A stretch of DNA of 64,000 nt, from assembly GCF_013266735.1 (NCBI RefSeq), contig NZ_JABSNU010000003.1:124001-188000 (forward strand). Reading direction: 5' to 3'. The number at the start of each line of letters is the position of its first letter. The first letter of the stretch is position 1. The position numbers and the translations under genes were made by a program. Below the pieces are notes generated by a model, which was given only the letters and a program-made list of their open reading frames with translations, was not told the DNA's origin and searched no databases. The stretch comes from Pedobacter foliorum (GTDB lineage Bacteria; Bacteroidota; Bacteroidia; Sphingobacteriales; Sphingobacteriaceae). Shown piece by piece: positions 1 through 64,000 of the stretch.

Positions 1-2090
1 TCATATCCTGCCATATCATTTTTGTAAGTAGAAAAATTCAATATACCATCTTCAAGTCTATTTCCTAAAAAGTACCTGTGATTTATGATTTCTATAGACC
101 TTATTTTATGTGGGTCAATTTTCATGAGTTTTGCGGTATTGAAAATAGGTGTGCCATTTAATATTATTAACGGATTGGAATTGAGTAAGCCATTGGGTGT
201 TATCACTCTCAATCCTGTTTCACCTGTTTCCTTTACCATGTACACCTCTGAAACGAATTCTCTGAATACTTCTTTCATAGTAGGAAAACGAACATAATCA
301 TTCATCATATATCGTTTAAATGGATTTACATAAAAAGCAGATGTATCCGAAGGATATTGAAACATTTCCCTTAGTTTGAGTCCAAAATAGGAATTTTGAA
401 TTACGTTGTTCCTGTTCCAGGCAGTAAGGTCTGCGGTTTTAAATTGTGAAAGGTCTAAAGAAGGATATTTTACATTGGAATGCTGCTCTGAAAATGGGCT
501 GTAAAGGGTAATTGTAGATGTTGTGTCTTTCAGTGAATTGATTTGAAGAACGACTTCATTATCGCCAAAATATTCCTTAACGTTGAATGTAAAAGATCCA
601 TCAGGTTTGGTATTGGTACTGGATATTTTTGCTTGGTTTCCGGGAACAGAAAAAAATAACCCAACATTATTCAGGGCATTTCCGAACTTATCTGTTGCTT
701 TTCCTGTGATCAGATGACCTTCATTTTCGGGAAGAAATTTTAGTATTTGCTGTTTATTGTTCAGTACATTATCCCAAGTATATTTACGCCACCCATTAGT
801 CAGCATCAGATTGTCAGCAGCTGCAATAGTTTCAGGCATATTTTTGAAATAGTAGTCAGGAGATTCAATATATCCTTTCAGCTCAGACTTTAACCATAGA
901 TAGCTTAAAATGTGCTCTTTATTGTCTGTCTGGAGCGCATCTGTTTTAAATACAGAAAGCGATAGATTGGCAATTTGGTGTGTCTTCTGCTGATCTATCG
1001 CAGAAACTTGTACGGTGACCATTTTTCGCAAGGGATATTCTTGCTTGTCTGTACTTGCATTGATATTTAAAACCTGTTCAACAGGCTTAAAAAACAATCG
1101 CCCGCAAATTGGAACTCCTGATGAATTAAAAATGGTGAAATTTGAAATCCCTGAGGCTAATTTCTCTTTATCAATAATGAACGAAGCCTTTCCTTGATTC
1201 GTTTTTATCCCTTGCGCATCCTTAATGACGTGGCTGCTGTGGGCGATCAGATAAATCATTTCGGAGGTATTTACAGTTGTCGAAATATCAATGCGAATCT
1301 TACCTGAAGTGGTATCTGCTATTTGCATTGCATATCCTTGTAGTTCAACTTTGGGGAGAGATTTTACGATCTTTTTGCCATTAACCGTCAGTATACACTT
1401 ATATTCCAAATCGGCAGATGGCTTAAGCTGAAATGTTCCGATACCAAATTTAAGTGAACTAAAACGCGTTATAGTGTCATTATGATTAACAATAGATGCT
1501 ATGTAGGCAAGTCCTTTTCCATCTTTTCCTATAACCTTACAGGCCACTTTACCGTTTATTCCGGTTATCATAGTTCCGCCTTCAGGAAAGAATTGAATAT
1601 CAATGTCCTCATCGCTGTTTTGTTGGTCGGTTATAAGGGCGCTTTGAGTATTTATGATACGGATTTGCTTTTCGAAGTAGTATTGAGCATCAAAATTTTT
1701 CATCCAGTTGGTATAAGCCCTTAGCTTGTAATTTCCCGAACTGACAGTTGTGGGCAAATAGATGGATCCAGATCCAGAGCCCTCATTTAATGAAATTTTT
1801 ACTTGCTGAATCGCGTTGTTAGCTGCATCTAAAATTTCAACATAGGCTATTTTACTCAAGTTTAAAGGGCTATTTAATATTCCATCCACATTATAGATTT
1901 TAAACCAGATTATTTCTGTTGCTAGATAGCTTTCTTTATCTGAATGGACAAACAACTTTTCCTGAAGATGTGTTTGATGATATTTAGTAAAAGCATTTTC
2001 CAAACTTTCAAGTGTTTGGGAGTTCGCATTTAAAGCCAGGAGTAAAACAATTATTTTTACTAAAATCCCTGTCAGAATTTTGTGTTTCAT
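1..2090 (-). CDS. Large exported protein with beta-sandwich repeats, C-terminus off the left edge
   Basis: The frame is open from an ATG at 2090 to the window edge (about 696 codons, no stop), so the C-terminus is missing. The N-terminus has a signal peptide (KIIVLLLALNANSQ). It continues with HLQEKLFVHSDKESYLATE, an opening typical of Bacteroidota MG2/alpha-2-macroglobulin-like surface proteins. The middle reads as successive beta-sandwich segments, including a carboxypeptidase-regulatory-like stretch (HLITGKATDKFGNALNNVGL). Near the edge the text resembles a TonB-plug-like region (GLRVITPNGLSNPLIILNG). The start lies 9 nt after the DUF4249 stop, so it is the last gene of the leftward operon. 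Function is unknown; a role on the cell surface with the adjacent TonB receptor is inferred from context. Confidence 0.7.
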   Translation of the reverse strand, partial: MKHKILTGILVKIIVLLLALNANSQTLESLENAFTKYHQTHLQEKLFVHSDKESYLATEIIWFKIYNVDGILNSPLNLSKIAYVEILDAANNAIQQVKISLNEGSGSGSIYLPTTVSSGNYKLRAYTNWMKNFDAQYYFEKQIRIINTQSALITDQQNSDEDIDIQFFPEGGTMITGINGKVACKVIGKDGKGLAYIASIVNHNDTITRFSSLKFGIGTFQLKPSADLEYKCILTVNGKKIVKSLPKVELQGYAMQIADTTSGKIRIDISTTVNTSEMIYLIAHSSHVIKDAQGIKTNQGKASFIIDKEKLASGISNFTIFNSSGVPICGRLFFKPVEQVLNINASTDKQEYPLRKMVTVQVSAIDQQKTHQIANLSLSVFKTDALQTDNKEHILSYLWLKSELKGYIESPDYYFKNMPETIAAADNLMLTNGWRKYTWDNVLNNKQQILKFLPENEGHLITGKATDKFGNALNNVGLFFSVPGNQAKISSTNTKPDGSFTFNVKEYFGDNEVVLQINSLKDTTSTITLYSPFSEQHSNVKYPSLDLSQFKTADLTAWNRNNVIQNSYFGLKLREMFQYPSDTSAFYVNPFKRYMMNDYVRFPTMKEVFREFVSEVYMVKETGETGLRVITPNGLLNSNPLIILNGTPIFNTAKLMKIDPHKIRSIEIINHRYFLGNRLEDGILNFSTYKNDMAGY

Positions 2091-2099
2091 ATAGATGTG

Positions 2100-3236
2100 T
2101 TATTGTGGCCAGAAATTCGGTTTGGTTTTAGTGCCCCTTGTTGTACAATCGACGCAAAATACACTTGATACATAATAAGCTTCTACAAATCCTTTAAAAC
2201 CATATACGGCATAAACAGGTGTAGCTTTATTTGGATTATTGAAAATAACGCCCGTCTCTGAAATATGAAGAGAATCCAGTTTACATGTAAATAGTTCTTC
2301 TTTTTCCCAAGTTTGAGGAAGCTCCGCTTTGTCAATAAATATTCTTTTTGTGCTTGCCGATCCCGCGCCAATATAACCGAGTACTTTTTCATCCGGATTG
2401 TTTGTGCATTTTAGATTTCCCAATACAAATGAGGGCTGTGGATCGAATATTGAACCTAAATTCTCCGTGTTTTTCTTGAGCGTTTCCCAGTATTTATATT
2501 CCTTCTCAGACATTGTGTACTGTTTAAGTAGAATACTATATTTAATGGATAGCTTTTCTTCGTTTGAACGAATAAATAGTATAGGGGCTTTAGACAAAAT
2601 ATCATTAGTAAGCCGAGCTGTTGATGCTACCGTAATTTGGCTGGAATGATCATTTCCAAAACAGGAGTAAATATCTTCTGTGTCCGGGTTTCTCTTTACT
2701 AATTTATCCCCTTTCAAAATTATTGAGGAGAAGTAATTGGAAACAAATTGCCAAGTTTGATCGTATTCGAATCGATAATATCTGCTATTGTTATTTACAT
2801 CATGGCTACTTGCGTTAATTTGAAGGCCATCTGGTTTAATATCCCATGAGATGTCATCAATTTTAGGACTTATCTTAGGCTCTACAAAATCTGATAAATA
2901 GATATTACCGTTTGTCGTTATTATTTTTAAACGATACTTTGTCGGATTTCCAATTGGCAATGCCCATTCACCATATTTACCGTTTCCTTTTTCTCCTATG
3001 TTATAGGTCTTATTGTCATCGCCCTCCACTACAACTATGGCATGTAATTCTGGTTTAGATTGTGTGTCTGTTAAGTTTGATGTGCGGCTTAAAGTGATGA
3101 TAGTAGAATCTCCCCCTGCATTTATAAAGCCCTCTACAACGAGATAGTTTACGTCTTTTGTGATAACCTCTGGTGTATATGGTTTTTTACATGACCATAA
3201 GACCAAACACATATAAAATAGGAAGTATTTTTTCAT
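2100..3236 (-). CDS. DUF4249-family lipoprotein
   Basis: 378 aa. The N-terminus is a lipoprotein signal (FYMCLVLWSCKKPYTPEV) with the predicted lipidated Cys at residue 16. VNYLVVEGFINAGGDSTIIT and the later FVEPKISPKIDDISW segment fit DUF4249, a family found next to TonB-dependent receptors in Bacteroidota. A cluster of Cys at the C-terminus (VFCVDCTTRG) is characteristic. The start is 3 nt after the stop of the receptor gene, so translation is probably coupled. It is likely an outer-membrane-anchored partner of the receptor; the ligand is unknown. Family assignment is from motif pattern, not a profile search. Confidence 0.8.
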   Translation of the reverse strand: MKKYFLFYMCLVLWSCKKPYTPEVITKDVNYLVVEGFINAGGDSTIITLSRTSNLTDTQSKPELHAIVVVEGDDNKTYNIGEKGNGKYGEWALPIGNPTKYRLKIITTNGNIYLSDFVEPKISPKIDDISWDIKPDGLQINASSHDVNNNSRYYRFEYDQTWQFVSNYFSSIILKGDKLVKRNPDTEDIYSCFGNDHSSQITVASTARLTNDILSKAPILFIRSNEEKLSIKYSILLKQYTMSEKEYKYWETLKKNTENLGSIFDPQPSFVLGNLKCTNNPDEKVLGYIGAGSASTKRIFIDKAELPQTWEKEELFTCKLDSLHISETGVIFNNPNKATPVYAVYGFKGFVEAYYVSSVFCVDCTTRGTKTKPNFWPQ

Positions 3237-3239
3237 AGT

Positions 3240-5999
3240 TTAAAATCTGATATTATAGTTGATGAAAGGAATTGCGGTGGCAAATATGGAGAGCTTATAT
3301 CCATTAATAGATCCGTTATTGGAAGTAAAATAGGTTGAATACGCATTTTGCCGACCAGTTAGGTTATATACTCCGATGGTCCATGAATTATGGGTTAGTT
3401 GTTTAATTTTGTGATTGCCTTCGATATTAAATGAGATATCGGACCTGAAATAATCAGGAATCCTATATTGATTCCTATCTGAGTATAATACGCGAATGGA
3501 ACCGGCATATTCGTATTTGGCTATTGGTAATGTTATTGGTCTGCCAGTACTGTATGCAATATTAATTGACATACTATATCTATGCGTGAATCTATAATTG
3601 CCAGTAAAGTTAAAATCGTGAGGTTTGTCGGCATTTCCTGGGTAATATGCTCCATTGTTAATCAGATCGCCTTGGCTTGCGTCTGTCATGCGTAACAAGG
3701 TTCTTGAATAGGTATAGCTAACCCACCCATTTAAGGCGCCAGCATTCTTTTTTATCATGAACTCCGCACCATATGCTTCTCCTTCTGTTCTTACTACATC
3801 CGTCTCGATATGATCATTTAAAACCAAGGTAGCTCCGCTTTTATAATCAAGGTAATCCTTTAGTTTTTTATAGTAGCCTTCAGCAGAGAATTCAATGGTG
3901 TTTGATTTGTTGTTCTTGTAAATTCCAAGAGAAATCTGGCTGCCCTTTTGTGGTTTGATATTAGGGTCGCTAAGTTTCCATATGTCTGTTGGAGATATGG
4001 ATGTTGAATTGGAAAGGAGGTGTATGTATTGGTTCAACGTATTGTAGCCACCCTTTACCGATAAATTATCTGCGATGCTATATCTAAAGGAAGCCCTGAT
4101 TTCAGGGTTTTGATAAGTCCTTATAATCTTTCCTGATCCATAAGTTTTAGATCCGGTTTTATTATTCTCTTCTATTGGTAATCCCGGGGCATAATTGTTT
4201 ACAGTGTTCGGACCGAGGTAGTTATAAAGGCTATAGCGAAGTCCAAGGTTTACAGATAGTTTTGAACTTATGTCAAATCGATCACCGATATAAATTGCAG
4301 TTTCTAGTGCTTTTTCATTGGCAATGAGCTTAGTGCTCACTAAAGAAGATTCTCCTGAAGGAGTATATTCTCCGGGACTTAGATTGTAATATATGGTATT
4401 GATTCCAAAATCTATTGTGTGTTGATTGTTCAATACATAACTAAAGTCGGCCTTTGCGCTACCTTGTTTAACTCCGAAAAAAAGATTGTATGCGGTTATT
4501 GGGTTCGATTCAGACTGGACATTGTAGTTATATCCTGAATAGGACCCCATCAGATTCCCATATAATTTTTCATTAAATACGTGTTTCCACCTTAAGGATA
4601 GATTATTGTTGGCGTATTTATAACTAGTGTCGCTGTTGAGCTTAAATTTATCGGCACTGAAATAAGATGATAGTAGCAGACTATTTTTTTCATTTATTTT
4701 ATGACTTATATCGAGGTTAAAATCGTAAAAGGATGCGCGACTATTTTTATACTCTTTTGGCAAAAGATTAAGAAGCCAGTTGGCGTAAGTGGTTCTGCCT
4801 CCAAATAGGAAGGATGTTTTTCCACTGTCAATTGGGCCTTCAATATTTAAACGGCTGGTTAAAAGGCCTATTCCTGCCGATCCTGTAAACTTATTCTTAT
4901 TTCCTTCCCTGTTGGTTACTTCTAAAACCGACGATAGCCGCCCTCCATACTTTTGGGGGATACTGCTTTTATACAGCTCTATATCTCTAACTAACTCCGG
5001 GTTAAATGCAGAGAAAAAACCAAAAAAATGAGCCGGACTAAAAACCGTAACATCATTTAGTAAGACAAGGTTTTGATCTGTGGAACCGCCGCGTACATTA
5101 AACCCGGTACTCGCTTCTCCAACAGACTTCACCCCAGGGAGGGTTAAAACAACTCTTAAAATATCTGCTTCGCCAAATACAACCGGAACTTGCTTTATGC
5201 TTTTTATATCTAGCCTGTTTACCCCAAGTTCTACAGCTTTAACATTTCTTATTTTCTCTGCAGAGATATTAACTTCATTTAAGGTGAAAACTTGTGGCTG
5301 AAGTTCGAAATTAAGTCTGCCGTTTGTGTAAAGCATAATTTGTCGATAAGCATCCTGCATCCCCAGAGATTTAATTAAAAGCTTATTTTTTCCGGATGGT
5401 AGTGTAATGCTAAAATAGCCACTATTATTAGTTGCACCTAATGCAGAAGTATTGTTCTGAAGGAAAATTGTGGCATCTGGAACTATCTCGCCTGTTCTGT
5501 TACTAATTATAAAGCCAGATAAAACAGATGTGCCTGTAGGTAACTCATTCGATTTTTGACCAACTTCATATAGTTTGTTCGCAACTCGGGCGAGGGGAAT
5601 TTCGCCTGAAAGCTCATGGGTATTTGAAAGAGATTCTTCATCTTTTAATTCAGGGTCTTTTGAATGGACTGAGGCTATTTCAAAGTTTATTTCTTTTCCT
5701 TTTGTCAGAAATATCTGATTATTATATATTGAATATCTGATATCGGTTTTGAAGAATAAGCTATCTAAAAATTGATTAATTGGGAGGTTCTCCGCCTTGA
5801 AGCTAAAGGCATAATTGTCAAAATCTTTCTCATTGTAGAAAAACTGAAGGGTAGATTTAAGTTCTAGTTCTTTAACTATCTGATCAATTTTTGCCTTTTG
5901 AAAATTCTCATTGATTATAGTCTTGTTTTCCTGAGCCGATATTTTGGAGAGTATACAAAGGATAAAAACAAGAAGAAAGAGCGTCTTTTTTGTTGTCAT
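3240..5999 (-). CDS. TonB-dependent outer membrane receptor with N-terminal STN domain
   Basis: 919 aa. Order seen: signal peptide (residues 1-22, ILSKISAQ), STN/secretin-like domain (about 28-95, FQKAKIDQIVKELELKSTLQ), linker, carboxypeptidase-regulatory-like beta-sandwich (about 160-245), plug (about 265-370, FNVRGGSTDQNLVLLNDVTV) and a 22-strand-type barrel ending in aromatic INYNIRF. This is the usual layout for Bacteroidota active importers. The STN domain suggests signalling through an anti-sigma partner, but no FecR or sigma gene is adjacent. There is no SusD gene; the partners are DUF4249 and a macroglobulin-like protein. The start lies directly against the stop of the 241-aa gene. 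Substrate unknown. Confidence 0.9.
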   Translation of the reverse strand: MTTKKTLFLLVFILCILSKISAQENKTIINENFQKAKIDQIVKELELKSTLQFFYNEKDFDNYAFSFKAENLPINQFLDSLFFKTDIRYSIYNNQIFLTKGKEINFEIASVHSKDPELKDEESLSNTHELSGEIPLARVANKLYEVGQKSNELPTGTSVLSGFIISNRTGEIVPDATIFLQNNTSALGATNNSGYFSITLPSGKNKLLIKSLGMQDAYRQIMLYTNGRLNFELQPQVFTLNEVNISAEKIRNVKAVELGVNRLDIKSIKQVPVVFGEADILRVVLTLPGVKSVGEASTGFNVRGGSTDQNLVLLNDVTVFSPAHFFGFFSAFNPELVRDIELYKSSIPQKYGGRLSSVLEVTNREGNKNKFTGSAGIGLLTSRLNIEGPIDSGKTSFLFGGRTTYANWLLNLLPKEYKNSRASFYDFNLDISHKINEKNSLLLSSYFSADKFKLNSDTSYKYANNNLSLRWKHVFNEKLYGNLMGSYSGYNYNVQSESNPITAYNLFFGVKQGSAKADFSYVLNNQHTIDFGINTIYYNLSPGEYTPSGESSLVSTKLIANEKALETAIYIGDRFDISSKLSVNLGLRYSLYNYLGPNTVNNYAPGLPIEENNKTGSKTYGSGKIIRTYQNPEIRASFRYSIADNLSVKGGYNTLNQYIHLLSNSTSISPTDIWKLSDPNIKPQKGSQISLGIYKNNKSNTIEFSAEGYYKKLKDYLDYKSGATLVLNDHIETDVVRTEGEAYGAEFMIKKNAGALNGWVSYTYSRTLLRMTDASQGDLINNGAYYPGNADKPHDFNFTGNYRFTHRYSMSINIAYSTGRPITLPIAKYEYAGSIRVLYSDRNQYRIPDYFRSDISFNIEGNHKIKQLTHNSWTIGVYNLTGRQNAYSTYFTSNNGSINGYKLSIFATAIPFINYNIRF

Positions 6000-6725
6000 T
6001 TATTTCAAAGTTTCGTAGTACATGGTTCCCTTAATCAGGTAATTTTCATTATTTTCAGAATAGTTTATCTTGTTTTGCTTTAAGTAGTCTCTTACTTTAG
6101 CTTTTTTATCTTTAAAGAAGTTTAAAAAGCTTCCTTTAGAATTTATCCTATAAAAGGATCCTTCTTCCTCGATATAATAGTCAACACGTTCTAGGAATAT
6201 TTTTTCCAGAGCTGAAACACCATCATTGGTGTTTTTTATCGTCTTGGATCTTTTTACGTAGAGTTTGGTCTTTCCATCCGTTCGTAAATCGTAGAAACCA
6301 GGAGAAATGATGTTATTCTGAATATTTAGATATACAAAATGATGATCCATTAGCCAGAAGTCGCTTACCCTTTCACTAATTGGGGTAAAGGATATATTGG
6401 TGTTTGTGTCCAAAACTACAAGTAAGTCTTTTGCCAGGTCATATTTTGCTATGACATTTTTAAATAAAACTTGATTATAAATTACATCTGCTTTTTTCCA
6501 ATCTTTTTCATTTAGGAAATTTGCAGATCCCTTAAACAAACGATTATAAGGATAATATTCCAACCCATTATAAAGTCCTCTTTGAACATCCATTTGAGTA
6601 TTAAATACATCGGTAATTTTATTAAGAGCAAGAGTTCTTTGGATTGTATCTGTTTTATCTTGACATAGAGCAACCTGGCTTTCAAAAAGGCCTACTGAAA
6701 GAAGTATTAATAAAATGTTTCTCAT
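6000..6725 (-). CDS. Exported hypothetical protein, first gene of the TonB receptor operon
   Basis: 241 aa with a clear signal peptide (NILLILLSVGLFESQVALCQ). The remainder is mixed alpha/beta with GLYNGLEYYPYNRLFKGSAN and a lysine-rich, predicted helical C-terminal part (NFFKDKKAKVRDYLKQNKI). I do not recognise a named family. Its stop codon abuts the receptor ATG without any gap, so it is co-transcribed with the receptor, the DUF4249 lipoprotein and the large exported protein. Probably periplasmic; role unknown. Confidence 0.7.
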   Translation of the reverse strand: MRNILLILLSVGLFESQVALCQDKTDTIQRTLALNKITDVFNTQMDVQRGLYNGLEYYPYNRLFKGSANFLNEKDWKKADVIYNQVLFKNVIAKYDLAKDLLVVLDTNTNISFTPISERVSDFWLMDHHFVYLNIQNNIISPGFYDLRTDGKTKLYVKRSKTIKNTNDGVSALEKIFLERVDYYIEEEGSFYRINSKGSFLNFFKDKKAKVRDYLKQNKINYSENNENYLIKGTMYYETLK

Positions 6726-6822
6726 TGGTTTAATGTTTAAATAATATATCAGGTAGCGAAATACTATTTAGTTTTCTTTTTATTTAGAAGCAGATCAAAC
6801 TGTATTCTTGTTTAATCTGGTT

Positions 6823-7737
6823 TTAAGTTAGCGTTTTAGGAGAATGTAAGGTCGCGTTTTTCTCCTCTACTGCTAATTTAACAAAATTTCCTAATATTAA
6901 AGCTCTATTGTCATCAACATGACCTGTAGGGAAGTTAAAGCAAACAGGATAATCATACTCCTTTACAATTTCCCAAATCACCTCTTCGGGGCTAGAGCCA
7001 AATGGAATAGTTTCTGCTTCAACCTCGTTAAAGGCACCTACAATTAATCCTTTTAACTTTGCCAGTTTACCACTGCGTTTAAGCATGCGTATCATCCTGT
7101 CTATAGAATATTCGTGTTCTCCAACATCCTCTAAGAACAAGATTTTGTCGGTATAATCCATTTCTGATACCGAACCTTGGGTCATTACCAAAAGCGTTAA
7201 ATTACCACCAATTAGCACTCCTTCGACACTGCCTACCTTGTTTGAGAAACCACCAGAAGGACATTCATAGCTGATGCTTTCGCCAAATAAAGCTTGCCTT
7301 AGCGATTCCAAAGATTCGGGAGAGGCTGTGTCAAAAGTATATGGCATTTGGCCATGAATGCTCTGCATATTAAACTGTGCAAGCAAATGAGAAAGTAGGA
7401 TGGTTATGTCGCTAAAGCCAATAATCCACTTTGGATGAGCTATAAACTCAGTAAAGTCCAGGTCATCTATAATTCGGATTGTCCCATAACCGCCTCTGCC
7501 AGCTATAATCGCCTTAATCTCCGGATCATCTAAAAAAGTTTGCAGATCCTGAGCCCTTAAACTATCGTCGCCGGCAAATTGATTGTGCGCAGCGTGTACC
7601 GTTTTACCGATTACAACTTCCAACCCCCAAGTCTCAAAAACGCTGATTGCATAAGCAATGCTGCGGGGTAATTTCTTGGCTGGACAAACTATTGCAATTT
7701 TGTCACCTTTTTTTAAATATGCTGGCTGTTTAATCAT
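6823..7737 (-). CDS. ldcA: LD-carboxypeptidase, S66 family
   Basis: 304 aa from the ATG at 7737 ([20 protein letters not shown]), a typical start for the family. The frame stays open upstream to 7848, but that stretch is antisense to metG and is not used. LdcA cleaves the terminal D-Ala from tetrapeptide stems during peptidoglycan recycling in the cytoplasm. Visible features are the GRGGYGT loop, the nucleophile motif IGFSDIT, the Glu in [14 protein letters not shown] and the His in [12 protein letters not shown], so the Ser-Glu-His set is complete. It is divergent from metG with about 40 bp between the two starts, so the two promoters must overlap. Length is normal. Confidence 0.9.
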
Positions 7738-7749
7738 TAGTAAAACACT

Positions 7750-7757
7750 TATCTTTG
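7750..7757 (+). promoter_or_regulatory. Putative -7 box of metG
   Basis: TATCTTTG matches the Bacteroidota -7 consensus TAnnTTTG. It lies 20 nt upstream of the TTG chosen as the metG start and inside the ldcA-metG divergent gap. Its position argues against any metG start upstream of it. No good -33 TTTG is visible. Confidence 0.55.
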
Positions 7758-7777
7758 ACAAAATAATAAAAATAGTT

Positions 7778-9886
7778 TTGGATAACAGTAAAATAAAGAG
7801 ATATACAGTTACGGCAGCATTGCCATATACTAACGGACCGGTACACATTGGACACCTGGCTGGCGTTTATTTGCCTGCCGATACCTATGTAAGGTACCTT
7901 CGCTCTAATAAAAGAGATGTAAAGTTTATTTGTGGATCTGATGAAAATGGTGTTCCCATTACCCTAAAGGCCAAAAAAGAAGGAACTACACCTCAGGCGA
8001 TAGTAGATAAATACCATAAAATTATTGGAGATTCTTTTAAAGAACTTGGTGTTTCATTTGATATTTATCACCGTACATCTTCGCTGATGCACCATCAAAC
8101 TGCGTCTGACTTTTTCGAAACACTTTACAATAAAGGTGTTTTTACAGAAGAAGTAACCGAGCAGTATTATGATGAAAAAGCACAGACTTTCTTAGCTGAC
8201 AGATATATTACCGGTACTTGCCCTAAGTGTGGTAACGAGAATGCATATGGCGATCAGTGCGAAAACTGTGGAAGTACTTTAAATGCAACTGATCTTATCA
8301 ATCCTAAATCTACCTTATCTGGCGAAAAACCGGTAAGGAAAGAAACCAAAAACTGGTTTTTACCACTTGATAAATACGAAGATCAATTAAGAACATATAT
8401 TGAAAGCCATAAAGAGTGGAGACCAAATGTTTATGGGCAGTGCCAAAGTTGGTTAAACGCGGGTTTACAGCCTCGTGCGATGACCAGAGACCTTGACTGG
8501 GGAATTAAAGTTCCGGTTAAAGGTGCAGATGGTAAAGTTCTGTATGTATGGTTTGATGCGCCTATCGGTTACATCTCGGCAACAAAAGAACTTTTCGAAT
8601 ATGCTCGTTTAGGTATTTGGAACCCTAAAGCCGAAGAATATTACATCAACCAAAATGGTGTTGAAAATGGCAATTGGGAACAATATTGGAAAGACGATGA
8701 AACCAAACTGGTTCACTTTATCGGTAAAGACAATATCGTATTCCACTGTGTTATTTTTCCGGCAATGTTAATGGCTCATGGCGATTATATATTGGCTGAT
8801 AATGTACCCGCAAATGAATTCCTGAACCTAGAAGGTCAAAAAATATCGACTTCTAAAAACTGGGCTGTTTGGCTTGATGAATATCTTGTAGAGTTTAAAG
8901 ATAAGCAAGATGTTTTACGCTACGTTTTAACCGCTACAGCTCCAGAAACAAAGGATAACGACTTTACCTGGAAAGATTTTCAGGCAAGAAATAACAATGA
9001 ATTGGTTGCCATTTTAGGTAACTTCATTAACAGGGTAGTGGTTTTAACCCATAAGTATTTTGATGGTAAAGTGCCAACATGTATGGTTATCACGCCAGAA
9101 GATCAGCAAGTAATTGACGATTTGGCTGCATTCCCTGCAAAAGTAAGTGCTTCGATAGAAAACTATCGTTTCAGAGAGGCTTTGGCTGAGGTAATGAATG
9201 TTGCTCGTTTGGGTAATAAATACCTTGCCGATACTGAGCCTTGGAAAGTAATAAAAACTGACGAAGATCGTGTACGTACCATCTTAAATATCAGCTTGCA
9301 AATTGCTGCTACCATAGAAATACTGATTGAGCCATTCTTACCATTTACTGCCGATAAACTGCAAAAAATGCTGAACTACGGTGGTCATTTATGGGAAGAT
9401 GCAGGTAAAATGGGGCTCTTAAAACGTGGACATCAGATTAACGAAGCAGTATTGTTGTTCGATAAAATTGAAGACGAAACCGTACAAGCACAAATAGATA
9501 AGCTTAACCAAAGCAAGGCTGATAATATAGCTTCAACAGCTGTTGTGGAGCCTGCGAAAGAGAATATCCAATTTGAGCAGTTTACTGCAATTGACATTAG
9601 GGTAGCTACAATTGTGGCAGCAGAAAAGGTTGAAAAGACTAAAAAACTGCTTAAACTTACTCTTGATACAGGTATAGATCAGCGAACTGTTGTTTCGGGT
9701 ATCGCCGAATTTTATAAACCAGAAGAGGTAATTGGGCAACAAGTTAGTTTAGTTGTAAACCTTGCTCCTCGTGAAATTAAAGGAATCCTGTCTCAGGGAA
9801 TGATCTTAATGTCGGAGGATTCCGATGGCAAACTAGCTTTCGTATCGCCAGTTCAAAATCATAGCAACGGTAGCATAATCAGATAA
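7778..9886 (+). CDS. metG: Methionyl-tRNA synthetase with C-terminal tRNA-binding domain
   Basis: 702 aa from TTG at 7778 ([20 protein letters not shown]). The only in-frame ATG upstream (7658) lies inside ldcA and upstream of the promoter, so a TTG start is preferred. It charges tRNA-Met with methionine in the cytoplasm. Visible: class I motif HIGH ([10 protein letters not shown]), the zinc-binding CP insertion (CPKCG then CENCG), the KMSKS equivalent KISTSKNW, the anticodon-binding helical domain, and a C-terminal Trbp111/EMAP-like OB domain ([20 protein letters not shown]) that aids dimerisation and tRNA binding. Full length for Bacteroidota. A hairpin follows the stop. Confidence 0.95.
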
Positions 9887-9929
9887 TCAGATAAGCTGAT
9901 TGCGCTACTGGCGCGTTTTAAATATTATT

Positions 9930-9967
9930 GAAGCCCATTTCTCTGTAGCAAACAGGAAATGGGCTTC
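9930..9967 (+). terminator. Hairpin terminator after metG
   Basis: A 12-bp perfect stem (GAAGCCCATTTC / GAAATGGGCTTC) with a 14-nt loop starts 43 nt after the metG stop. The following T-run is weak, so efficiency is uncertain. Confidence 0.65.
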
Positions 9968-10084
9968 TTCAGTTATAAAAGTCTTTAAAATAGAGCAGAG
10001 GTTAGGCGGTTTGTGCGGAGGTATTATTGTGTCCACAGTCCTTTAAGGGTGAGTGCATGCTGACTCCACCTTTTTTCTAGTAAA

Positions 10085-10106
10085 ACGTGGACTGAACGTG
10101 GACTGA
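10085..10106 (+). repeat. Tandem 11-bp direct repeat in the metG-tlpA-like gap
   Basis: ACGTGGACTGA occurs twice back to back, and an inverted partial copy (GTCCAC) lies at 10031. The gap 9887-10238 otherwise holds only the metG hairpin; no gene is apparent. The repeat could be an operator or a remnant of an old integration site; the sequence alone does not decide. Confidence 0.4.
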
Positions 10107-10238
10107 CTTTAGCCAAAAGATAGAATAAAGTGATGTGGCTGTGTTAAAGAAAGTTAAATCATTTTTTTGTTTAGCAGACCACACCTCTTTTTTCTTTATC
10201 TTCAAGAATCGGTTTGTATCTAAACAAAATTAGCGCTC

Positions 10239-12590
10239 ATGAAATATCTATTACTTTGCCTGGCTCTTCTAAGTGTAAACCTTTCTTATGGCCAGAAACT
10301 GAAGCTCAGAAAAGGTCAGAAGTTTACCTATGAATATCTTGATTTAAGCAGCTCTGTCCATTCGACGCAATATAAAAGCCTTAACTTTTCTGCATACAAG
10401 TTTGATGTAATTAACGTTAAAAACAACATCTACAATATGAAAATGCAGCTTATACGGCGCATCAAATATACCTCACATAATGGTAGGATTCTCGATTCTT
10501 ATGAGCGATCTACTTCTGATGATAATGATATTAGCAATTTGATCGATGCGGTGTTGATCAAATCACCTGTTACTTTTAGTATGGATTCAACTGGTAAAGT
10601 GATCCATATTAATGGATTGGATAGTCTTGCGGCCAGAATGACCCGTCAGGCGGCAATCGAAAAGATTCCCGAAAATAAATATGGCTCTCCAAATGCAGAT
10701 TTTATTAAGTACTCAACCCATCCGGCAGTTTTTATTAGACAGGCTCATCTCGCTTTTCACCGCAACGGCTTAGCCAAGTTAGACACTACGTTCCGCAGCT
10801 TTGAGGCTGGGAAGACAGATGATTCCATTACTGTAAAGAAGGAGATTCTTGTTGATGAAGGTTCTGGAGTAACAAAAATCGCTTATGTTGACTCTCTGTC
10901 GAAGGGTAGTATTCCTGGTAGAGCCTCCAGACACGAGGATCAGGACTCTTGGTGGTTTGCTGTAAAATCATCAAATATTGCAGGTTTGAAAGCTCCTATC
11001 GACTTGTTTGAAGAGTTTTCGCGTCAAACCGATTTCAAGAATTATAACACGCCAATTAAAAAAGCAACCAGAGCAGTGGAGGATCTGAGTACGTGGTATC
11101 GAGAAAGTAAAGGTAAAATAGGTATTGATGATATTGCGAGACATAAATTAGATTCTTTGTCCAAATTGGCCAAACCTGATGACTACGAATTTAATGCTGC
11201 CGCGGCTGAACTTCTTTCTTGGTTTGATTACGAGGGCAAAATGAAACTGATTGAAAAGATTCCGGTGGAATACCTGCGTAATGATGCTGCGGTGGCGGCT
11301 AAGGCAAAAATTGAATATCAGAATCGCAATACAGTAGGATTTGTAAACGCCCTCAAAGTTATGTTCACGAAGTTTTCACGTGACGGAAAGTATCCTTCAA
11401 ATACAGCTCATGTGGCTGATCTGATTCATTTTGATATCTGTAAAGAGGTGTATAATACCAATACTAGCAGAGCCGATTTACTTAAGATTCAGGAAATGGT
11501 TATGGCTGTTCAGAAGCTGAACATACCTAAGCTTTCTTCACTTTTTGATGGCATTGAGCCATATATTACAGCCACTCTTGCGAGCACGCCTAAAGAAATT
11601 GAAATTTTGGCCAATGATCGGTTTAATGGTGTGTTCGACAATTATGGTAGGTATCGTCTATTGATTTACGACCGCATGACGAGCTTAAAAGTGCCCGATT
11701 CTATACGAATTGCATACCTGGACTATAGTATTGAGATGTTCAGAAATGATATAACAAAGTTTAGTAAACCTTTTGAAGGAGATCCGCAAGACCAGTTTTT
11801 CCATCGGTTTCATGTTGCCCCTCAAAGACTTGTTTTGCGCAAACAACTTGCTGATGCGTATTACAGAAAAAGCATACTGGAGCCTAAAAATAGTGTGAAA
11901 TATTTACAGCTCGCCAGTGATTACCTACCAACACAAGAAGAGCAGATCGAGGACAAATATATCATCAGTCATGAATACCCATACTTGGCAGAGAGGAACT
12001 ACACTGAGCTATATCTTAACGCGGCCGGTGCAACGGGTATCTCGGCCGAGGAAATGCTCAAGAAATATGTTGATATGGTTATTGTGGAGCCTGATAGGTA
12101 TGCTATTCTCAAAGAGAAATACCTTAAAGCTTACCCGAATGGTGATTTTAAAAGTTTCTTTAGGCAAGCGCTTAAGGAAAAGCTTCCGGCCTCACCCAAG
12201 TTTAATCTGAAAGAGCGTAGCGGAACGGAGATTAGTAGCGCCAGCAATAAAGGGAAATTCCTGTTTATTGATTTTTGGGGCACGTGGTGTGGAGCCTGTG
12301 TGGCCGAGATTGACAAGATTGAAGACCTCCATGTAAACAATCCTGTGCCTGATAAACTCAATGTTACTACTATCGCTTGTTACGACAAAAAGAACCTCGT
12401 GGACGAGTTTATGGAGAAAAAGAAATTCTCTTATAAGGTGCTGATGTCGGACAATAAGGTAGAGAAAGACTTTAAGGTGCAATCTTATCCCACCAAATTA
12501 CTCCTGTTGCCAAATGATGTGTATCTACTCATTCCTTTTAGCGATGATTATAAAACAGTGGTGAAAAAATATACAAGTTGGGAATTATAA
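10239..12590 (+). CDS. Large exported protein with C-terminal TlpA-like thioredoxin domain
   Basis: 783 aa. Signal peptide (LLLCLALLSVNLSYGQ), a long N-terminal region of about 620 residues of unknown fold, partly helical, and a C-terminal thioredoxin-like domain with the active-site motif DFWGTWCGACVAEI (about residues 690-703) and the cis-Pro loop (VQSYPTKLLLLP). It is probably a periplasmic thiol-disulfide oxidoreductase; redox direction and partner are unknown. It shares architecture and length with the 766-aa protein at 55524-57824, so the two are paralogs now on either side of the genomic island. The first active-site Cys pair is intact (CGAC). Upstream sequence shows no clear promoter. 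Confidence 0.75.
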   Translation: MKYLLLCLALLSVNLSYGQKLKLRKGQKFTYEYLDLSSSVHSTQYKSLNFSAYKFDVINVKNNIYNMKMQLIRRIKYTSHNGRILDSYERSTSDDNDISNLIDAVLIKSPVTFSMDSTGKVIHINGLDSLAARMTRQAAIEKIPENKYGSPNADFIKYSTHPAVFIRQAHLAFHRNGLAKLDTTFRSFEAGKTDDSITVKKEILVDEGSGVTKIAYVDSLSKGSIPGRASRHEDQDSWWFAVKSSNIAGLKAPIDLFEEFSRQTDFKNYNTPIKKATRAVEDLSTWYRESKGKIGIDDIARHKLDSLSKLAKPDDYEFNAAAAELLSWFDYEGKMKLIEKIPVEYLRNDAAVAAKAKIEYQNRNTVGFVNALKVMFTKFSRDGKYPSNTAHVADLIHFDICKEVYNTNTSRADLLKIQEMVMAVQKLNIPKLSSLFDGIEPYITATLASTPKEIEILANDRFNGVFDNYGRYRLLIYDRMTSLKVPDSIRIAYLDYSIEMFRNDITKFSKPFEGDPQDQFFHRFHVAPQRLVLRKQLADAYYRKSILEPKNSVKYLQLASDYLPTQEEQIEDKYIISHEYPYLAERNYTELYLNAAGATGISAEEMLKKYVDMVIVEPDRYAILKEKYLKAYPNGDFKSFFRQALKEKLPASPKFNLKERSGTEISSASNKGKFLFIDFWGTWCGACVAEIDKIEDLHVNNPVPDKLNVTTIACYDKKNLVDEFMEKKKFSYKVLMSDNKVEKDFKVQSYPTKLLLLPNDVYLLIPFSDDYKTVVKKYTSWEL

Positions 12591-12697
12591 GAGTGATTAT
12601 AGTCCTTTTTTGTGACTTACAATGTTATTAAAATAATTTTAAAGCACAGGTGCAATATGTTGATTCATAGCGTGTCTAATTGTAAAAGCCAAATGGT

Positions 12698-13939
12698 ATG
12701 AAGAAAATTATACTAACAACTCTTAGTTGTTTTATCCTTGTGATTTGTTCGGTTGCTCAGCAAAAACTTTCTAAAGAAACCGAGGATTTTAAGTCCTATA
12801 CTAAAGTTCTAGAGAATCAACGGGGCACAGCTACCGATAAAAAGAATTATGTGGAAGCAATTAGGCTAGTTACGGAATGGTTAGATAAGTACGAACATGG
12901 GGCATCAGATATTAAGGCTTCCGGTAGAGCTTACTATTCTGATATGTATTATAATCTGGCTTGTTATCAGAACCTGGTGGGTAAAAAGCAGGCGGCACTG
13001 AGCACTCTTGAAAAGGCGATAGAACTTGGATACTCTAATTATTCGGGTACATTAAAGGATCCTGATTTTGCGAATCTTCATGAGGACAAACGTTTCAAGA
13101 GTGTGGTGCAATTGATGAGAGAAAAATGGGATATGAACTATATACTGAAAAAATCGAAACCTTATCGGAATGAAAAGGTGGTTGGGCTTGCTGTATTTAC
13201 TTATCAGTTGCCTGATGCGCCAGAACTGATTAAGTTAAAAGAAGAGTTTAATCTGGATTCGGTGGCTGGCAATGGGGATGAGACTAGCAGAATAAAGAAT
13301 CTATTGTTGTGGGCGCACAATTCTGTTCGCCATGATGGCGGCGCGTCTAACCCGCCTTCCAGAAATGCCAGTGATTTAATTGCTGTATGTCGGAAAGAGA
13401 ACAGAGGTGTAAACTGCCGAATGATGGCGACTATTTTGCGGGATGCTTATCAGGCCGAAGGGTTTAAGTCAAGAGTGGTTTCCTGCAATCCAAAAGATAC
13501 AACCGATAATGATAGTCATGCTATAACAGTTGTTTGGTCAAATACTTTTGATAAATGGTTATGGATGGATCCTACTTTTAATGCTTATGTAAGTGATAAA
13601 AAGGGGAATTTGCTTAGCGTTGAAGAGGTTAGAGAGAGGTTGATAAATGATTCGGATCTTGTTTTGAACGAGGATGCAAACTGGAACAACAGAAGTAAAC
13701 AGACTAAGGAGTATTATTTAGGTTATTATATGTCTAAGAATCTATACTGGATTCAGTGCTCCGTAAATAGTGCCTGGGGTGTAGAGACTTATGTGGAAAA
13801 TGCACCTCCCGTGGAATATCTAAATTTATTTCCGGGTAAGTTCGATACCATAAAGTCGTGGAAAAAGAATGGCGCTGAGCGCAAAAGTACTGGCGTTAGT
13901 AACCCAGCGTATTTTTGGCAGAAGCCTGTGGGGAAATAG
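12698..13939 (+). CDS. Exported transglutaminase-like protein with TPR-like N-terminus
   Basis: 413 aa with a signal peptide (TTLSCFILVICSVAQQ). Residues about 60-150 look like TPR repeats (YYSDMYYNLACYQNLVGKKQ). The C-terminal half carries a transglutaminase-like papain fold: Cys in RGVNCRMMATILRDAY, His in NDSHAITVVW and Asp in WLWMDPTFNAYV, so the catalytic triad is complete. Bacterial members are cysteine proteases, peptidases or amide-bond-forming enzymes; which applies here cannot be told. It follows the TlpA-like gene by 107 bp and may be transcribed with it. Confidence 0.75.
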   Translation: MKKIILTTLSCFILVICSVAQQKLSKETEDFKSYTKVLENQRGTATDKKNYVEAIRLVTEWLDKYEHGASDIKASGRAYYSDMYYNLACYQNLVGKKQAALSTLEKAIELGYSNYSGTLKDPDFANLHEDKRFKSVVQLMREKWDMNYILKKSKPYRNEKVVGLAVFTYQLPDAPELIKLKEEFNLDSVAGNGDETSRIKNLLLWAHNSVRHDGGASNPPSRNASDLIAVCRKENRGVNCRMMATILRDAYQAEGFKSRVVSCNPKDTTDNDSHAITVVWSNTFDKWLWMDPTFNAYVSDKKGNLLSVEEVRERLINDSDLVLNEDANWNNRSKQTKEYYLGYYMSKNLYWIQCSVNSAWGVETYVENAPPVEYLNLFPGKFDTIKSWKKNGAERKSTGVSNPAYFWQKPVGK

Positions 13940-13974
13940 ACTGATAAGGAGGTTTCTATTCTGCATAAGAATAT

Positions 13975-13982
13975 TAAATTTG
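13975..13982 (+). promoter_or_regulatory. Putative -7 box of the APH-fold kinase
   Basis: TAAATTTG matches TAnnTTTG and ends 4 nt before the ATG at 13987, implying a leaderless or nearly leaderless transcript, or a start slightly downstream. No strong -33 box is seen. Confidence 0.35.
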
Positions 13983-13986
13983 AAGT

Positions 13987-14985
13987 ATGCAAATCTTCCC
14001 AACGCAATATTCTGTACTCTGTGCTTCGGCAGTAGGAGACCTTATTAATCAACAGTACGGATTTGCTAAAACAAGTTGTCGTATTCTGATACGCAATGTT
14101 GGCGATACTTATGTTCTTAGTAATGAAAATGATAAATATATTTTTAAAATTTATCGGGACGCTCACCGTAATCTAAATGAAATTAAGGCGGAGCTAGAGC
14201 TGCTAAATGCTTTATACAAAGGCGGGGCTAAGGTAGCGCGACCACTTGCTGATTTATCAGGCTCATTTATACAGTCTTTTAATGCCGCTGAGGGAATAAG
14301 GTATGGGGTTTTATTCGCCTATGCTCACGGAAGTGTACATCAGGATTTGAGCGCTCAAGATCTTGAAACTGTTGGTAAGGAAATGGCGCTGATTCATAGT
14401 ATCAGCTCTTCGGTGGAACTTTCCTGGCCGAGAAAATCCTACGGCTTAGATACGATGATCCTTGATCCGATAAAGCGAATTAAGCCTGATTTTAAAGATA
14501 TGGATGAGGAGTATCGTTATTTGGTACAGACTTGTGCTCGGGTTATGAAGAAAATTGAAGCTTTAGACCTGAGTAAATTTAATTACGGGTATTGTCATTA
14601 TGATTTCTTACCTAAAAACTTTCATTTTAAAGATGATGGCTCGATAACTTTCTTTGATTTTGACTTTGCTGGAAAAGGACATTTAGTTAATGATCTGGCA
14701 TCATTTTATGCGCATTTCTTTTTACAGGTTCTATCTAATAAAATGACTCAGAAGGAAGCAGATGAGGATTTTGGTGTTTTCATTGCAGCATATAGGAGTG
14801 TTAGGCCTCTTTCTGACGAGGAGCTAAGTGCGATACCTTATTTTGGTTTTGCATGGTGGATTTTCTATTTTGGTTTTCATCATGATAACTTTGAAGATTG
14901 GTCTAATTTCTTTTACCACCCGCGTTTCATAAAGGAACGGGTAAGCTGGATAAAGAAATGGGCAGATTGGTATATTTTTAAGTAA
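13987..14985 (+). CDS. APH-fold phosphotransferase (small-molecule or protein kinase)
   Basis: 332 aa, cytoplasmic. It has the aminoglycoside-phosphotransferase/choline-kinase fold: an N-lobe with VGDTYVLSNENDKYIFKIYR (nucleotide-binding Lys), the Brenner-type catalytic motif CHYDFLPKNFHF (H-x-D-x4-N) and the metal-binding FFDFDFAGKG. Relatives include homoserine kinase type II, stress-response kinase SrkA and antibiotic kinases; substrate cannot be assigned. The N-lobe resembles SrkA/homoserine kinase more than true resistance enzymes. It is the last backbone gene before tRNA-Arg and the island. Confidence 0.75.
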   Translation: MQIFPTQYSVLCASAVGDLINQQYGFAKTSCRILIRNVGDTYVLSNENDKYIFKIYRDAHRNLNEIKAELELLNALYKGGAKVARPLADLSGSFIQSFNAAEGIRYGVLFAYAHGSVHQDLSAQDLETVGKEMALIHSISSSVELSWPRKSYGLDTMILDPIKRIKPDFKDMDEEYRYLVQTCARVMKKIEALDLSKFNYGYCHYDFLPKNFHFKDDGSITFFDFDFAGKGHLVNDLASFYAHFFLQVLSNKMTQKEADEDFGVFIAAYRSVRPLSDEELSAIPYFGFAWWIFYFGFHHDNFEDWSNFFYHPRFIKERVSWIKKWADWYIFK

Positions 14986-15072
14986 ATCTTTTTATTGCGT
15001 AGGGCTATAAGATTGGCTAATAAATGAGTCAAATTTGTTTTAAAAAGCATTATAGTGCAATTATTTTATTCC

Positions 15073-15080
15073 TATATTTG
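15073..15080 (+). promoter_or_regulatory. Putative -7 box of tRNA-Arg
   Basis: TATATTTG matches TAnnTTTG and sits 24 nt upstream of the mature tRNA 5' end, a reasonable distance for a short processed leader. Confidence 0.5.
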
Positions 15081-15103
15081 CCCGAATTAAAATCATAATT
15101 ATT

Positions 15104-15175
15104 GGTCCCGTAGTTCAACGGATAGAATAGAAGTTTCCTAAACTTTAGATATGAGTTCGATTCTCGTCGGGACCA
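15104..15175 (+). tRNA. tRNA-Arg(CCT)
   Basis: The cloverleaf reads acceptor GGTCCCG/CGGGACC (7 bp), TA, D-arm GTTC-loop-GAAT with GG in the loop, anticodon arm GAAGT-TTCCTAA-ACTTT (anticodon CCT), 4-nt variable loop, T-arm ATGAG-TTCGATT-CTCGT and discriminator A. CCA is not encoded. Total 72 nt. The T-loop to 3' end is the attachment site of the integrated island that follows, and a copy of that segment marks the right ends. Confidence 0.95.
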
Positions 15176-15177
15176 CT
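15154..15177 (+). repeat. attL core: 3' end of tRNA-Arg
   Basis: These 24 nt (T-loop, T-stem, acceptor strand and two flanking bases) recur exactly at 53837-53860 and with one G-to-A change at 55305-55328. Target duplication in a tRNA 3' end next to a tyrosine recombinase gene is the classic signature of site-specific integration. The tRNA stays intact on the left side. Confidence 0.85.
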
Positions 15178-15198
15178 GAAAAGAGTAACAAAACGTAC

Positions 15199-15234
15199 AA
15201 AAGCCTGCAAATCGATGATTTGGAGGCTTTTTTG
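15199..15234 (+). terminator. Rho-independent terminator after tRNA-Arg
   Basis: The stem AAAAGCCT(GC)AAATC pairs with GATTT(GG)AGGCTTTT around a short GAT region and is followed by a T-run. It lies just inside attL, so it is probably supplied by the element, replacing the native terminator now displaced to 55335-55366. Confidence 0.8.
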
Positions 15235-15277
15235 TTTTAGTGAGGTGCCAAATTATTCAACTTTTACCGTTTTTAAA

Positions 15278-15320
15278 GTGAGTAATTCGGTGAGTCACCA
15301 CTTTGAAAATGCTGACTCAC
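15278..15320 (+). repeat. Left-end recombinase arm-type repeats
   Basis: GTGAGTAATTCGGTGAGT at 15278-15295 nearly matches GTGAGTTATTCGGTGAGT at 32600-32617 and GTGAGTTATTCGATGAGT at 53769-53786, both next to right-end att copies. An 8-bp inverted repeat, GTGAGTCA (15290-15297) / TGACTCAC (15313-15320), overlaps it. Shared sequence at both ends next to the cores suggests integrase or excisionase binding sites; binding is inferred. Confidence 0.6.
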
Positions 15321-15423
15321 TGGGTGTGGGGTAAATCTCTGATAAAGAGCATGTTCGTTAAATGTACATCTTGTTTATAGGTGGCTGCAATTCTAATTTT
15401 GTTCACATTAAAATGAGTAAATT

Positions 15424-16647
15424 ATGAATGCAAATTATTCTTTGCTTTTTTATCTCAAAAAGCCGAAAAATTATGTACAGGGGAAGCCTAAGCCTATTTA
15501 CATGCGAATTACTGTAGAAGGGATTCCTAAAGAGCTGTCTACTGGTCGTGATTGTGATCCTAAGAAGTGGTCCTCTAGAGTCAATAGAGGTAAAGGTGAT
15601 AGAGAAGATACGAGGCTGCTTAATCGTCACCTGGAGAGCCTAGAAACGCGGATCGAAGAAATTCACACACGGTTGATAAGAGAGGGTGTCAAAATAACTG
15701 CCCAGGTGATTAAGAATAGGTATTTGGGAGTTGCCGATAAACCGCATTATTTGATGGAAGTTTTTGCTGATCACAATGCAAAAATTGAAGCGTTAATAGG
15801 TAAGGGTTTTAAGCAGAATACACTTAAAGGATATAAAACTTCTTTTTCCCATATGAGTTCTTATCTGCTGAAATGCTATAAGAAGCCTGATGTTGAAGTA
15901 TGTGTTGTCGATTATGCTTTTGTGAATGGATATGAGTTTTATCTCCGCTCAGATAAGGGTTGTTGTCCAACAACTGCTGCTAAGTATATGGTGCATTTTC
16001 AAAAAATTACAAACCTGTGCTTGGCCTTCCGTTGGATTAGAGAAGACCCTTTTGTTTTCTACAAGAATACAGCTCAGGCTAAAGAGAGAGAATATCTGAC
16101 CCAGGAGGAGTTAGATATGGTTGCCCAAAAACATTTTGGTATTCAAAGACTTGCCCAGGTACGTGATATATTTGTTTTCAGCTGCTATACTGGACTTGCT
16201 TACATAGATGTGAAAAAGCTTCGCCATACAGATCTTAAGACAGGTTTAGATGGTAATCTGTGGATTTTTACTGATCGGGAGAAAACGGGATCGATAACTC
16301 ATATTCCACTTATGAGTAGGGCCATTGATCTGGTCGATTGTTACAGTGTTCACCCGGAATGTGTCAATAAAGGGCTTATGTTTCCTGTGTTAAGCAATCA
16401 AAGAATGAACAGCTACCTGAAAGAAATAGCCGATGTGTGCGGGATCACCAAATCTTTAACTTTTCATATGGCGCGCCATACTTTCGCTACGACCGTAACC
16501 TTGAACAATAATGTACCAATTGAAACAGTATCTAAAATGCTTGGTCATAAGAGTATTAAAACGACACAACATTATGCGAAAGTTCTTGATTTAAAAGTCG
16601 GGAAAGACATGGCTTTGCTAAACCAGAAATATGGAAGAGGGAAATAG
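15424..16647 (+). CDS. Tyrosine recombinase, Bacteroidota element integrase
   Basis: 407 aa. Domains: N-terminal arm DNA-binding domain (about 1-95, YMRITVEGIPKELSTGRDCD), SAM-like core-binding domain (about 105-215) and C-terminal catalytic domain (about 225-400). Catalytic residues visible are HMARHTFATT (H-x-x-R), LGHKSIKTTQHYAKV (His and the Tyr nucleophile). The first catalytic Arg region reads SCYTGLAYIDVKKL, with Ala where many families have Arg, as in many Bacteroidota element integrases. It lies 247 bp from the tRNA, reading away from it, and presumably integrates and excises segment A at tRNA-Arg(CCT). It may also move the other segments in cis. Confidence 0.9.
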   Translation: MNANYSLLFYLKKPKNYVQGKPKPIYMRITVEGIPKELSTGRDCDPKKWSSRVNRGKGDREDTRLLNRHLESLETRIEEIHTRLIREGVKITAQVIKNRYLGVADKPHYLMEVFADHNAKIEALIGKGFKQNTLKGYKTSFSHMSSYLLKCYKKPDVEVCVVDYAFVNGYEFYLRSDKGCCPTTAAKYMVHFQKITNLCLAFRWIREDPFVFYKNTAQAKEREYLTQEELDMVAQKHFGIQRLAQVRDIFVFSCYTGLAYIDVKKLRHTDLKTGLDGNLWIFTDREKTGSITHIPLMSRAIDLVDCYSVHPECVNKGLMFPVLSNQRMNSYLKEIADVCGITKSLTFHMARHTFATTVTLNNNVPIETVSKMLGHKSIKTTQHYAKVLDLKVGKDMALLNQKYGRGK

Positions 16648-16838
16648 GAATTTGTTGTCTAATACCTGCGTTTAGTATTCAACTTGATGGAGAAAGGAGT
16701 TGATCTTTTGCATTTCTTAGCGTTTAATGTCTATTTGGGAAGATTTTAAAAAAGTAACTCCCCGACGCAACCTTTTTGTTTGCATTTTTTTGTTGCAATT
16801 GCTACCATAACAGTTTTTAATGAATAACTATTTTTCCT

Positions 16839-19637
16839 TTAGTTATACTTATCTGAAATTGCGTTTTCAAATTTATCTATTATTCTAATATCACTCGCAG
16901 GAGTAGTTGCGCCTCTTTTTAGTGTTTCATATTTGACAGCTAATTTATCCCCAACTTTGATGTATCCCCATTTACTCCATCCAAGATCAAATTTGTGTAC
17001 ATTAAGATAGAACTGGTTGTTAAGATTGTCGTTTGCAAACATATAAGAGGACATACCAAAATTTCCTTCTGGCAAATTATATACTTTAACTATTGTGTAC
17101 CCATCGGCTTTGAGCTCTCGCATGTGCTCATCATCATAAACTTCTTCTCTTTCTGGAGAATACCAGCGGGATAATGTTAGAGGATTTAGATTTGCCTTGA
17201 AGCTAAATAAATACAATTTTTCTAAAAATAATTTATTTTCGGTAGAATCGATTGATTGATCTTTCAAGTTTAAAATGATATTAAAAAAATGATCAGCAAT
17301 GAAACTTACATATTTGTAGAGGAAATCTTCTGAATATGGTAAGCGGTCGCTACCGATATGGATTAAATCTTTCAACATTTTATTTACTTCGATACATGCA
17401 ATCAGTGGGTAATCTTCATTTTTAAAAATTTCGTTAAAAATATTTAGAACTTCCGTGAATGCTTTTTCTATATCCTCAGTATTTCTATTTAATTCTACAC
17501 TTCTTTTGAAAGCAGAAGCTCTGTATGTTCCCATCATAACTGACCAGTCAGGATCAGATCCCCAAGTTTTTGTCTCTTCGATTATTTTGGTGTATTCACC
17601 TTGAAACAATAGACAAAGGAAGTGGAGTTTTGTCAAGGATGCAGCGTATTTTTTTGAAGATTTTTCAGGTCGATTGAACTCGGCTTCGAGAAGGCTGTCG
17701 AAAATAGGCTGGGCAATAGGGTAATCTTTTTTATGAAAATAATTTAACGCCTTTGCCATAAGATATCTTGGATTATTTTCATCCAAGCTTATGGCTTTTT
17801 CTAATATCTTTTGAGTATTTCCCTCATCTTGAAGAGCTTGTAGAATCCTCGAGAAATGAAATAAAAGCTCGTGATTATTAGAATTATATGCGATTAATTC
17901 ACTAAACCTGTTCTTCAACCGCACAAGTTCTGTATGGCTACGCTTGTTGTGTGGTCTCCCAAGAACTCTATTTAAATCAATAATAAGAGATCGTATAGAC
18001 TCGGCGATATCTGACGAAATAAAATCAAAATCGAATTCATTGATGCCTAAAAGATGATTTCGGTTAAGTTGCTCTTGAATTTTGACTTTTCGATCTTTTA
18101 TATTTTGCGATATTTCATTGCGGATGGAAATGTTCCTGGGGTTTATTAATAATAAGTCTCGAATAGAATCACTTAAGTTGAATAAGTCATTACCTGTATC
18201 GCTTGTTGATCTTACGATTAAACTTGTCTTCGATAATTCATTTAAAGATTCTGATATTTCCTCATTTGATAGTTCTAATAAATCAATAAGCTCAGATTTG
18301 CTAGATTCTCCAGTTACATAGATTGATTCTAAAATTGCAATCGAATTTTCAGTCAATGACTCAATTAGATTAGTGTATGAGAAGGATGCAATATCTTTTT
18401 GTGATTTATTTATTGATCCAGAAATATCCACACCTTTTAGGTATAAATCAATAGTTAGTCTGATCGCTAAAGGATTATTATTTGCTTTAGTCGCAATCAA
18501 CTCAAGGTCTTCTTGACGGAAGTCACTAATGCCTCGCCTCTTAAAATAGCTTCTGCTTAAATTTACTGCATGTCTTTTAACCAGTGTTGACAGAGGAACT
18601 GTTGTGGCAGAATCTATCGAAATACGGCTGGTAACAATGACCCTCCAAAGAAGCGGAAGCGATTGATTGAATTCAATGAACTCATGTTGAGAATGTACTA
18701 GAAGGGTTTCAAGATTATCAATGCATATTAATATTTTTTCATTATCTAATACTATGCAAGCTTCTTCAAAATTGCCAAACTGCTTATCACTGTACAAAGT
18801 CGCCAAATCTTCATAAATAGAATCCTTTATTTGATTTATACCATTTATTGCCTCAATAACTTCAATGCCGTCCGCAGTTAATCTTTCGTTTTTTAAAGTA
18901 CAAAATACAATTGCATCAATTTTATTATTCCATTCTAGACTTAAGCTTATATCTTTCAAGAATTGGAGGATTAAGGCTGTTTTTCCTACTCCTCCAGGTG
19001 CGACTAAGGCGATTAGATTATTCCTGACTTTTGATAAGGTTGCTTCCAAATCTTTTGTTTCTTTATCTCTTCCAAATAAACCTGTGATTTCGTGATCAAA
19101 TGAAGAAGGTAGAGTATTTGGGATAGCCCAATTAACATTATTAAGCCATTCATCTGGTGGCGATGTTAAATTTCCTGAAATAGCAGCATTTAAAGCCTGT
19201 CTAATATCACCAAGTCCTAGTTGCAATACTAGTGGATCACTCGCAATGGCCGCTGCTCGAAACCAATAAGCATCAGGAAATGGTCTATTTGGGTGACTAA
19301 TTGCATTCCTAATGTCAAATATATTCATGAACATACAGAAGTTTTTCAAGTCAAGCATTTTTGACTCAAAAGAAGTACCCCTAGTCGAATCGATTGCCAT
19401 ATTGAAGATTTCATCAAGGTAGCTCGATTCTACAAGCAACTGGATGTTATTTCGATCTATGCTTTGACCTTTTGACAGTTCTCTGTCTGCAATTGAATCA
19501 ACGTTTTTTTCAGTTATAACATTAATGTCATCTGCATTTAATACATAATCTCCCAATGCGGTTTCGAGCGAATAGATTATCATTGCACTCTTAATACGAA
19601 GTAATTGTTCTGAATCCATATTTATTAGGTTCAGCAA
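16839..19637 (-). CDS. HEPN-STAND NTPase-TPR protein, NLR-like defence candidate
   Basis: 932 aa (a second possible start is Met7 at 19619). N-terminal about 1-160 looks like a Swt1-like HEPN domain with FDIRNAISHPNRPF, the R-x4-H signature of HEPN RNases (R110, H115). A STAND/NB-ARC ATPase follows: ITGLFGRDKE box, Walker A APGGVGKT (213-220), Walker B ILICIDNLE (302-310), sensor WRVIVTSR (331-338), winged-helix region to about 480. Residues about 560-840 are helical TPR-like repeats. The last 80 residues resemble a cold-shock/OB fold (DGYTIVKVYNLPEGNFGMSS). Proteins with this layout act in prokaryotic immunity as ligand-sensing toxins; that role is inferred. It is transcribed opposite to integrase and mobilisation genes, a typical cargo position. 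Confidence 0.7.
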   Translation of the reverse strand: MLNLINMDSEQLLRIKSAMIIYSLETALGDYVLNADDINVITEKNVDSIADRELSKGQSIDRNNIQLLVESSYLDEIFNMAIDSTRGTSFESKMLDLKNFCMFMNIFDIRNAISHPNRPFPDAYWFRAAAIASDPLVLQLGLGDIRQALNAAISGNLTSPPDEWLNNVNWAIPNTLPSSFDHEITGLFGRDKETKDLEATLSKVRNNLIALVAPGGVGKTALILQFLKDISLSLEWNNKIDAIVFCTLKNERLTADGIEVIEAINGINQIKDSIYEDLATLYSDKQFGNFEEACIVLDNEKILICIDNLETLLVHSQHEFIEFNQSLPLLWRVIVTSRISIDSATTVPLSTLVKRHAVNLSRSYFKRRGISDFRQEDLELIATKANNNPLAIRLTIDLYLKGVDISGSINKSQKDIASFSYTNLIESLTENSIAILESIYVTGESSKSELIDLLELSNEEISESLNELSKTSLIVRSTSDTGNDLFNLSDSIRDLLLINPRNISIRNEISQNIKDRKVKIQEQLNRNHLLGINEFDFDFISSDIAESIRSLIIDLNRVLGRPHNKRSHTELVRLKNRFSELIAYNSNNHELLFHFSRILQALQDEGNTQKILEKAISLDENNPRYLMAKALNYFHKKDYPIAQPIFDSLLEAEFNRPEKSSKKYAASLTKLHFLCLLFQGEYTKIIEETKTWGSDPDWSVMMGTYRASAFKRSVELNRNTEDIEKAFTEVLNIFNEIFKNEDYPLIACIEVNKMLKDLIHIGSDRLPYSEDFLYKYVSFIADHFFNIILNLKDQSIDSTENKLFLEKLYLFSFKANLNPLTLSRWYSPEREEVYDDEHMRELKADGYTIVKVYNLPEGNFGMSSYMFANDNLNNQFYLNVHKFDLGWSKWGYIKVGDKLAVKYETLKRGATTPASDIRIIDKFENAISDKYN

Positions 19638-19805
19638 ATAAGGAGAGTTTTAGAGTAAAAAAAGTAATATTTATAATTTTTATTTACTACTGTATATGCT
19701 CTTTTTAAGCTGAGAACGTTAAAGTTTATTTGTACCAATATATGTATATGATCCACAAAATCAAAGCAAATTTTAATAAATTGTGATAATTGAAGTTACT
19801 TTAAT

Positions 19806-20564
19806 ATGCCTACTAATTATTTCAAACCCCGCAAACGTTTTTCTTTTTCTGCCCATCCATTTGATCTAGGAACCCTCATGGGCTTGTCGCATAGTCATGA
19901 TGACAACCACTTTCTGTTGAAGATCTACAGAATGGATGAAACAGTCTTTTCTGATTATTATAGACATCACTTAAATTACGCCTTGGAAAACAATCTTTCA
20001 AGTGAAGAAGATTTCTTCCTCCATGTTTGGCAAATCGTGGTGAATAGGGTCAGGCATTATGAGGCAAAAGATCCATTTTCAAGAAACCACGCAATCCATA
20101 GGAACAGTATTGAAAAGCTCCAACAGTTCAAAAGATACCTCAATGGCATTGACCAATGGAATGCCAGACCATCGCATATCGTTATCGACGAAAAGGATGG
20201 ACTTATCCAAAATCAAAAAGCAGAAATCGAAAAACTGAGTGTAAAGTTTGCAGAACTTAACAAATATGAAGTTGAGCTTAAGATCCTAATCGATGATGGC
20301 CACTTGCCAACATTAATCGATATCTTGCAACAGCTGCGCGAAGTACGACTGCCGTCGGGTAGAAAGCTGCTCAAGAGCGACCATAAAATTCCTTACGCAA
20401 AAATGATCGCCAAATATTTCTCACATGGAGGAAAGGACATTCCCATCGAAACCGCCCGCAACTACTTTGTGGAAAAGAAAGGAGATGTATCGATAAAAGG
20501 CACTTCCATCCAACCAGAACATCAACTTTTCAAAATCGTACTCATAAATCCGAATGAGAAATAG
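19806..20564 (+). CDS. Hypothetical protein of a Bacteroidota mobile element
   Basis: 252 aa, no signal peptide or membrane segment. The N-terminal half is charged and helical (MDETVFSDYYRHHLNYALEN) and the middle is a coiled-coil stretch (about 130-165, QNQKAEIEKLSVKFAELNKY). The C-terminal part (IPYAKMIAKYFSHGGKDIPI) looks like a small helical DNA- or protein-binding domain. I do not recognise the family, though such proteins recur upstream of excisionase-like and mobilisation genes in Bacteroidota elements. Its role may be regulation or transfer; unproven. Confidence 0.55.
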   Translation: MPTNYFKPRKRFSFSAHPFDLGTLMGLSHSHDDNHFLLKIYRMDETVFSDYYRHHLNYALENNLSSEEDFFLHVWQIVVNRVRHYEAKDPFSRNHAIHRNSIEKLQQFKRYLNGIDQWNARPSHIVIDEKDGLIQNQKAEIEKLSVKFAELNKYEVELKILIDDGHLPTLIDILQQLREVRLPSGRKLLKSDHKIPYAKMIAKYFSHGGKDIPIETARNYFVEKKGDVSIKGTSIQPEHQLFKIVLINPNEK

Positions 20565-20667
20565 CAACGGGTTCGTCTGTTGTATATGACCACACTAAAC
20601 CGATGGTCATTGTGTCCGCCATTTTCCTCTACAAATTTACCCTGTAAACTTAAAAATAGAGGTAATT

Positions 20668-20934
20668 ATGCAGATCGAGATCCTAACCAAAGAGGAGCTC
20701 CTGAAGTTCAAGTCCGAACTTATAGAGGAGATCAAACAGACTATCAAATCAGATGATGTAACAATCGCGCACTGGCTTCGCAGTTCAGAGGTCAGAAAGC
20801 TGCTGAAGATTTCAGCGGGCACTTTACAGAACCTACGCATCAAGGGCATGCTTCCCTATGAAAAGATAGGTGGTATATTCTATTATGCCTATGCAGATAT
20901 TGTTCAGTTAATGGGGGAAATCGGGAACTCATGA
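20668..20934 (+). CDS. Helix-turn-helix excisionase-like protein
   Basis: 88 aa. After an N-terminal helix comes a MerR/excisionase-type HTH: WLRSSEVRKLLKISAGTLQN, then LRIKGMLPYEKIGGIFYYAY, in which the wing-like YEKIGG turn is typical of HTH_17 proteins. These are directionality factors or replication/transfer regulators in Bacteroidota integrative elements. The stop overlaps the next start (ATGA), so the two are translated together. Likely function: excision control with the integrase, inferred. Confidence 0.7.
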   Translation: MQIEILTKEELLKFKSELIEEIKQTIKSDDVTIAHWLRSSEVRKLLKISAGTLQNLRIKGMLPYEKIGGIFYYAYADIVQLMGEIGNS

Positions 20935-21245
20935 TAGGGACGGCAGAACAACTGACGAGCTTTCTGAAACTGGTCAGAGCGAATAACCATTTCCGTCAAT
21001 CACACCTCAGTCTTTACTCGGCAATTCTAATGTATCATGCCAAGGCAGCATTACAAAACCCTTTTCGGGTTTCAAGGAGGGAGTTGATGGAACATTCGGC
21101 TATCCATTCTTTTTCTACGTATCATAAGTGTATGAAGGATTTGGTCGATAATGGGCTTATTGGATATTGGCCATCATATCATCCGCGCCTTGCCAGTAGC
21201 GTAATGTTGTTGAACTACGGTGAAGATTATGCGGAGCAGGTATAA
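20931..21245 (+). CDS. Small winged-helix-like protein of mobile elements
   Basis: 104 aa overlapping the preceding gene by 4 nt. The pattern FRVSRRELMEHSAIHSFSTY followed by MKDLVDNGLIGYWPSYHPRL looks like a winged helix (recognition helix, then a hairpin). Similar proteins follow excisionase-like genes in Bacteroidota elements. It may regulate mobilisation or replication. It is not identified to a named family. Confidence 0.55.
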   Translation: MIGTAEQLTSFLKLVRANNHFRQSHLSLYSAILMYHAKAALQNPFRVSRRELMEHSAIHSFSTYHKCMKDLVDNGLIGYWPSYHPRLASSVMLLNYGEDYAEQV

Positions 21246-21533
21246 CTTTGAAGCCGGAATGCCATTAAAAGATTCCTGCCGACATTGAGCCGGATAGGCA
21301 AAGACCCCATGCCGTTTGCAACGCACATGAATTTATTTTGCCGCCTTATTTACGGCAACTTATCATAAGTGTCTCCGTGAGCCCATTGAAAGGGAGTTGG
21401 TTGGCTATAGACCCAGTTACCGTCCCTGGCATGCCAGCCTGGCCTGGAAGCTGGAGCACCCGGCAGACCAGGTATCAGATGCACCTGCTGTTGCGGTGCA
21501 CTGCTAGCCCGTTTGCCTATGCGATATAGCGGA

Positions 21534-21567
21534 GCCAGCTATGTTTCGACGGGGTCGAAACGCTGGC
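21534..21567. other. Candidate origin of transfer (oriT) cruciform
   Basis: The gap 21246-21652 has no gene and is visibly GC-richer than its flanks. It holds a two-part inverted repeat: outer GCCAGC/GCTGGC (21534-21539, 21562-21567), inner GTTTCGAC/GTCGAAAC (21543-21550, 21554-21561) around GGG. Smaller hairpins lie upstream (for example near 21341-21358). A strong cruciform immediately before mobC and relaxase genes is where oriT is expected. The nick site is not identifiable by eye. Confidence 0.5.
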
Positions 21568-21652
21568 CCCATTCATCCACGCTGCGCTTAGGATTCATGG
21601 GGTGAGCTTCGCTAAAAGTGCCGGATGAGTGAATTTTATGAATCCTTGAACT

Positions 21653-22057
21653 ATGACAGTAACAGTATCAGCCATGATCAATCAGTATGATAAAATAAAA
21701 AGGAATAAAGGAGGACGCCCCAAAGTATCACTTAAAAGAGCTGCTTCTCTTACAGTGATGTGTAATCTCATTGAAAAGAAACTAATTCAACTTAACGCCA
21801 GAAAACTGAACCTCAGCGCCTCGGTCTATCTTCGGGAGCTTGGCTTAAAAGGTGCTGTTAAGGTAAAATTGAAAACCCTCCCAAAAGAGGTACTTCAATT
21901 TACCGGTACCCTAAATCACATGGCGGCCAATCTCAACCAGATTGCCCGCAAGCGCAATTCGGGAGAAGACCTAAATGCAAAGGACAGGGCTTTGATCAAT
22001 CAGGAAGTCAGGGCCGTTCAAAAGCTTGTGGAAGAAGTAGAGGTCTATTTAAAATGA
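21653..22057 (+). CDS. MobC-like relaxosome accessory protein
   Basis: 134 aa (Met8 at 21674 is an alternative start). The N-terminus is basic (KIKRNKGGRPKVSLKRAAS), followed by a ribbon-helix-helix-like segment (NARKLNLSASVYLRELGLKG) and the MobC signature (GTLNHMAANLNQIARKRNSG). MobC proteins bind oriT and help the relaxase nick DNA. The stop overlaps the relaxase start by 4 nt, so they are co-translated. It lies directly after the candidate oriT. Confidence 0.8.
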   Translation: MTVTVSAMINQYDKIKRNKGGRPKVSLKRAASLTVMCNLIEKKLIQLNARKLNLSASVYLRELGLKGAVKVKLKTLPKEVLQFTGTLNHMAANLNQIARKRNSGEDLNAKDRALINQEVRAVQKLVEEVEVYLK

Positions 22058-22887
22058 TTGGGAAAATAGCCACTGGTAAAAGCTTTCGGGGTTGCCTTGG
22101 CTACCTGCATGAAGGGAGACTACAGGAGAGCAAAGAACTGCAACTTGAAGAAATGGCCAAGAAGCAGGCTGACGTAATTCATTACAACAACTGTTTTGGC
22201 ACTAGGAAACAGGTGGTCAGACAACTGGTGGCAGTAAGTAAACTTAATCCAAAGCTGGCAAAGCCTGTATTTCATGCTTCACTGAGCTTTGCCTACGGCG
22301 ATGCGGCCTTGCTGACCAAACAGCAGAAGGCAGACATCGCCATAGCAATGGCGGAAGAATTTGGATTTGATCAGAATCAGTTTGTTGTCATTAGCCATTC
22401 TGATACCCTTCATGAGCATATCCACATTGTGGCTAATCGGGTCGGTTATGATGGCAAAACCGCCAGCGATAGCAACAGCTATAAGCGAATGGCGCAATTT
22501 TGCCGGAAAATCGAGAAGTTATATAATTTAACTCCTGTCCTAAGTCCTAACCGTTTTTTGCAAGCCGAGAAGCGGGTGGCAAAAGCCAAAAGGATAGACA
22601 ACCGAAAGGAATTACTCAAAAAGACATTAGTATGGGCTATTAGCAAATCCACGTCCATTGAAGCGGTAAAAGCCAGAATGGAAAAACGAGGTTACCAGGT
22701 AGAACTGAGTAGGGGCATCGCCTTCACCGACAAAAAGCAAGTCAGGTTCAAGGGGAGTGAAGTAGGGTACAGCCTCGCAAATATCAACGCTCAGCTTAGC
22801 CGTCAGCTCAAGATTGCTGAGCAGCAAATACAGCAGGATAAAGCGGAAGAACTAGAGCGCAAGCAAACTAAGGGATTATCAATTTAA
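22054..22887 (+). CDS. MOBP-type relaxase/mobilisation nuclease
   Basis: 277 aa, short for a relaxase, with only the nuclease domain. Seen: N-terminal MIGKIATGKSFRGCLGYLHE with a candidate Tyr nucleophile (Y27 in GCLGYLHE), and the three-His metal motif in HSDTLHEHIHIVANRV. It nicks one strand at oriT to start transfer. There is no helicase or type IV secretion gene in the window, so the element would be mobilizable with help from a conjugative element (IME), not self-transmissible. The C-terminal part is helical and basic. Confidence 0.85.
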   Translation: MIGKIATGKSFRGCLGYLHEGRLQESKELQLEEMAKKQADVIHYNNCFGTRKQVVRQLVAVSKLNPKLAKPVFHASLSFAYGDAALLTKQQKADIAIAMAEEFGFDQNQFVVISHSDTLHEHIHIVANRVGYDGKTASDSNSYKRMAQFCRKIEKLYNLTPVLSPNRFLQAEKRVAKAKRIDNRKELLKKTLVWAISKSTSIEAVKARMEKRGYQVELSRGIAFTDKKQVRFKGSEVGYSLANINAQLSRQLKIAEQQIQQDKAEELERKQTKGLSI

Positions 22888-22898
22888 AATCAATTCTT

Positions 22899-23327
22899 AT
22901 GGACTTAAATGAAACATCAATAAAAGAAATCCTGGAAGAGGTGCTGGAGCAGAGCGAGAAAACACAAAAAACAATAGAACATCTGGAAAGGAGATTAGCG
23001 GATAAAGACAATGAGCTCAAAACCCTGATCGAGGATAATAAGGCGTTAATTGCAAGCTTTGAGCATAAGTATGAAACTATAGAAGTCAAAGCGCCACAGC
23101 CCGACCTTTCTGCGGTGAATCTGGCGATCCTTAAAGGGTTTGTTGGAATTAATCAAACAATAGAAAAAGGGCCGAAACCAATTGTCAGACAGATCAGGTT
23201 TACTTTGTTCCCGGAGCAGGTAAGAACGCCTGAATATTATCATGTGATGATGCGATGGCTGGTTTGGATATTATTGGGCTCGCTGTTTATGGTGCTTACT
23301 TACCTGCTTATCGATAAACGCATTTAG
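22899..23327 (+). CDS. Coiled-coil protein with one C-terminal membrane segment, mob operon
   Basis: 142 aa. Residues about 5-60 form a strong coiled coil (EEVLEQSEKTQKTIEHLERR); residues about 115-137 are a single transmembrane helix (WLVWILLGSLFMVLTYLLID). It starts 11 nt after the relaxase stop and is the last gene of the mobilisation operon. Tail-anchored coiled-coil proteins are frequent after mobilisation genes in Bacteroidota; they may link the relaxosome to the membrane. Function not established. Confidence 0.65.
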   Translation: MDLNETSIKEILEEVLEQSEKTQKTIEHLERRLADKDNELKTLIEDNKALIASFEHKYETIEVKAPQPDLSAVNLAILKGFVGINQTIEKGPKPIVRQIRFTLFPEQVRTPEYYHVMMRWLVWILLGSLFMVLTYLLIDKRI

Positions 23328-23524
23328 AAGAGGGCATGGGTCGTCTAATTGCAAAAGGTAGAGGATTAAATAGAAGGTGCAATAATCCCCACGCACATTT
23401 GGGGCCTGCAAAAACTGGTGGTTTTTGCTTTGGCGTTTATGCAAAAATGATTCTACATCGAGCATCTTGGTTTTAACATATAGTCGCCATTCTCTAAATG
23501 TGAAAATTAGCCGGTAAGAGGGAT

Positions 23525-23560
23525 AACCAATCATTACGCTGATGGTTACAGCGTTGGTTT
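23525..23560 (-). terminator. Hairpin downstream of the candidate guide RNA
   Basis: On the minus strand the inner stem ACGCTG/CAGCGT (23549-23554 / 23536-23541) is extended by outer AACCAA/TTGGTT arms with an asymmetric internal loop. It lies about 35 nt beyond the scaffold end ACAAC, so it could end or protect a guide RNA with a 20-30 nt guide. There is no T-run, so it could also be part of the RNA or an end structure. Confidence 0.4.
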
Positions 23561-23574
23561 CTGGCTATTTTTCA

Positions 23575-23668
23575 AATCAATAGAGCCCATAGCGGTTGTA
23601 TGACCTGTTAGACTTAGTGAGTACATTTTTGTCTCACCCTACGGCTGTACAAGCAGCCTCTTTAATGT
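23575..23668 (-). ncRNA. Candidate Cas12f-type guide RNA: scaffold 3' half plus guide
   Basis: Minus-strand, starting at the stop of the Cas12f-like gene. Seen in order: hairpin GGCTGCTTGTACAGCC (23658-23643), a spacer, a stem GTGAG/CTCAC (23637-23633 / 23621-23617) around an 11-nt loop, then CTAAGTC...GGTCATACAAC ending at 23595. Known Cas12f guide scaffolds, as I recall them, have the same order: a GGCTGCTTG...CAGCC hairpin, a pseudoknot stem, then a 3' end in GCAAC right before the guide. The next 20 nt, CGCTATGGGCTCTATTGATT (23594-23575), would be the guide. The 5' part of the scaffold probably overlaps the end of the coding region; the 5' limit is unknown. Function is inferred from structure and position. 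Confidence 0.6.
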
Positions 23669-23670
23669 TG

Positions 23671-24768
23671 TTATTCTATGATGACCTGAATCCCTGCTTT
23701 TTCTGCTTTATAGTTGATTTTATCTTTCAAACTGAAGTAGCTCCAGTTTTGTAGCAGAAAAGGATCTTCTTTGGCAATTTCTTCTTTTTGCTGTTGATTG
23801 ACCAGGATCAGGGTGGCTGCATGGTACTTTACGCAAAGGTCTATGAGTTTGCGGCTGTACACATGTAATTTATAGTCCACATATCTTTTTTCCAAATCCT
23901 GGTACTCCTCCAGGCTTTTTCTTTTTCTCTTTTTTCCGTGTCCGCCCCGGTTAAAGGGGGTGCCTTTTTTTACCCTTTCTATGGCTGCCCGTATCGCTAG
24001 CCTGCGGTGGAGAAACTCTTCCTTATTTCCAATGCTGAGTTCGTAGCTGCCGATTTTGACGGTTACCGGGTGTTCTATGGAAAGTGAGGCTTCGGCAATG
24101 ACGGAAGTATCCAATATATGTTGTTCTTTCTCTAGCCCGATCGCTGCTAATAAAAAGACTTTACCCTGATCGATATAGAGCTTACTGGTATGGAGTCTTA
24201 GCGTTCCGCTTTTTATCTTGTTCAATAGTGCCTTTTTATCTGATCTGTCTTTTCCAAGATAGGTCCTGAAGGGGATCTGGAACAATTTGAAGCTGAAATT
24301 CTTGTTATCCGGTGTGGTATCGAATCTGGTGATGACTTCTGATCCAAAAGGGAGCGGGAGGTTTTTCTTATAATTACTCAGTGATTTCTCTCCTTTCCAG
24401 TAGGCAGCCTTCTCGTTGTTGAAATGGGAAATCAGGCTATGGTTTAAATTGCTGAGGATATTGGTAGGGATCTGTCCCTTGAAATGATTGGAGAGCAAAC
24501 GGTAAGTGGTATTTGGCCGGGAAGATTTCAGGATGCCTTTTTCATCTTTCTTCTGATCAGCCAGTTTAAGTTTGATCTCTTCGGTAAGGTAGAAGAAGTC
24601 TTTGACCTGCTGCTGGATGAAATGATGGCTCATGATCAGATTGGCGGCGCGGAAACAAATCCGCTGCCAGCTGTACAACTGATCTTTTGCGGCTTTGATC
24701 ACTTCTTTGTCGTCGGAATCAATCAGCAGCTGGATCTTACGGGTAAGAATCATCGTGTCTTTTTCCAT
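23671..24768 (-). CDS. Nuclease-dead Cas12f/TnpB-family RNA-guided DNA-binding protein
   Basis: 365 aa. The N-terminal half matches the Cas12f/TnpB wedge/REC layout: MILTRKIQL, LYSWQRICFRAANLIMSHHF, then ISHFNNEKAAYWKGEKSL and YKKNLPLPF. The RuvC half includes ELSIGNKEEFLHRRLAIRAA, the basic bridge RGGHGKKRKRK and NWSYFSLKDKINYKAEKAGI, which in TnpB precedes the zinc ribbon. The RuvC-I motif, normally G-h-D-x-G, reads LSIEHPVTV; the RuvC-II Glu position reads ILVNQQ; the protein stops at QVIIE, so zinc ribbon and RuvC-III are absent. It should therefore bind but not cut DNA. It starts 4 nt after the sigma-factor stop. No transposase or IS ends are next to it. Alternatives: TldR-type repressor, or a decayed TnpB; the intact reading frame and sigma partner argue against decay. 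Confidence 0.75.
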   Translation of the reverse strand: MEKDTMILTRKIQLLIDSDDKEVIKAAKDQLYSWQRICFRAANLIMSHHFIQQQVKDFFYLTEEIKLKLADQKKDEKGILKSSRPNTTYRLLSNHFKGQIPTNILSNLNHSLISHFNNEKAAYWKGEKSLSNYKKNLPLPFGSEVITRFDTTPDNKNFSFKLFQIPFRTYLGKDRSDKKALLNKIKSGTLRLHTSKLYIDQGKVFLLAAIGLEKEQHILDTSVIAEASLSIEHPVTVKIGSYELSIGNKEEFLHRRLAIRAAIERVKKGTPFNRGGHGKKRKRKSLEEYQDLEKRYVDYKLHVYSRKLIDLCVKYHAATLILVNQQQKEEIAKEDPFLLQNWSYFSLKDKINYKAEKAGIQVIIE

Positions 24769-24772
24769 AGCG

Positions 24773-25576
24773 TTAGTTTTTTACTTTGGTATAGGCTTGC
24801 ACAAAACTTCTTTTGATGTGCTCTGGACTTAAATTTAAGGCTCTGGCGATCTCTTCAAAACTGTATTGGAGTTCATAGCGCATGTGCAGGATACTGGATT
24901 GTTCTTTGTCCAGATCGCCTTCGAATTGGAATTTGCTGGTTTTTCCTGCAGTCTCGAGTTTCCCGGAACTGGTTAGGATGGACTTTAGTGTTTCCAGTGT
25001 TTTTTCCACGGTTCGGGCTACCTGATAATCTGAAATGCCGCCAATGTGCCAGGCAATGCGTTCATAGTTGAAAGCGTATTTTAGGCAAAGCTTGATAAAT
25101 AATTGCTGGTTTTCGGTAAGATTGGGTATGACCACTTCAACTTGTCGCCATTGTTGCTTTAGGCGCTCATCGAGTTCTTCCTGGTAGATGACCTCATCTG
25201 GACCCAGTGCTTCTTCAGGACTACAGCCCGCCATGAATTCTTGGTAATTTTCGATCTCATCAAGCCTGAGCATATTCCGCTGGAAGTTATGCTTAGAGGT
25301 TCTGTAGAAGGCTTTGCATGCCTCGAATGTGGTATCAAGGAGAAAGGTTTGGATGTGCTTTGGGTCGGTGATGCTACTTCTGATCAACCAAAGCCGTAGA
25401 AAGGCTTCGTTAACGATGCAGTCCGCGTTGATATCATCTTTAATGTACCTTTTTCTTTTATGGTATAAAGAAGGGTAAAAGCGATTGTAAAAATACTCCA
25501 AACCTTTTTCATCGCCCTGGCTGAATTTGAGAAAATTACGGTGTTCGTCCTTGATCTTATAACTGATAAAGTTCAT
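24773..25576 (-). CDS. ECF-type sigma factor with two sigma-4-like domains
   Basis: 267 aa, longer than the usual 170-200 aa of ECF sigma factors. Sigma-2 is at about 25-95 (FYNRFYPSLYHKRKRYIKDD, then ADCIVNEAFLRLWLIR). A first sigma-4-like HTH is at about 145-202 (IPNLTENQQLFIKLCLKYAF); a second similar segment is at about 221-265 (LDKEQSSILHMRYELQYSFE, then EIARALNLSPEHIKRSF). No anti-sigma gene is adjacent. Translation is likely coupled to the Cas12f-like gene. In Bacteroidota, nuclease-dead Cas12f proteins linked to ECF sigma factors have been reported to recruit RNA polymerase through a guide RNA; this pair fits that arrangement. That the second HTH binds the Cas12f-like protein is speculation. 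Confidence 0.75.
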   Translation of the reverse strand: MNFISYKIKDEHRNFLKFSQGDEKGLEYFYNRFYPSLYHKRKRYIKDDINADCIVNEAFLRLWLIRSSITDPKHIQTFLLDTTFEACKAFYRTSKHNFQRNMLRLDEIENYQEFMAGCSPEEALGPDEVIYQEELDERLKQQWRQVEVVIPNLTENQQLFIKLCLKYAFNYERIAWHIGGISDYQVARTVEKTLETLKSILTSSGKLETAGKTSKFQFEGDLDKEQSSILHMRYELQYSFEEIARALNLSPEHIKRSFVQAYTKVKN

Positions 25577-25599
25577 ATTAATAATAGTTAGTTAGCAAT

Positions 25600-25800
25600 T
25601 ATTATGAGTCGTAAACGGAGTTAACGCTAAATGGCGTGGAGCTCAATTTATCGTACTGGAGGTACTGGTATACCCGGGACACGACAAAAAGAGCCCACGC
25701 CATTTTAGCGTGAGCATCTTCACCGTCGTCTTGTGTCCTTTCGAATTACCAGTTTTCCAGTACAAGACTCTAGTGTAATGCTTCCAATATCATTTTAGAA
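25600..25800 (-). ncRNA. Structured leader/possible second non-coding RNA upstream of the sigma gene
   Basis: Minus-strand RNA from about 25800 holds three pairings. A: GTACTGGAAAACTGG (25767-25753 region) with CCAGTACCTCCAGTAC. B: GGACAC...CGAC with GTCGTGTCC, nested in A. C: CACGCTAAAATGGCGTGG, in the loop of B, with CCACGCCATTTAGCGT downstream, making a pseudoknot; each C strand can also fold alone. Such order (A-B-C-B'-A'-C') resembles a guide-RNA or riboregulator fold more than a simple leader. It could be a 5' UTR controlling the sigma operon, the 5' part of a guide system, or a transposon-end relic. The gap 25577-25916 has no gene. Confidence 0.5.
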
Positions 25801-25806
25801 GAATTA

Positions 25807-25814
25807 CAAAAATA
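25807..25814 (-). promoter_or_regulatory. Putative -7 box of the sigma/Cas12f-like operon
   Basis: Minus-strand TATTTTTG matches TAnnTTTG and would start transcription near 25800, at the 5' edge of the structured leader. A good -33 box is not visible. Confidence 0.4.
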
Positions 25815-25865
25815 ACATTACATATTAATTATAGTTGATTCATTCACTAAGATAATAAATTTTAA

Positions 25866-25885
25866 TGGTATATTTAGCTATACCA
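25866..25885. promoter_or_regulatory. Inverted-repeat operator upstream of the XRE gene
   Basis: TGGTATA-tttagc-TATACCA, a 7-bp perfect inverted repeat 31 nt before the XRE start, overlapping a -7-like TATATTTA (25870-25877). Position suggests autorepression by the XRE protein. The same gap carries the divergent sigma/Cas12f-like promoter, so the site might influence both. Confidence 0.45.
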
Positions 25886-25916
25886 ATTCTTTTTTTAACA
25901 AGTGTGATCTTCCATC

Positions 25917-26168
25917 ATGAATATTGATGATTTAGATTCATTGAGAGATAAGCTCGGTAAGCGAATAAAAGGGCTAAGGGAAGAGCGGGGATTAGGGGTT
26001 CGGCAATTTGCTTTAATTGCAGAAATAGAGCATCCTCAACTTATTAATATCGAGAAGGGGAGAGTTGACTTGAAGCTTGCAACTATTTATAAAATTGCTA
26101 AAGGGCTTAAAGTACACCCTAAAGAGTTATTCAATATTGAATTCTTATGGGATGGTGCGAAAGGATAA
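25917..26168 (+). CDS. XRE-family helix-turn-helix regulator
   Basis: 83 aa, a single XRE/Cro-type HTH: KRIKGLREERGLGVRQFALI, then EIEHPQLINIEKGRVDLKLA and the last helix TIYKIAKGLKVHPKELF. There is no further domain. It is divergent from the sigma/Cas12f-like operon with 340 bp between starts, and an inverted repeat lies in front of it. It is a likely local repressor of its own gene and possibly of that operon or of element functions. The next 221 bp (26169-26389) show nothing I can name. Confidence 0.75.
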   Translation: MNIDDLDSLRDKLGKRIKGLREERGLGVRQFALIAEIEHPQLINIEKGRVDLKLATIYKIAKGLKVHPKELFNIEFLWDGAKG

Positions 26169-26389
26169 TGTTATAATTCTTTTCAATGTTAGTTGAGAGC
26201 TAGAATTCGGTCAAGTTAACGATTCTCTAGTTTCCTTTTTCTGCCAAAATATTCACAAAGCTCTGAATTTGAAGGACTAAGTTATGCAACGCCATTAGTA
26301 GGTATTTGAAAATGCTTACACTGTTAGCGGGAGAATGTTGTTGCAAAGATTTTTTCACCTCTGAATTCAATGATTTTCATTCTTTGACT

Positions 26390-27925
26390 TTACTTTAATT
26401 TCTCTATTAGAAATTCATAGTATTTTTCGCTCGCCATATGCGCAAACAAATATTGCAAGGTTCCTTTATTCTTCTTCAAGAACTGTACAAGTGTATCTTT
26501 TATACTAACAGGTAGATAAGAGATTACATTGATACCAATCATTGCATTATTTATGTTTGTCGCATCAAATGTAAAGCATAAAAGCTTATAGTCTCCAACA
26601 TAACACGCCGCAATCCAAACATATTTAGGCAAACTCGTATTGAGAATCTCTATTTTCTCTTTATCATCGAGTTGCGATTTTTTGATTTGAGACTTATAGT
26701 TTTCACTGTATTCTATTTTGATATCCCACACCAGGTCAGCCACGATTCTATTTGTAAAAAAGAAAGTGAGGATTCGGTCAAGCCCCAAGACAATTACCTC
26801 GAGATCTTCATAAGCGATTCTTATTTTAGGGTAGACAGGTACGACAATATTGGTGACCACCGTAGGCCTTTTTTGTGGATCATGCTCCGTCCAAGGTGTT
26901 TGCAATTCACATAGATTCAGTAGTTGAATTCTAGCAAATGGCCCCCATTGGTCATCGTGGGCATAGATACGTTCAATAGTATCCGACAAATAGCTGATTT
27001 CTTCTTGCGGGGGAATAGAAACCGGTGCCGTATTTTTAAATCCGGAAACCGTGATGGCATGCAGGCCATGGTCACCCCCACTTGGAACATAAATGACTAA
27101 AATAATTGGAATTCCAATTGGCGAATAAGCGTTAATTATCTTTTTCAGATAGCGATTGCTCACCACCTTATAAGGATAAGCACTAACTCGAAGATCACCG
27201 TCCTTTATTTCTGAAACAAGACCTGAATTTAGGATCGCCTGAGATATTTGTAGTATGCTCAACCCTTTGTTGGGGAAAAGTCTACTTCCATCAGGAGAAA
27301 CATTATCTGCATCTTTAGTGATTAAACTAGGTGACTTTAAAATTGTATGATGATCGACCGCTGCCTTATTTAGCATTGACCAGATTGCGGTCGTTGCGCA
27401 AGCAGCCAAAACTGAGTCCTGTTCCTGAAAGGCTAAAGATCTAAGTTTAATACAAGTTCCGTATAAATGAATATCGTATTCTCTTAAGCCCCAAAAATTA
27501 CGATCCTGAATTTGATTGCCATTTGAATACGTCTTCAAAACGGTATAGCCAATCATTTTTACAGGAATGGGTTTAATAACAATAAATCCAACGTAATGCT
27601 TCCAAAATTTTGCTGATTGTTCTGGTGTTTTTAAAATCTCGGCTGAAAAGATATCTTCATCAAATTCATTGTCGAAAAAATGAATTCTTTTGCAAACCTT
27701 CTCATATTTTTCAAAGCATAACGCATAATAGGACGCATAATCATGTAAATAGTCACGACTGATATAGTCCGTTTCAACCAGAATTGTTTTAACATTCAAA
27801 CCGTCTATCCCAAGGTAATTCTTGAAATAATCATAGTGTTTTTTGTTTTTTACAAGATCTGAGGTCGTAAATTTATTAGATAGGACTGAAGCAAGATTAT
27901 CTTCAGAATAAGGAAGAATCTCCAC
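26390..27925 (-). CDS. Papain-like cysteine peptidase-like protein, unknown family
   Basis: 511 aa from GTG at 27925; the frame has a stop just upstream, so no ATG start is possible nearby, and GTG follows the stop of the 58-aa gene by 6 nt. The N-terminal 150 residues are helical then alpha/beta. The middle holds FQEQDSVLAACATTAIWSML (Gln169 and Cys176, like the oxyanion Gln and nucleophile of papain-like or C39-like peptidases), then GDHGLHAITVSGF (His289), with HDDQWGPF later. The C-terminal 200 residues are of unknown fold. There is no signal peptide, so it acts in the cytoplasm. It lies next to the ubiquitin-like operon but a strong hairpin separates them. It may be a defence effector or deconjugating peptidase; unproven. 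Confidence 0.6.
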   Translation of the reverse strand: MEILPYSEDNLASVLSNKFTTSDLVKNKKHYDYFKNYLGIDGLNVKTILVETDYISRDYLHDYASYYALCFEKYEKVCKRIHFFDNEFDEDIFSAEILKTPEQSAKFWKHYVGFIVIKPIPVKMIGYTVLKTYSNGNQIQDRNFWGLREYDIHLYGTCIKLRSLAFQEQDSVLAACATTAIWSMLNKAAVDHHTILKSPSLITKDADNVSPDGSRLFPNKGLSILQISQAILNSGLVSEIKDGDLRVSAYPYKVVSNRYLKKIINAYSPIGIPIILVIYVPSGGDHGLHAITVSGFKNTAPVSIPPQEEISYLSDTIERIYAHDDQWGPFARIQLLNLCELQTPWTEHDPQKRPTVVTNIVVPVYPKIRIAYEDLEVIVLGLDRILTFFFTNRIVADLVWDIKIEYSENYKSQIKKSQLDDKEKIEILNTSLPKYVWIAACYVGDYKLLCFTFDATNINNAMIGINVISYLPVSIKDTLVQFLKKNKGTLQYLFAHMASEKYYEFLIEKLK

Positions 27926-27931
27926 TATTAA

Positions 27932-28108
27932 CTATAATTGAACAACCAATTTCAGGGTTTCCTGATCTACATTCTTAAGTTTCAGAACTTCTTGTTGTAG
28001 TTTCATGGTTGCTTCAATTGCCTGCTTAAAAGCAGCGGACTGCCTTAATTTAACAGCCTTTATTTCTGCTCCAGGAACAAAAATCTGTGATGGTTGAAGT
28101 TTTGCCAT
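27932..28108 (-). CDS. 58-aa hypothetical protein upstream of the peptidase-like gene
   Basis: Begins MAKLQPSQIFVPGAEIKAVK and is otherwise mostly helical with regular hydrophobic spacing (AFKQAIEATMKLQQEVLKL), giving a short coiled-coil or dimerisation helix; ends LKLVVQL. No known family recognised. The stop TAG is in frame and 6 nt before the GTG of the 511-aa gene, so the second gene is probably translated by coupling. Such a small partner upstream of a possible toxin-like enzyme could be an inhibitor or a recruitment factor. Short but with a good start, frame and context. Confidence 0.6.
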   Translation of the reverse strand: MAKLQPSQIFVPGAEIKAVKLRQSAAFKQAIEATMKLQQEVLKLKNVDQETLKLVVQL

Positions 28109-28198
28109 TTTGATTGAGATAAATGAATCGCGTTATTTAGGGTGCAAATGTATTAATAATGATTAAATAAATTTATAATTTAAATCTAATTATAACTA

Positions 28199-28250
28199 GC
28201 ATAAAAACAAACAATCTGAAAAATGTTTTTCAGATTGTTTGTTTTTATGC
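28199..28250. terminator. 25-bp perfect inverted repeat, bidirectional terminator
   Basis: Arms 28199-28223 and 28226-28250 are exact reverse complements separated by TG. Both flanks carry A- and T-rich runs (AAAAACAAACAATCTG and its complement). It lies 21 nt after the DUF6527 stop, so it ends the ubiquitin-like operon and separates it from the 58-aa gene. The length and perfection are unusual for an ordinary terminator. Confidence 0.8.
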
Positions 28251-28271
28251 TAAAATGTAGGAATTAGGGGG

Positions 28272-28595
28272 TTAACACCATTCGATTTTTCCGTTGGTAA
28301 CAAAAAAATGACTTTTGCATCCGACCAATCGATTTATGGATGGAGCCAAGGAAATCACTTTTCCGTCGAGTATATAATTCCAATATGGATCATAATCATC
28401 CATTAAGTTCATATGTAACAATTTTCTACAGCCACATGGACAAATCATCACAGCCTGCCAATAGTAACCTTGATTGCCAATCAGATAAACTGTATAAGGA
28501 CTAGTTTTATCTGGTATATCATCTGCGAATTCATACTTATACAGCTTCTCCCTATGGAAAAGCTGTATAAACCAATCAAATATCTTTCTTAACAT
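28272..28595 (-). CDS. DUF6527-like small zinc-binding-type protein of the Ubl operon
   Basis: 107 aa. Cysteines C52, C54, C56 (MICPCGCRKLLHM), C93 (VGCKSHFFVT) and terminal C107, with H96, suggest a structural zinc site. The order CxCGC, then SLAPSIN, then CxSHFFVxNGKIEW matches DUF6527 as I remember it. It starts 20 nt inside the end of the JAB-E1 gene, so it belongs to the same operon. In ubiquitin-like systems small treble-clef or RING-like proteins can act as E3s or adaptors; that role is a guess. Confidence 0.7.
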   Translation of the reverse strand: MLRKIFDWFIQLFHREKLYKYEFADDIPDKTSPYTVYLIGNQGYYWQAVMICPCGCRKLLHMNLMDDYDPYWNYILDGKVISLAPSINRLVGCKSHFFVTNGKIEWC

Positions 28596-29970
28596 CGCTT
28601 AACTCTGCATTATTTAACAAGGGAGCTACATCGCCCTTGCCAACAAGTTTTGAAAAAAATGGGCACGTATCCGTAATCTTATCCGGATAGGAAGTCGCGT
28701 CAGCGAAATCAATCTTAATTGCATCGATTTCCGAATTATCCTGATTTCTATAGGGATGGATTCTTGCAAGAAAATCATTAATCGCCGTAGCTGCAACCTG
28801 CATATTGATACTGATTACTGCCGGATGAGATTCATTTACATTTGCCAGATATTGATTTCTTTCATATTCTGCTCTATCAGTACGGTTGATAGATTCTGCA
28901 CGCAATCTTTCAATACTATACTGCTGTCTGCTCAATAAACTTGACCCCCCTGGCTGGATATAATGAACCGTTCCAAATATATTCTTAATACCACCTTCAC
29001 CATCGGCATTTAACTTAACGCCCATATCTATAAAAGGAATTACATAAAATGATGAGATCAAATTAAGAATATGCCTACCTTCTGCACCATCTACACAGCT
29101 AATGAGAAAATCACATTCAGCAAGTTCTTTGACCACTTCCCGGCTGGAAATATGAGTAGCAAAAGTTATGACTGTAGTGCCCATCCCTACTTCGACTATA
29201 CCTCTTTTCATAACATCAACCTTCATAGCCTTTTGAGCCGCGTCAGCTTGAGTCGACCCAATAATTCTGTTGAGGTTTACTGTATCCGTAAAATCCGGAT
29301 CAACCAACACTAAAGTACCTACTCCTAAGCGTTTCAACTGTTCAATTACGGGGCTGCCCGTACCAGAACAGCCAACTACGCCAACTTTCATGGTATTTAA
29401 CATATGGACAGTTTTCTTCCCGAATGCCTGGAGATTACGACGTTGGTACTCATCGGATATACCAGAAGCCGAATTATCATAATTCCAGTTCTCCACATTG
29501 CTCCCAGCTACAGAGATCTTATGAACAACCTCAATCTCCATTTTATGGTTGAAAAATCGTCCGAATAATCGTCCGTCAGGCAACATGATACAACTTGCAT
29601 GTGGCAGATCATCATCAATCCATGCATTTATACTTTTGAATAAACGATAATCAGACTCATTATCCAAATCAGAAAAAAACTCGTGGACACCAGGTCCTGG
29701 GTGGCAATGGATCTTAACAAGTGCTAGTTTATGCTTTGCCGCTTTTTCCAAAAAGGGGTTAATCACATCCGTCGGCCAGCGAACATAATCACCTTTACGT
29801 TCGCAAATATCATGCGGAACCAATAGCAAGTCTTGAACGACTAAAGTATGGTTATTTCCATGGACACTACGGCCACATAATGCGACCGCGACAGCTTCCT
29901 TGTTATCTCCAGGAAATAAATGCTGCTTCAACTGCTGGTAGTGAAAGCCAGCTAATCGTATTTTGTTCAT
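28576..29970 (-). CDS. JAB (JAMM) metalloprotease-E1 (ThiF) fusion
   Basis: 464 aa. N-terminal about 1-150 is a JAB/MPN domain with Glu25, H88-x-H90 (KIHCHPGPG), S100 and D103, the full JAMM zinc site, used for deubiquitinase-like cleavage. About 180-464 is a ThiF/E1-like adenylating domain: nucleotide loop VVGCSGTGSP (199-208), Asp224 (VLVDPDF), N232-R235 and a Lys-containing helix (QKAMKVDVMKRG). It would adenylate the C-terminus of a ubiquitin-like protein, and the JAB domain would trim or release it. The gap to the upstream Ubl-E2 gene is 2 nt. Fused JAB-E1 proteins are known from bacterial ubiquitin-like operons. Confidence 0.85.
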   Translation of the reverse strand: MNKIRLAGFHYQQLKQHLFPGDNKEAVAVALCGRSVHGNNHTLVVQDLLLVPHDICERKGDYVRWPTDVINPFLEKAAKHKLALVKIHCHPGPGVHEFFSDLDNESDYRLFKSINAWIDDDLPHASCIMLPDGRLFGRFFNHKMEIEVVHKISVAGSNVENWNYDNSASGISDEYQRRNLQAFGKKTVHMLNTMKVGVVGCSGTGSPVIEQLKRLGVGTLVLVDPDFTDTVNLNRIIGSTQADAAQKAMKVDVMKRGIVEVGMGTTVITFATHISSREVVKELAECDFLISCVDGAEGRHILNLISSFYVIPFIDMGVKLNADGEGGIKNIFGTVHYIQPGGSSLLSRQQYSIERLRAESINRTDRAEYERNQYLANVNESHPAVISINMQVAATAINDFLARIHPYRNQDNSEIDAIKIDFADATSYPDKITDTCPFFSKLVGKGDVAPLLNNAELSDVKKDI

Positions 29971-29972
29971 AG

Positions 29973-31157
29973 CTATCTAGTTATATCCTTTACCAACCAA
30001 TTGTCCACCAAACATAAATGCGTAGCAATGTTATCCACTCCTGGACGCCATTCTCCCGGCTTGCGATGTCTGGACCACCCTTGAAAGTTCTTGCCATCTA
30101 TCACTTGGTCAAAAACATTATTAATTGTCCTTCCTGAGACCTTAATAAGGGATGGGTGAAAATAAGCCATATCAATTTCAGCGGCAGGATAATGAGAAGA
30201 AATCAGCAAAGCGACCTCAGCTTTTTGGACATTGTACCCTACAGGGATAGGATAATCATGGATCATAACCCACATGCCTGGTTGATTGGCAATGGCCTCC
30301 CAAAGGAGGCCAAGGTTATCTAAAAATTCAATATCTTCTTCGGGCAATGTAAAGTCTCTTCTGATCTTTACGGTTTCTTCAACTGGCTCTTCCTGAATAT
30401 GATCATCAGATAAACCATCTTCCTGTTCTTTTGGCTGAATAGTAAATCTTACTAGACATTTTTCAGTAAGATCGACCATCTCATCAGGCTTAAGCTTAAT
30501 AGGCTTAGGACTGGTATTAAGAAACTTATAGACCTCTACAGGTTTGGTATTATTTGGATATTCAAATTCGATTAGTTGAGGGACTGTAATATACCTCTTA
30601 GGCCAAGTATGATACCCTTTATCTACTTTTATCCGATACAGTTTAGCTGGGGGAACAGGCTTGCATTGTTTACCATATTCTTCAATATCAACCAAATCTT
30701 GCCATTTTCCGGAAATGAAATCCATACCGGTACAAATCATTTTAATAGGCTGGCTCGGATTGTCAGCATAACTGACATTTCCCACAGTCAAAACTTGGAT
30801 CAAATAATGATTGTTAGGGTTGATACCTTTCGCTAATAAAATCTGATGAGCTGTTAGTTCAGATTTATCAGTCATCTCGGGTTCATTGTCGACGTTATAA
30901 TGGAAGACATCAGGCCCCTTGGTTGTAAAACGTTCAATTCCAGGATTAGATAAATCAATAGCCTGATCAAGTGACACCTTTTCGAAGTCACATCCTTTCA
31001 ATTTTTGATACAGCGTATGGCATTGTAAATGCTCAAAGCCTGCTGCTGTTAAAATTTCAGCACCAGTATTTAGGGCTTTATAAACGGCTATTTCTATTTC
31101 ATTAACTATAGCTATGTAAACTTTTGGCTTTACTGGACCATTTTTTTCTTCTTGCAT
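29973..31157 (-). CDS. Fusion of three ubiquitin-like domains with an E2-like domain
   Basis: 394 aa. Three beta-grasp-like segments: about 12-79 (VYIAIVNEIEIAVYKALNTG, ending DLSNPGIERFTTK), about 85-150 (ELTAHQILLAKGINPNNHYL) and about 172-243 (KPDEMVDLTEKCLVRFTI). These match the multi-ubiquitin family. An acidic linker leads to a prokaryotic E2 family E-like domain, about 267-394 (MWVMIHDYPIPVGYNVQKAE, then HPSL and WRPGVDNIATHLCLVDNWL). The only Cys in the E2 domain is in THLC near the C-terminus, not just after the HP motif, so catalysis would be non-canonical. No domain ends in Gly-Gly. First gene of the operon; no clear promoter box precedes it. Confidence 0.8.
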   Translation of the reverse strand: MQEEKNGPVKPKVYIAIVNEIEIAVYKALNTGAEILTAAGFEHLQCHTLYQKLKGCDFEKVSLDQAIDLSNPGIERFTTKGPDVFHYNVDNEPEMTDKSELTAHQILLAKGINPNNHYLIQVLTVGNVSYADNPSQPIKMICTGMDFISGKWQDLVDIEEYGKQCKPVPPAKLYRIKVDKGYHTWPKRYITVPQLIEFEYPNNTKPVEVYKFLNTSPKPIKLKPDEMVDLTEKCLVRFTIQPKEQEDGLSDDHIQEEPVEETVKIRRDFTLPEEDIEFLDNLGLLWEAIANQPGMWVMIHDYPIPVGYNVQKAEVALLISSHYPAAEIDMAYFHPSLIKVSGRTINNVFDQVIDGKNFQGWSRHRKPGEWRPGVDNIATHLCLVDNWLVKDITR

Positions 31158-31449
31158 TGTATTAATATTAAAAATTATAAATTGTGGAATTACTCGCCCA
31201 ATATCTTGAGCAGCTGTGTGAAAACGACCGATAGTGGTCAGAAAAACGGGTAATTGCCTATCTAAAATTTAAAATTAATAACCATCCAAGTTGGCGCGAC
31301 TCAATAGAATAATCTCTATTCGCTTGGTAATTTGAATAGAACCCCTTACATTTGAACAACCACGATCAAAAGCAAGTTTTTAACAAGGTTGGCAAAACCT
31401 GTTGAATTCCTGTAAAAATTACTAGCTGAGCTGCTTTCGCATCTTGGCT

Positions 31450-31497
31450 TTTTTTTGTCTGCACATTTGCTTCCGATACAAACGTAAGACAAAAAAA
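31450..31497. promoter_or_regulatory. Long-spaced inverted repeat in the Ubl/XRE divergent gap
   Basis: TTTTTTTGTCT (31450-31460) and AGACAAAAAAA (31487-31497) are perfect complements, 26 nt apart. The gap 31158-31578 holds this and a direct TTTTACAAA pair (31511-31519, 31537-31545) but no gene. Such sites are where the adjacent XRE protein would be expected to repress the Ubl operon and itself; binding is inferred. Confidence 0.45.
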
Positions 31498-31573
31498 TGA
31501 ATCTGCAAAATTTTACAAACAAATTTATGTGTATATTTTTACAAAATCATTTGGATTATTTCTAAATTATACC

Positions 31574-31581
31574 GATCTTTG
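31574..31581 (+). promoter_or_regulatory. Putative -7 box of the XRE/ImmA-IrrE pair
   Basis: GATCTTTG differs from TAnnTTTG by the first base and lies 27 nt upstream of the ATG at 31609, supporting that start over the upstream TTG at 31579. Confidence 0.4.
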
Positions 31582-31608
31582 TCTCACTCTACTAAAAATC
31601 AAACACTT

Positions 31609-31974
31609 ATGATAGCTCAATCTGAAGAAAAATTTTATGAAGAAATCGGAGAACGAATCCGAAATTTTAGATTAAAGGCTGGGATCAATCAAGAAGTATT
31701 TTCAGAATTAGTTAATATGACCAGGGCTTCAGTCGTTAATATAGAAAAAGGACGACAACGACCTTCATTATACTTGCTGATTAGGATAGCCGGTATTTTA
31801 AAAGTTGATTATATTGATCTAATTCCATATGAGTTAAATATCAAGAGACTTCCAGTTGAGGAAAATAAACACAAGGAAGTCGATTTCGGTTCAATTATTG
31901 CAAGTTCAGATGTAGATCTAAATGAGAGAGTAAAAAGCTCCATGAATCAATTTATTAAGCAAATAAAAAAATGA
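31609..31974 (+). CDS. XRE-family regulator paired with an ImmA/IrrE peptidase
   Basis: 121 aa from ATG at 31609. The XRE HTH is at about residues 12-75: RIRNFRLKAGINQEVFSELV, then MTRASVVNIEKGRQRPSLYL. A C-terminal tail of about 45 residues (VDFGSIIASSDVDLNERVKS) may hold the cleavage site for its partner. It overlaps the peptidase gene by 4 nt (ATGATG). HTH plus ImmA/IrrE pairs release operons under DNA damage, for example CapH/CapP next to CBASS loci. Here the pair is divergent from the ubiquitin-like operon, which it may repress. Confidence 0.8.
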   Translation: MIAQSEEKFYEEIGERIRNFRLKAGINQEVFSELVNMTRASVVNIEKGRQRPSLYLLIRIAGILKVDYIDLIPYELNIKRLPVEENKHKEVDFGSIIASSDVDLNERVKSSMNQFIKQIKK

Positions 31975-32522
31975 TGCTGAAACGAGTCCATCCGCAAACA
32001 ATTCAAACGATCAGGAAAAGGGCAGAAGAAATTATAAGTGAACTACAGATTAATACTCTGCCAGTTAAAATTGAAGATGTAGCAAAAAAAATGGGTCTTA
32101 GGCTGACCCCTTTTGCATTTGACGATAATATATCCGGTGTTCTGGTCATAGAAGAAGGCCAAGGAACCATAGGGTATAATCAAAATGAATCCAGGGTAAG
32201 AAGGCGCTTTACTATAGCTCATGAATGTGGTCATTATTGTCTACATAAAGACCAAGCTTCTATGTTTATGGATAAAGGATTAAAAGCTCTCTTTAGAAGC
32301 ACTCATTCTGGTCTTACTGAAGATACGCAAGTGCTGGAACGCGAAGCAAATACTTTTGCCGCCTATGTACTAATGCCAGACCACCTTTTAAAAAAAGAAA
32401 TAGATAAAATAGATTTCGATCTCGGAAGTGAAGATGACATTAAGAATCTTGCAAGGACCTTTGATGTCTCATCTCAAGCCATGTATTATAGAATATTAAA
32501 TTCGGGCTTGTTGAGGTTCTAG
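31971..32522 (+). CDS. ImmA/IrrE-family metallopeptidase
   Basis: 183 aa. The zinc motif is RFTIAHECGHYCLHKD (HExxH, with Glu in the middle) and the third ligand Glu lies in LEREANTFAAYVLMP. This is a DUF955-type peptidase that cleaves its HTH partner when activated. It is translated directly after the XRE gene. It has no extra sensory domain. Likely role: switch that turns on the adjacent ubiquitin-like operon or element excision under stress, by analogy with CapP and ImmA. Confidence 0.85.
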   Translation: MMLKRVHPQTIQTIRKRAEEIISELQINTLPVKIEDVAKKMGLRLTPFAFDDNISGVLVIEEGQGTIGYNQNESRVRRRFTIAHECGHYCLHKDQASMFMDKGLKALFRSTHSGLTEDTQVLEREANTFAAYVLMPDHLLKKEIDKIDFDLGSEDDIKNLARTFDVSSQAMYYRILNSGLLRF

Positions 32523-32567
32523 GGAGCCCATAATGTAGGGTTTTATTTTTATTAGTATATCGGCAGG

Positions 32568-32690
32568 ATAGCAATTGCAGCTAGGGAGTATTCAAGCCAG
32601 TGAGTTATTCGGTGAGTATCAATTTTTGTTATTTTTAATTCATTGAAAATATGATGGTTATCCAAGGTGTTCGATTCTCTGTAGAGGGCG
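32568..32690 (+). repeat. Right-end att-like block of segment A (imperfect core)
   Basis: About 115 bp similar to 53737-53860: ATAGCAATTGCAG, GTGAGTTATTCGGTGAGT and ATTCATTGAAAATATGATGG occur in the same order and spacing. The core GTTCGATTCTC (32669-32679) matches the tRNA, then diverges instead of continuing to the acceptor end. This marks an old element junction that has drifted or was partly replaced. Segment A ends here. The gap 32523-33083 holds only such blocks and no gene. Confidence 0.65.
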
Positions 32691-32883
32691 ATGGAAGTGA
32701 TTAAAGTCGAACGTATTTAGTAGATATAATATTTGCTTACCTGCTCAAGAAGTTAACGCAGACAGGATTTGGTCTTATCCGTCTACAACTTTACGACTAG
32801 ATTATCTAGCATTACTAATTCGTTAGGATAAGTTGGAAAGCAAATAATTCTTCTTAAATTAGTAATAAGCAATTGTGACTAAC

Positions 32884-33000
32884 TTGTAGTTAAGTTAGAT
32901 GAGCAATTGGTGAGACCTAATCTAATATTTTAATTTACTGAAAAGATGACGGATACAAGAGAATCCCTTTCTCGGGAGATGGTGGTGACGGAAGTCTGAT
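32884..33000 (+). repeat. Degenerate second copy of the right-end block
   Basis: The order GGTGAG, then TTAATTTACTGAAAAGATGA and a GG-TA step, follows that of the 32568-32690 block, with many substitutions and no recognisable tRNA core. It may be a decayed junction from an earlier insertion. Similarity is by eye and modest. Confidence 0.35.
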
Positions 33001-33083
33001 GGTAAAGCTAGGTATTTCTTTAACTCTAATTTTTATTCAATCAACAATTTAAATTGTTTTATATTTTTTAACTTGGTATTTAA

Positions 33084-33647
33084 ATGGCATCTATTAAGAA
33101 AATCATGCTAGTATTAATTGGTTTACTGGTTGTTGTGATAGTTATGGTAGAAATGAATCTTTTGGCCCCCAATCTCTATCATTCTGAATTAAGTGTTGCT
33201 TCAAAAGTAAATTGGTCGGTTATAAATAGAGGAGAAAATATCAATATCTACAGAGCGAGATCAAACTTTGCCAATAAGGAAGTTCCTATTGTAGTTATAT
33301 CAAGAAAAGACACATTATATAAGAAATTAAATGGAAAGGGACCGATCATTGTCATTAAAGTGGACTCATTAGAAACTGGTCGGTTATGGATACCTTTTTA
33401 TAAATCAGCAACTTTTTCTGCTGTTGGTATTGCTTCATTAGATCAAAATTTAATAAATGTTTCAGCCAAGCGAGCTGTTGAATACAAGTCTGGTTTGTTT
33501 GGAACATTAAGGGTTAGTGGTAAGATTAACGTGGCTGGTCTTTGTTCTTACAGACAGGTGATAAAAATGCTTCACGCTGCTATTGCGAAAAACTTTGCTA
33601 ATGAGGCCGAAAAATATACAACATCGTTGCCTTTTAGTTATTTCTGA
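33084..33647 (+). CDS. Hypothetical membrane-anchored protein at the left of segment B
   Basis: 187 aa. One N-terminal membrane helix (LVLIGLLVVVIVMVEMNLLA) followed by a beta-rich domain (NIYRARSNFANKEVPIVVIS) that would face the periplasm. No family recognised. It is the first gene inside segment B and reads toward a convergent glycosyltransferase, from which it is separated by about 50 bp. Function unknown. Confidence 0.5.
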   Translation: MASIKKIMLVLIGLLVVVIVMVEMNLLAPNLYHSELSVASKVNWSVINRGENINIYRARSNFANKEVPIVVISRKDTLYKKLNGKGPIIVIKVDSLETGRLWIPFYKSATFSAVGIASLDQNLINVSAKRAVEYKSGLFGTLRVSGKINVAGLCSYRQVIKMLHAAIAKNFANEAEKYTTSLPFSYF

Positions 33648-33696
33648 TGAATATGCAAAAAATATAATATTGGTAAATAAAACCGTGACGGATAGC

Positions 33697-35790
33697 CTAT
33701 GAAACTAAGAAAATAAAGATTAGTTGAAAAATAAATGCGATCCCCACAAATGCTATAAAAAGAGAGTAACTAATAAATAGGAGTGCCCGGTTTCTAGCCA
33801 AAGAAAACATGCCGAGGGCAACCAAAAGCAAAGAGGGAAGAATGCAAGGGAAAATGTACCTAAAGTCACTTGAACTGGAGTAAGGGTATAGAATTCGGAA
33901 AAATATCATAGCTGCTAGCATGACCAACGTAGAAACTATAGTCGGAAAGTTATCTTTTAAATTGTAAAAAGCTGTTATTAGGCCGATTGCAATAATAATA
34001 ATAATAAATAAAAACAGGAAGCTAAGAGAATGGGCAAGAAAAATAGTGAAAGATGAATGAAGCTGAAATTCGCCAAAAAGACTTGTTTTTGCTAAATAAT
34101 ACCAAAAGGAATTTCTTCCTTTGTTATCGTCAATTGAACTAGTAAATGGTATTTTAACAAATTTTTCAACGTCAAAGGTTGTGAAACTTTGCCATCCACG
34201 GTCAACAAGGAGTCTATTTGATAGTCCACCGGCGTTACTTACAACAAACCTTGTATTAGGGTCTTTTTGGTAATGTTCAAATCGCTCTCCAAAGGTATAG
34301 TAGGAGGATATTGCTGATATACAGATTATCGCGATAAATTTATATAGATATTTCAGGTTGGCTATACCAAGGAGGATTTTGTTTGTTTGTATGTATTTTA
34401 AGTATTTGTATGCTAGAAGGATGCTGATGATTCCAAGAAGAATAAAACCGTTTGTTTTTGACCAAATATCCAACAAAGCGCATAAAAGAGCGATTAGAAA
34501 TGGCGTGATTTGATCGGTACTCCACCATTTTAATGTGAAATAAATGGACATTGCGAAAAAGAGATAAAATAATACGTCATTACCAACTCTGGCAGATGTC
34601 ATTGGGTTGGAAGGCCATGCTAAAAATGCTGTTGTAGTTAGCAGGTAAACTGTTTTAATCACTTTCTTATCTGGTTTTTTATGTGAAGCAATAAGTTTCT
34701 TGAAGACGAAATCGATGGTTTTCAATGACCAGTAACAGTAAAGAATGAAAATCAATAGTGATGAGGCCTGTATGGATTTGAAGAAAAAGGCTTCGGGCAA
34801 TTGATTATTAGTATCTAGCAGATTCCAAAACAATGCAGCGAATCTGTAGTACAAGGATGGATGATAAAATGACCATCCTCCTGAAGAAAGAGGCGCTTCT
34901 CCATAACTGACCATATAATTGACATAATCCAAATGTCCCTGATAGTCATATGAAAATAAATCATGAGAAAGATACTTTAGATTTACTATAAGTAACAATA
35001 GCATAACTGTCCAAAGTGAGGCAATAATTTTCCCAAAATTAAAATTATGATAAATGGAGAAGGTCGTTGGAATAGCAATTAATAATAGAAATTGAGAAAG
35101 CAAGCACCAAAACCATATTGGCTGGTTTGGCAATAAATATGTCATAATAAATGTTATCGTCAATGCTGCTATCTGTATACTAATTATTTTGATAATAGAC
35201 TTGTGGCCATGGTAAACAAGAAGCATTTTTCTTTTTAGAAAAAGCAAAAATGGATTTATATTCATTGTAAATAGCATAAGAAGTATAAATCCCCAGATAA
35301 TGTATTTTTCGTAAAAAGTTTTATCAATTACATTAATGCCAAAATGTCCAATGTTGTTCTTGACTTTTATCTGAACATAATTTGTTCCATTTATAAGTTG
35401 CTTCTTAATATCTATATAGAAACCATTAATGCAGTCACAGTTGTTTGTCAGTGGTTGACTTTTGGTTAAGACCTTGTCATTAATTTTGATTTCTTCTACG
35501 CAGTCATCAGGAATAATATGAAGTTTCCCCGAGAACAAAACGGTGTTTTTTAAAGTTATGTGATAGCTGTATGTATCTTTTGGTGCGTCTGTTTGGGAAT
35601 CGAAGGGGAATGAGATGTTTAATTCACTAGAACCAGGCTTGTGCAATTTTATATTTGTCATTTCAGCTTTGAAGTTATATATGAACAAAACTGAAATGAC
35701 AACATAAACAGAAAATAATAACACCAAATATTTAGGGTTTAGTTTAAATATCTTTGTGTTATCTCTCATTGGTTTCTTCATGGTAATCAT
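33697..35790 (-). CDS. Polytopic membrane glycosyltransferase-like protein (GT-C type)
   Basis: 697 aa (possible starts Met4 at 35781 and Met8 at 35769; all overlap the preceding stop). An N-terminal membrane helix ([20 protein letters not shown]) is followed by a beta-rich extracytoplasmic domain (about 40-155), then about ten further membrane segments. Between the first of these lies a periplasmic loop ([20 protein letters not shown], then [12 protein letters not shown]), typical of GT39/ArnT-like enzymes and DUF2142 proteins that use lipid-linked sugars. The substrate is unknown. It overlaps the FAD oxidoreductase gene and is in an operon with a GtrA-like gene. Confidence 0.65.
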
Positions 35791-37300
35791 TTTCTGTGTT
35801 TACTTCCCAGATATTTGTTTTATCGGAACGACCGGATATCAGATTATCAACTGCAAGCATTGCTGTTAACATGGAATGATCCTGATTGTTGTACTTATGC
35901 ATTCCATTCCTACCAATTAAAAACATATTTTTGAAGGAATCGAGGTACTTCGTGACCGTACTAATTTGATCGTAACTGCCAAAATATGCTGGGTAAGCTT
36001 TCGGTACTTTGATAATCGTACCGTCCAATACATCTTCTATCTCAATGATGTCAAGTTTCTTAAGTTCTCCTATAGCAAATGTGATAAATTCATCATCCTT
36101 CATTGACCATAAATTATCGCCCTCGTTACAGAAATATTCTAAGCCAATCCAAACATTTGTTTTATCTGACAGTAAATCAATGCTCCAGTTATTAAAGATT
36201 TGGAGACGCCCTATATGCACATCATTTTCTTGTATGTATATCCAATTGTCACGAATTAGGGCCTTTGTATTAAATTTACTTTTTGAATCACTAATTTTTA
36301 GCTTTTTCAGGAGAAGACCTACAGTTATAAAATCTCGGTAAGCTAAGTCATTTGCAATACGGACAATATCTTTGTCATTTACATTAGTTAGGCTATTAAC
36401 AAGGTCTTTTATTGGCATTGTCGAAAACAGATAGTTCCCTTTGAAAACTTTAGTTTCCTTAGTCTCGGTATCAGAGACAGTAACTTCAACACAGTCGTCA
36501 GTGAGCCAGTCTATTTTAACCACTTCTTGGTTGTGAATCATTATTCCTTCTGTTTTCTTAATTTCTTCAGCAACGATTTCCCACAGCTGTCCGGGGCCAA
36601 GTCGGGGGTACATAAACTTATCTATTAAAGTTGTCTCCACTTCTTTGTCTCCGAAAGAAGATTTACTTTTTACAATCGATCTTATTGCATGCTTTAGAGC
36701 TTTTGATACAGACAAGCCTTTTATGCGCTGTGCACCCCACTCAGCCTTAATTTCATTGCAGGGCATACCCCAGACTTTTTCTGTGTAATCTTTGAAAAAT
36801 GTACTGTAGAGTTCTTTGCCAAATCGGTTAATGAAAAAATCTTCTAAATTGTTTTCCTGTTCAATAGGGCTTAAGCGAATTGATAGATAACTTATGCCTA
36901 TTTTTACCATTCTATAAAACCCGAGTTTCGTTATTGTATCAAGATTAAGTTTGATTGGATATTCAAAAAATGTCCTCAAATAGAATATTCTGGAAAGTCT
37001 ATTCTTGATAAGCATTACATTAGTTTTTTTTTTAGGCTCTAGATCTTTGGAATCTTCTTCAACTGGCATAAACATTCGCCACCAGTTTAGTACCCGATTT
37101 GATTTTGAGAAAAAACGATGTCCGCCAATATCTATGCGGTTACCTTTGTATATGGCAGTTCTTGAAATTCCACCTATTTCATTCGATTTTTCAATAATAA
37201 TTGGAAGAACATCTGTTCTATTGAGCAATTCGTAGGCAGCGGTCAGACCCGCGGGGCCTGCACCAATGATTAATGCAGTTTTTTTTTCGTTAGCGAGCAT
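35759..37300 (-). CDS. FAD-dependent oxidoreductase related to amine oxidase/UDP-galactopyranose mutase
   Basis: 513 aa. N-terminal dinucleotide motif [16 protein letters not shown], followed by [20 protein letters not shown], the FAD contacts of UGM/protoporphyrinogen-oxidase-like enzymes. It ends with the FAD-binding motif [19 protein letters not shown]. Such proteins are frequent in polysaccharide and surface-glycan loci next to GtrA and GT-C genes. It might modify a lipid-linked sugar or polyprenol; no substrate can be named. The end overlaps the glycosyltransferase start by up to 32 nt. Confidence 0.75.
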
Positions 37301-37338
37301 GTGAAGTTTTTGGGTATTTATACTTATTGTAATAGAGG

Positions 37339-37779
37339 CTAGACAATGTCTGAGGGGTGAATTACCTTAGGCCGATTTTTGAATGTCACAAAATTATTGG
37401 CACCAAAATTCCAAATAAACACTACCATTACTGTCAATACTTTGCTAAGGTATTCTTCAATTTTTAGTGTTTTCGTTAGATGGTTAAGCAGGACGGAGCT
37501 AAGAATCAGTCCGGTGAGACTAACGGCAAAGAAGGCGCGAAAACGCGATTTGTTAGTTTGACCAATGCCTCGAAAGGTCCACCGCCTGTTCAAATTATAG
37601 TTGCTAATTGTTGCAATTACAAATCCAAATCCAGAGGATACTATAAAATTTAGATTAAAAATGTAGCTAAAAGCCCAGGTTATAAAGAAATCTATGGCTA
37701 ACCCAGTGCAACCAACCAGTCCAAACTTAAATAGCTTTTTATTAAAATTTGTGAAATTTTGAATTCGAGCGTAATCCAT
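37339..37779 (-). CDS. GtrA-family membrane protein
   Basis: 146 aa with four membrane segments. [20 protein letters not shown] and [14 protein letters not shown] match GtrA, which moves polyprenyl-phosphate sugars across the inner membrane. It is the first gene of the operon with the FAD enzyme and GT-C protein, an arrangement for building or modifying a surface glycan. It is divergent from the HlyD-like gene; the 168-bp gap is AT-rich with no clear box. Confidence 0.85.
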
Positions 37780-37947
37780 GATGTTGAGCGTTTAGTGATT
37801 ACTAATTTAAAAAAAAATTGAAATAAGTAATTTTTTTTTTCGAATTTGAATCTTAAATAAAATTATTATAAAAATTATGGCTCTCAAAATCTGCATAATA
37901 TATTTTTATTATCCTAAGACGCTCAAACATTTTAACTATCTTTTATA

Positions 37948-39039
37948 ATGCTCTACATCTCTAACACCTCATTTCTGGTAAAACTTACAAATGCTTTATC
38001 ATTTTTTTATTTATTTGGATTCTGTTTAGCATGCAATTCAGCCGAGCCCAAAGATCAGGTTCGCCCGTCTAAACCAATGGTTGATAATCCAGAAGAGGTT
38101 CAGGTTAGTAAATTGGTTTTGTCTGATTTTGGACAGGAAATAATAAGTAATGGAAAAATTAAAGCTAAAAATATAGTTGCTCTGAAGTTTGTTAATCAGG
38201 AGATTATAACCCGGATTTTTGTTCACAACGGAATGCATGTTGTAAAAGGCCAAAAGATTGCTGAACTAGATACTTATACATTGGAGAAAAATGTTGAGCA
38301 AAGTTACAATCTATTAGGGCAGGCAAATTTAGAGTATCAAAATATGCTCATCGGTCAGGGATATAAATTAAACGATATCAATAAAGCGCCAGAAGATTTG
38401 AAGAAACTTGCTAGGCTAAAAAGTGGATTAAATTCCGCCCAGATTCGGTATGATATGAGTAAATCTGAACTTCAGCATGCCCTTCTGACCTCACCAATTG
38501 AAGGGGAGGTTGCTAATCTTTTTTTAAATGTTAATTCGCTGTCTGCTCCAAATGAGACGTTCTGTAATATTATTGATTCTAAAGAATTAGAAGTTTTGTT
38601 TCCACTCCTGGAAACGGAACTTGCGAATGTGAGGGTTGGTGATGATTTTAATGTTACCCCCTTCTCAAACTCCAGTATTAGTGCCAAGGGAAAGATAATA
38701 GAGATCAACCCTTTGATTGATGAAAATGGCGTAGTTAAAATTAAGGGTAGAGTCAGATATAATTCCCAGTTGATAGAAGGTATGAACGTTCATGTTGTGA
38801 TTAGTCGTTGGCTAAAAAAGCAAATGGTCGTCCCAAAACAGGCTGTAGTTCAACGAACAGGCAGGCAGGTTGTTTTTTCATTGGTTCAAGGAAAGGCGCG
38901 ATGGAATTACATAACGACAGAGTTCGAAAATTCTAATGAATTCTCTATTTCCAGTGAGACTTTAAAGGAAGGTGATACCATTATCATAACTGGAAATCAA
39001 ACATTGGCACACAATTCAAAAGTGCGTATTGTCCAGTAA
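37948..39039 (+). CDS. RND efflux periplasmic adaptor (HlyD/AcrA-type) lipoprotein
   Basis: 363 aa. Signal peptide ending in a lipobox-like FGFCLACNSAEP. A barrel-sandwich/lipoyl half (FVHNGMHVVKGQKIAELDTY), helical hairpin (about 105-180), second lipoyl half (ALLTSPIEGEVANLFLNVNS) and beta-barrel with GMNVHVVISRWLKKQMVVPK are the standard membrane-fusion protein order. It connects inner-membrane RND permeases to TolC. It heads a plus-strand operon of adaptor, permease 1, TolC, permease 2. Spacing to permease 1 is 31 bp. Confidence 0.85.
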   Translation: MLYISNTSFLVKLTNALSFFYLFGFCLACNSAEPKDQVRPSKPMVDNPEEVQVSKLVLSDFGQEIISNGKIKAKNIVALKFVNQEIITRIFVHNGMHVVKGQKIAELDTYTLEKNVEQSYNLLGQANLEYQNMLIGQGYKLNDINKAPEDLKKLARLKSGLNSAQIRYDMSKSELQHALLTSPIEGEVANLFLNVNSLSAPNETFCNIIDSKELEVLFPLLETELANVRVGDDFNVTPFSNSSISAKGKIIEINPLIDENGVVKIKGRVRYNSQLIEGMNVHVVISRWLKKQMVVPKQAVVQRTGRQVVFSLVQGKARWNYITTEFENSNEFSISSETLKEGDTIIITGNQTLAHNSKVRIVQ

Positions 39040-39070
39040 GTTTCTGCATGTATGAATTAATGACAGGCTG

Positions 39071-42000
39071 ATGATTCGAGCACTTTTTCTACGACCAGTT
39101 TCGGTAATAATGGTTTTTATTGTTTGCAGCATACTTGGAGTTGTTTCATACTCTACTCTGCCTATATCATTACTGCCAGATATTCCTATTCCGCAGATTA
39201 CTATTAAATGTTCCGGATCCAATATGTCGGCGCGAGAAATGGAAAACTCCATTATAAAGCCGGTTAGGCTCCAGGTTTCTCAAATTAATAGCCTTCGCGA
39301 TATTAAAAGTGAGACAAGGGACGGAACAGCGACGATTACTTTAAAGTTTGAGTATGGAACTAATACAGATCTTGCGTTTATTGAAGTTAATGAAAAGATT
39401 GATGCCACAATGAATAGTTTCCCTCAAGGGACGTCAAGACCTAGAGTAATAAAAGCAAGTTCAACTGATCTGCCGGTATTTTATATCAATCTTTCTTTGA
39501 AAAGTGATAAACAAGGTATGCCTGTTGATGAGGAAAAGTTTCTCGAATTATCTGATTTTGCTGAGAATGTGGTGAAAAGGCGATTTGAGCAATTGCCTGA
39601 GGTAGCGATGGCGGATATGACAGGTTTAATGTATAGAAATTTGAAAATTTCACCAGATTTTGATAAAATGGAATCTGCTAATTTAAATCTTAATGATATA
39701 GAGCAGTCTCTTTTTGCTAATAATATTGAGCCTGGAAGTATGATTGTCAGACAGGGTCGCTACCATTATAATGTTAAGTTTTCATCGGTTCTAAGAACAT
39801 TGGATGATGTAAAAAATATATACATAGAAAAGAACGAACGAATTTTCCAGTTAAAAGATTTTGCTGATGTTGAAATTGTTAAGAAGAATGAATCAGGTAT
39901 TTCTCTAGTTGACGGGAAAAGGGCAATTACTCTTGCAATTATTAAGCAATCAGATGAAACAATTCAATCTTTAAGAAAATCCATGGACGTAATTGTTAAC
40001 GATTTGGAGCATTCTTTTCCTGATATTGAATTTACTATTAATAGGAACCAAACTGAACTGCTTGATTTTACTATTAATAACCTCCAGCAAAATCTTACAC
40101 AAGGGTTCATATTGGTATTCATTGTGGCGCTTTTCTTTCTTGGAAATTTAAAATTCCCAATCATAAATGGGATAGTGATGATTGTAGCTCTGATTATTTC
40201 TTTTATTTTTTTTCGATTATTTCACCAGTCTATTAATATCATCACATTGGCAGGTCTTATACTTGCACTAGGGAATATGATGGATAGTTCAATTGTAGTA
40301 TCGGATATCATCACCCAATACGTTAATCTTGGTTATCTGATTGATGATGCTTGCGAAAAAGGAGTGAATGAAGTTATTCTTCCAATTTTTAGCTCGACCC
40401 TTACGTCGATCGCAATTTTTGCCCCATTGATATTTATGAGCGGTATAGCCGGTGCAATTTTTACGGCACAGGCGATAGCCGTTACAATTGGCTTGACAAT
40501 CTCTTTTTTAACAGGGATTTTACTGCTACCTGTCCTGTATAAAATTATGTATACACGCAAAGAGTTTAGTGCTTTTGATCCTATTTTGTCCAAGAGCCAA
40601 GAAAAAATTGATAGGGTTATTTTTCCTCTGTATACCAAAGGGATTAGACTTGTGTTTAAACACAAATTGATATTTCTATCGATTCTCTTGTTTAGTATTC
40701 CATTGTGCGTTGTTCTTTTTCGATATATGCCAACTTCGACATTACCAAAGCTTGATTATGTCGAAACAAATGTATCTATAGACTGGAATGAGAACATTCA
40801 TGTGGATGAAAACCTCACCCGTATATATTCTTTGCTGCATGTCATTGAGGGTGCAAATAGTAGTGCTGCTTATGTAGGAGAGCGGCAGTATTTGCTTGAT
40901 AAAGAGAAGGAACTGAGCCCTTCTGAGACCCAACTTTATATCAAAACTGATGAACCAAAGCAAGTGGCTATTCTACAGAAAAAAATTGTAGACTGGCTCC
41001 ATATTCATTATGCGAAATCTTTAGTTTCATTTTCTCCACCAGATAACATCTTTGAGAAGATATTTGAGTCAAGCTCGCCTAAATTTGTATTGGAGCTGCA
41101 CGCTAAAAATGATGAGGATGTTCCAGATCTGTCCTCGATCAATAAAATAGAGAATAAAATGAGTATGCTTACAGGAGAATCTTCTGAGGGTGTGCCAATC
41201 GAAATCCAATATTTAATCATTCCCAAACATGAGAAACTACTTCTATTTGGTATTAATCAGAATCAATTATATCAAGCTTTAAAGACTGCGTTGAATGATA
41301 ATCAGGTTACCATACTTCATTCTTACCAACAATACCTTCCCATTGTCATTTCCTGTAAACAGGAAAGCATTGAACGGGTTTTACAGCGCACCTTGATAAA
41401 GGGGTATTCATCAAATAGCACAATTTCCATACCGCTGAACTCGGTAGTTGAGATTACTCAGATGGCAGACGTTAAACAAATTGTTGCCGGTAAAAATGGC
41501 GAACATATTCCATTAATTTATTCAAAAATCACTCAACCTGATAAATTTATAAGTGCAGCAAAAACTGTAATAGACCAAACATCTGATTGGCAGGTGAGTC
41601 TCTCGGGCAGCTTCTTTTCCGATCAAAAGTTATTAAAGGAACTGGTGATTGTGTTGCTAGTCTCTCTAGTATTAATGTATTTTATTTTGGCATCACAATT
41701 TGAGAGTTTTCTTCAGCCGTTGATAATCCTTGCTGAAATTCCGATTGATATCGGCTTTTCATTATTAGTTCTTTGGGCATGTGGTCATACGTTAAATTTA
41801 ATGAGTGGTATAGGATTGATTGTAATAATTGGAGTAATTATTAATGATTCGATCCTCAAAATTGATGTCATCAATGAACAGCGCCGCGCTGGAAAACCTT
41901 TAAAAGTAGCAATCCATCTCGCTGGCGAACGTCGTTTGAGAGCTATTATTATGACGGCTTTGACATCTATATTGTCAATGGTTCCTATTTTATTTACAAA

Positions 42001-42166
42001 TGATATCGGATCTGAACTTCAGAGACCACTCGCAATTGCGATGATTGCATCAATGATCATTGGAACAATTGTGAGTATTTATCTCATACCATTATTGTAC
42101 TGGGTGATATATCGACATAGTGAAAATAAAGACAATGAAAAAAAAGATAAAATTAGTTATACTTAG
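39071..42166 (+). CDS. RND efflux permease 1 (AcrB-type)
   Basis: 1031 aa, full length, 12 membrane segments and two large periplasmic loops. N-terminus LFLRPVSVIMVFIVCSILGV and the Bacteroidota-type LPDIPIPQITIKCSGSNMSA are typical. The TM4 motif reads LILALGNMMDSSIVVSDII, so the usual Asp pair of the proton relay is Met-Asp. It exports substrates using the proton motive force together with adaptor and TolC. The stop overlaps the TolC gene by 32 nt. Confidence 0.9.
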   Translation: MIRALFLRPVSVIMVFIVCSILGVVSYSTLPISLLPDIPIPQITIKCSGSNMSAREMENSIIKPVRLQVSQINSLRDIKSETRDGTATITLKFEYGTNTDLAFIEVNEKIDATMNSFPQGTSRPRVIKASSTDLPVFYINLSLKSDKQGMPVDEEKFLELSDFAENVVKRRFEQLPEVAMADMTGLMYRNLKISPDFDKMESANLNLNDIEQSLFANNIEPGSMIVRQGRYHYNVKFSSVLRTLDDVKNIYIEKNERIFQLKDFADVEIVKKNESGISLVDGKRAITLAIIKQSDETIQSLRKSMDVIVNDLEHSFPDIEFTINRNQTELLDFTINNLQQNLTQGFILVFIVALFFLGNLKFPIINGIVMIVALIISFIFFRLFHQSINIITLAGLILALGNMMDSSIVVSDIITQYVNLGYLIDDACEKGVNEVILPIFSSTLTSIAIFAPLIFMSGIAGAIFTAQAIAVTIGLTISFLTGILLLPVLYKIMYTRKEFSAFDPILSKSQEKIDRVIFPLYTKGIRLVFKHKLIFLSILLFSIPLCVVLFRYMPTSTLPKLDYVETNVSIDWNENIHVDENLTRIYSLLHVIEGANSSAAYVGERQYLLDKEKELSPSETQLYIKTDEPKQVAILQKKIVDWLHIHYAKSLVSFSPPDNIFEKIFESSSPKFVLELHAKNDEDVPDLSSINKIENKMSMLTGESSEGVPIEIQYLIIPKHEKLLLFGINQNQLYQALKTALNDNQVTILHSYQQYLPIVISCKQESIERVLQRTLIKGYSSNSTISIPLNSVVEITQMADVKQIVAGKNGEHIPLIYSKITQPDKFISAAKTVIDQTSDWQVSLSGSFFSDQKLLKELVIVLLVSLVLMYFILASQFESFLQPLIILAEIPIDIGFSLLVLWACGHTLNLMSGIGLIVIIGVIINDSILKIDVINEQRRAGKPLKVAIHLAGERRLRAIIMTALTSILSMVPILFTNDIGSELQRPLAIAMIASMIIGTIVSIYLIPLLYWVIYRHSENKDNEKKDKISYT

Positions 42167-43607
42167 TGTTTGCTTAGGATTATTATCACTAAGCTTACAT
42201 GCCCAGGATATGTCGACCGTAATGCTCGATCTATCAGCCGCTATATCACTCGCCCGCGAAAATTCGCTTCAGGTTTTTCGTGCAAGAAATATTTTTTCTG
42301 CTGAATACTGGGCATATCGTTCTTTCAAGGCAAATAGGCTTCCTTCTTTGTCTTTATCTACCTCGCCTGCCAACTATTCTAAGGATTTTATCAGACGTTA
42401 TAATTCAGATCTGAATATCGACACTTACCGCAGGCAATTGTCATACTTCAGCGATGCGAAAATTAATTTACAGCAGAATATTGATTTGACAGGAGGAGTT
42501 GTTTTTGTCGAATCTGGTTTGAATTATCTGAAAAACTTTGGTGAAAATGATTTTCAACAATATTCATCTGTACCCATTAAGGTAGGATATCAGCAGGACC
42601 TTGTCGGCTACAACCAATTTAAATGGGAAAAACGGATTGCTCCTCTAAAATATACACAGGCGGAGCGTCGGTTTATATATAGCGTTGAAGAAAATGCTGA
42701 AATTACTGCGCAGTATTTCTTTGATTTGGCAATTGCTCAATCTGAATATGAATTGGCCCAGGAGAATTTGGTCAATATTGATTCAATTTTAACAATTGGG
42801 AAGGAAAAATTTAAAATACTTTCTATTGAGGAGGCTGATCTTTTAACATTACAACTGGATTTTATGAATGCCCAGAATACTATTAAAACTACAAACATGG
42901 AACTTCAAAGAGCTATGTTCGCGCTGGCCACAAATTTAAACAGACATAGAGATACTCATATTAAGGTAATCGTTCCTGAACCTCCTAAGTCATTAAATAT
43001 TAATGAGGTAGATGCGTTGCGTTATGCGAGGTTGAATAATCCAGACATCATGGAAGGTAAACAACAGGTACTCACATTCCAGCAGATCGTGGAAAAGACA
43101 AAAATCGAATCAAGATATAGCATTGGGTTATTTTCTACAATTGGTTATAATCAAATTGGTAATACCTTATCCCAGTCTTATTCTAAACCGCTACAACAAA
43201 TCTTTGCATCAATCAGTATAACAGTCCCTATTTTGGACTGGGGAGTAAGGCGTGGAAATTATAACGTTGCCAAGAATAATTTGGCTACAACTAGACTAAG
43301 TGCCGAGGAAACTGAGATTAAAATCGAAAAAGAAGTATCTATGACCTTGGGTGACTTTTCCATACAAACTGGATTGATTAAAACAGCCTCAAAGGCACTT
43401 GAGATTTCCAAAAAAGCTTATGAACAAAACAAACAACGCTTTATGATTGGAAAGACGGATATCAGTAGCCTCACTCTCGCTAATAACAGAATGCAAACGG
43501 CACAAAGAAATTATATGATTGTCTTAAGAAGTTATTGGCAAAATTATTTCAAACTAAGGAAACTTACATTATACGATTTTAAAGAGAACAAGCCTATTAA
43601 TTTATAA
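42135..43607 (+). CDS. TolC-family outer membrane channel
   Basis: 490 aa from ATG at 42135 (MKKKIKLVILSVCLGLLSLS, signal peptide ending in LHAQ); an in-frame GTG at 42120 is less likely. The duplicated long-helix pattern of TolC is seen (LSAAISLARENSLQVFRARN; second half KTASKALEISKKAYEQNKQR). It provides the outer-membrane tunnel for the two RND permeases encoded on either side. Length normal. Confidence 0.85.
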   Translation: MKKKIKLVILSVCLGLLSLSLHAQDMSTVMLDLSAAISLARENSLQVFRARNIFSAEYWAYRSFKANRLPSLSLSTSPANYSKDFIRRYNSDLNIDTYRRQLSYFSDAKINLQQNIDLTGGVVFVESGLNYLKNFGENDFQQYSSVPIKVGYQQDLVGYNQFKWEKRIAPLKYTQAERRFIYSVEENAEITAQYFFDLAIAQSEYELAQENLVNIDSILTIGKEKFKILSIEEADLLTLQLDFMNAQNTIKTTNMELQRAMFALATNLNRHRDTHIKVIVPEPPKSLNINEVDALRYARLNNPDIMEGKQQVLTFQQIVEKTKIESRYSIGLFSTIGYNQIGNTLSQSYSKPLQQIFASISITVPILDWGVRRGNYNVAKNNLATTRLSAEETEIKIEKEVSMTLGDFSIQTGLIKTASKALEISKKAYEQNKQRFMIGKTDISSLTLANNRMQTAQRNYMIVLRSYWQNYFKLRKLTLYDFKENKPINL

Positions 43608-43617
43608 AATTCGAAAA

Positions 43618-46600
43618 TTGTCTTCAATAAAGAATATTTCATCTTTCACTATACTCACATTATTCGCTTGTTGCGCTTTAGTTGGGCTATTGTTGTTGCC
43701 ATTAATTCCTGTTAAGCTCTCACCTTCAGGAGAGCTACCACGAATCACTGTGTCCTTCGCAATGCCGCAGAGCTCCGCAAGAGTTGTTGAGATGGAAGCA
43801 ACATCTAAACTTGAAGCCATGTTGTTACGTCTTAAGGGAGTGGGTAACATTTATTCTGTATCAAGTAATGGTTGGGGAAGTATTACACTGGAGCTTGACA
43901 AACATACCCCGGTAGATCTTGCACGTTTTGAAATCTCAACAATCATTAGACAAACATGGTCAGAACTTTCGGATGAAGTATCTTATCCGTCAATATCTGT
44001 GGACCATCCGGACAGTGAATCTGCACGTCCTTTCATGAGTTATACGGTAAATTCTGTTGTTTCGCCAAATGAGATACATTCCTATGTTGAAAATGTTATA
44101 AAAAATAAATTAAGTACCATTCAAGGGATTTTTAATATTGAAGTCAGTGGAGCGAGATCAATAGTTTGGGAAGTGAAATATGATGACAAGCAACTGAAAG
44201 TTTATAAACTAGCATCTACTGACTTGGAAAATGCTATTCAATCCCATTACCGAAAATCATTCTTGGGAGTGACGAAAACTGATCGGACAAACGGATCAGA
44301 TAAATTGATGCGTGTCCTTTTTCGAGGAAGTGATGATGAAAGATTCAACCCCGCTTCTATAACAGTAATAAATAAGGAGGGAATTTCAATTAGTCTGGAT
44401 AGGTTGGTAAGTGTAGTTCAAAAGGAAGAACTGCCATCCAGTTATTATAGGGTTAATGGTTTAAATTCGATTTATATAAATTTAACGTCCAGTCAAACTG
44501 CTAATCAGCTAAGACTAAGTGAGGAAGTGAAAAAAGTCATGGCTGAGATTTGTAAAATCAAAAATGATGTATTTGAAGTCAATTTGGTATATGATGCAAC
44601 AACCAATGTTAGTCATGAGTTAGGAAAAATATATCTCCGTGTCGCATTATCGGTCTTGTCTTTGTTAGTATTGATTTTTTTAATCAAAAGAAGTTTTTTG
44701 CATTTGTTTTTGGTGGCTACTAGTATGATTGTGAATTTTCTCTGTGCCTGTGTGTTTTATTATTTGTTGAAATTGGAGATTCATCTTTATACTCTGGCTG
44801 CGATAACAATATCACTGACGATTATAGTAGACAATGTAATTATGATGTCAGCACACATCGTTCAAACGGGAAACCGTAGAATTTTCTTAGCGATAATGAC
44901 CTCCGGAATTACCATTATTGGAGGTTTGTCTTTGATATATACGCAAAATGAATCCTTTATTTTAAATTTTATTGATTTCGCAAAAGTTATTACTGTAAAT
45001 ATTGTTATATCCCTTTTATTAGTCTTGTTTTATGTGCCAGCGTTTCTGGAGAGCTTTTCAAACTGGGGTGCGGAATCAAAAAAAAATGAATTGCATGGTG
45101 ACTTCACTATAAAAAAAAATACCAAAATCACTTTATTGTATAAAAGAATAATTTACTTTTTGAATCGGAAAAAGAAGTTGGTATTCCTCTTTCTACTTCT
45201 TACATTCGGACTTCCAGTATTTTTAATCCCCGATAAAATTGAAGGTGATAATGGGTTTGCTAGAATATACAATAAAATATTTGACGATCAAATTATCAAG
45301 GATAAAATAAGGCCGGTTATTAATAAGGTACTAGGAGGGACCCTCCGTCTTTTTGTAGAGAATGTACCCAACAAAACAACTTTCATTGAAAGCGATGGTA
45401 ATGAGGTTTTAAAGATAGTTGCTTCAATGCCAAGTGGTACAACAATTGACCAAATCAATGAGATGGTGGGGCATATGGAAGAATTTTTGACAGGTTTTAA
45501 GGAGATTAAACAATTTCAGACAAGAATAGCAGGGGCAAGACAAGCTTCTATAGACGTAATCTTTACTCAGGACTGTCTGAAGAATAGACTTCAATATTTT
45601 ATAAAGAATAGGGTTATAGATAAGGCTTTGGCTATTGGAGGAGGTAGTTGGCAAATTTATGGAATAGACAATCAAGTATTTTCAAACGACGTAAGGCTAA
45701 TGGCTGGGATGTATGGCGTCATTTTGTCCGGGTACAACTATGATGAACTTACTGCATGGGGTGATAGTCTTAGTAAAAGGTTTCTTACCCATCGCCGAAT
45801 AAAAAAAGTATCTGTTAATCCAAGATTTCTTGATTTTCCGGATGATTATGAGGAATATTATTTCGATCTAAATAAACAACAGTTAGCGGCGAATAAAATG
45901 TCTGCAAGGGATTTCTTTATATCATTAAATGCATCAAATATGGGTGCCTCATCAGAAGTAATAAATATTAATGGAAGTGTGGAAAAAGTAGTGCTGTTAT
46001 CACAACAATATCATAACCTAGACCTTTGGTCACTAAAGAAGAACCCGAACAATATTAAAGACCGCACCTATGTGGTTGAAAGCGTTTCTAGAATAAAAAG
46101 ACAACAGATACCAAAGGAAATATTGAAGTTGAACCAACGATATCAACTATTTCTACAATTTGACTATACAGGTTCGAATTTGCAGGCTGAGAGCATTATG
46201 AAAGAAGAGATAAGTGACCTAAGTAAAAGGTTGCCCCTCGGTTATTCTGTTGAAAAATATGTTGACTGGCGTTCTGATATAGTTGTTACTCAGAAATATC
46301 AGACCCTCTTTTTACTAATTCTTATCATGTTCTCTACAACTGCTATCTTGTTTAACTCAGTTTCACAAGCCTTATCACTCGTTGTGTTTGTCCCTATTAG
46401 TTATATAGGTGTTTTTCTAACATTTTATTTGTTTCACCTCGACTTTAATGGAGGGGGGATGGTTTCTTTATTTATTGTTACAGTCGTTGCTGTCAATTCA
46501 TGTATCTATATTATTGATGAAATAAACAGACAAAGTAGTAATGCCACAGGTGTCCCCATTTTAGAGACATATTTTAATGTTTGGAATTCCAAAATCGTTC

Positions 46601-46770
46601 CAATTCTGCTAACTTTTTTATCAACTATTCTGGGGTTTGTTCCTTATCTGCTGTTTGGTGACTACGGTGGATTCTGGTTTGTTCTTGCGGTAGGAATTAT
46701 GGGTGGACTGATCACCGCGATTTTTGCTATAGTACTATTTTTACCACTTTTTCTAGTTGGCAAAAAATGA
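43618..46770 (+). CDS. RND efflux permease 2 (AcrB-type), divergent sequence
   Basis: 1050 aa from a TTG start (SSIKNISSFTILTLFACCAL), 10 nt after the TolC stop; no ATG near the N-terminus keeps the first membrane helix. Layout follows RND permeases, with TM4 AITISLTIIVDNVIMMSAHI holding one Asp of the relay. The charged loop at 480-500 and the lower similarity to permease 1 suggest a different role. Two non-identical permeases with one adaptor and one TolC resemble heteromultimeric systems such as MdtBC. Substrate may be linked to the small peptide encoded next. Confidence 0.8.
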   Translation: MSSIKNISSFTILTLFACCALVGLLLLPLIPVKLSPSGELPRITVSFAMPQSSARVVEMEATSKLEAMLLRLKGVGNIYSVSSNGWGSITLELDKHTPVDLARFEISTIIRQTWSELSDEVSYPSISVDHPDSESARPFMSYTVNSVVSPNEIHSYVENVIKNKLSTIQGIFNIEVSGARSIVWEVKYDDKQLKVYKLASTDLENAIQSHYRKSFLGVTKTDRTNGSDKLMRVLFRGSDDERFNPASITVINKEGISISLDRLVSVVQKEELPSSYYRVNGLNSIYINLTSSQTANQLRLSEEVKKVMAEICKIKNDVFEVNLVYDATTNVSHELGKIYLRVALSVLSLLVLIFLIKRSFLHLFLVATSMIVNFLCACVFYYLLKLEIHLYTLAAITISLTIIVDNVIMMSAHIVQTGNRRIFLAIMTSGITIIGGLSLIYTQNESFILNFIDFAKVITVNIVISLLLVLFYVPAFLESFSNWGAESKKNELHGDFTIKKNTKITLLYKRIIYFLNRKKKLVFLFLLLTFGLPVFLIPDKIEGDNGFARIYNKIFDDQIIKDKIRPVINKVLGGTLRLFVENVPNKTTFIESDGNEVLKIVASMPSGTTIDQINEMVGHMEEFLTGFKEIKQFQTRIAGARQASIDVIFTQDCLKNRLQYFIKNRVIDKALAIGGGSWQIYGIDNQVFSNDVRLMAGMYGVILSGYNYDELTAWGDSLSKRFLTHRRIKKVSVNPRFLDFPDDYEEYYFDLNKQQLAANKMSARDFFISLNASNMGASSEVININGSVEKVVLLSQQYHNLDLWSLKKNPNNIKDRTYVVESVSRIKRQQIPKEILKLNQRYQLFLQFDYTGSNLQAESIMKEEISDLSKRLPLGYSVEKYVDWRSDIVVTQKYQTLFLLILIMFSTTAILFNSVSQALSLVVFVPISYIGVFLTFYLFHLDFNGGGMVSLFIVTVVAVNSCIYIIDEINRQSSNATGVPILETYFNVWNSKIVPILLTFLSTILGFVPYLLFGDYGGFWFVLAVGIMGGLITAIFAIVLFLPLFLVGKK

Positions 46771-47027
46771 AAAGGATTTTTAATATTTATTTTTTTAAAA
46801 AAAATGAAATATGAGTAAATAATCATATATTAGTTTTAAGAGTAAGGCTTCTATAGATTCTCTTTATTAACGCTTTCACCAATATGTTTAGAACACTAAC
46901 TTTTTTAGATAGTTGGTTTCCTTAGAGCTCTTGCTGAGCTCGCCCTATCTAAACCATCTGCTATTCTGTGCAAAAAATTGTATGGAATACATACTTAATA
47001 AAATATAACCTTTAAATTTTTTTAAAC

Positions 47028-47495
47028 ATGAAAAACGTCAAGCTAATTTTTGGGGCGATCGCCATATTGTTCGCCCTTGTTTTAAATTTTAAACATGCTT
47101 CCAGCAACTATGGAATGGGAAACTTGTTTGGTGAAGCGCTGGCAGCCACTCCCCTTGGAAGTACGTCAGGAAGTTCAAGCAGTTCGAGTAGTTCGAGTAG
47201 TTCCGGTGTGAAGAAGTATGACCGAAATTGCCAATCTATTCAGATTACCTGCCAGCAAGGATACAACTCTAACACAAGTGTTGGTGGTAGTGTTGGGATT
47301 AGTGCTCCTGGGGCTAGCATGGGCGGTAGTATGAATACTTCTAGTGGTAACAGCGGTTCTCAGACTTTCACCATTACAGGAAGCTTTTGCTCTTGTACTT
47401 CAAATTCGTCAGGTAGTTTTACAGCTTGTACATCATGTACATCTAGCTGTGACCCTGCTGCACAAAGTTGCCCTCGACCAACTGTTACAATTTAA
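47028..47495 (+). CDS. NVEALA-like exported Ser/Cys-rich peptide precursor
   Basis: 155 aa. Long leader with a membrane-type helix (LIFGAIAILFALVLNF) and then GMGNLFGEALAATPLG, matching the NVEALA-type end of leader; the AXA site EALA-A gives a mature peptide of about 114 residues. It starts with a run of Ser (about 50-62), followed by a Gly/Ser-rich region and 10 Cys in C-x-C and CxxC spacing (FCSCTS, TACTSCTSSCDP). Such Cys-rich exported peptides are common in Bacteroidota; function unknown. It lies between the RND exporter and a beta-propeller lipoprotein, and a signal peptidase gene closes the segment, so a dedicated export and maturation route is plausible. Confidence 0.7.
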   Translation: MKNVKLIFGAIAILFALVLNFKHASSNYGMGNLFGEALAATPLGSTSGSSSSSSSSSSSGVKKYDRNCQSIQITCQQGYNSNTSVGGSVGISAPGASMGGSMNTSSGNSGSQTFTITGSFCSCTSNSSGSFTACTSCTSSCDPAAQSCPRPTVTI

Positions 47496-47508
47496 ATGCT
47501 GAAATCTC

Positions 47509-47541
47509 TTAAAGCGGGCTATCATTATAGCCCTGCTTTAA
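47509..47541 (+). terminator. Hairpin between the peptide and propeller genes (attenuator-like)
   Basis: TTAAAGCGGGCTAT pairs with ATAGCCCTGCTTTAA with a single bulged T and a CATT loop, then AGTTTATAAAAA. It follows the peptide stop by 13 nt and would let the peptide mRNA accumulate above the downstream genes. Confidence 0.7.
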
Positions 47542-47587
47542 AGTTTATAAAAATTAATGTTTAACTCTCAATTTTAACCGAATAGTA

Positions 47588-48829
47588 ATGAAATTATATT
47601 TTTTAGGGATACTTGCTTTTTTTTGCTTTCTTGTATCATGTAGCTCAAAAAAAAGAGACAATGATCTTGGCTACAGCAGTAATAGCGAAATTAAGTATTT
47701 GGCAGAAACCAAAGGCGATCCAATTATCGTCAAGGTGCCGTCAGTTCTATCCAGCATGAAAAAAGAAAGCTTGGTGAAGAATTTTTCCGTTATAGAGTTG
47801 GAAACAACTGAAGAAAGTTTAATTGGAAATGTCGAGCAGGTTTTTTTAGATTCTGGGTTTTTGTTCATTTTTGACCGTAAGAATAATGCTATTTTAAAAT
47901 TTGATGAAAAAGGACATTTCTTAAAGACAATTGGTAAGAAAGGACAAGGGCCGTCAGAGTATATTAGTTTAAGTGATGCGACATTAAACAAGGATAAGCA
48001 CGTCTTGAGCGCCCTGGATCTAGACGGCCGGAAGTTAATCACATATGATTATGACGGGAATGTTGTGGGCCGACAGCAATTGAGGTTCTTGTTTAATTCA
48101 CATAGGTATCTAAAAGATAAACTGATATTAAACACCGGGCTATATACTAATATAAATACGCCCGCGGTAGATCTTAACCAGCTTATAGTAGCCGACAGCA
48201 TTCAAAATCCAATTTACAAATCTTTCCAATATGGAACAGCATTAAGAAAATCTGAATTTGTAAGGTCATCTCAATATCCGCTTATGGAGTTTGGTAAAAA
48301 TTTATACTATTTCACATTGTTGTCTCCTGATACGGTATGGTCCATAGCTGAAAAATCAAAAGAACCAGCATTTGTTTTACATTTTCAAAAGAATTATTTT
48401 GATGATCTGGATCAGCTTGAGATCTCTAAGGAGTTAATGAAACCAAGGGATCAGGCATTCGAGGGCTATTTTAGTGCAACAGATGATGTTGCTTGTTTTG
48501 GTATTATAGAAAATTCCAGATATGTTTTTCCGTTATTCTATTCTAAAAAAACTGGCAATATGATATTTGGATCACTGACAGGTGAATATTCTCTACAAAA
48601 CCCAACTCCTCAGAGATTAATAAATTTGATAGGTGATATAATGCCATCTTTTGCTATTGACAATGAAAGATTTTGCAAAGTATGGGAACCTTTTCTCATT
48701 AAAAATATCGTCAGATCGTGGGATGAACGAAAACGTAGCTTGCTAGACAAATCCGATAAAAAGCTTGTTGATAACTTAAAGGAAGATGGTAATCCTATTT
48801 TGTTTGTCTACAATCTCAATAAATTCTAA
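47588..48829 (+). CDS. 6-bladed beta-propeller lipoprotein
   Basis: 413 aa. Lipobox-like CFLVSCSSKKRDND at the N-terminus. Repeats such as GFLFIFDRKNNAILKFDEKG, HFLKTIGKKGQGPSEYISLS and KLITYDYDGNVVGRQQL define the 6-bladed TolB/NHL-like propeller family of Bacteroidota, often encoded with NVEALA peptides. It probably sits at the outer membrane and binds the peptide or a partner. The next gene starts 4 nt after its stop. Confidence 0.75.
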   Translation: MKLYFLGILAFFCFLVSCSSKKRDNDLGYSSNSEIKYLAETKGDPIIVKVPSVLSSMKKESLVKNFSVIELETTEESLIGNVEQVFLDSGFLFIFDRKNNAILKFDEKGHFLKTIGKKGQGPSEYISLSDATLNKDKHVLSALDLDGRKLITYDYDGNVVGRQQLRFLFNSHRYLKDKLILNTGLYTNINTPAVDLNQLIVADSIQNPIYKSFQYGTALRKSEFVRSSQYPLMEFGKNLYYFTLLSPDTVWSIAEKSKEPAFVLHFQKNYFDDLDQLEISKELMKPRDQAFEGYFSATDDVACFGIIENSRYVFPLFYSKKTGNMIFGSLTGEYSLQNPTPQRLINLIGDIMPSFAIDNERFCKVWEPFLIKNIVRSWDERKRSLLDKSDKKLVDNLKEDGNPILFVYNLNKF

Positions 48830-48833
48830 TCCT

Positions 48834-49742
48834 ATGAAAATACCAGTTATTATCGGTTTGTTTTTTATCGTTGTACTTGCAACTGTGATTGTCTATTACA
48901 ATAATAAATTCATCGCTTTTGAGCATAACCAGAACAATGTAACAATTTTAAAGGAGAATTTTCTAAGTCAGATTGATCAGATGAAATTGGATATTAACGA
49001 TAGTATCTTATTTAGAGATACTTCGGGTCATTCACTTAGGCTTGAAGAAATTGTTAAGGGGAAACGGCTAGGCATATATATGGATAACTATGGATGTGAT
49101 ATGTGTTCAAAGGAAGCTATTGAATACTTAAAGAAAAAAGGTGAATTATCAATTCCTACACCATTTATTATAGCTAATAGTGTTAGTTCCAATCCTAGAG
49201 ATTTGAAGTTGTATAACCGAACAGTGCCATTTCCGGTATATTTGGTTGATGTACGTAATGATAAAAATCTATTTTCACTTTCTGAACTTCACAAACCATT
49301 CTATTTTTTATTGGATGATAAAGGTATAATGTCTTCTATTTTTCTTGTTAAGGAAGACATAAACCTCGTTTTTAGAGATGATTATTTTCTTAGCATTATT
49401 AATAAATTCGGTGTCCTGGATACGGGAGGAACAATAGATGTTCTTCCAAAGGATATAGATTTAGGGGAAATAAAGCTAAGAAAGAAGTACAGTTTTTCTT
49501 TTGCAATAGAAAATAACACATCTTTTAACTGCTGGGTTATGGGAATAAAATCTTACTGTGGATGCATTAGATCTGAAAAGGAGGGGAAGTATAACATTGA
49601 GTCTGGCAAAAGAGATACCGTTAATGCTAGTATCGTTCTAACAGATGAGGGGCAATTTACAAGGGAAATAATGCTTGAAACCAACTACAGGAAAGCTCCC
49701 TTTGTGGTCAAAGTTCATGGAACCGTAATAGGTCATCTTTAG
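48834..49742 (+). CDS. Membrane-anchored protein with thioredoxin-like and DUF1573 domains
   Basis: 302 aa from ATG at 48834. N-terminal membrane helix (IPVIIGLFFIVVLATVIVYY). About 55-190 is thioredoxin-like with a C-x-x-C-like DNYGCDMCSKEA. About 205-300 is DUF1573 (DLGEIKLRKKYSFSFAIENN, then SYCGCIRSEKEGKY). DUF1573 domains are extracytoplasmic and often follow TlpA-like or propeller proteins. The Cys motif fits redox handling of the Cys-rich peptide. It is coupled to the propeller gene. Confidence 0.65.
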   Translation: MKIPVIIGLFFIVVLATVIVYYNNKFIAFEHNQNNVTILKENFLSQIDQMKLDINDSILFRDTSGHSLRLEEIVKGKRLGIYMDNYGCDMCSKEAIEYLKKKGELSIPTPFIIANSVSSNPRDLKLYNRTVPFPVYLVDVRNDKNLFSLSELHKPFYFLLDDKGIMSSIFLVKEDINLVFRDDYFLSIINKFGVLDTGGTIDVLPKDIDLGEIKLRKKYSFSFAIENNTSFNCWVMGIKSYCGCIRSEKEGKYNIESGKRDTVNASIVLTDEGQFTREIMLETNYRKAPFVVKVHGTVIGHL

Positions 49743-49766
49743 TTTAATTATTAATTTTTCTGTAAT

Positions 49767-51071
49767 ATGAAGCTCAACTTTAGAAAAATGACATGGGGCT
49801 ATCGTGTCAGTTCGTATATCATACTTTTGGTTATCGGTACTTTTCTTGTTTACTTTCCAATATTGGATAACAGGTTCTTAATGAATTGGGATGACCAATG
49901 GGTGGTTGTAAATAGATATACTGAAGGGGGAGTTAATTTTGAGAATATATCCGCTATATTCCTGGAATTCTACAGCTCGCAATATGCGCCTTTTAATGAG
50001 CTTTTCTACTTATTCCTATATCGTTTTTTTGGATACGATTCTTATGTGTTTCATTTTGCATGTTTAGTGATACATATCATTAATATTATTTTAATTTTTT
50101 TTATCAGTATTAAGCTTTTACGTAATGTAAGTGCAATTAAAGCGGATCACGCATTGATCATCTCTTTTCTCATCAGCCTTTATTTTGGTATACATCCGTT
50201 TAATGTCGAGGCCGTATCTTGGATAAGTGCATCTAAAGTTTTAATCTATGCGACCTTTTATCTTTTGGCGACTATCAGCTACATTTCATATTTGGAAAGA
50301 AAAGAATTGAAGCATTATTTGTTAACAGCCCTCTTCTTTACCTGCTCTTTTTTTGGAAAAGAGCAGGCAGTGATATTCCCATTGTGGATGATGGTTTTAA
50401 ACTTAATGTACGGATATCAATTTTTTGAATGGAAAACCTGGAGGGGGGTAATTCCATTTTTTGTGCTGTCCCTTTCTTTTGGGATTCTTACGATGCTTTC
50501 ACAGTTGGAAGCAGGTTATGGGGTTCTAAGCAAAGAGGCAACATACCCAATTTGGCAGCGGTTTTTTTTGGGATCTTATGCATACTTTGAGTATTTGCTA
50601 AAAATAGTATTCCCCTTTAAGTTATATTATTTATATCCTTTTCCTTCAAACGTAGGGAGTCCATTGCCGAATTGGATACTAATTTATCCGCTATTGATTT
50701 GTGTAATCGGTTTCTCTTTCTGGAAGGTAATAAAGTCTCCGCCATTTTTTATTGGTATTGCCATTTTTACATTACATATTCTACTAGCGTTACATATTAT
50801 ACCACTATCAAGACATGCGGTGGTTGCAGATAGATATGCCTATATTTCTTCCATTGGTATCGGTTTTATTATATTCTATTACCTTTATCTTCTCTATGGC
50901 AGATCAAATCACTATATTAAAAAGTCATTGCTGGTAGGTGTGATATTATTTTTAATTTATCTAGGGAAATATTCTCATACAAGAACTTATGAGTGGCATG
51001 ACTCTGAATCTGTTAAAAATAGAATAACACATTTGTTAAAAAAGGACTTGGCTAATTTATCTGCTTCATAA
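49767..51071 (+). CDS. Polytopic GT-C-like glycosyltransferase 1
   Basis: 434 aa, about 10 membrane segments. The first periplasmic loop holds RFLMNWDDQWVVVNRYTEGG, the acidic motif of GT-C enzymes such as TMTC and PMT families, then FYSSQYAPFNELFYLFLYR. No TPR region follows, unlike TMTC. It probably transfers a sugar from a lipid donor to an extracytoplasmic acceptor, perhaps Ser/Thr of the serine-rich peptide; that link is a guess. It precedes a second GT-C gene by 11 bp. Confidence 0.65.
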   Translation: MKLNFRKMTWGYRVSSYIILLVIGTFLVYFPILDNRFLMNWDDQWVVVNRYTEGGVNFENISAIFLEFYSSQYAPFNELFYLFLYRFFGYDSYVFHFACLVIHIINIILIFFISIKLLRNVSAIKADHALIISFLISLYFGIHPFNVEAVSWISASKVLIYATFYLLATISYISYLERKELKHYLLTALFFTCSFFGKEQAVIFPLWMMVLNLMYGYQFFEWKTWRGVIPFFVLSLSFGILTMLSQLEAGYGVLSKEATYPIWQRFFLGSYAYFEYLLKIVFPFKLYYLYPFPSNVGSPLPNWILIYPLLICVIGFSFWKVIKSPPFFIGIAIFTLHILLALHIIPLSRHAVVADRYAYISSIGIGFIIFYYLYLLYGRSNHYIKKSLLVGVILFLIYLGKYSHTRTYEWHDSESVKNRITHLLKKDLANLSAS

Positions 51072-51082
51072 TAAATTGGCTT

Positions 51083-52561
51083 ATGAAAAATCCAGTAATA
51101 TTCCATACACGTTTTCGCTTAGTCATTTTATTGGTTATTGCGTTGATTTATATTATTGCAACGGTATTTAGTGATGGCTATCATCATTTTGATGAGCATT
51201 ACCAGATTATAGAATTTGCGGGCCTAAAAGCTGGCTGGAATGATGGCTCTACTCTTACTTGGGAATATAATGCTCAGATAAGACCTTCTCTTCAACCATA
51301 TATTGCATTAATTATCATAAAACTCTGTAATTTCACCGGAATCCATAATCCTTTTTTTATTGCTTCGGTACTGCGCATTCTTACTGGGATGTTGGCTGTA
51401 TATGCGATCTCGTTATTTATGAGAAGTTTTGAGACCTTAATAAATAAAGAAAATAGGATTGGCTTTTTGTTCATTTCCTTTTGTTTGTGGTTCCTTCCAA
51501 TAATTAATATTAGATTCTCATCAGAGACCTGGGCAGGATTATTTTTGCTAATATCCGTTGCATTGATAAACTTAAACAAGAATGGTAGACTACATTATCT
51601 CACAATTGGAGTTCTATTGGGGCTGAGTTTCGAATTTCGATTTCAAATGGCATTGTGTGTTGTCGGTATCTTTTTTTGGCTATTGCTAACGAGAAAAATA
51701 AGACTTTTGGATTTATTCTTCATTTGTTTTGGCTTTGTGATAGTGGTAATAATTTGCACTTTTCTTGACTATCTCTACTATGAATCATTTAATATTGTTC
51801 CCTATAACTATTTTAAGGTGAACTTACTTGACAATGTCGCAAGTTCCTATGGTGTATCACCATGGTATTTTTATATTATTGAGATTTTAAACCGTCCATC
51901 TTTTTTTATTGGATGTACAATTTTGGTGTCATTTATTTTGCTAATTCTTTTTAAACCAAAAAGCCTTATTGTATGGTGTATTATCCCTTATATTCTTGCT
52001 CATATTATGATATCGCACAAGGAAACTAGGTTTCTATTTCCTCTCATTAACTTTGTTCCTTTAATGTTGATCGAAGCTTACCAAATCCTCTTTCAAAAGG
52101 CACAGACTTTTCCAAAAAAATCAGTTAGGGCAACATTATTGTTTATTTTCTTTTTATGGAATTTTGCGGGACTCCTCTTCATTTTTAAACCTGCTGGGTA
52201 CGGACAGGTAAATTTGGCAGCCTATCTTTATAAAAATTATTATAATGGTAAGAGACTTGATCTGTACACAACAGGTTTTGGCCCTATTTCGTTTGGAACG
52301 GCAAAAGGGGGTGTGTCAAGATTTTACATGTCTGAATATTTCAATAATCACGTTATTGAAGGAAGTTTTATTCCATACACTTCACAAAAAATGTTTGTTG
52401 CTATTCCTATGTACGATAGTGAGAGACGAGGCGAACTAGAGCGTGCCGGGTTTGTATTAAAGAAAAGTAGTATCCCTGCATTTTTACGTAAGTTGAATCA
52501 GGTATTTCATGTATATGATGATGGTTACACTTTACTCTTGTATGTTAAAGAGGGCAAGTAA
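51083..52561 (+). CDS. GT22/Alg9-like mannosyltransferase-type GT-C enzyme
   Basis: 492 aa, about 12 membrane segments. DGYHHFDEHYQIIEFAGLKA, then LTWEYNAQIRPSLQPYIALI match the GT22 (Alg9, GPI mannosyltransferase) signature H-x-D-E-x-x-Q and tWE(Y/W)...R.S..P. Bacterial GT22 proteins transfer sugars from polyprenyl-phosphate donors in the periplasm. It overlaps or abuts neighbours in the same operon. Donor sugar unknown. Confidence 0.75.
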   Translation: MKNPVIFHTRFRLVILLVIALIYIIATVFSDGYHHFDEHYQIIEFAGLKAGWNDGSTLTWEYNAQIRPSLQPYIALIIIKLCNFTGIHNPFFIASVLRILTGMLAVYAISLFMRSFETLINKENRIGFLFISFCLWFLPIINIRFSSETWAGLFLLISVALINLNKNGRLHYLTIGVLLGLSFEFRFQMALCVVGIFFWLLLTRKIRLLDLFFICFGFVIVVIICTFLDYLYYESFNIVPYNYFKVNLLDNVASSYGVSPWYFYIIEILNRPSFFIGCTILVSFILLILFKPKSLIVWCIIPYILAHIMISHKETRFLFPLINFVPLMLIEAYQILFQKAQTFPKKSVRATLLFIFFLWNFAGLLFIFKPAGYGQVNLAAYLYKNYYNGKRLDLYTTGFGPISFGTAKGGVSRFYMSEYFNNHVIEGSFIPYTSQKMFVAIPMYDSERRGELERAGFVLKKSSIPAFLRKLNQVFHVYDDGYTLLLYVKEGK

Positions 52562-52577
52562 ATATCAGATAACAAAA

Positions 52578-53237
52578 ATGAGCGCTGGAGTCTTTAAGAT
52601 TCTAGCAATGCTTTTTGCAATTATTCTATTCAGACTGTTTATTGGTGAACCACTTCATGTCCCCAGTCCCAGTATGGAACCATCAATTCATGTAGGTGAT
52701 TGGATTTGGGTCAATAAGCATAGCTATGGCGCTGTAATTCCTGCCAGATATTCAGACATCCCGTTTATCAATATTCTTACCTGGATCCCTGCAGTAAATG
52801 AAAAAGATAAAAAAAGAGATTGGGGCTTTCATCGGTTTTATAGTAATCTCAAACCCAAGGTCAATGATGTGGTGATTTTTAACAGTCCGGATAAAGTTGG
52901 TACATTACTTATAAAAAGAATAGCTAAGATCATCAGGAAAGGGAGTACAATTGTTGTTAATTCCCAAAATTTGGAAAGATACAACGGTATTTTAGAAAGT
53001 GAGCTTGGTGATGAGGGGATACAAGTATTACAAGAGAAAATAAGAAATAACTTGGCCACAAATATTAATTTGAGATGCAGTTATTATTTTTTGTTGGGCG
53101 ATAATAAGGCTTTATCCCTTGACAGCCGGAGCTATGGATACATTCCTGAAAGAGATATTATTGGGAAAGTCAATTTTATTATAATCAATTTTAGTTTTGA
53201 CGATCTTAGGAAGATTCGATTTCTGAAAACCATTTAG
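52578..53237 (+). CDS. Type I signal peptidase (S26)
   Basis: 219 aa from ATG at 52578. N-terminal membrane helix (FKILAMLFAIILFRLFIGEP), catalytic Ser in PSPSMEPS, general-base Lys in TLLIKRIAKIIRKG and the box LLGDNKALSLDSRSYGYIPE. It is a complete bacterial LepB-like enzyme, an extra copy on a mobile segment. Because the peptide precursor in the same operon ends its leader with an AXA site, it may be its processing enzyme. Two further in-frame Met codons upstream overlap the GT gene and were not chosen. Confidence 0.85.
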   Translation: MSAGVFKILAMLFAIILFRLFIGEPLHVPSPSMEPSIHVGDWIWVNKHSYGAVIPARYSDIPFINILTWIPAVNEKDKKRDWGFHRFYSNLKPKVNDVVIFNSPDKVGTLLIKRIAKIIRKGSTIVVNSQNLERYNGILESELGDEGIQVLQEKIRNNLATNINLRCSYYFLLGDNKALSLDSRSYGYIPERDIIGKVNFIIINFSFDDLRKIRFLKTI

Positions 53238-53736
53238 GTTACTTTTGTTAAACTCTATGACAAATGCTTATTTTAGCTTAGCCATTTCTATAGGTTTCAG
53301 TCACTTTTATTTCATTTGCACATATAGATTGTTCGGTCTCACGGACGTTTTAAAAACAGGTGACGAATGTATGATAGTGAAAAAGTCAGTTAGAAGTTTT
53401 CTTTGGATAGATGCCAATTACAACGTCAAGGGTATTTGTTGTTAAATGAATAGCTAAAAGATATTGCCTTAATCCTTAATCTTTTTGAAAAAATACAAAT
53501 CGATTTTTTGTCCTTATTATTGCCATGATCCAAGGCTGTATATTTTAATGAAAGTGGAGAAGAACCAGTTTGAAGCGAAATGGGAAGTGGGTTTAATCGC
53601 GGAACTTCGTCATCTATTTGAACGAAATTTGTCTTTGATATAGGCTATCGACTTTTGCTTTAAACGAAACAATATATGTAACCATGCTGAACAATAAAAT
53701 TATTCGATCTAGTTAAAGTTTTTTGTAACTTAGCAT
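53238..53736. other. Gene-free stretch at the end of segment B
   Basis: AT-rich. A 62-66-codon frame near 53245-53445 has no codon or motif support and I do not call it. Otherwise I see no gene, hairpin or repeat until the att block at 53737. Confidence 0.6.
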
Positions 53737-53872
53737 ATAGCAATTGCAGCTAAAACGTATTCAAAAAAGTGAGTTATTCGATGAGTGCTAATTTTAACCA
53801 TTTGTAATTCATTGAAAATATGATGGTTATCCGGAAAGTTCGATTCTCGTCGGGACCACTTACTTTGCCACC
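53737..53872 (+). repeat. Right-end att block of segment B
   Basis: Holds ATAGCAATTGCAG, GTGAGTTATTCGATGAGT and ATTCATTGAAAATATGATGG in the same order as 32568-32690. It ends in a perfect 24-nt copy of the tRNA-Arg 3' end (53837-53860). The following TACTTTGCCA is shared with the copy at 55305-55338. This is a complete attR-type junction for an element that entered tRNA-Arg(CCT). Confidence 0.8.
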
Positions 53873-54001
53873 TTGATAATAACTTGGGAAAGATTATTCG
53901 AAAGTTTTTATATCGGATAATAAATTTAGATGAAGGCCTTTGGATTAATTTCTGAAGGCTTTATTTATTTCAAAATCTGGACATATATATAATAGCACAT
54001 T

Positions 54002-54038
54002 AAAAACTGGACACATATGTGTAACGTGTCCAGTTTTT
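54002..54038. promoter_or_regulatory. 13-bp inverted repeat in the Fic leader
   Basis: AAAAACTGGACAC and GTGTCCAGTTTTT are exact complements around an 11-nt loop. Further TGGACA/TGTCCA copies lie at about 53988-53993 and 54097-54102. It could be a terminator or an operator array for the Fic protein's C-terminal HTH. Confidence 0.55.
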
Positions 54039-54043
54039 ATAAA

Positions 54044-54076
54044 AATATGAACACGTGTAGTTAATATGTTCATATT
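54044..54076. promoter_or_regulatory. Second inverted repeat in the Fic leader
   Basis: AATATGAAC (54044-54052) and GTTCATATT (54068-54076). TGAACACGTGTA occurs at 54048-54059 and again at 54119-54130, ending at the Fic ATG. Repeated half-sites of this kind suggest tight regulation of the Fic gene. Confidence 0.5.
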
Positions 54077-54129
54077 TATGCTTTAATTTGTATATATGTC
54101 CAGTTTTTTACCGTAAAGTGAACACGTGT

Positions 54130-55239
54130 ATGGCCTACGATAGAGCTAAGCCTTTTAATGATCTTCCATTGCTTCCTCCATCTAAGGACGTAGAGGATAT
54201 AGAAATTCTAAAAAAACTCGTAACTACATCGCGGGCACTTGCTGCGGCAAACAGTACAGTAAAAAGATTACCAAATCCTTATATGCTGATAAATACGATA
54301 GCTTTGCAGGAGGCGAAAGCATCAACGGCTATAGAGAATATTTTTACTACTGAAGACGAGTTGTATAAGGCGGTGTCAGATTCAGTGAAAGAAAGTGATG
54401 CTAATGTCGGCACGAAAGAAGTGTTAAGATATAGAGAGGCATTGTGGCAAGGATATGATTTGCTGCTTGATAAAGCAACAATTGATCTGGATTGTATTAC
54501 GGGGATTTTCAGGAAAATCAAAAATTCTACAGATGGTTTACGCGCTCCTCAATCGTTAACAGTAATCAATCGCGGACAAAGTGAATTTCGTGCAGGTGAG
54601 GTTATTTACACTCCCCCAAGAGGTGTGGGAGTTCTTGAGCCTTTAATGGAAAATCTATTGGAGTATTTAAATGACGATCGAAAACATTCCTCCGACCCTT
54701 TGATTAAAATGTGTATCGCTCATTATCAATTTGAGGCCATACACCCTTTTCGTGACGGAAATGGGAGAACTGGGCGGATATTAAACCTGTTGTACCTGGT
54801 GCATAAGGGATTATTGGATCAGCCAGTTTTGTACTTATCGAAATACATCATTGCAAATAAAGACGAATATTACTACAATTTGGGTATTGTAACTCAAAGA
54901 GGATCATGGAAACCGTGGATACTTTATATGCTAGAGGCTATAGAGAAGACGGCACTATTAACAAGTCAATTAATCGTTAGTATTCTGGACCAAATGGAGG
55001 CTACCCTTGAACACGCAAGGGGGCGAATAAAATGGTACAATAAAGAGGTTAACGAGGCGATTTTTAGTCAACCTTACATTAAACCTAAGTTTATTGGTGA
55101 TTTGCTGGGGATTAGCTCAAGGACAACCCTTACTAAATATTTTGCCGAGCTTGTTGATGCAGGTATTCTGCAGGCTGTAAAAGAAGGAAAAGAAGTCTTT
55201 TATATTAACGGAGATCTGATCTCCATTTTAGAAGGTTAG
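54130..55239 (+). CDS. Fic-family protein (AMPylase-like) with N-terminal inhibitory motif and C-terminal HTH
   Basis: 369 aa from ATG at 54130 (MAYDRAKPFNDLPLLPPSKD). The frame runs upstream to 54088 through the repeated leader, so the later ATG is preferred. The Fic core motif is HPFRDGNGRTGRIL, complete for AMP transfer to target proteins. An N-terminal KASTAIENIFTTEDE holds the inhibitory S/T-x-x-x-E-(G/N) motif of class II Fic proteins, so activity is self-restrained. A C-terminal winged helix reads FIGDLLGISSRTTLTKYFAE. It is the sole gene between two att copies, so it moves as a mini-cassette or is a relic. Roles in defence or as a toxin are possible. Confidence 0.85.
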   Translation: MAYDRAKPFNDLPLLPPSKDVEDIEILKKLVTTSRALAAANSTVKRLPNPYMLINTIALQEAKASTAIENIFTTEDELYKAVSDSVKESDANVGTKEVLRYREALWQGYDLLLDKATIDLDCITGIFRKIKNSTDGLRAPQSLTVINRGQSEFRAGEVIYTPPRGVGVLEPLMENLLEYLNDDRKHSSDPLIKMCIAHYQFEAIHPFRDGNGRTGRILNLLYLVHKGLLDQPVLYLSKYIIANKDEYYYNLGIVTQRGSWKPWILYMLEAIEKTALLTSQLIVSILDQMEATLEHARGRIKWYNKEVNEAIFSQPYIKPKFIGDLLGISSRTTLTKYFAELVDAGILQAVKEGKEVFYINGDLISILEG

Positions 55240-55304
55240 TTCGCCGCTCTATCGGCTTAGGCAAGAGTTGGCAGGAAATGAATCATCCAAGGAGTTATCC
55301 GAAG

Positions 55305-55328
55305 AGTTCGATTCTCGTCGGAACCACT
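55305..55328 (+). repeat. Outer right att copy, one mismatch to the tRNA 3' end
   Basis: 24 nt identical to the tRNA-Arg end except one G-to-A in the acceptor strand; the preceding GGAGTTATCC and following TACTTTGCCA match the inner copy. Immediately after comes a strong terminator that looks like the original one of the tRNA gene. I take this as the outer boundary of the island. Confidence 0.75.
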
Positions 55329-55334
55329 TACTTT

Positions 55335-55366
55335 GCCAGTAGTTATACATAACTGCTGGCTTTTTT
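55335..55366 (+). terminator. Displaced tRNA-Arg terminator
   Basis: GCCAG(T)AGTTAT and ATAACT(G)CTGGC form a long stem, followed by six T. It ends the Fic transcript now and probably ended tRNA-Arg before insertion. Confidence 0.8.
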
Positions 55367-55523
55367 GTTTCAAGGGGCTAGAAAAGGGGCGAATTATGTG
55401 GGTGCCTTGTTCTATCCAAAATTGATAAAGTGATAGATTAAAAGACTCGGTAGTAATCCTATTACTATTTTAAGGTCAAAAATGAACTAACCTAATAATG
55501 GACATGTTATCATAATCTGTCCA

Positions 55524-57824
55524 TTATTGGCTTGCATATATTTCATTAAACTTCTTCAGAATCCCTTTCCAGTCCTTACCAAATTGAACATTAAGCATGC
55601 GTCCATCAGGCGAGATAATGATCTTTGAAGGGTATCCATTAACTTTATAATCTTTTTGGATCTTATTGTCAGACATTGCTACGGGTATCGTATACTTATT
55701 TAATTCCAAAAAGCCTTTTACTTTTTCTTCTGTATCATAACAGGCAACACTTAGAAAATTTGAATCGCCATGCTTGCCCTCTGTCAATTCTGTATAGAAT
55801 TTATTCACATCTGGTAGTTCTTCCTTGCAAGGGCCACACCAGGTGCCCCAAAAATCGAGTACCAACCATTTGTTTTTGAAATCTGACAGTATATGTTCCT
55901 TGCCATCGATATTCTTTACCTTAAATTCGGGTGCATTCTGCCATGTGGAGATAATGTGATCCATAAAGAAGGTCTTAAAACTGCGGCTAGGAAACTTAGT
56001 CTCAAAACGTTTCTGCATATCACTAAGAGTTTCAGGACTCGAATTGATTTGGACAGCCAATAATTTCAAAGCTTCCTGTTCATTGCCTAAACTTAAGAGT
56101 TGGTCAATATAGTCATCGCGATAGCTTTCTCTAGATTTTAGGAAAACCCGATCATAAAAGCTAGCATAAGCTTTCTCTTTATTGTTCTTTGGTGAGTATT
56201 CGGCTGCCCTAGCTAGATAAGCAATAGCCTTAGTCGAATCTGTTTTTACTACCGAAAGGAACTTTAAGTAGTAAGCATGAGCCAGCATGTTCTGACTTTC
56301 GTAGCGCTCTTTGTTAAGGCTATCTGTAGTGTATTTTTGAAGTTTTATAATTGCGGTGCTTAACAATGAATCTGCTGCCTCTTTTTTGTTTACATCCAGC
56401 AACAAGTTGTACATCAGTAATGCATACCTGCCACCATTGCCTTCCTTCATTTCGGCGTCACCCATTTTGTTGAAAGCCATTGCAGTTGCTAGTTGTAATG
56501 TAGCATTTTTTGAATCTGCTTTGGCTTTTGTCCAAAGATTTAATGGCCTTGTTTTTTGGAGATAAATGGGATTTTTATCGGATATAAACATCTGAATCAG
56601 CTCTGCGCTTTTACGATCCATTTCTTTCCGCCCAGGATAATCGTGTTCACCAATGAAGTTTTGAGCAAAAGACTGTTGTACCCACTGCGTGAATGAAGGT
56701 GTATTGTAGAAGTATCTACTTACTGCGTAAGCTTCTGCTGCACTTCCCTTATCCAAGGCGGCTCCTATCTTGTTGTGTAGGTGACTGTTTTGGTCTTTAA
56801 GGTACTCGTTTGGGGTTTTCATTAGGGCATCCGAATAGACCTGGTAATTGTAGTCGTTTCCAGTTTGCTGGATTAAATTAAGTTTACTAACAGTATAATA
56901 AGCATCGTTTTTAAATTTGGGGTTGAAAGCTTCTAAGGACTTTTTAACTTTTAAAGAATCATATTCCCCTCTTGTTTTCAATTCATTGCTCCAGTAGCTC
57001 AACTTAACAGCCATGTCCATCCAAGTGGAATCTGGTTTGGCAATGGTTGTTGTATTACTTAGTTTTTTCATTGTGATGACCTCCGCCTGCTCAGTTTTTT
57101 CTGCACCCGATGAGAAGTCTGTAACTTTTGATGCAAAATTGGTTTTGGTGAATTCGTTAAGAATTAAACCTGTTTTTGAATCAAATGAATATTTTGAATT
57201 GGTGGTTGACCCATCTTTGCGCGTTTCTGACATATTTAGCTTCAGTACCCCCGCCTTATTTGCCACGATCTTGAACTTGGCGCCGGTGTCTTTATTTTCC
57301 CAAGTGCTTTGAGTTGTTAATGCTTTGTCAGGGAATTGATAGAATAGGCCTTGCATTTGGGCTGTAAAACCGTCACCTGCATTGTTTAGTAGTTGTTGTT
57401 CAATTTCAGGATTCAAGTTCCATGTGCTGAGAGTAGATTTTAATTGATCTTGCAGTTGATCTACACTGATTATCTTTCCTTTGTTATTTAAAGTTACGGT
57501 AAAAGGCTTGTTGAGCATGGCAATGGGAAAGAGTACGCCTGTAGACATGAAATTAGTCTTTTTTAGCGAGTCGGTATTCAGCAATACCTTTTTGTTACTC
57601 TTGATAAATGCTTTTACAATTTTGCACTCAAAAATATTGTTGCCTTCCGAGTTTTTGCCTAATGATCGAAATGCATAAGTAAATGATTCATCAGATTTGG
57701 CGACTAAAGTATCGATTGTACGGCTAGTGATTTCAAAAGTTTTGTTTTTGGCAACCCGCAGTTGTTGTGAAAAGCCATAACTTATTGCCGTTAGTGTGAT
57801 TAACAGGGTTAAATAGGGTTTCAT
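55524..57824 (-). CDS. Large exported protein with C-terminal TlpA-like thioredoxin domain
   Basis: 766 aa. Signal peptide (LLITLTAISYGFSQQ), about 600 residues of unknown N-terminal structure (helical, TPR-like at about 480-600: YESQNMLAHAYYLKFLSVVK), then thioredoxin with VLDFWGTWCGPCKEELPDVN and cis-Pro loop VNGYPSKIIISPDG. Same architecture as the protein at 10239-12590; the two bracket the island. Predicted periplasmic redox protein. Its start at 57824 is close to a hypothetical gene on the other strand, 155 bp away. Confidence 0.75.
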   Translation of the reverse strand: MKPYLTLLITLTAISYGFSQQLRVAKNKTFEITSRTIDTLVAKSDESFTYAFRSLGKNSEGNNIFECKIVKAFIKSNKKVLLNTDSLKKTNFMSTGVLFPIAMLNKPFTVTLNNKGKIISVDQLQDQLKSTLSTWNLNPEIEQQLLNNAGDGFTAQMQGLFYQFPDKALTTQSTWENKDTGAKFKIVANKAGVLKLNMSETRKDGSTTNSKYSFDSKTGLILNEFTKTNFASKVTDFSSGAEKTEQAEVITMKKLSNTTTIAKPDSTWMDMAVKLSYWSNELKTRGEYDSLKVKKSLEAFNPKFKNDAYYTVSKLNLIQQTGNDYNYQVYSDALMKTPNEYLKDQNSHLHNKIGAALDKGSAAEAYAVSRYFYNTPSFTQWVQQSFAQNFIGEHDYPGRKEMDRKSAELIQMFISDKNPIYLQKTRPLNLWTKAKADSKNATLQLATAMAFNKMGDAEMKEGNGGRYALLMYNLLLDVNKKEAADSLLSTAIIKLQKYTTDSLNKERYESQNMLAHAYYLKFLSVVKTDSTKAIAYLARAAEYSPKNNKEKAYASFYDRVFLKSRESYRDDYIDQLLSLGNEQEALKLLAVQINSSPETLSDMQKRFETKFPSRSFKTFFMDHIISTWQNAPEFKVKNIDGKEHILSDFKNKWLVLDFWGTWCGPCKEELPDVNKFYTELTEGKHGDSNFLSVACYDTEEKVKGFLELNKYTIPVAMSDNKIQKDYKVNGYPSKIIISPDGRMLNVQFGKDWKGILKKFNEIYASQ

Positions 57825-57979
57825 ATTGAGAATGGTTAATAGTTCAATATAAGTATTTATTCTATGAATTTATCATTCAACAACTATCACAATAGAGGGA
57901 GATTCGATGAAACAAAACAATAATGTCTCTAAAATTATTACCAGAATAGGATTTGATGTAAATTGCACAAAAATTAATT

Positions 57980-58318
57980 ATGAGTACAATAAACGTTATT
58001 CCGGAATATAAAGATTTTAGTGAGTTTTATGTTAAAGGAGTTCTTCCATACAAAGAATTAAATCCAACTCATATTAGGCTTGATGGAAAAATGCTAGGAA
58101 GCACAAGAAATTTTTCTGCTTATTTTTGGTATTCGGGTAAAAAATGGAAAGTGGGTGCCGATACACATATTGATCGCCTAAAACTAGCTTATGATGCGTG
58201 TAAAGCGAGTGATGAGCCGTTTGTGATAAAAAGCACAAGAGACAAAAAGGGACAGTATTTAGAGATAAAAGGACAGCCCATAAGAGATAAGAAGTTCTAT
58301 GTTTATAACGCAGGTTAA
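57980..58318 (+). CDS. Small hypothetical protein
   Basis: 112 aa, soluble, rich in Lys, Tyr and aromatic residues (FWYSGKKWKVGADTHIDRLK). I see no signal peptide, membrane helix or known motif. The frame has a good ATG and is followed by a bidirectional terminator. Possibly a cytoplasmic nucleic-acid-binding or regulatory protein, but no assignment is made. Confidence 0.55.
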   Translation: MSTINVIPEYKDFSEFYVKGVLPYKELNPTHIRLDGKMLGSTRNFSAYFWYSGKKWKVGADTHIDRLKLAYDACKASDEPFVIKSTRDKKGQYLEIKGQPIRDKKFYVYNAG

Positions 58319-58329
58319 ATAAAGAGATC

Positions 58330-58370
58330 AATTAAAAAGCCTTTAGAATTCCTCTAAAGGCTTTTTAATT
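58330..58370. terminator. Bidirectional terminator between convergent genes
   Basis: An 18-bp perfect stem (arms 58330-58347 and 58353-58370) with loop ATTCC, A-run on one side and T-run on the other. It serves the 112-aa gene and the lipoprotein gene reading toward it. Confidence 0.85.
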
Positions 58371-58389
58371 GAAAGCAGTGCTTTACAAA

Positions 58390-59001
58390 TTATTTTAATT
58401 CGTCAAGTTTTACGCTTTTAAGGAATGACTCTAATTCCGGAAGCGTATATCCTGTTCCGTCTAAGCTTACAGAATACCTGTCTTTATAAAGGAATTTGAT
58501 GGACGAGCTAACTGAGTTTTCAGATTTGGTTTCCTCAGTTATTGAGCGAATGCCATTAACGTCTACTGTTTTAGTGACTGTACCATTAGACTCCGATTCT
58601 TTGTCCATACTTAATGTCATGGCCATTAAGGAAATGATAGCACTTCCAGATTCACCTGCACCATCAATAATCCCCACTTTTACATATTTAGTATCATCAC
58701 CGTACTCTGCTTCAATTGTACTCAGACCGGTTACGGCGTAACCTCCCGCACTGAAACTCTTTCTTTTCAATCCGTCAAGCGTTTCGGGAACTGCAGCCTT
58801 AAGTTCGTCGTTTGTTAAGGGAGTTAGTTTTTTTAGCTTGGTAGACAATTCTTCCATCTTATCCGCAGATTTGGCTACTTTATTCAGATTGCTAACGTTG
58901 TCGATAAGACTGCCAGTACCTGAATCGCTTTCTTCTTTTTTTTGATTACCACAAGAGAGCATTAGAAATGCCATGCCTGCTATTAGTGTTTTTTTCAGCA
59001 T
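58390..59001 (-). CDS. Hypothetical lipoprotein
   Basis: 203 aa with lipobox-like signal (AGMAFLMLSCGNQKKEES). The mature part has a helical region (NLNKVAKSADKMEELSTKLK) and a beta-rich domain (LSTIEAEYGDDTKYVKVGII). No named family recognised. The end converges on the terminator at 58330-58370. Likely outer-membrane anchored; function unknown. Confidence 0.6.
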   Translation of the reverse strand: MLKKTLIAGMAFLMLSCGNQKKEESDSGTGSLIDNVSNLNKVAKSADKMEELSTKLKKLTPLTNDELKAAVPETLDGLKRKSFSAGGYAVTGLSTIEAEYGDDTKYVKVGIIDGAGESGSAIISLMAMTLSMDKESESNGTVTKTVDVNGIRSITEETKSENSVSSSIKFLYKDRYSVSLDGTGYTLPELESFLKSVKLDELK

Positions 59002-59375
59002 AGGGTTGAAATTAAATGTGATACAATTTAATAAATTTATAAGAATTAATATGTTAAATTTAGATGAATATTTAATCTAATTGTTTAATTGTCAGTTGGT
59101 TTGTTTGGGTTTTTTCAGTTTGAGAATTTTGAGAGATGGAAAAGTGGATGCATCCTAATCTCAGTAATCTTACGCTAAGCCCAAACTATCTGACATTAGT
59201 TGAAATCTTTTTCAATATAATTGCTAAGTTTACTTCTAAATGACCTGTATTGATAACCTAAACCTAGTGATTGTGAGTAGTTAACCAAAGTTCCTTCAGT
59301 AATTAGAACGCTCATTAATTCACAAGTTCTCCTCAAAATTCTTTTGGTGGAGAGCCACATTAACTAAATTCCTTT
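59002..59375. other. Intergenic region without recognised genes
   Basis: The 374-bp gap between the lipoprotein gene and the ThuA fusion is AT-rich. I find no coding frame with support, no tRNA and no clear terminator. It must hold the promoters of both flanking genes, but no full TAnnTTTG box stands out. Confidence 0.5.
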
Positions 59376-62300
59376 ATGATTAAAACTAAATACTTTAAAA
59401 TTTCTCTTGCTGTATTTTCAACAGTTTGTACTTCTGTTGTATTTTATGCTTGTAAAACGGTAGTGCCTAAAACCGCTGCTGCTCCTATTTCTGCCATTAC
59501 TACACCAGTAAAACCAGCACGAATTCTTGTGTTTTCAAAAACTAAAGGCTTTTATCATTCTTCTATTCCGGCTGGTATTGCTGCGATACAAAAGCTAGGT
59601 AAAGAGAATAACTTTATTGTAGACACGACTAAAAACGCAGCCTATTTTGTTCAAGATAGTTTAAAAAACTATAGCGCCGTAATTTTCTTAAGCACAACAA
59701 TGAATGTGTTAAACTCTGATGAGCAGGTAGCTTTTGAAAGATACATTCAATCTGGAGGTGGTTATGCGGGCGTTCATGCTGCTGCTGATACTGAATACGA
59801 TTGGCCTTGGTACAATAAGCTTGTTGGAGCTTACTTTATGAGTCATCCAAGTAATTCAAATGTGCGTAAGGCAACTATAGATGTTATTGATACAACACAT
59901 ATATCTACTAAAGGATTGCCTAAAAGATGGGAGCGTACGGATGAATGGTATAATTATAAAAACATACAGGGAGACCTAAAAGTTGTTGCTAAACTTGATG
60001 AAAGTACTTACGAGGGTGGAGAGAACGGAGATAATCATCCTATTGCATGGTATCATGAATTCGATGGGGGTCGTGCTTTTTACACTGGTGGCGGACATAC
60101 AGATGAAAGCTTTAGTGAGCCATTATTTTTAAAGCACCTGTTGGGTGGTATTAAATATGCAATTGGTAGCAATGTAACATTGGATTATTCTAAAGCCTAC
60201 GCGGTTAAAAAGCCAGAAGATAATCGTTTTACTAAAACAATATTATCTAATGATTTAAATGAGCCTATGGAATTATCTGTAGCTCCTGATGGAAGAGTGT
60301 TTTTCATTGAGCGTGCGGGTAATTTTTATGTATATGATCCTGCGGATAAGAAAACAACATTGGTTTATAAATTCCCTGTTAAAGCGGTAGATAAATACCT
60401 TAATGGTTTATTGGGGATCACCATCGACCCAGATTTTGCAACCAATAGCTATTTGTATTTCTTCTATACAGCTTCAACGGGTGATAAGTACAAGCAACAT
60501 ATTTCTCGTTTTAAAATCAATAAGGAAAATGAACTTGATCTTAAATCTGAACAGATTATAATAGAGGTGCCAATTGACCTTGAGGTAAGTGCTCACACTG
60601 GTGGTTCTTTAGCTTGGGATAAACATAAAAACCTATACATTTCAACAGGAGATAATACTGTTCCTTTTGAATCGGATGGTTTTGCTCCTATTGATCGAAT
60701 GGACAACAGGTTAGTATATAGTGCAGAACGTTCTGCTGGAAATACAAATGACCTACGTGGTAAGATTTTGCGTATTCATCCTGAAGCAGATGGAAGTTAT
60801 ACTATTCCTGAAGGGAACTTATTTGCTAAAGGAACGCCGAAAACTCGCCCTGAAATTTATGTAATGGGTTGTCGTAATCCTTATCGTATGTCTGTTGATG
60901 CAGAAACAGGAATCGTGTACTGGGGCGAAGTTGGACCAGATTCTGGCGAGGACGGCTTGCAAGGCCCACGTGGTTATGATGAATTTAATCAGGCAAAAAA
61001 AGCAGGAAATTTTGGTTGGCCATATTTTGTAGGAGATAGCAAACCTTACAAAGAAGTAGACTTTGCGACAAGAGGGAAAGGAGCAACCTTAAAGGTAGGC
61101 CCACTTTTTGACATCAATGGAGCAACAAACAATTCGCCGTATAATACAGGCGCTAAAGTTCTTCCTCCGCCAACTAAAGCGATGGTGTGGTATCCTTACA
61201 ACAGATCGGAAGAGTTTCCTGCTTTAGGGCAGGGTGGTAGATGTGCTATGGGTGGTCCTGTTTATCATTATAATGCAGCGCTTAAATCTGATACGAAATT
61301 CCCTGAGTATTATGATAAGGCTTTGTTTATGTACGATTGGATGAGAAACTGGGTGTTTGCAGTACGCCTGGATGAAAACCAAAATTATGTACGTATGGAA
61401 CCTTTCATGGAAACTAACGGTGATTTCAGACGTCCTATTGATATAGAAGTTGGTCCGGAAGGATCGTTTTATATGTTAGAATATGGATCTGTTTACGGGA
61501 TAGACAATGTTGATGCCCGTTTGGTTCGTATTGATTACAATGGTGGAAATCGTGCTCCGGTTGCTAAAATTGAAACTAAAGATACTATTGGAATTGCGCC
61601 ATACAAGGTTGCCTTTAATTCAAAAAGCTTTGATAATGATGACGATGATAAATTGTCGTACGAATGGCGTTTTGAGGGAGATAAGGTAGCGTCAACAGAC
61701 CAAAATGTTGCCTACACATTCCAAAAAAATGGCGTCTATAAAGCCATTTTAAAAGTAACAGATTTAGCCGGTAAAAGCGGACTAGACACAGTTGTGATTA
61801 AAGTAGGTAACACTATGCCTCAGGTAGCAATAAATACTACCAGCAATAGTTCTTTCTTTTTCCCTAAGGCTACTAATTTTAATTATAAAGTTGATGTGAA
61901 GGATAATGAGGATAAGGTTATAGATGTAAAGAAAGTAAAAGTGAATCTTGACTTTATTGCCAAAGTAGAAAGCAACCAGGCGCTGATAGGCCATCAGGAG
62001 ATTTCGCCGACATATAATTTCGGTAAATCATTAGTCGCTAAAAGCGATTGTAAGGCTTGTCACCAGATAAATGGCAAATCAGTTGGTCCATCATTTATGC
62101 AGGTTGCTCAGCGTTATTCTGGTAACAAAGAGGCTGTAGGTCGTTTGGCTAAAAAGATTATTGTTGGTGGAGGTGGTGTTTGGGGAGAGCATGCGATGAG
62201 TGCCCATCCTCAGATTTCTAATGATGATGCAACTGAGATTGTTAAGTATATTTTAAGTTTAAATGCTAAAAAGGCCAATGTTGCGCTACCGCAGCAAGGA

Positions 62301-62792
62301 TCTGTGGCATTAAAACAGCATTTGGGCAATAAGGATCAGGGTAGGTATATTTTCTCTGCTTCTTATACCGATAAAGGTGGAGCAATAACCCCGTTAACAA
62401 AAAAGGAAACGATTGTATTGCGTCCGGCAAAAGTACAGGCAGAGGATGCTGATGTGTTTCACAATGTAGATAAAAGTGATACGTATGTTGGTAGCATCCA
62501 CAATAAGTCTTATTTCGTGCTAAAAAACATCGACTTAAGAAATATTGATAAACTTACTTATTACTATGCCTCAGCAAGCCATAATGGAACTATTGAAGTT
62601 CATATTGATTCGCCAAAAGGTGAGGTGATTAGTACTGTCGATTTTACCAAAACAGGTAACTGGGAGAAGTATACGGAACTAAGTACTGCTATAAAAAATC
62701 CTGGAGGTAAGCATGATCTTTATTTCGTGTTTGTAAAAAATACCCAACCAAATAGAGATTTAATAAGTGTAGATTGGATCAATTTTGAGTAA
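59376..62792 (+). CDS. ThuA / sugar dehydrogenase / PKD / cytochrome c / CBM-like fusion
   Basis: 1138 aa. Domain order: signal or lipobox-like N-terminus (SVVFYACKTV); ThuA-like (about 48-260, ILVFSKTKGFYHSSIPAGIA, YAGVHAAADTEYDWPW); glucose/sorbosone-dehydrogenase beta-propeller (about 285-710, MELSVAPDGRVFFIERAGNF); PKD (about 730-810, APYKVAFNSKSFDNDDDDKL); class I cytochrome c with one heme motif (CKACH, about 893-897, distal Met region GEHAMSAHP); C-terminal CBM6-like domain (about 1020-1138). It may oxidise sugars at the cell envelope and pass electrons to its own heme. Multi-domain fusions of this kind are known in Bacteroidota. Overlaps the esterase gene by 8 nt, so both form an operon. 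Confidence 0.8.
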   Translation: MIKTKYFKISLAVFSTVCTSVVFYACKTVVPKTAAAPISAITTPVKPARILVFSKTKGFYHSSIPAGIAAIQKLGKENNFIVDTTKNAAYFVQDSLKNYSAVIFLSTTMNVLNSDEQVAFERYIQSGGGYAGVHAAADTEYDWPWYNKLVGAYFMSHPSNSNVRKATIDVIDTTHISTKGLPKRWERTDEWYNYKNIQGDLKVVAKLDESTYEGGENGDNHPIAWYHEFDGGRAFYTGGGHTDESFSEPLFLKHLLGGIKYAIGSNVTLDYSKAYAVKKPEDNRFTKTILSNDLNEPMELSVAPDGRVFFIERAGNFYVYDPADKKTTLVYKFPVKAVDKYLNGLLGITIDPDFATNSYLYFFYTASTGDKYKQHISRFKINKENELDLKSEQIIIEVPIDLEVSAHTGGSLAWDKHKNLYISTGDNTVPFESDGFAPIDRMDNRLVYSAERSAGNTNDLRGKILRIHPEADGSYTIPEGNLFAKGTPKTRPEIYVMGCRNPYRMSVDAETGIVYWGEVGPDSGEDGLQGPRGYDEFNQAKKAGNFGWPYFVGDSKPYKEVDFATRGKGATLKVGPLFDINGATNNSPYNTGAKVLPPPTKAMVWYPYNRSEEFPALGQGGRCAMGGPVYHYNAALKSDTKFPEYYDKALFMYDWMRNWVFAVRLDENQNYVRMEPFMETNGDFRRPIDIEVGPEGSFYMLEYGSVYGIDNVDARLVRIDYNGGNRAPVAKIETKDTIGIAPYKVAFNSKSFDNDDDDKLSYEWRFEGDKVASTDQNVAYTFQKNGVYKAILKVTDLAGKSGLDTVVIKVGNTMPQVAINTTSNSSFFFPKATNFNYKVDVKDNEDKVIDVKKVKVNLDFIAKVESNQALIGHQEISPTYNFGKSLVAKSDCKACHQINGKSVGPSFMQVAQRYSGNKEAVGRLAKKIIVGGGGVWGEHAMSAHPQISNDDATEIVKYILSLNAKKANVALPQQGSVALKQHLGNKDQGRYIFSASYTDKGGAITPLTKKETIVLRPAKVQAEDADVFHNVDKSDTYVGSIHNKSYFVLKNIDLRNIDKLTYYYASASHNGTIEVHIDSPKGEVISTVDFTKTGNWEKYTELSTAIKNPGGKHDLYFVFVKNTQPNRDLISVDWINFE

Positions 62793-63696
62793 GTTATTCA
62801 GCTTTGCGTTTTTATCGCTAGTGCTTGTGGTTCCATACTGTAAGGCTCAAGAGGTGATGCCATTGTATCCAGATAAAATACCAAACTCCAGGTCTGTAAC
62901 TAATGATGAACTGAGAACAGCTAATGGAGACGTAGATAGTTTAACTTCTAACGTTTCCATTCCTACTCTTTCTGTTTTCTTGCCTCCAAAGGGTTTAGGG
63001 AATGGAACTGCGGTTATTATTTGCCCAGGTGGTGGGTATCATGTTCTGCTTACAAAAAGAGAGGGCAGTGATGCAGCCAGAGCATTTGCTAAAATGGGCG
63101 TAACGGCTTTCGTGTTAAAATACAGATTGCCGAGCGATAAGACAATGTTAGATAAATCTATTGGCCCGTTGCAAGATGCTCAACAGGCAATTAAAATAGT
63201 GAGGCAGAATGCTAAGGAATGGAATGTTGATCCAAATAAAATAGGTATTCTGGGCTTTTCTGCAGGAGGGCATCTTGCCGCCACTGCAGGAACACATTTT
63301 AAAACGGCTGTTGTAGAGAATGGGAAAGGGACTAGTCTTAGGCCTGATTTTATGTTACTCATAAATCCTGTTATTTCCTTTACCAATAAGATTGGTCATA
63401 TTGGCTCAAGAGATAATCTTCTTGGGCCTTCACCAACGGAAGAAAAGATAAAACTGTACTCTAATGAGTTGCAGGTAACTGCTGAAACTCCTCCTTCGAT
63501 TTTAATCCATTCTGATGCTGATCAGGTTGTGCCTGTAGCTAATAGCATGGAATTCTATAGGGCCCTTAAAGAAAATAAGGTTTCAGGAGAGCTGCATATT
63601 TATGCTAAAGGAGAGCATGGTTTTTTAACAGCACCTTCTTTTGATGAATGGTTTGGGCGGTGCATTTTCTGGATGAAAAGCATGTCTCTGATTTGA
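62785..63696 (+). CDS. Exported alpha/beta-hydrolase, carbohydrate-esterase-like
   Basis: 303 aa from a TTG start overlapping the stop of the fusion gene; this start gives a good signal peptide (FSFAFLSLVLVVPYCKAQ). Oxyanion loop CPGGGYHVLL, nucleophile elbow GILGFSAGGHLAAT, acid in HSDADQVVP and His in GEHGF complete the triad. It resembles BD-FAE/acetyl-xylan-esterase-like hydrolases and could remove ester groups from glycans before the dehydrogenase acts. Function inferred from family and operon. Confidence 0.75.
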   Translation: MSKLFSFAFLSLVLVVPYCKAQEVMPLYPDKIPNSRSVTNDELRTANGDVDSLTSNVSIPTLSVFLPPKGLGNGTAVIICPGGGYHVLLTKREGSDAARAFAKMGVTAFVLKYRLPSDKTMLDKSIGPLQDAQQAIKIVRQNAKEWNVDPNKIGILGFSAGGHLAATAGTHFKTAVVENGKGTSLRPDFMLLINPVISFTNKIGHIGSRDNLLGPSPTEEKIKLYSNELQVTAETPPSILIHSDADQVVPVANSMEFYRALKENKVSGELHIYAKGEHGFLTAPSFDEWFGRCIFWMKSMSLI

Positions 63697-63722
63697 AACT
63701 TAAATAAGAAAAAATAATAGGA

Positions 63723-63730
63723 TATCTTTG
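63723..63730 (+). promoter_or_regulatory. Putative -7 box of the last gene
   Basis: TATCTTTG matches TAnnTTTG and lies 5 nt before the ATG at 63735; TTTG at 63692-63695 could serve as a -33 box although the spacing (27 nt) is long. Confidence 0.45.
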
Positions 63731-63734
63731 CCCT

Positions 63735-64000
63735 ATGTCGTCACATCATATCATTCGCGAGAAACAAGAACCAGCACTATATATCCACCATTTAGGTGCT
63801 TTTAATGAAGAGTATCTTGGCCAGCTATTAGAGTGGAGTCCAACATTAATAGTTAGCGCTGCGGTTTATGAGAAGGTAATTAGCCTTGGTTTAAAAGTGG
63901 ATGTTGTGGTTAATTCAAGTGATCAGGATTTTCAGGAAAACACTAAGGTTATCCATGCCAAATCAGAGGAGTTGGATGCTGTTTTAGATTACTTGATCGC
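63735..64000 (+). CDS. Thiamine pyrophosphokinase-like protein, N-terminus only
   Basis: 88 codons up to the right edge, no stop. The N-terminus MSSHHIIREKQEPALYIHHL followed by YLGQLLEWSPTLIVSAAVYE and LKVDVVVNSSDQDFQENTKV resembles the N-terminal part of Bacteroidota thiamine pyrophosphokinase-like proteins as I recall them. The catalytic part is outside the window, so the assignment is tentative. Confidence 0.4.
   Translation, partial: MSSHHIIREKQEPALYIHHLGAFNEEYLGQLLEWSPTLIVSAAVYEKVISLGLKVDVVVNSSDQDFQENTKVIHAKSEELDAVLDYLI

Follow-up and report, generated by a model that had tools for sequence, protein, structure and literature searches.

A predicted guide RNA encoded beside a putatively nuclease-dead Cas12f and sigma factor gene pair in Pedobacter matches a predicted structured leader in front of susCD genes

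The window, a 64,000-nucleotide stretch of the Pedobacter foliorum genome (the host genome, G000), carries the gene of a predicted nuclease-dead Cas12f (dcas12f), an adjoining sigma factor gene and a predicted guide RNA. We propose that the three together serve the RNA-guided activation of leader-bearing susCD operons, a reading to which we give a probability of about 0.78. The guide matched, at 16 of 17 positions, a predicted leader located before susCD genes, and for this reason the complex would likely switch these genes on, the activity proposed for a recently solved relative. The presence of a natural guide–target pair of a likely RNA-guided activator in one genome makes its regulon directly testable. 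The features concerned are the following, in window coordinates:

15104..15176, plus strand: tRNA-Arg (cct), likely attachment site of a mobile element
15424..16647, plus strand: tyrosine recombinase (phage integrase family)
21653..22887, plus strand: NikA-like/MobC protein and MobA/VirD2-type relaxase
23575..23594, minus strand: guide, CGCTATGGGCTCTATTG(ATT), of which the first 17 nt match targets (sequence, target searches)
23595..23601, minus strand: ATACAAC handle at the scaffold end (sequence; the same handle recurs before the guides of many relatives)
23614..23660, minus strand: guide-RNA scaffold with two covarying hairpins (exact pattern match, covariation, covariance model)
23671..24768, minus strand: dcas12f, 365-aa Cas12f-like protein lacking the catalytic residues (ORF, homology, alignment, predicted fold)
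24773..25576, minus strand: ECF-type sigma factor, 267 aa, with a sigma stretch (26–200) and a C-terminal region-4-like stretch (222–266) (ORF, profile matches)
25606..25770, minus strand: structured leader element preceding the sigma gene, in a shorter version that the model matches weakly (28.2 bits)
25807..25814, minus strand: TATTTTTG, a -7-like box (TAnnTTTG), separated by 44 nt from the leader element downstream (sequence; putative promoter role)
53837..53860, plus strand: exact 24-bp copy of the 3' end of the tRNA (15154–15177), candidate far end of the mobile element

The dcas12f product was identical at 198 of 363 positions to the dCas12f of PDB entry 9n9c (residues 2–364, E 2.9e-131). 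This match, a second copy of the gene in the host genome (80% identical, both copies being open) and the relatives found elsewhere indicate that the gene pair is real and not a chance occurrence. The catalytic columns were assigned through an alignment to active Cas12f and through the RuvC motifs of the family, and are presumed positions. On this assignment, the catalytic Asp of RuvC-I (ASLSIEHPVTV) is replaced by Ser228, and the Glu of RuvC-II by Asn324. Among 37 aligned homologs, hand-picked out of 120 listed protein matches, column 228 held S in 30, A in six and T in one, and column 324 held N in 35, G in one and D in one; Asp and Glu, respectively, were never observed. The last residue, Glu365, was invariant in the 37 sequences, 24 of which were covered by the ten commonest C-terminal hexamers, all stopping at this residue. 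Active Cas12f runs further (chain 9nzr aligned up to residue 416 of 508, tag included), and since these 24 homologs end at Glu365 while the active enzyme continues, RuvC-III and the zinc ribbon are, by alignment, absent. The protein has lost its cutting residues and is accordingly predicted to be nuclease-dead. An earlier sequence-only reading of this DNA had described two same-strand genes 4 nt apart, a RuvC-I reading LSIEHPVTV without its Asp, an Asn in place of the RuvC-II Glu and the loss of RuvC-III and zinc ribbon, and all of these descriptions held. It had also proposed a structure prediction as a check, and the predicted fold matched Cas12f.

The sigma factor, encoded 4 nt from dcas12f, was homologous to the RpoE chain of 9n9q over residues 17–266 (E 9.8e-38). 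Its sigma-2 region had been called intact in the sequence-only reading. That call was borne out in part: the TIGR02937 sigma70-ECF profile matched residues 26–200 at 4.2e-19, but Pfam Sigma70_r2 reached 16 bits, under its cut-off of 24. The Sigma70_r4 profile was over its cut-off. On the identity to the dCas12f of 9n9c and the sigma match to the RpoE of 9n9q, the locus is assigned by homology to the known dCas12f-sigma RNA-guided transcription systems. Both proteins are homologous near full length to their counterparts (dCas12f in 9n9c, 9n9m, 9n9o and 9n9q; RpoE in 9n9q), and the locus has a scaffold, a guide and in-genome targets. The earlier proposal of an RNA-guided system made of a nuclease-dead Cas12f and an ECF sigma factor is therefore well founded.

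The guide RNA had been missed in that proposal and is, as predicted here, encoded beside dcas12f. The scaffold starts with GAGGCTGCTTGTACAGCCGTAGGGTGAG..., 10 nt past the dcas12f stop codon, and is followed by the handle and by a stretch that varies among relatives. Pairing-keeping changes on both sides were observed in seven of 13 scaffold pairs across 24 sequences. The window scaffold scored 70.6 bits against the scaffold covariance model, of which it is itself a member. The model matched 16 of 148 genomes, namely 14 of the 15 with dCas12f and two of the 133 others, one clearly (G043) and one weakly (G058, E 0.0032). In the sole dCas12f genome lacking a match (G036), the contig seems to break off at dcas12f. 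Because 13 of the 14 scaffold-positive dCas12f genomes contributed sequences to the model, the telling evidence is the independent find in G067, absent from the input and still detected at 2.7e-12, together with the near absence of the scaffold elsewhere. In relatives, a locus holds one to eight scaffold units. The guide RNA would be transcribed and bound by dCas12f. Some scaffolds (L004/L159 in G006 and L156 in G043) are followed by more than one unit made of ATRCAA[CT] and a guide-like stretch, resembling a small array.

A G followed by nucleotides 1–17 of the guide was searched in the 6.08-Mb host genome. The G requirement was taken from the known system, which reportedly uses a 5'-G target motif and has susCD targets. 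Two non-self sites, identical to each other, were found at one mismatch (16/17), where about 0.01 would be expected by chance from our own arithmetic. Three further sites had three mismatches, and the backwards control gave one match. The full 20-nt guide, allowing up to three mismatches, found only itself; the similarity ends at nucleotide 17. Both one-mismatch sites lie inside dyad-rich structured elements of 205–220 nt. The first element is located 206 nt upstream of a SusC-type TonB receptor gene, behind which lie genes for SusD and for a thioredoxin-like protein; the second precedes an ORF of 63 aa as well as a DUF6624 gene. The guides of the second dcas12f copy had one one-mismatch site behind a G, within a reading frame, and the corresponding backwards control gave three matches within two mismatches. 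An element of another genome (G083) was matched by the window's guide at 17 of 17 positions.

The two target elements belong to a structured family, for which a covariance model of 36 pairs was built from eight copies, the two G000 targets being themselves among these inputs. At least 55 of the 148 genomes were matched (the filters were stricter, making this a lower bound), all of the genus Pedobacter and with up to 15 copies per genome. In 54 aligned matches, 92.3% of the cells paired, compared to 80.9% in shuffled and 36–44% in slid alignments, two-sided changes affected 26 of the 36 pairs compared to 16.4, and none of 500 shuffles reached any of these measures, in an alignment that was fitted to the structure, holds the eight founders and so leans toward pairing. 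Three copies compared to Rfam gave nothing at or near the gathering score. The motif TAnnTTTG is the Bacteroidetes -7 element. A box of this type was present within 75 nt upstream of 15 of the 34 elements that do not precede small ORFs (2.7 expected), in none of the 18 copies grouped as preceding such ORFs, and, as a similar box, inside 32 of 52 copies (2.0 expected). The element is probably a transcribed leader. We examined 40 element regions: the full set of 13 non-sigma elements from the dCas12f genomes outside G000, plus 27 that were chosen by hand. The two elements of G000 were added to these. Of the 15 non-sigma elements of dCas12f genomes, 12 had, on their own strand and no further than about 2.4 kb downstream, a TonB-receptor gene that was SusC-type by Pfam in all twelve, with one or two ORFs in between in some cases; the other three had no such receptor gene downstream. 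Many of the copies examined from genomes lacking dCas12f lay before small ORFs, mostly at 25–32 nt (61 and 82 nt in two cases), and three representatives of these ORFs had no significant Pfam match. Other copies from such genomes (L113, L116 and L118) precede ORFs that, as read from the sequence, are susC-like. Since the leader family is wider than dCas12f (55 versus 15 genomes), it did not arise for the dCas12f system. It stands before susCD operons and small genes in many Pedobacter genomes, and the guides home on one spot of it.

This convergence was seen with 27 guides read by their handle, the window's included; a few of them may not be genuine guides but handle-like words, and scaffolds whose handles fell outside the search words contributed none. 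Eleven matched one of 52 elements at 14 or more of 17 positions behind a G, all on one strand and at element positions 88–101. Shuffled guides averaged about 10.7 against the elements and never scored above 15; one of the eleven guides, scoring 14, was below the 15 reached by the best of its 40 shuffles. The other 16 guides had no match of at least 14 behind a G in the collected elements. When the G was not required, 12 of the 27 matched, 11 of these at positions 91–101, and a G preceded the match in 10 of the 12 compared to a background of 0.30. Within nine genomes, six of 22 pairs of guide set and element reached 14, compared to three of 440 shuffles. As the best score was only 10 in seven of these 22 pairs, and as 31 of 194 cross-genome pairs also reached at least 14, the matches are not strongly genome-specific and point to the element family more than to the copies of the particular genome. 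In genome-wide searches, the best non-guide match of a G002 guide was a susCD-linked element. One G006 guide had two non-guide matches at three mismatches, one of them an element, and another had no element match in its own genome.

Leader-like elements are also located upstream of the sigma genes in several relatives. When the leader of the window's own operon served as a DNA query, only the two sigma-gene leaders reached a good E-value, which is why the covariance model was built from other copies. The local guide did not match the window's sigma-gene leader (11/17), and autoregulation of the operon by its own guide is unsupported. A second leader type, with AGCCTCG...GAGGCT ends, was recognised by eye upstream of sigma genes in L003/L033, L006 and L012, with the same layout. 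A G006 guide matched the type-2 leader of L012 at 16 of 18 positions behind a G, and six other guides tried scored 12 or less. In G032, a genome with no dCas12f match, a structured element (L109) precedes an ORF whose sequence reads like an ECF sigma gene.

In the mechanism that we propose, dCas12f and its guide RNA would bind and open the DNA inside the structured leader, the sigma factor would bring RNA polymerase to the opened DNA, and the susCD nutrient-uptake operon behind the leader would be transcribed. Activation, the recruitment of polymerase by the sigma factor and the opening of the leader DNA are all expectations of this model. The 3' arm of the leader's central hairpin falls within the protospacer. 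In the known system, transcription is said to start at a fixed distance from the R-loop; a start site past the protospacer would yield a transcript without the 5' arm, escaping whatever the leader does. We tentatively consider, as a possibility well short of an even chance, that the cassette bypasses the leader in this way by firing from inside it, its transcripts being freed from the control of the hairpin, and that, with an array of guides, a single cassette could take control of numerous leader-bearing susCD operons in a new host.

The position of the protospacer, within the element and downstream of the -7-like boxes described above, suits an opposite effect as well, as a complex bound downstream of a possible promoter might just as well stop transcription. 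Sitting inside the leader, dCas12f would in that case block polymerase arriving from a nearby upstream promoter, in the manner of TldR proteins, which PMC13418256 describes as RNA-guided repressors, and the sigma factor would act elsewhere. We regard such repression as unlikely: it leaves unexplained the 4-nt linkage to a sigma factor whose homologue was deposited together with dCas12f in 9n9q. An effect at the RNA level is less probable still. The guide is of the same sense as the 3' arm of the leader, two partly complementary partners of the matched arm could be found by eye, and the leader structure is strongly conserved, so that a guide RNA pairing with the 5' arm or with a downstream copy might alter the folding of the leader with no DNA binding. 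This would not account for the G found in front of the match in 10 of 12 guides, as for a DNA target motif, or for a predicted protein fold that is the one of DNA-binding Cas12f complexes.

The least probable reading, to which we give hardly any weight, is that guide and leader resemble each other only by shared ancestry of a decaying element and that the gene pair is a functionless remnant. Decay does exist: G002 has broken dCas12f copies, one with four in-frame stops and two split, next to one intact copy (L017–L022), and G043 has scaffolds without dCas12f. Against a remnant stand the two open dcas12f copies of the host genome, the compensatory changes kept in scaffold and leader, and the replacement of the same residues in all 37 homologs.

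Compared to the dCas12f-gRNA-RpoE complex of 9n9c, 9n9m, 9n9o and 9n9q, the likeness extends to a 365-aa dCas12f, a sigma homologue, lost RuvC residues and a guide RNA. The entries 9n9c and 9n9m were released on 2025-12-24, and no paper on the dCas12f-sigma system was among the literature matches listed. New here, in a comparison drawn from PDB names and titles, are the guide, its same-genome targets and the covarying leader family in which the protospacers lie; a further difference is the number of scaffolds per locus in relatives, up to eight. CRISPR-Cas12f (type V-F) nucleases such as Al3Cas12f (9nzr) and AsCas12f (8j12) differ by their RuvC catalytic residues, RuvC-III and zinc ribbon, all missing here, and by a repeat-spacer array in place of mostly tandem whole scaffolds; a nuclease identity was rejected on the missing residues and zinc ribbon. 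TldR is likewise a nuclease-dead RNA-guided regulator from TnpB/Cas12 stock, whereas the present protein is closest to Cas12f, is paired with a sigma factor and is expected to be an activator.

On one side, dcas12f is flanked by the tRNA-Arg and the genes of the integrase, the NikA-like protein and the relaxase; on the other, the tRNA end recurs as an exact 24-bp copy at 53837. The locus therefore likely lies in a mobilizable element of about 38.7 kb that has integrated here, in agreement with the sequence-only reading. Since the gene set lies on this likely mobilizable element, the guide would move along with it and, in a new host, engage leaders that are already there. If this is true, RNA guides allow an element that passes from strain to strain to rewire genes of nutrient uptake, and the role of the leader itself becomes a testable question. 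The defence cargo attributed to the element stands as a candidate only: multiubiquitin, prokaryotic E2, ThiF-type E1 and DUF6527 genes are located at 28272–31157, the ThiF protein had partial PADLOC E1-E2 matches, and the group is a candidate for ubiquitin-like conjugation with a possible defence role.

dCas12f was detected (E <= 1e-20) in 15 of the 148 genomes searched, G000 included, all of them Pedobacter, and the protein databases also held relatives in Mucilaginibacter. Pedobacter sp. V48 has a locus at 92% identity, whose DNA is common with G002. In G043, the scaffolds of L156 (G043:C45:164595 and 164939) had no dCas12f gene in the 17 kb read; they adjoin genes of 86 and 104 aa like those of the window's mobile element, and one of their guides resembles a leader target. 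The leader element is multi-copy in G012 (15 copies) and G087 (11 copies), two genomes with no dCas12f match (e.g., L092–L108). These copies are often located about 25–32 nt before small ORFs of 91–148 aa and have about 60 nt of upstream DNA in common; in these genomes the element may be an independent unit, either mobile or regulatory.
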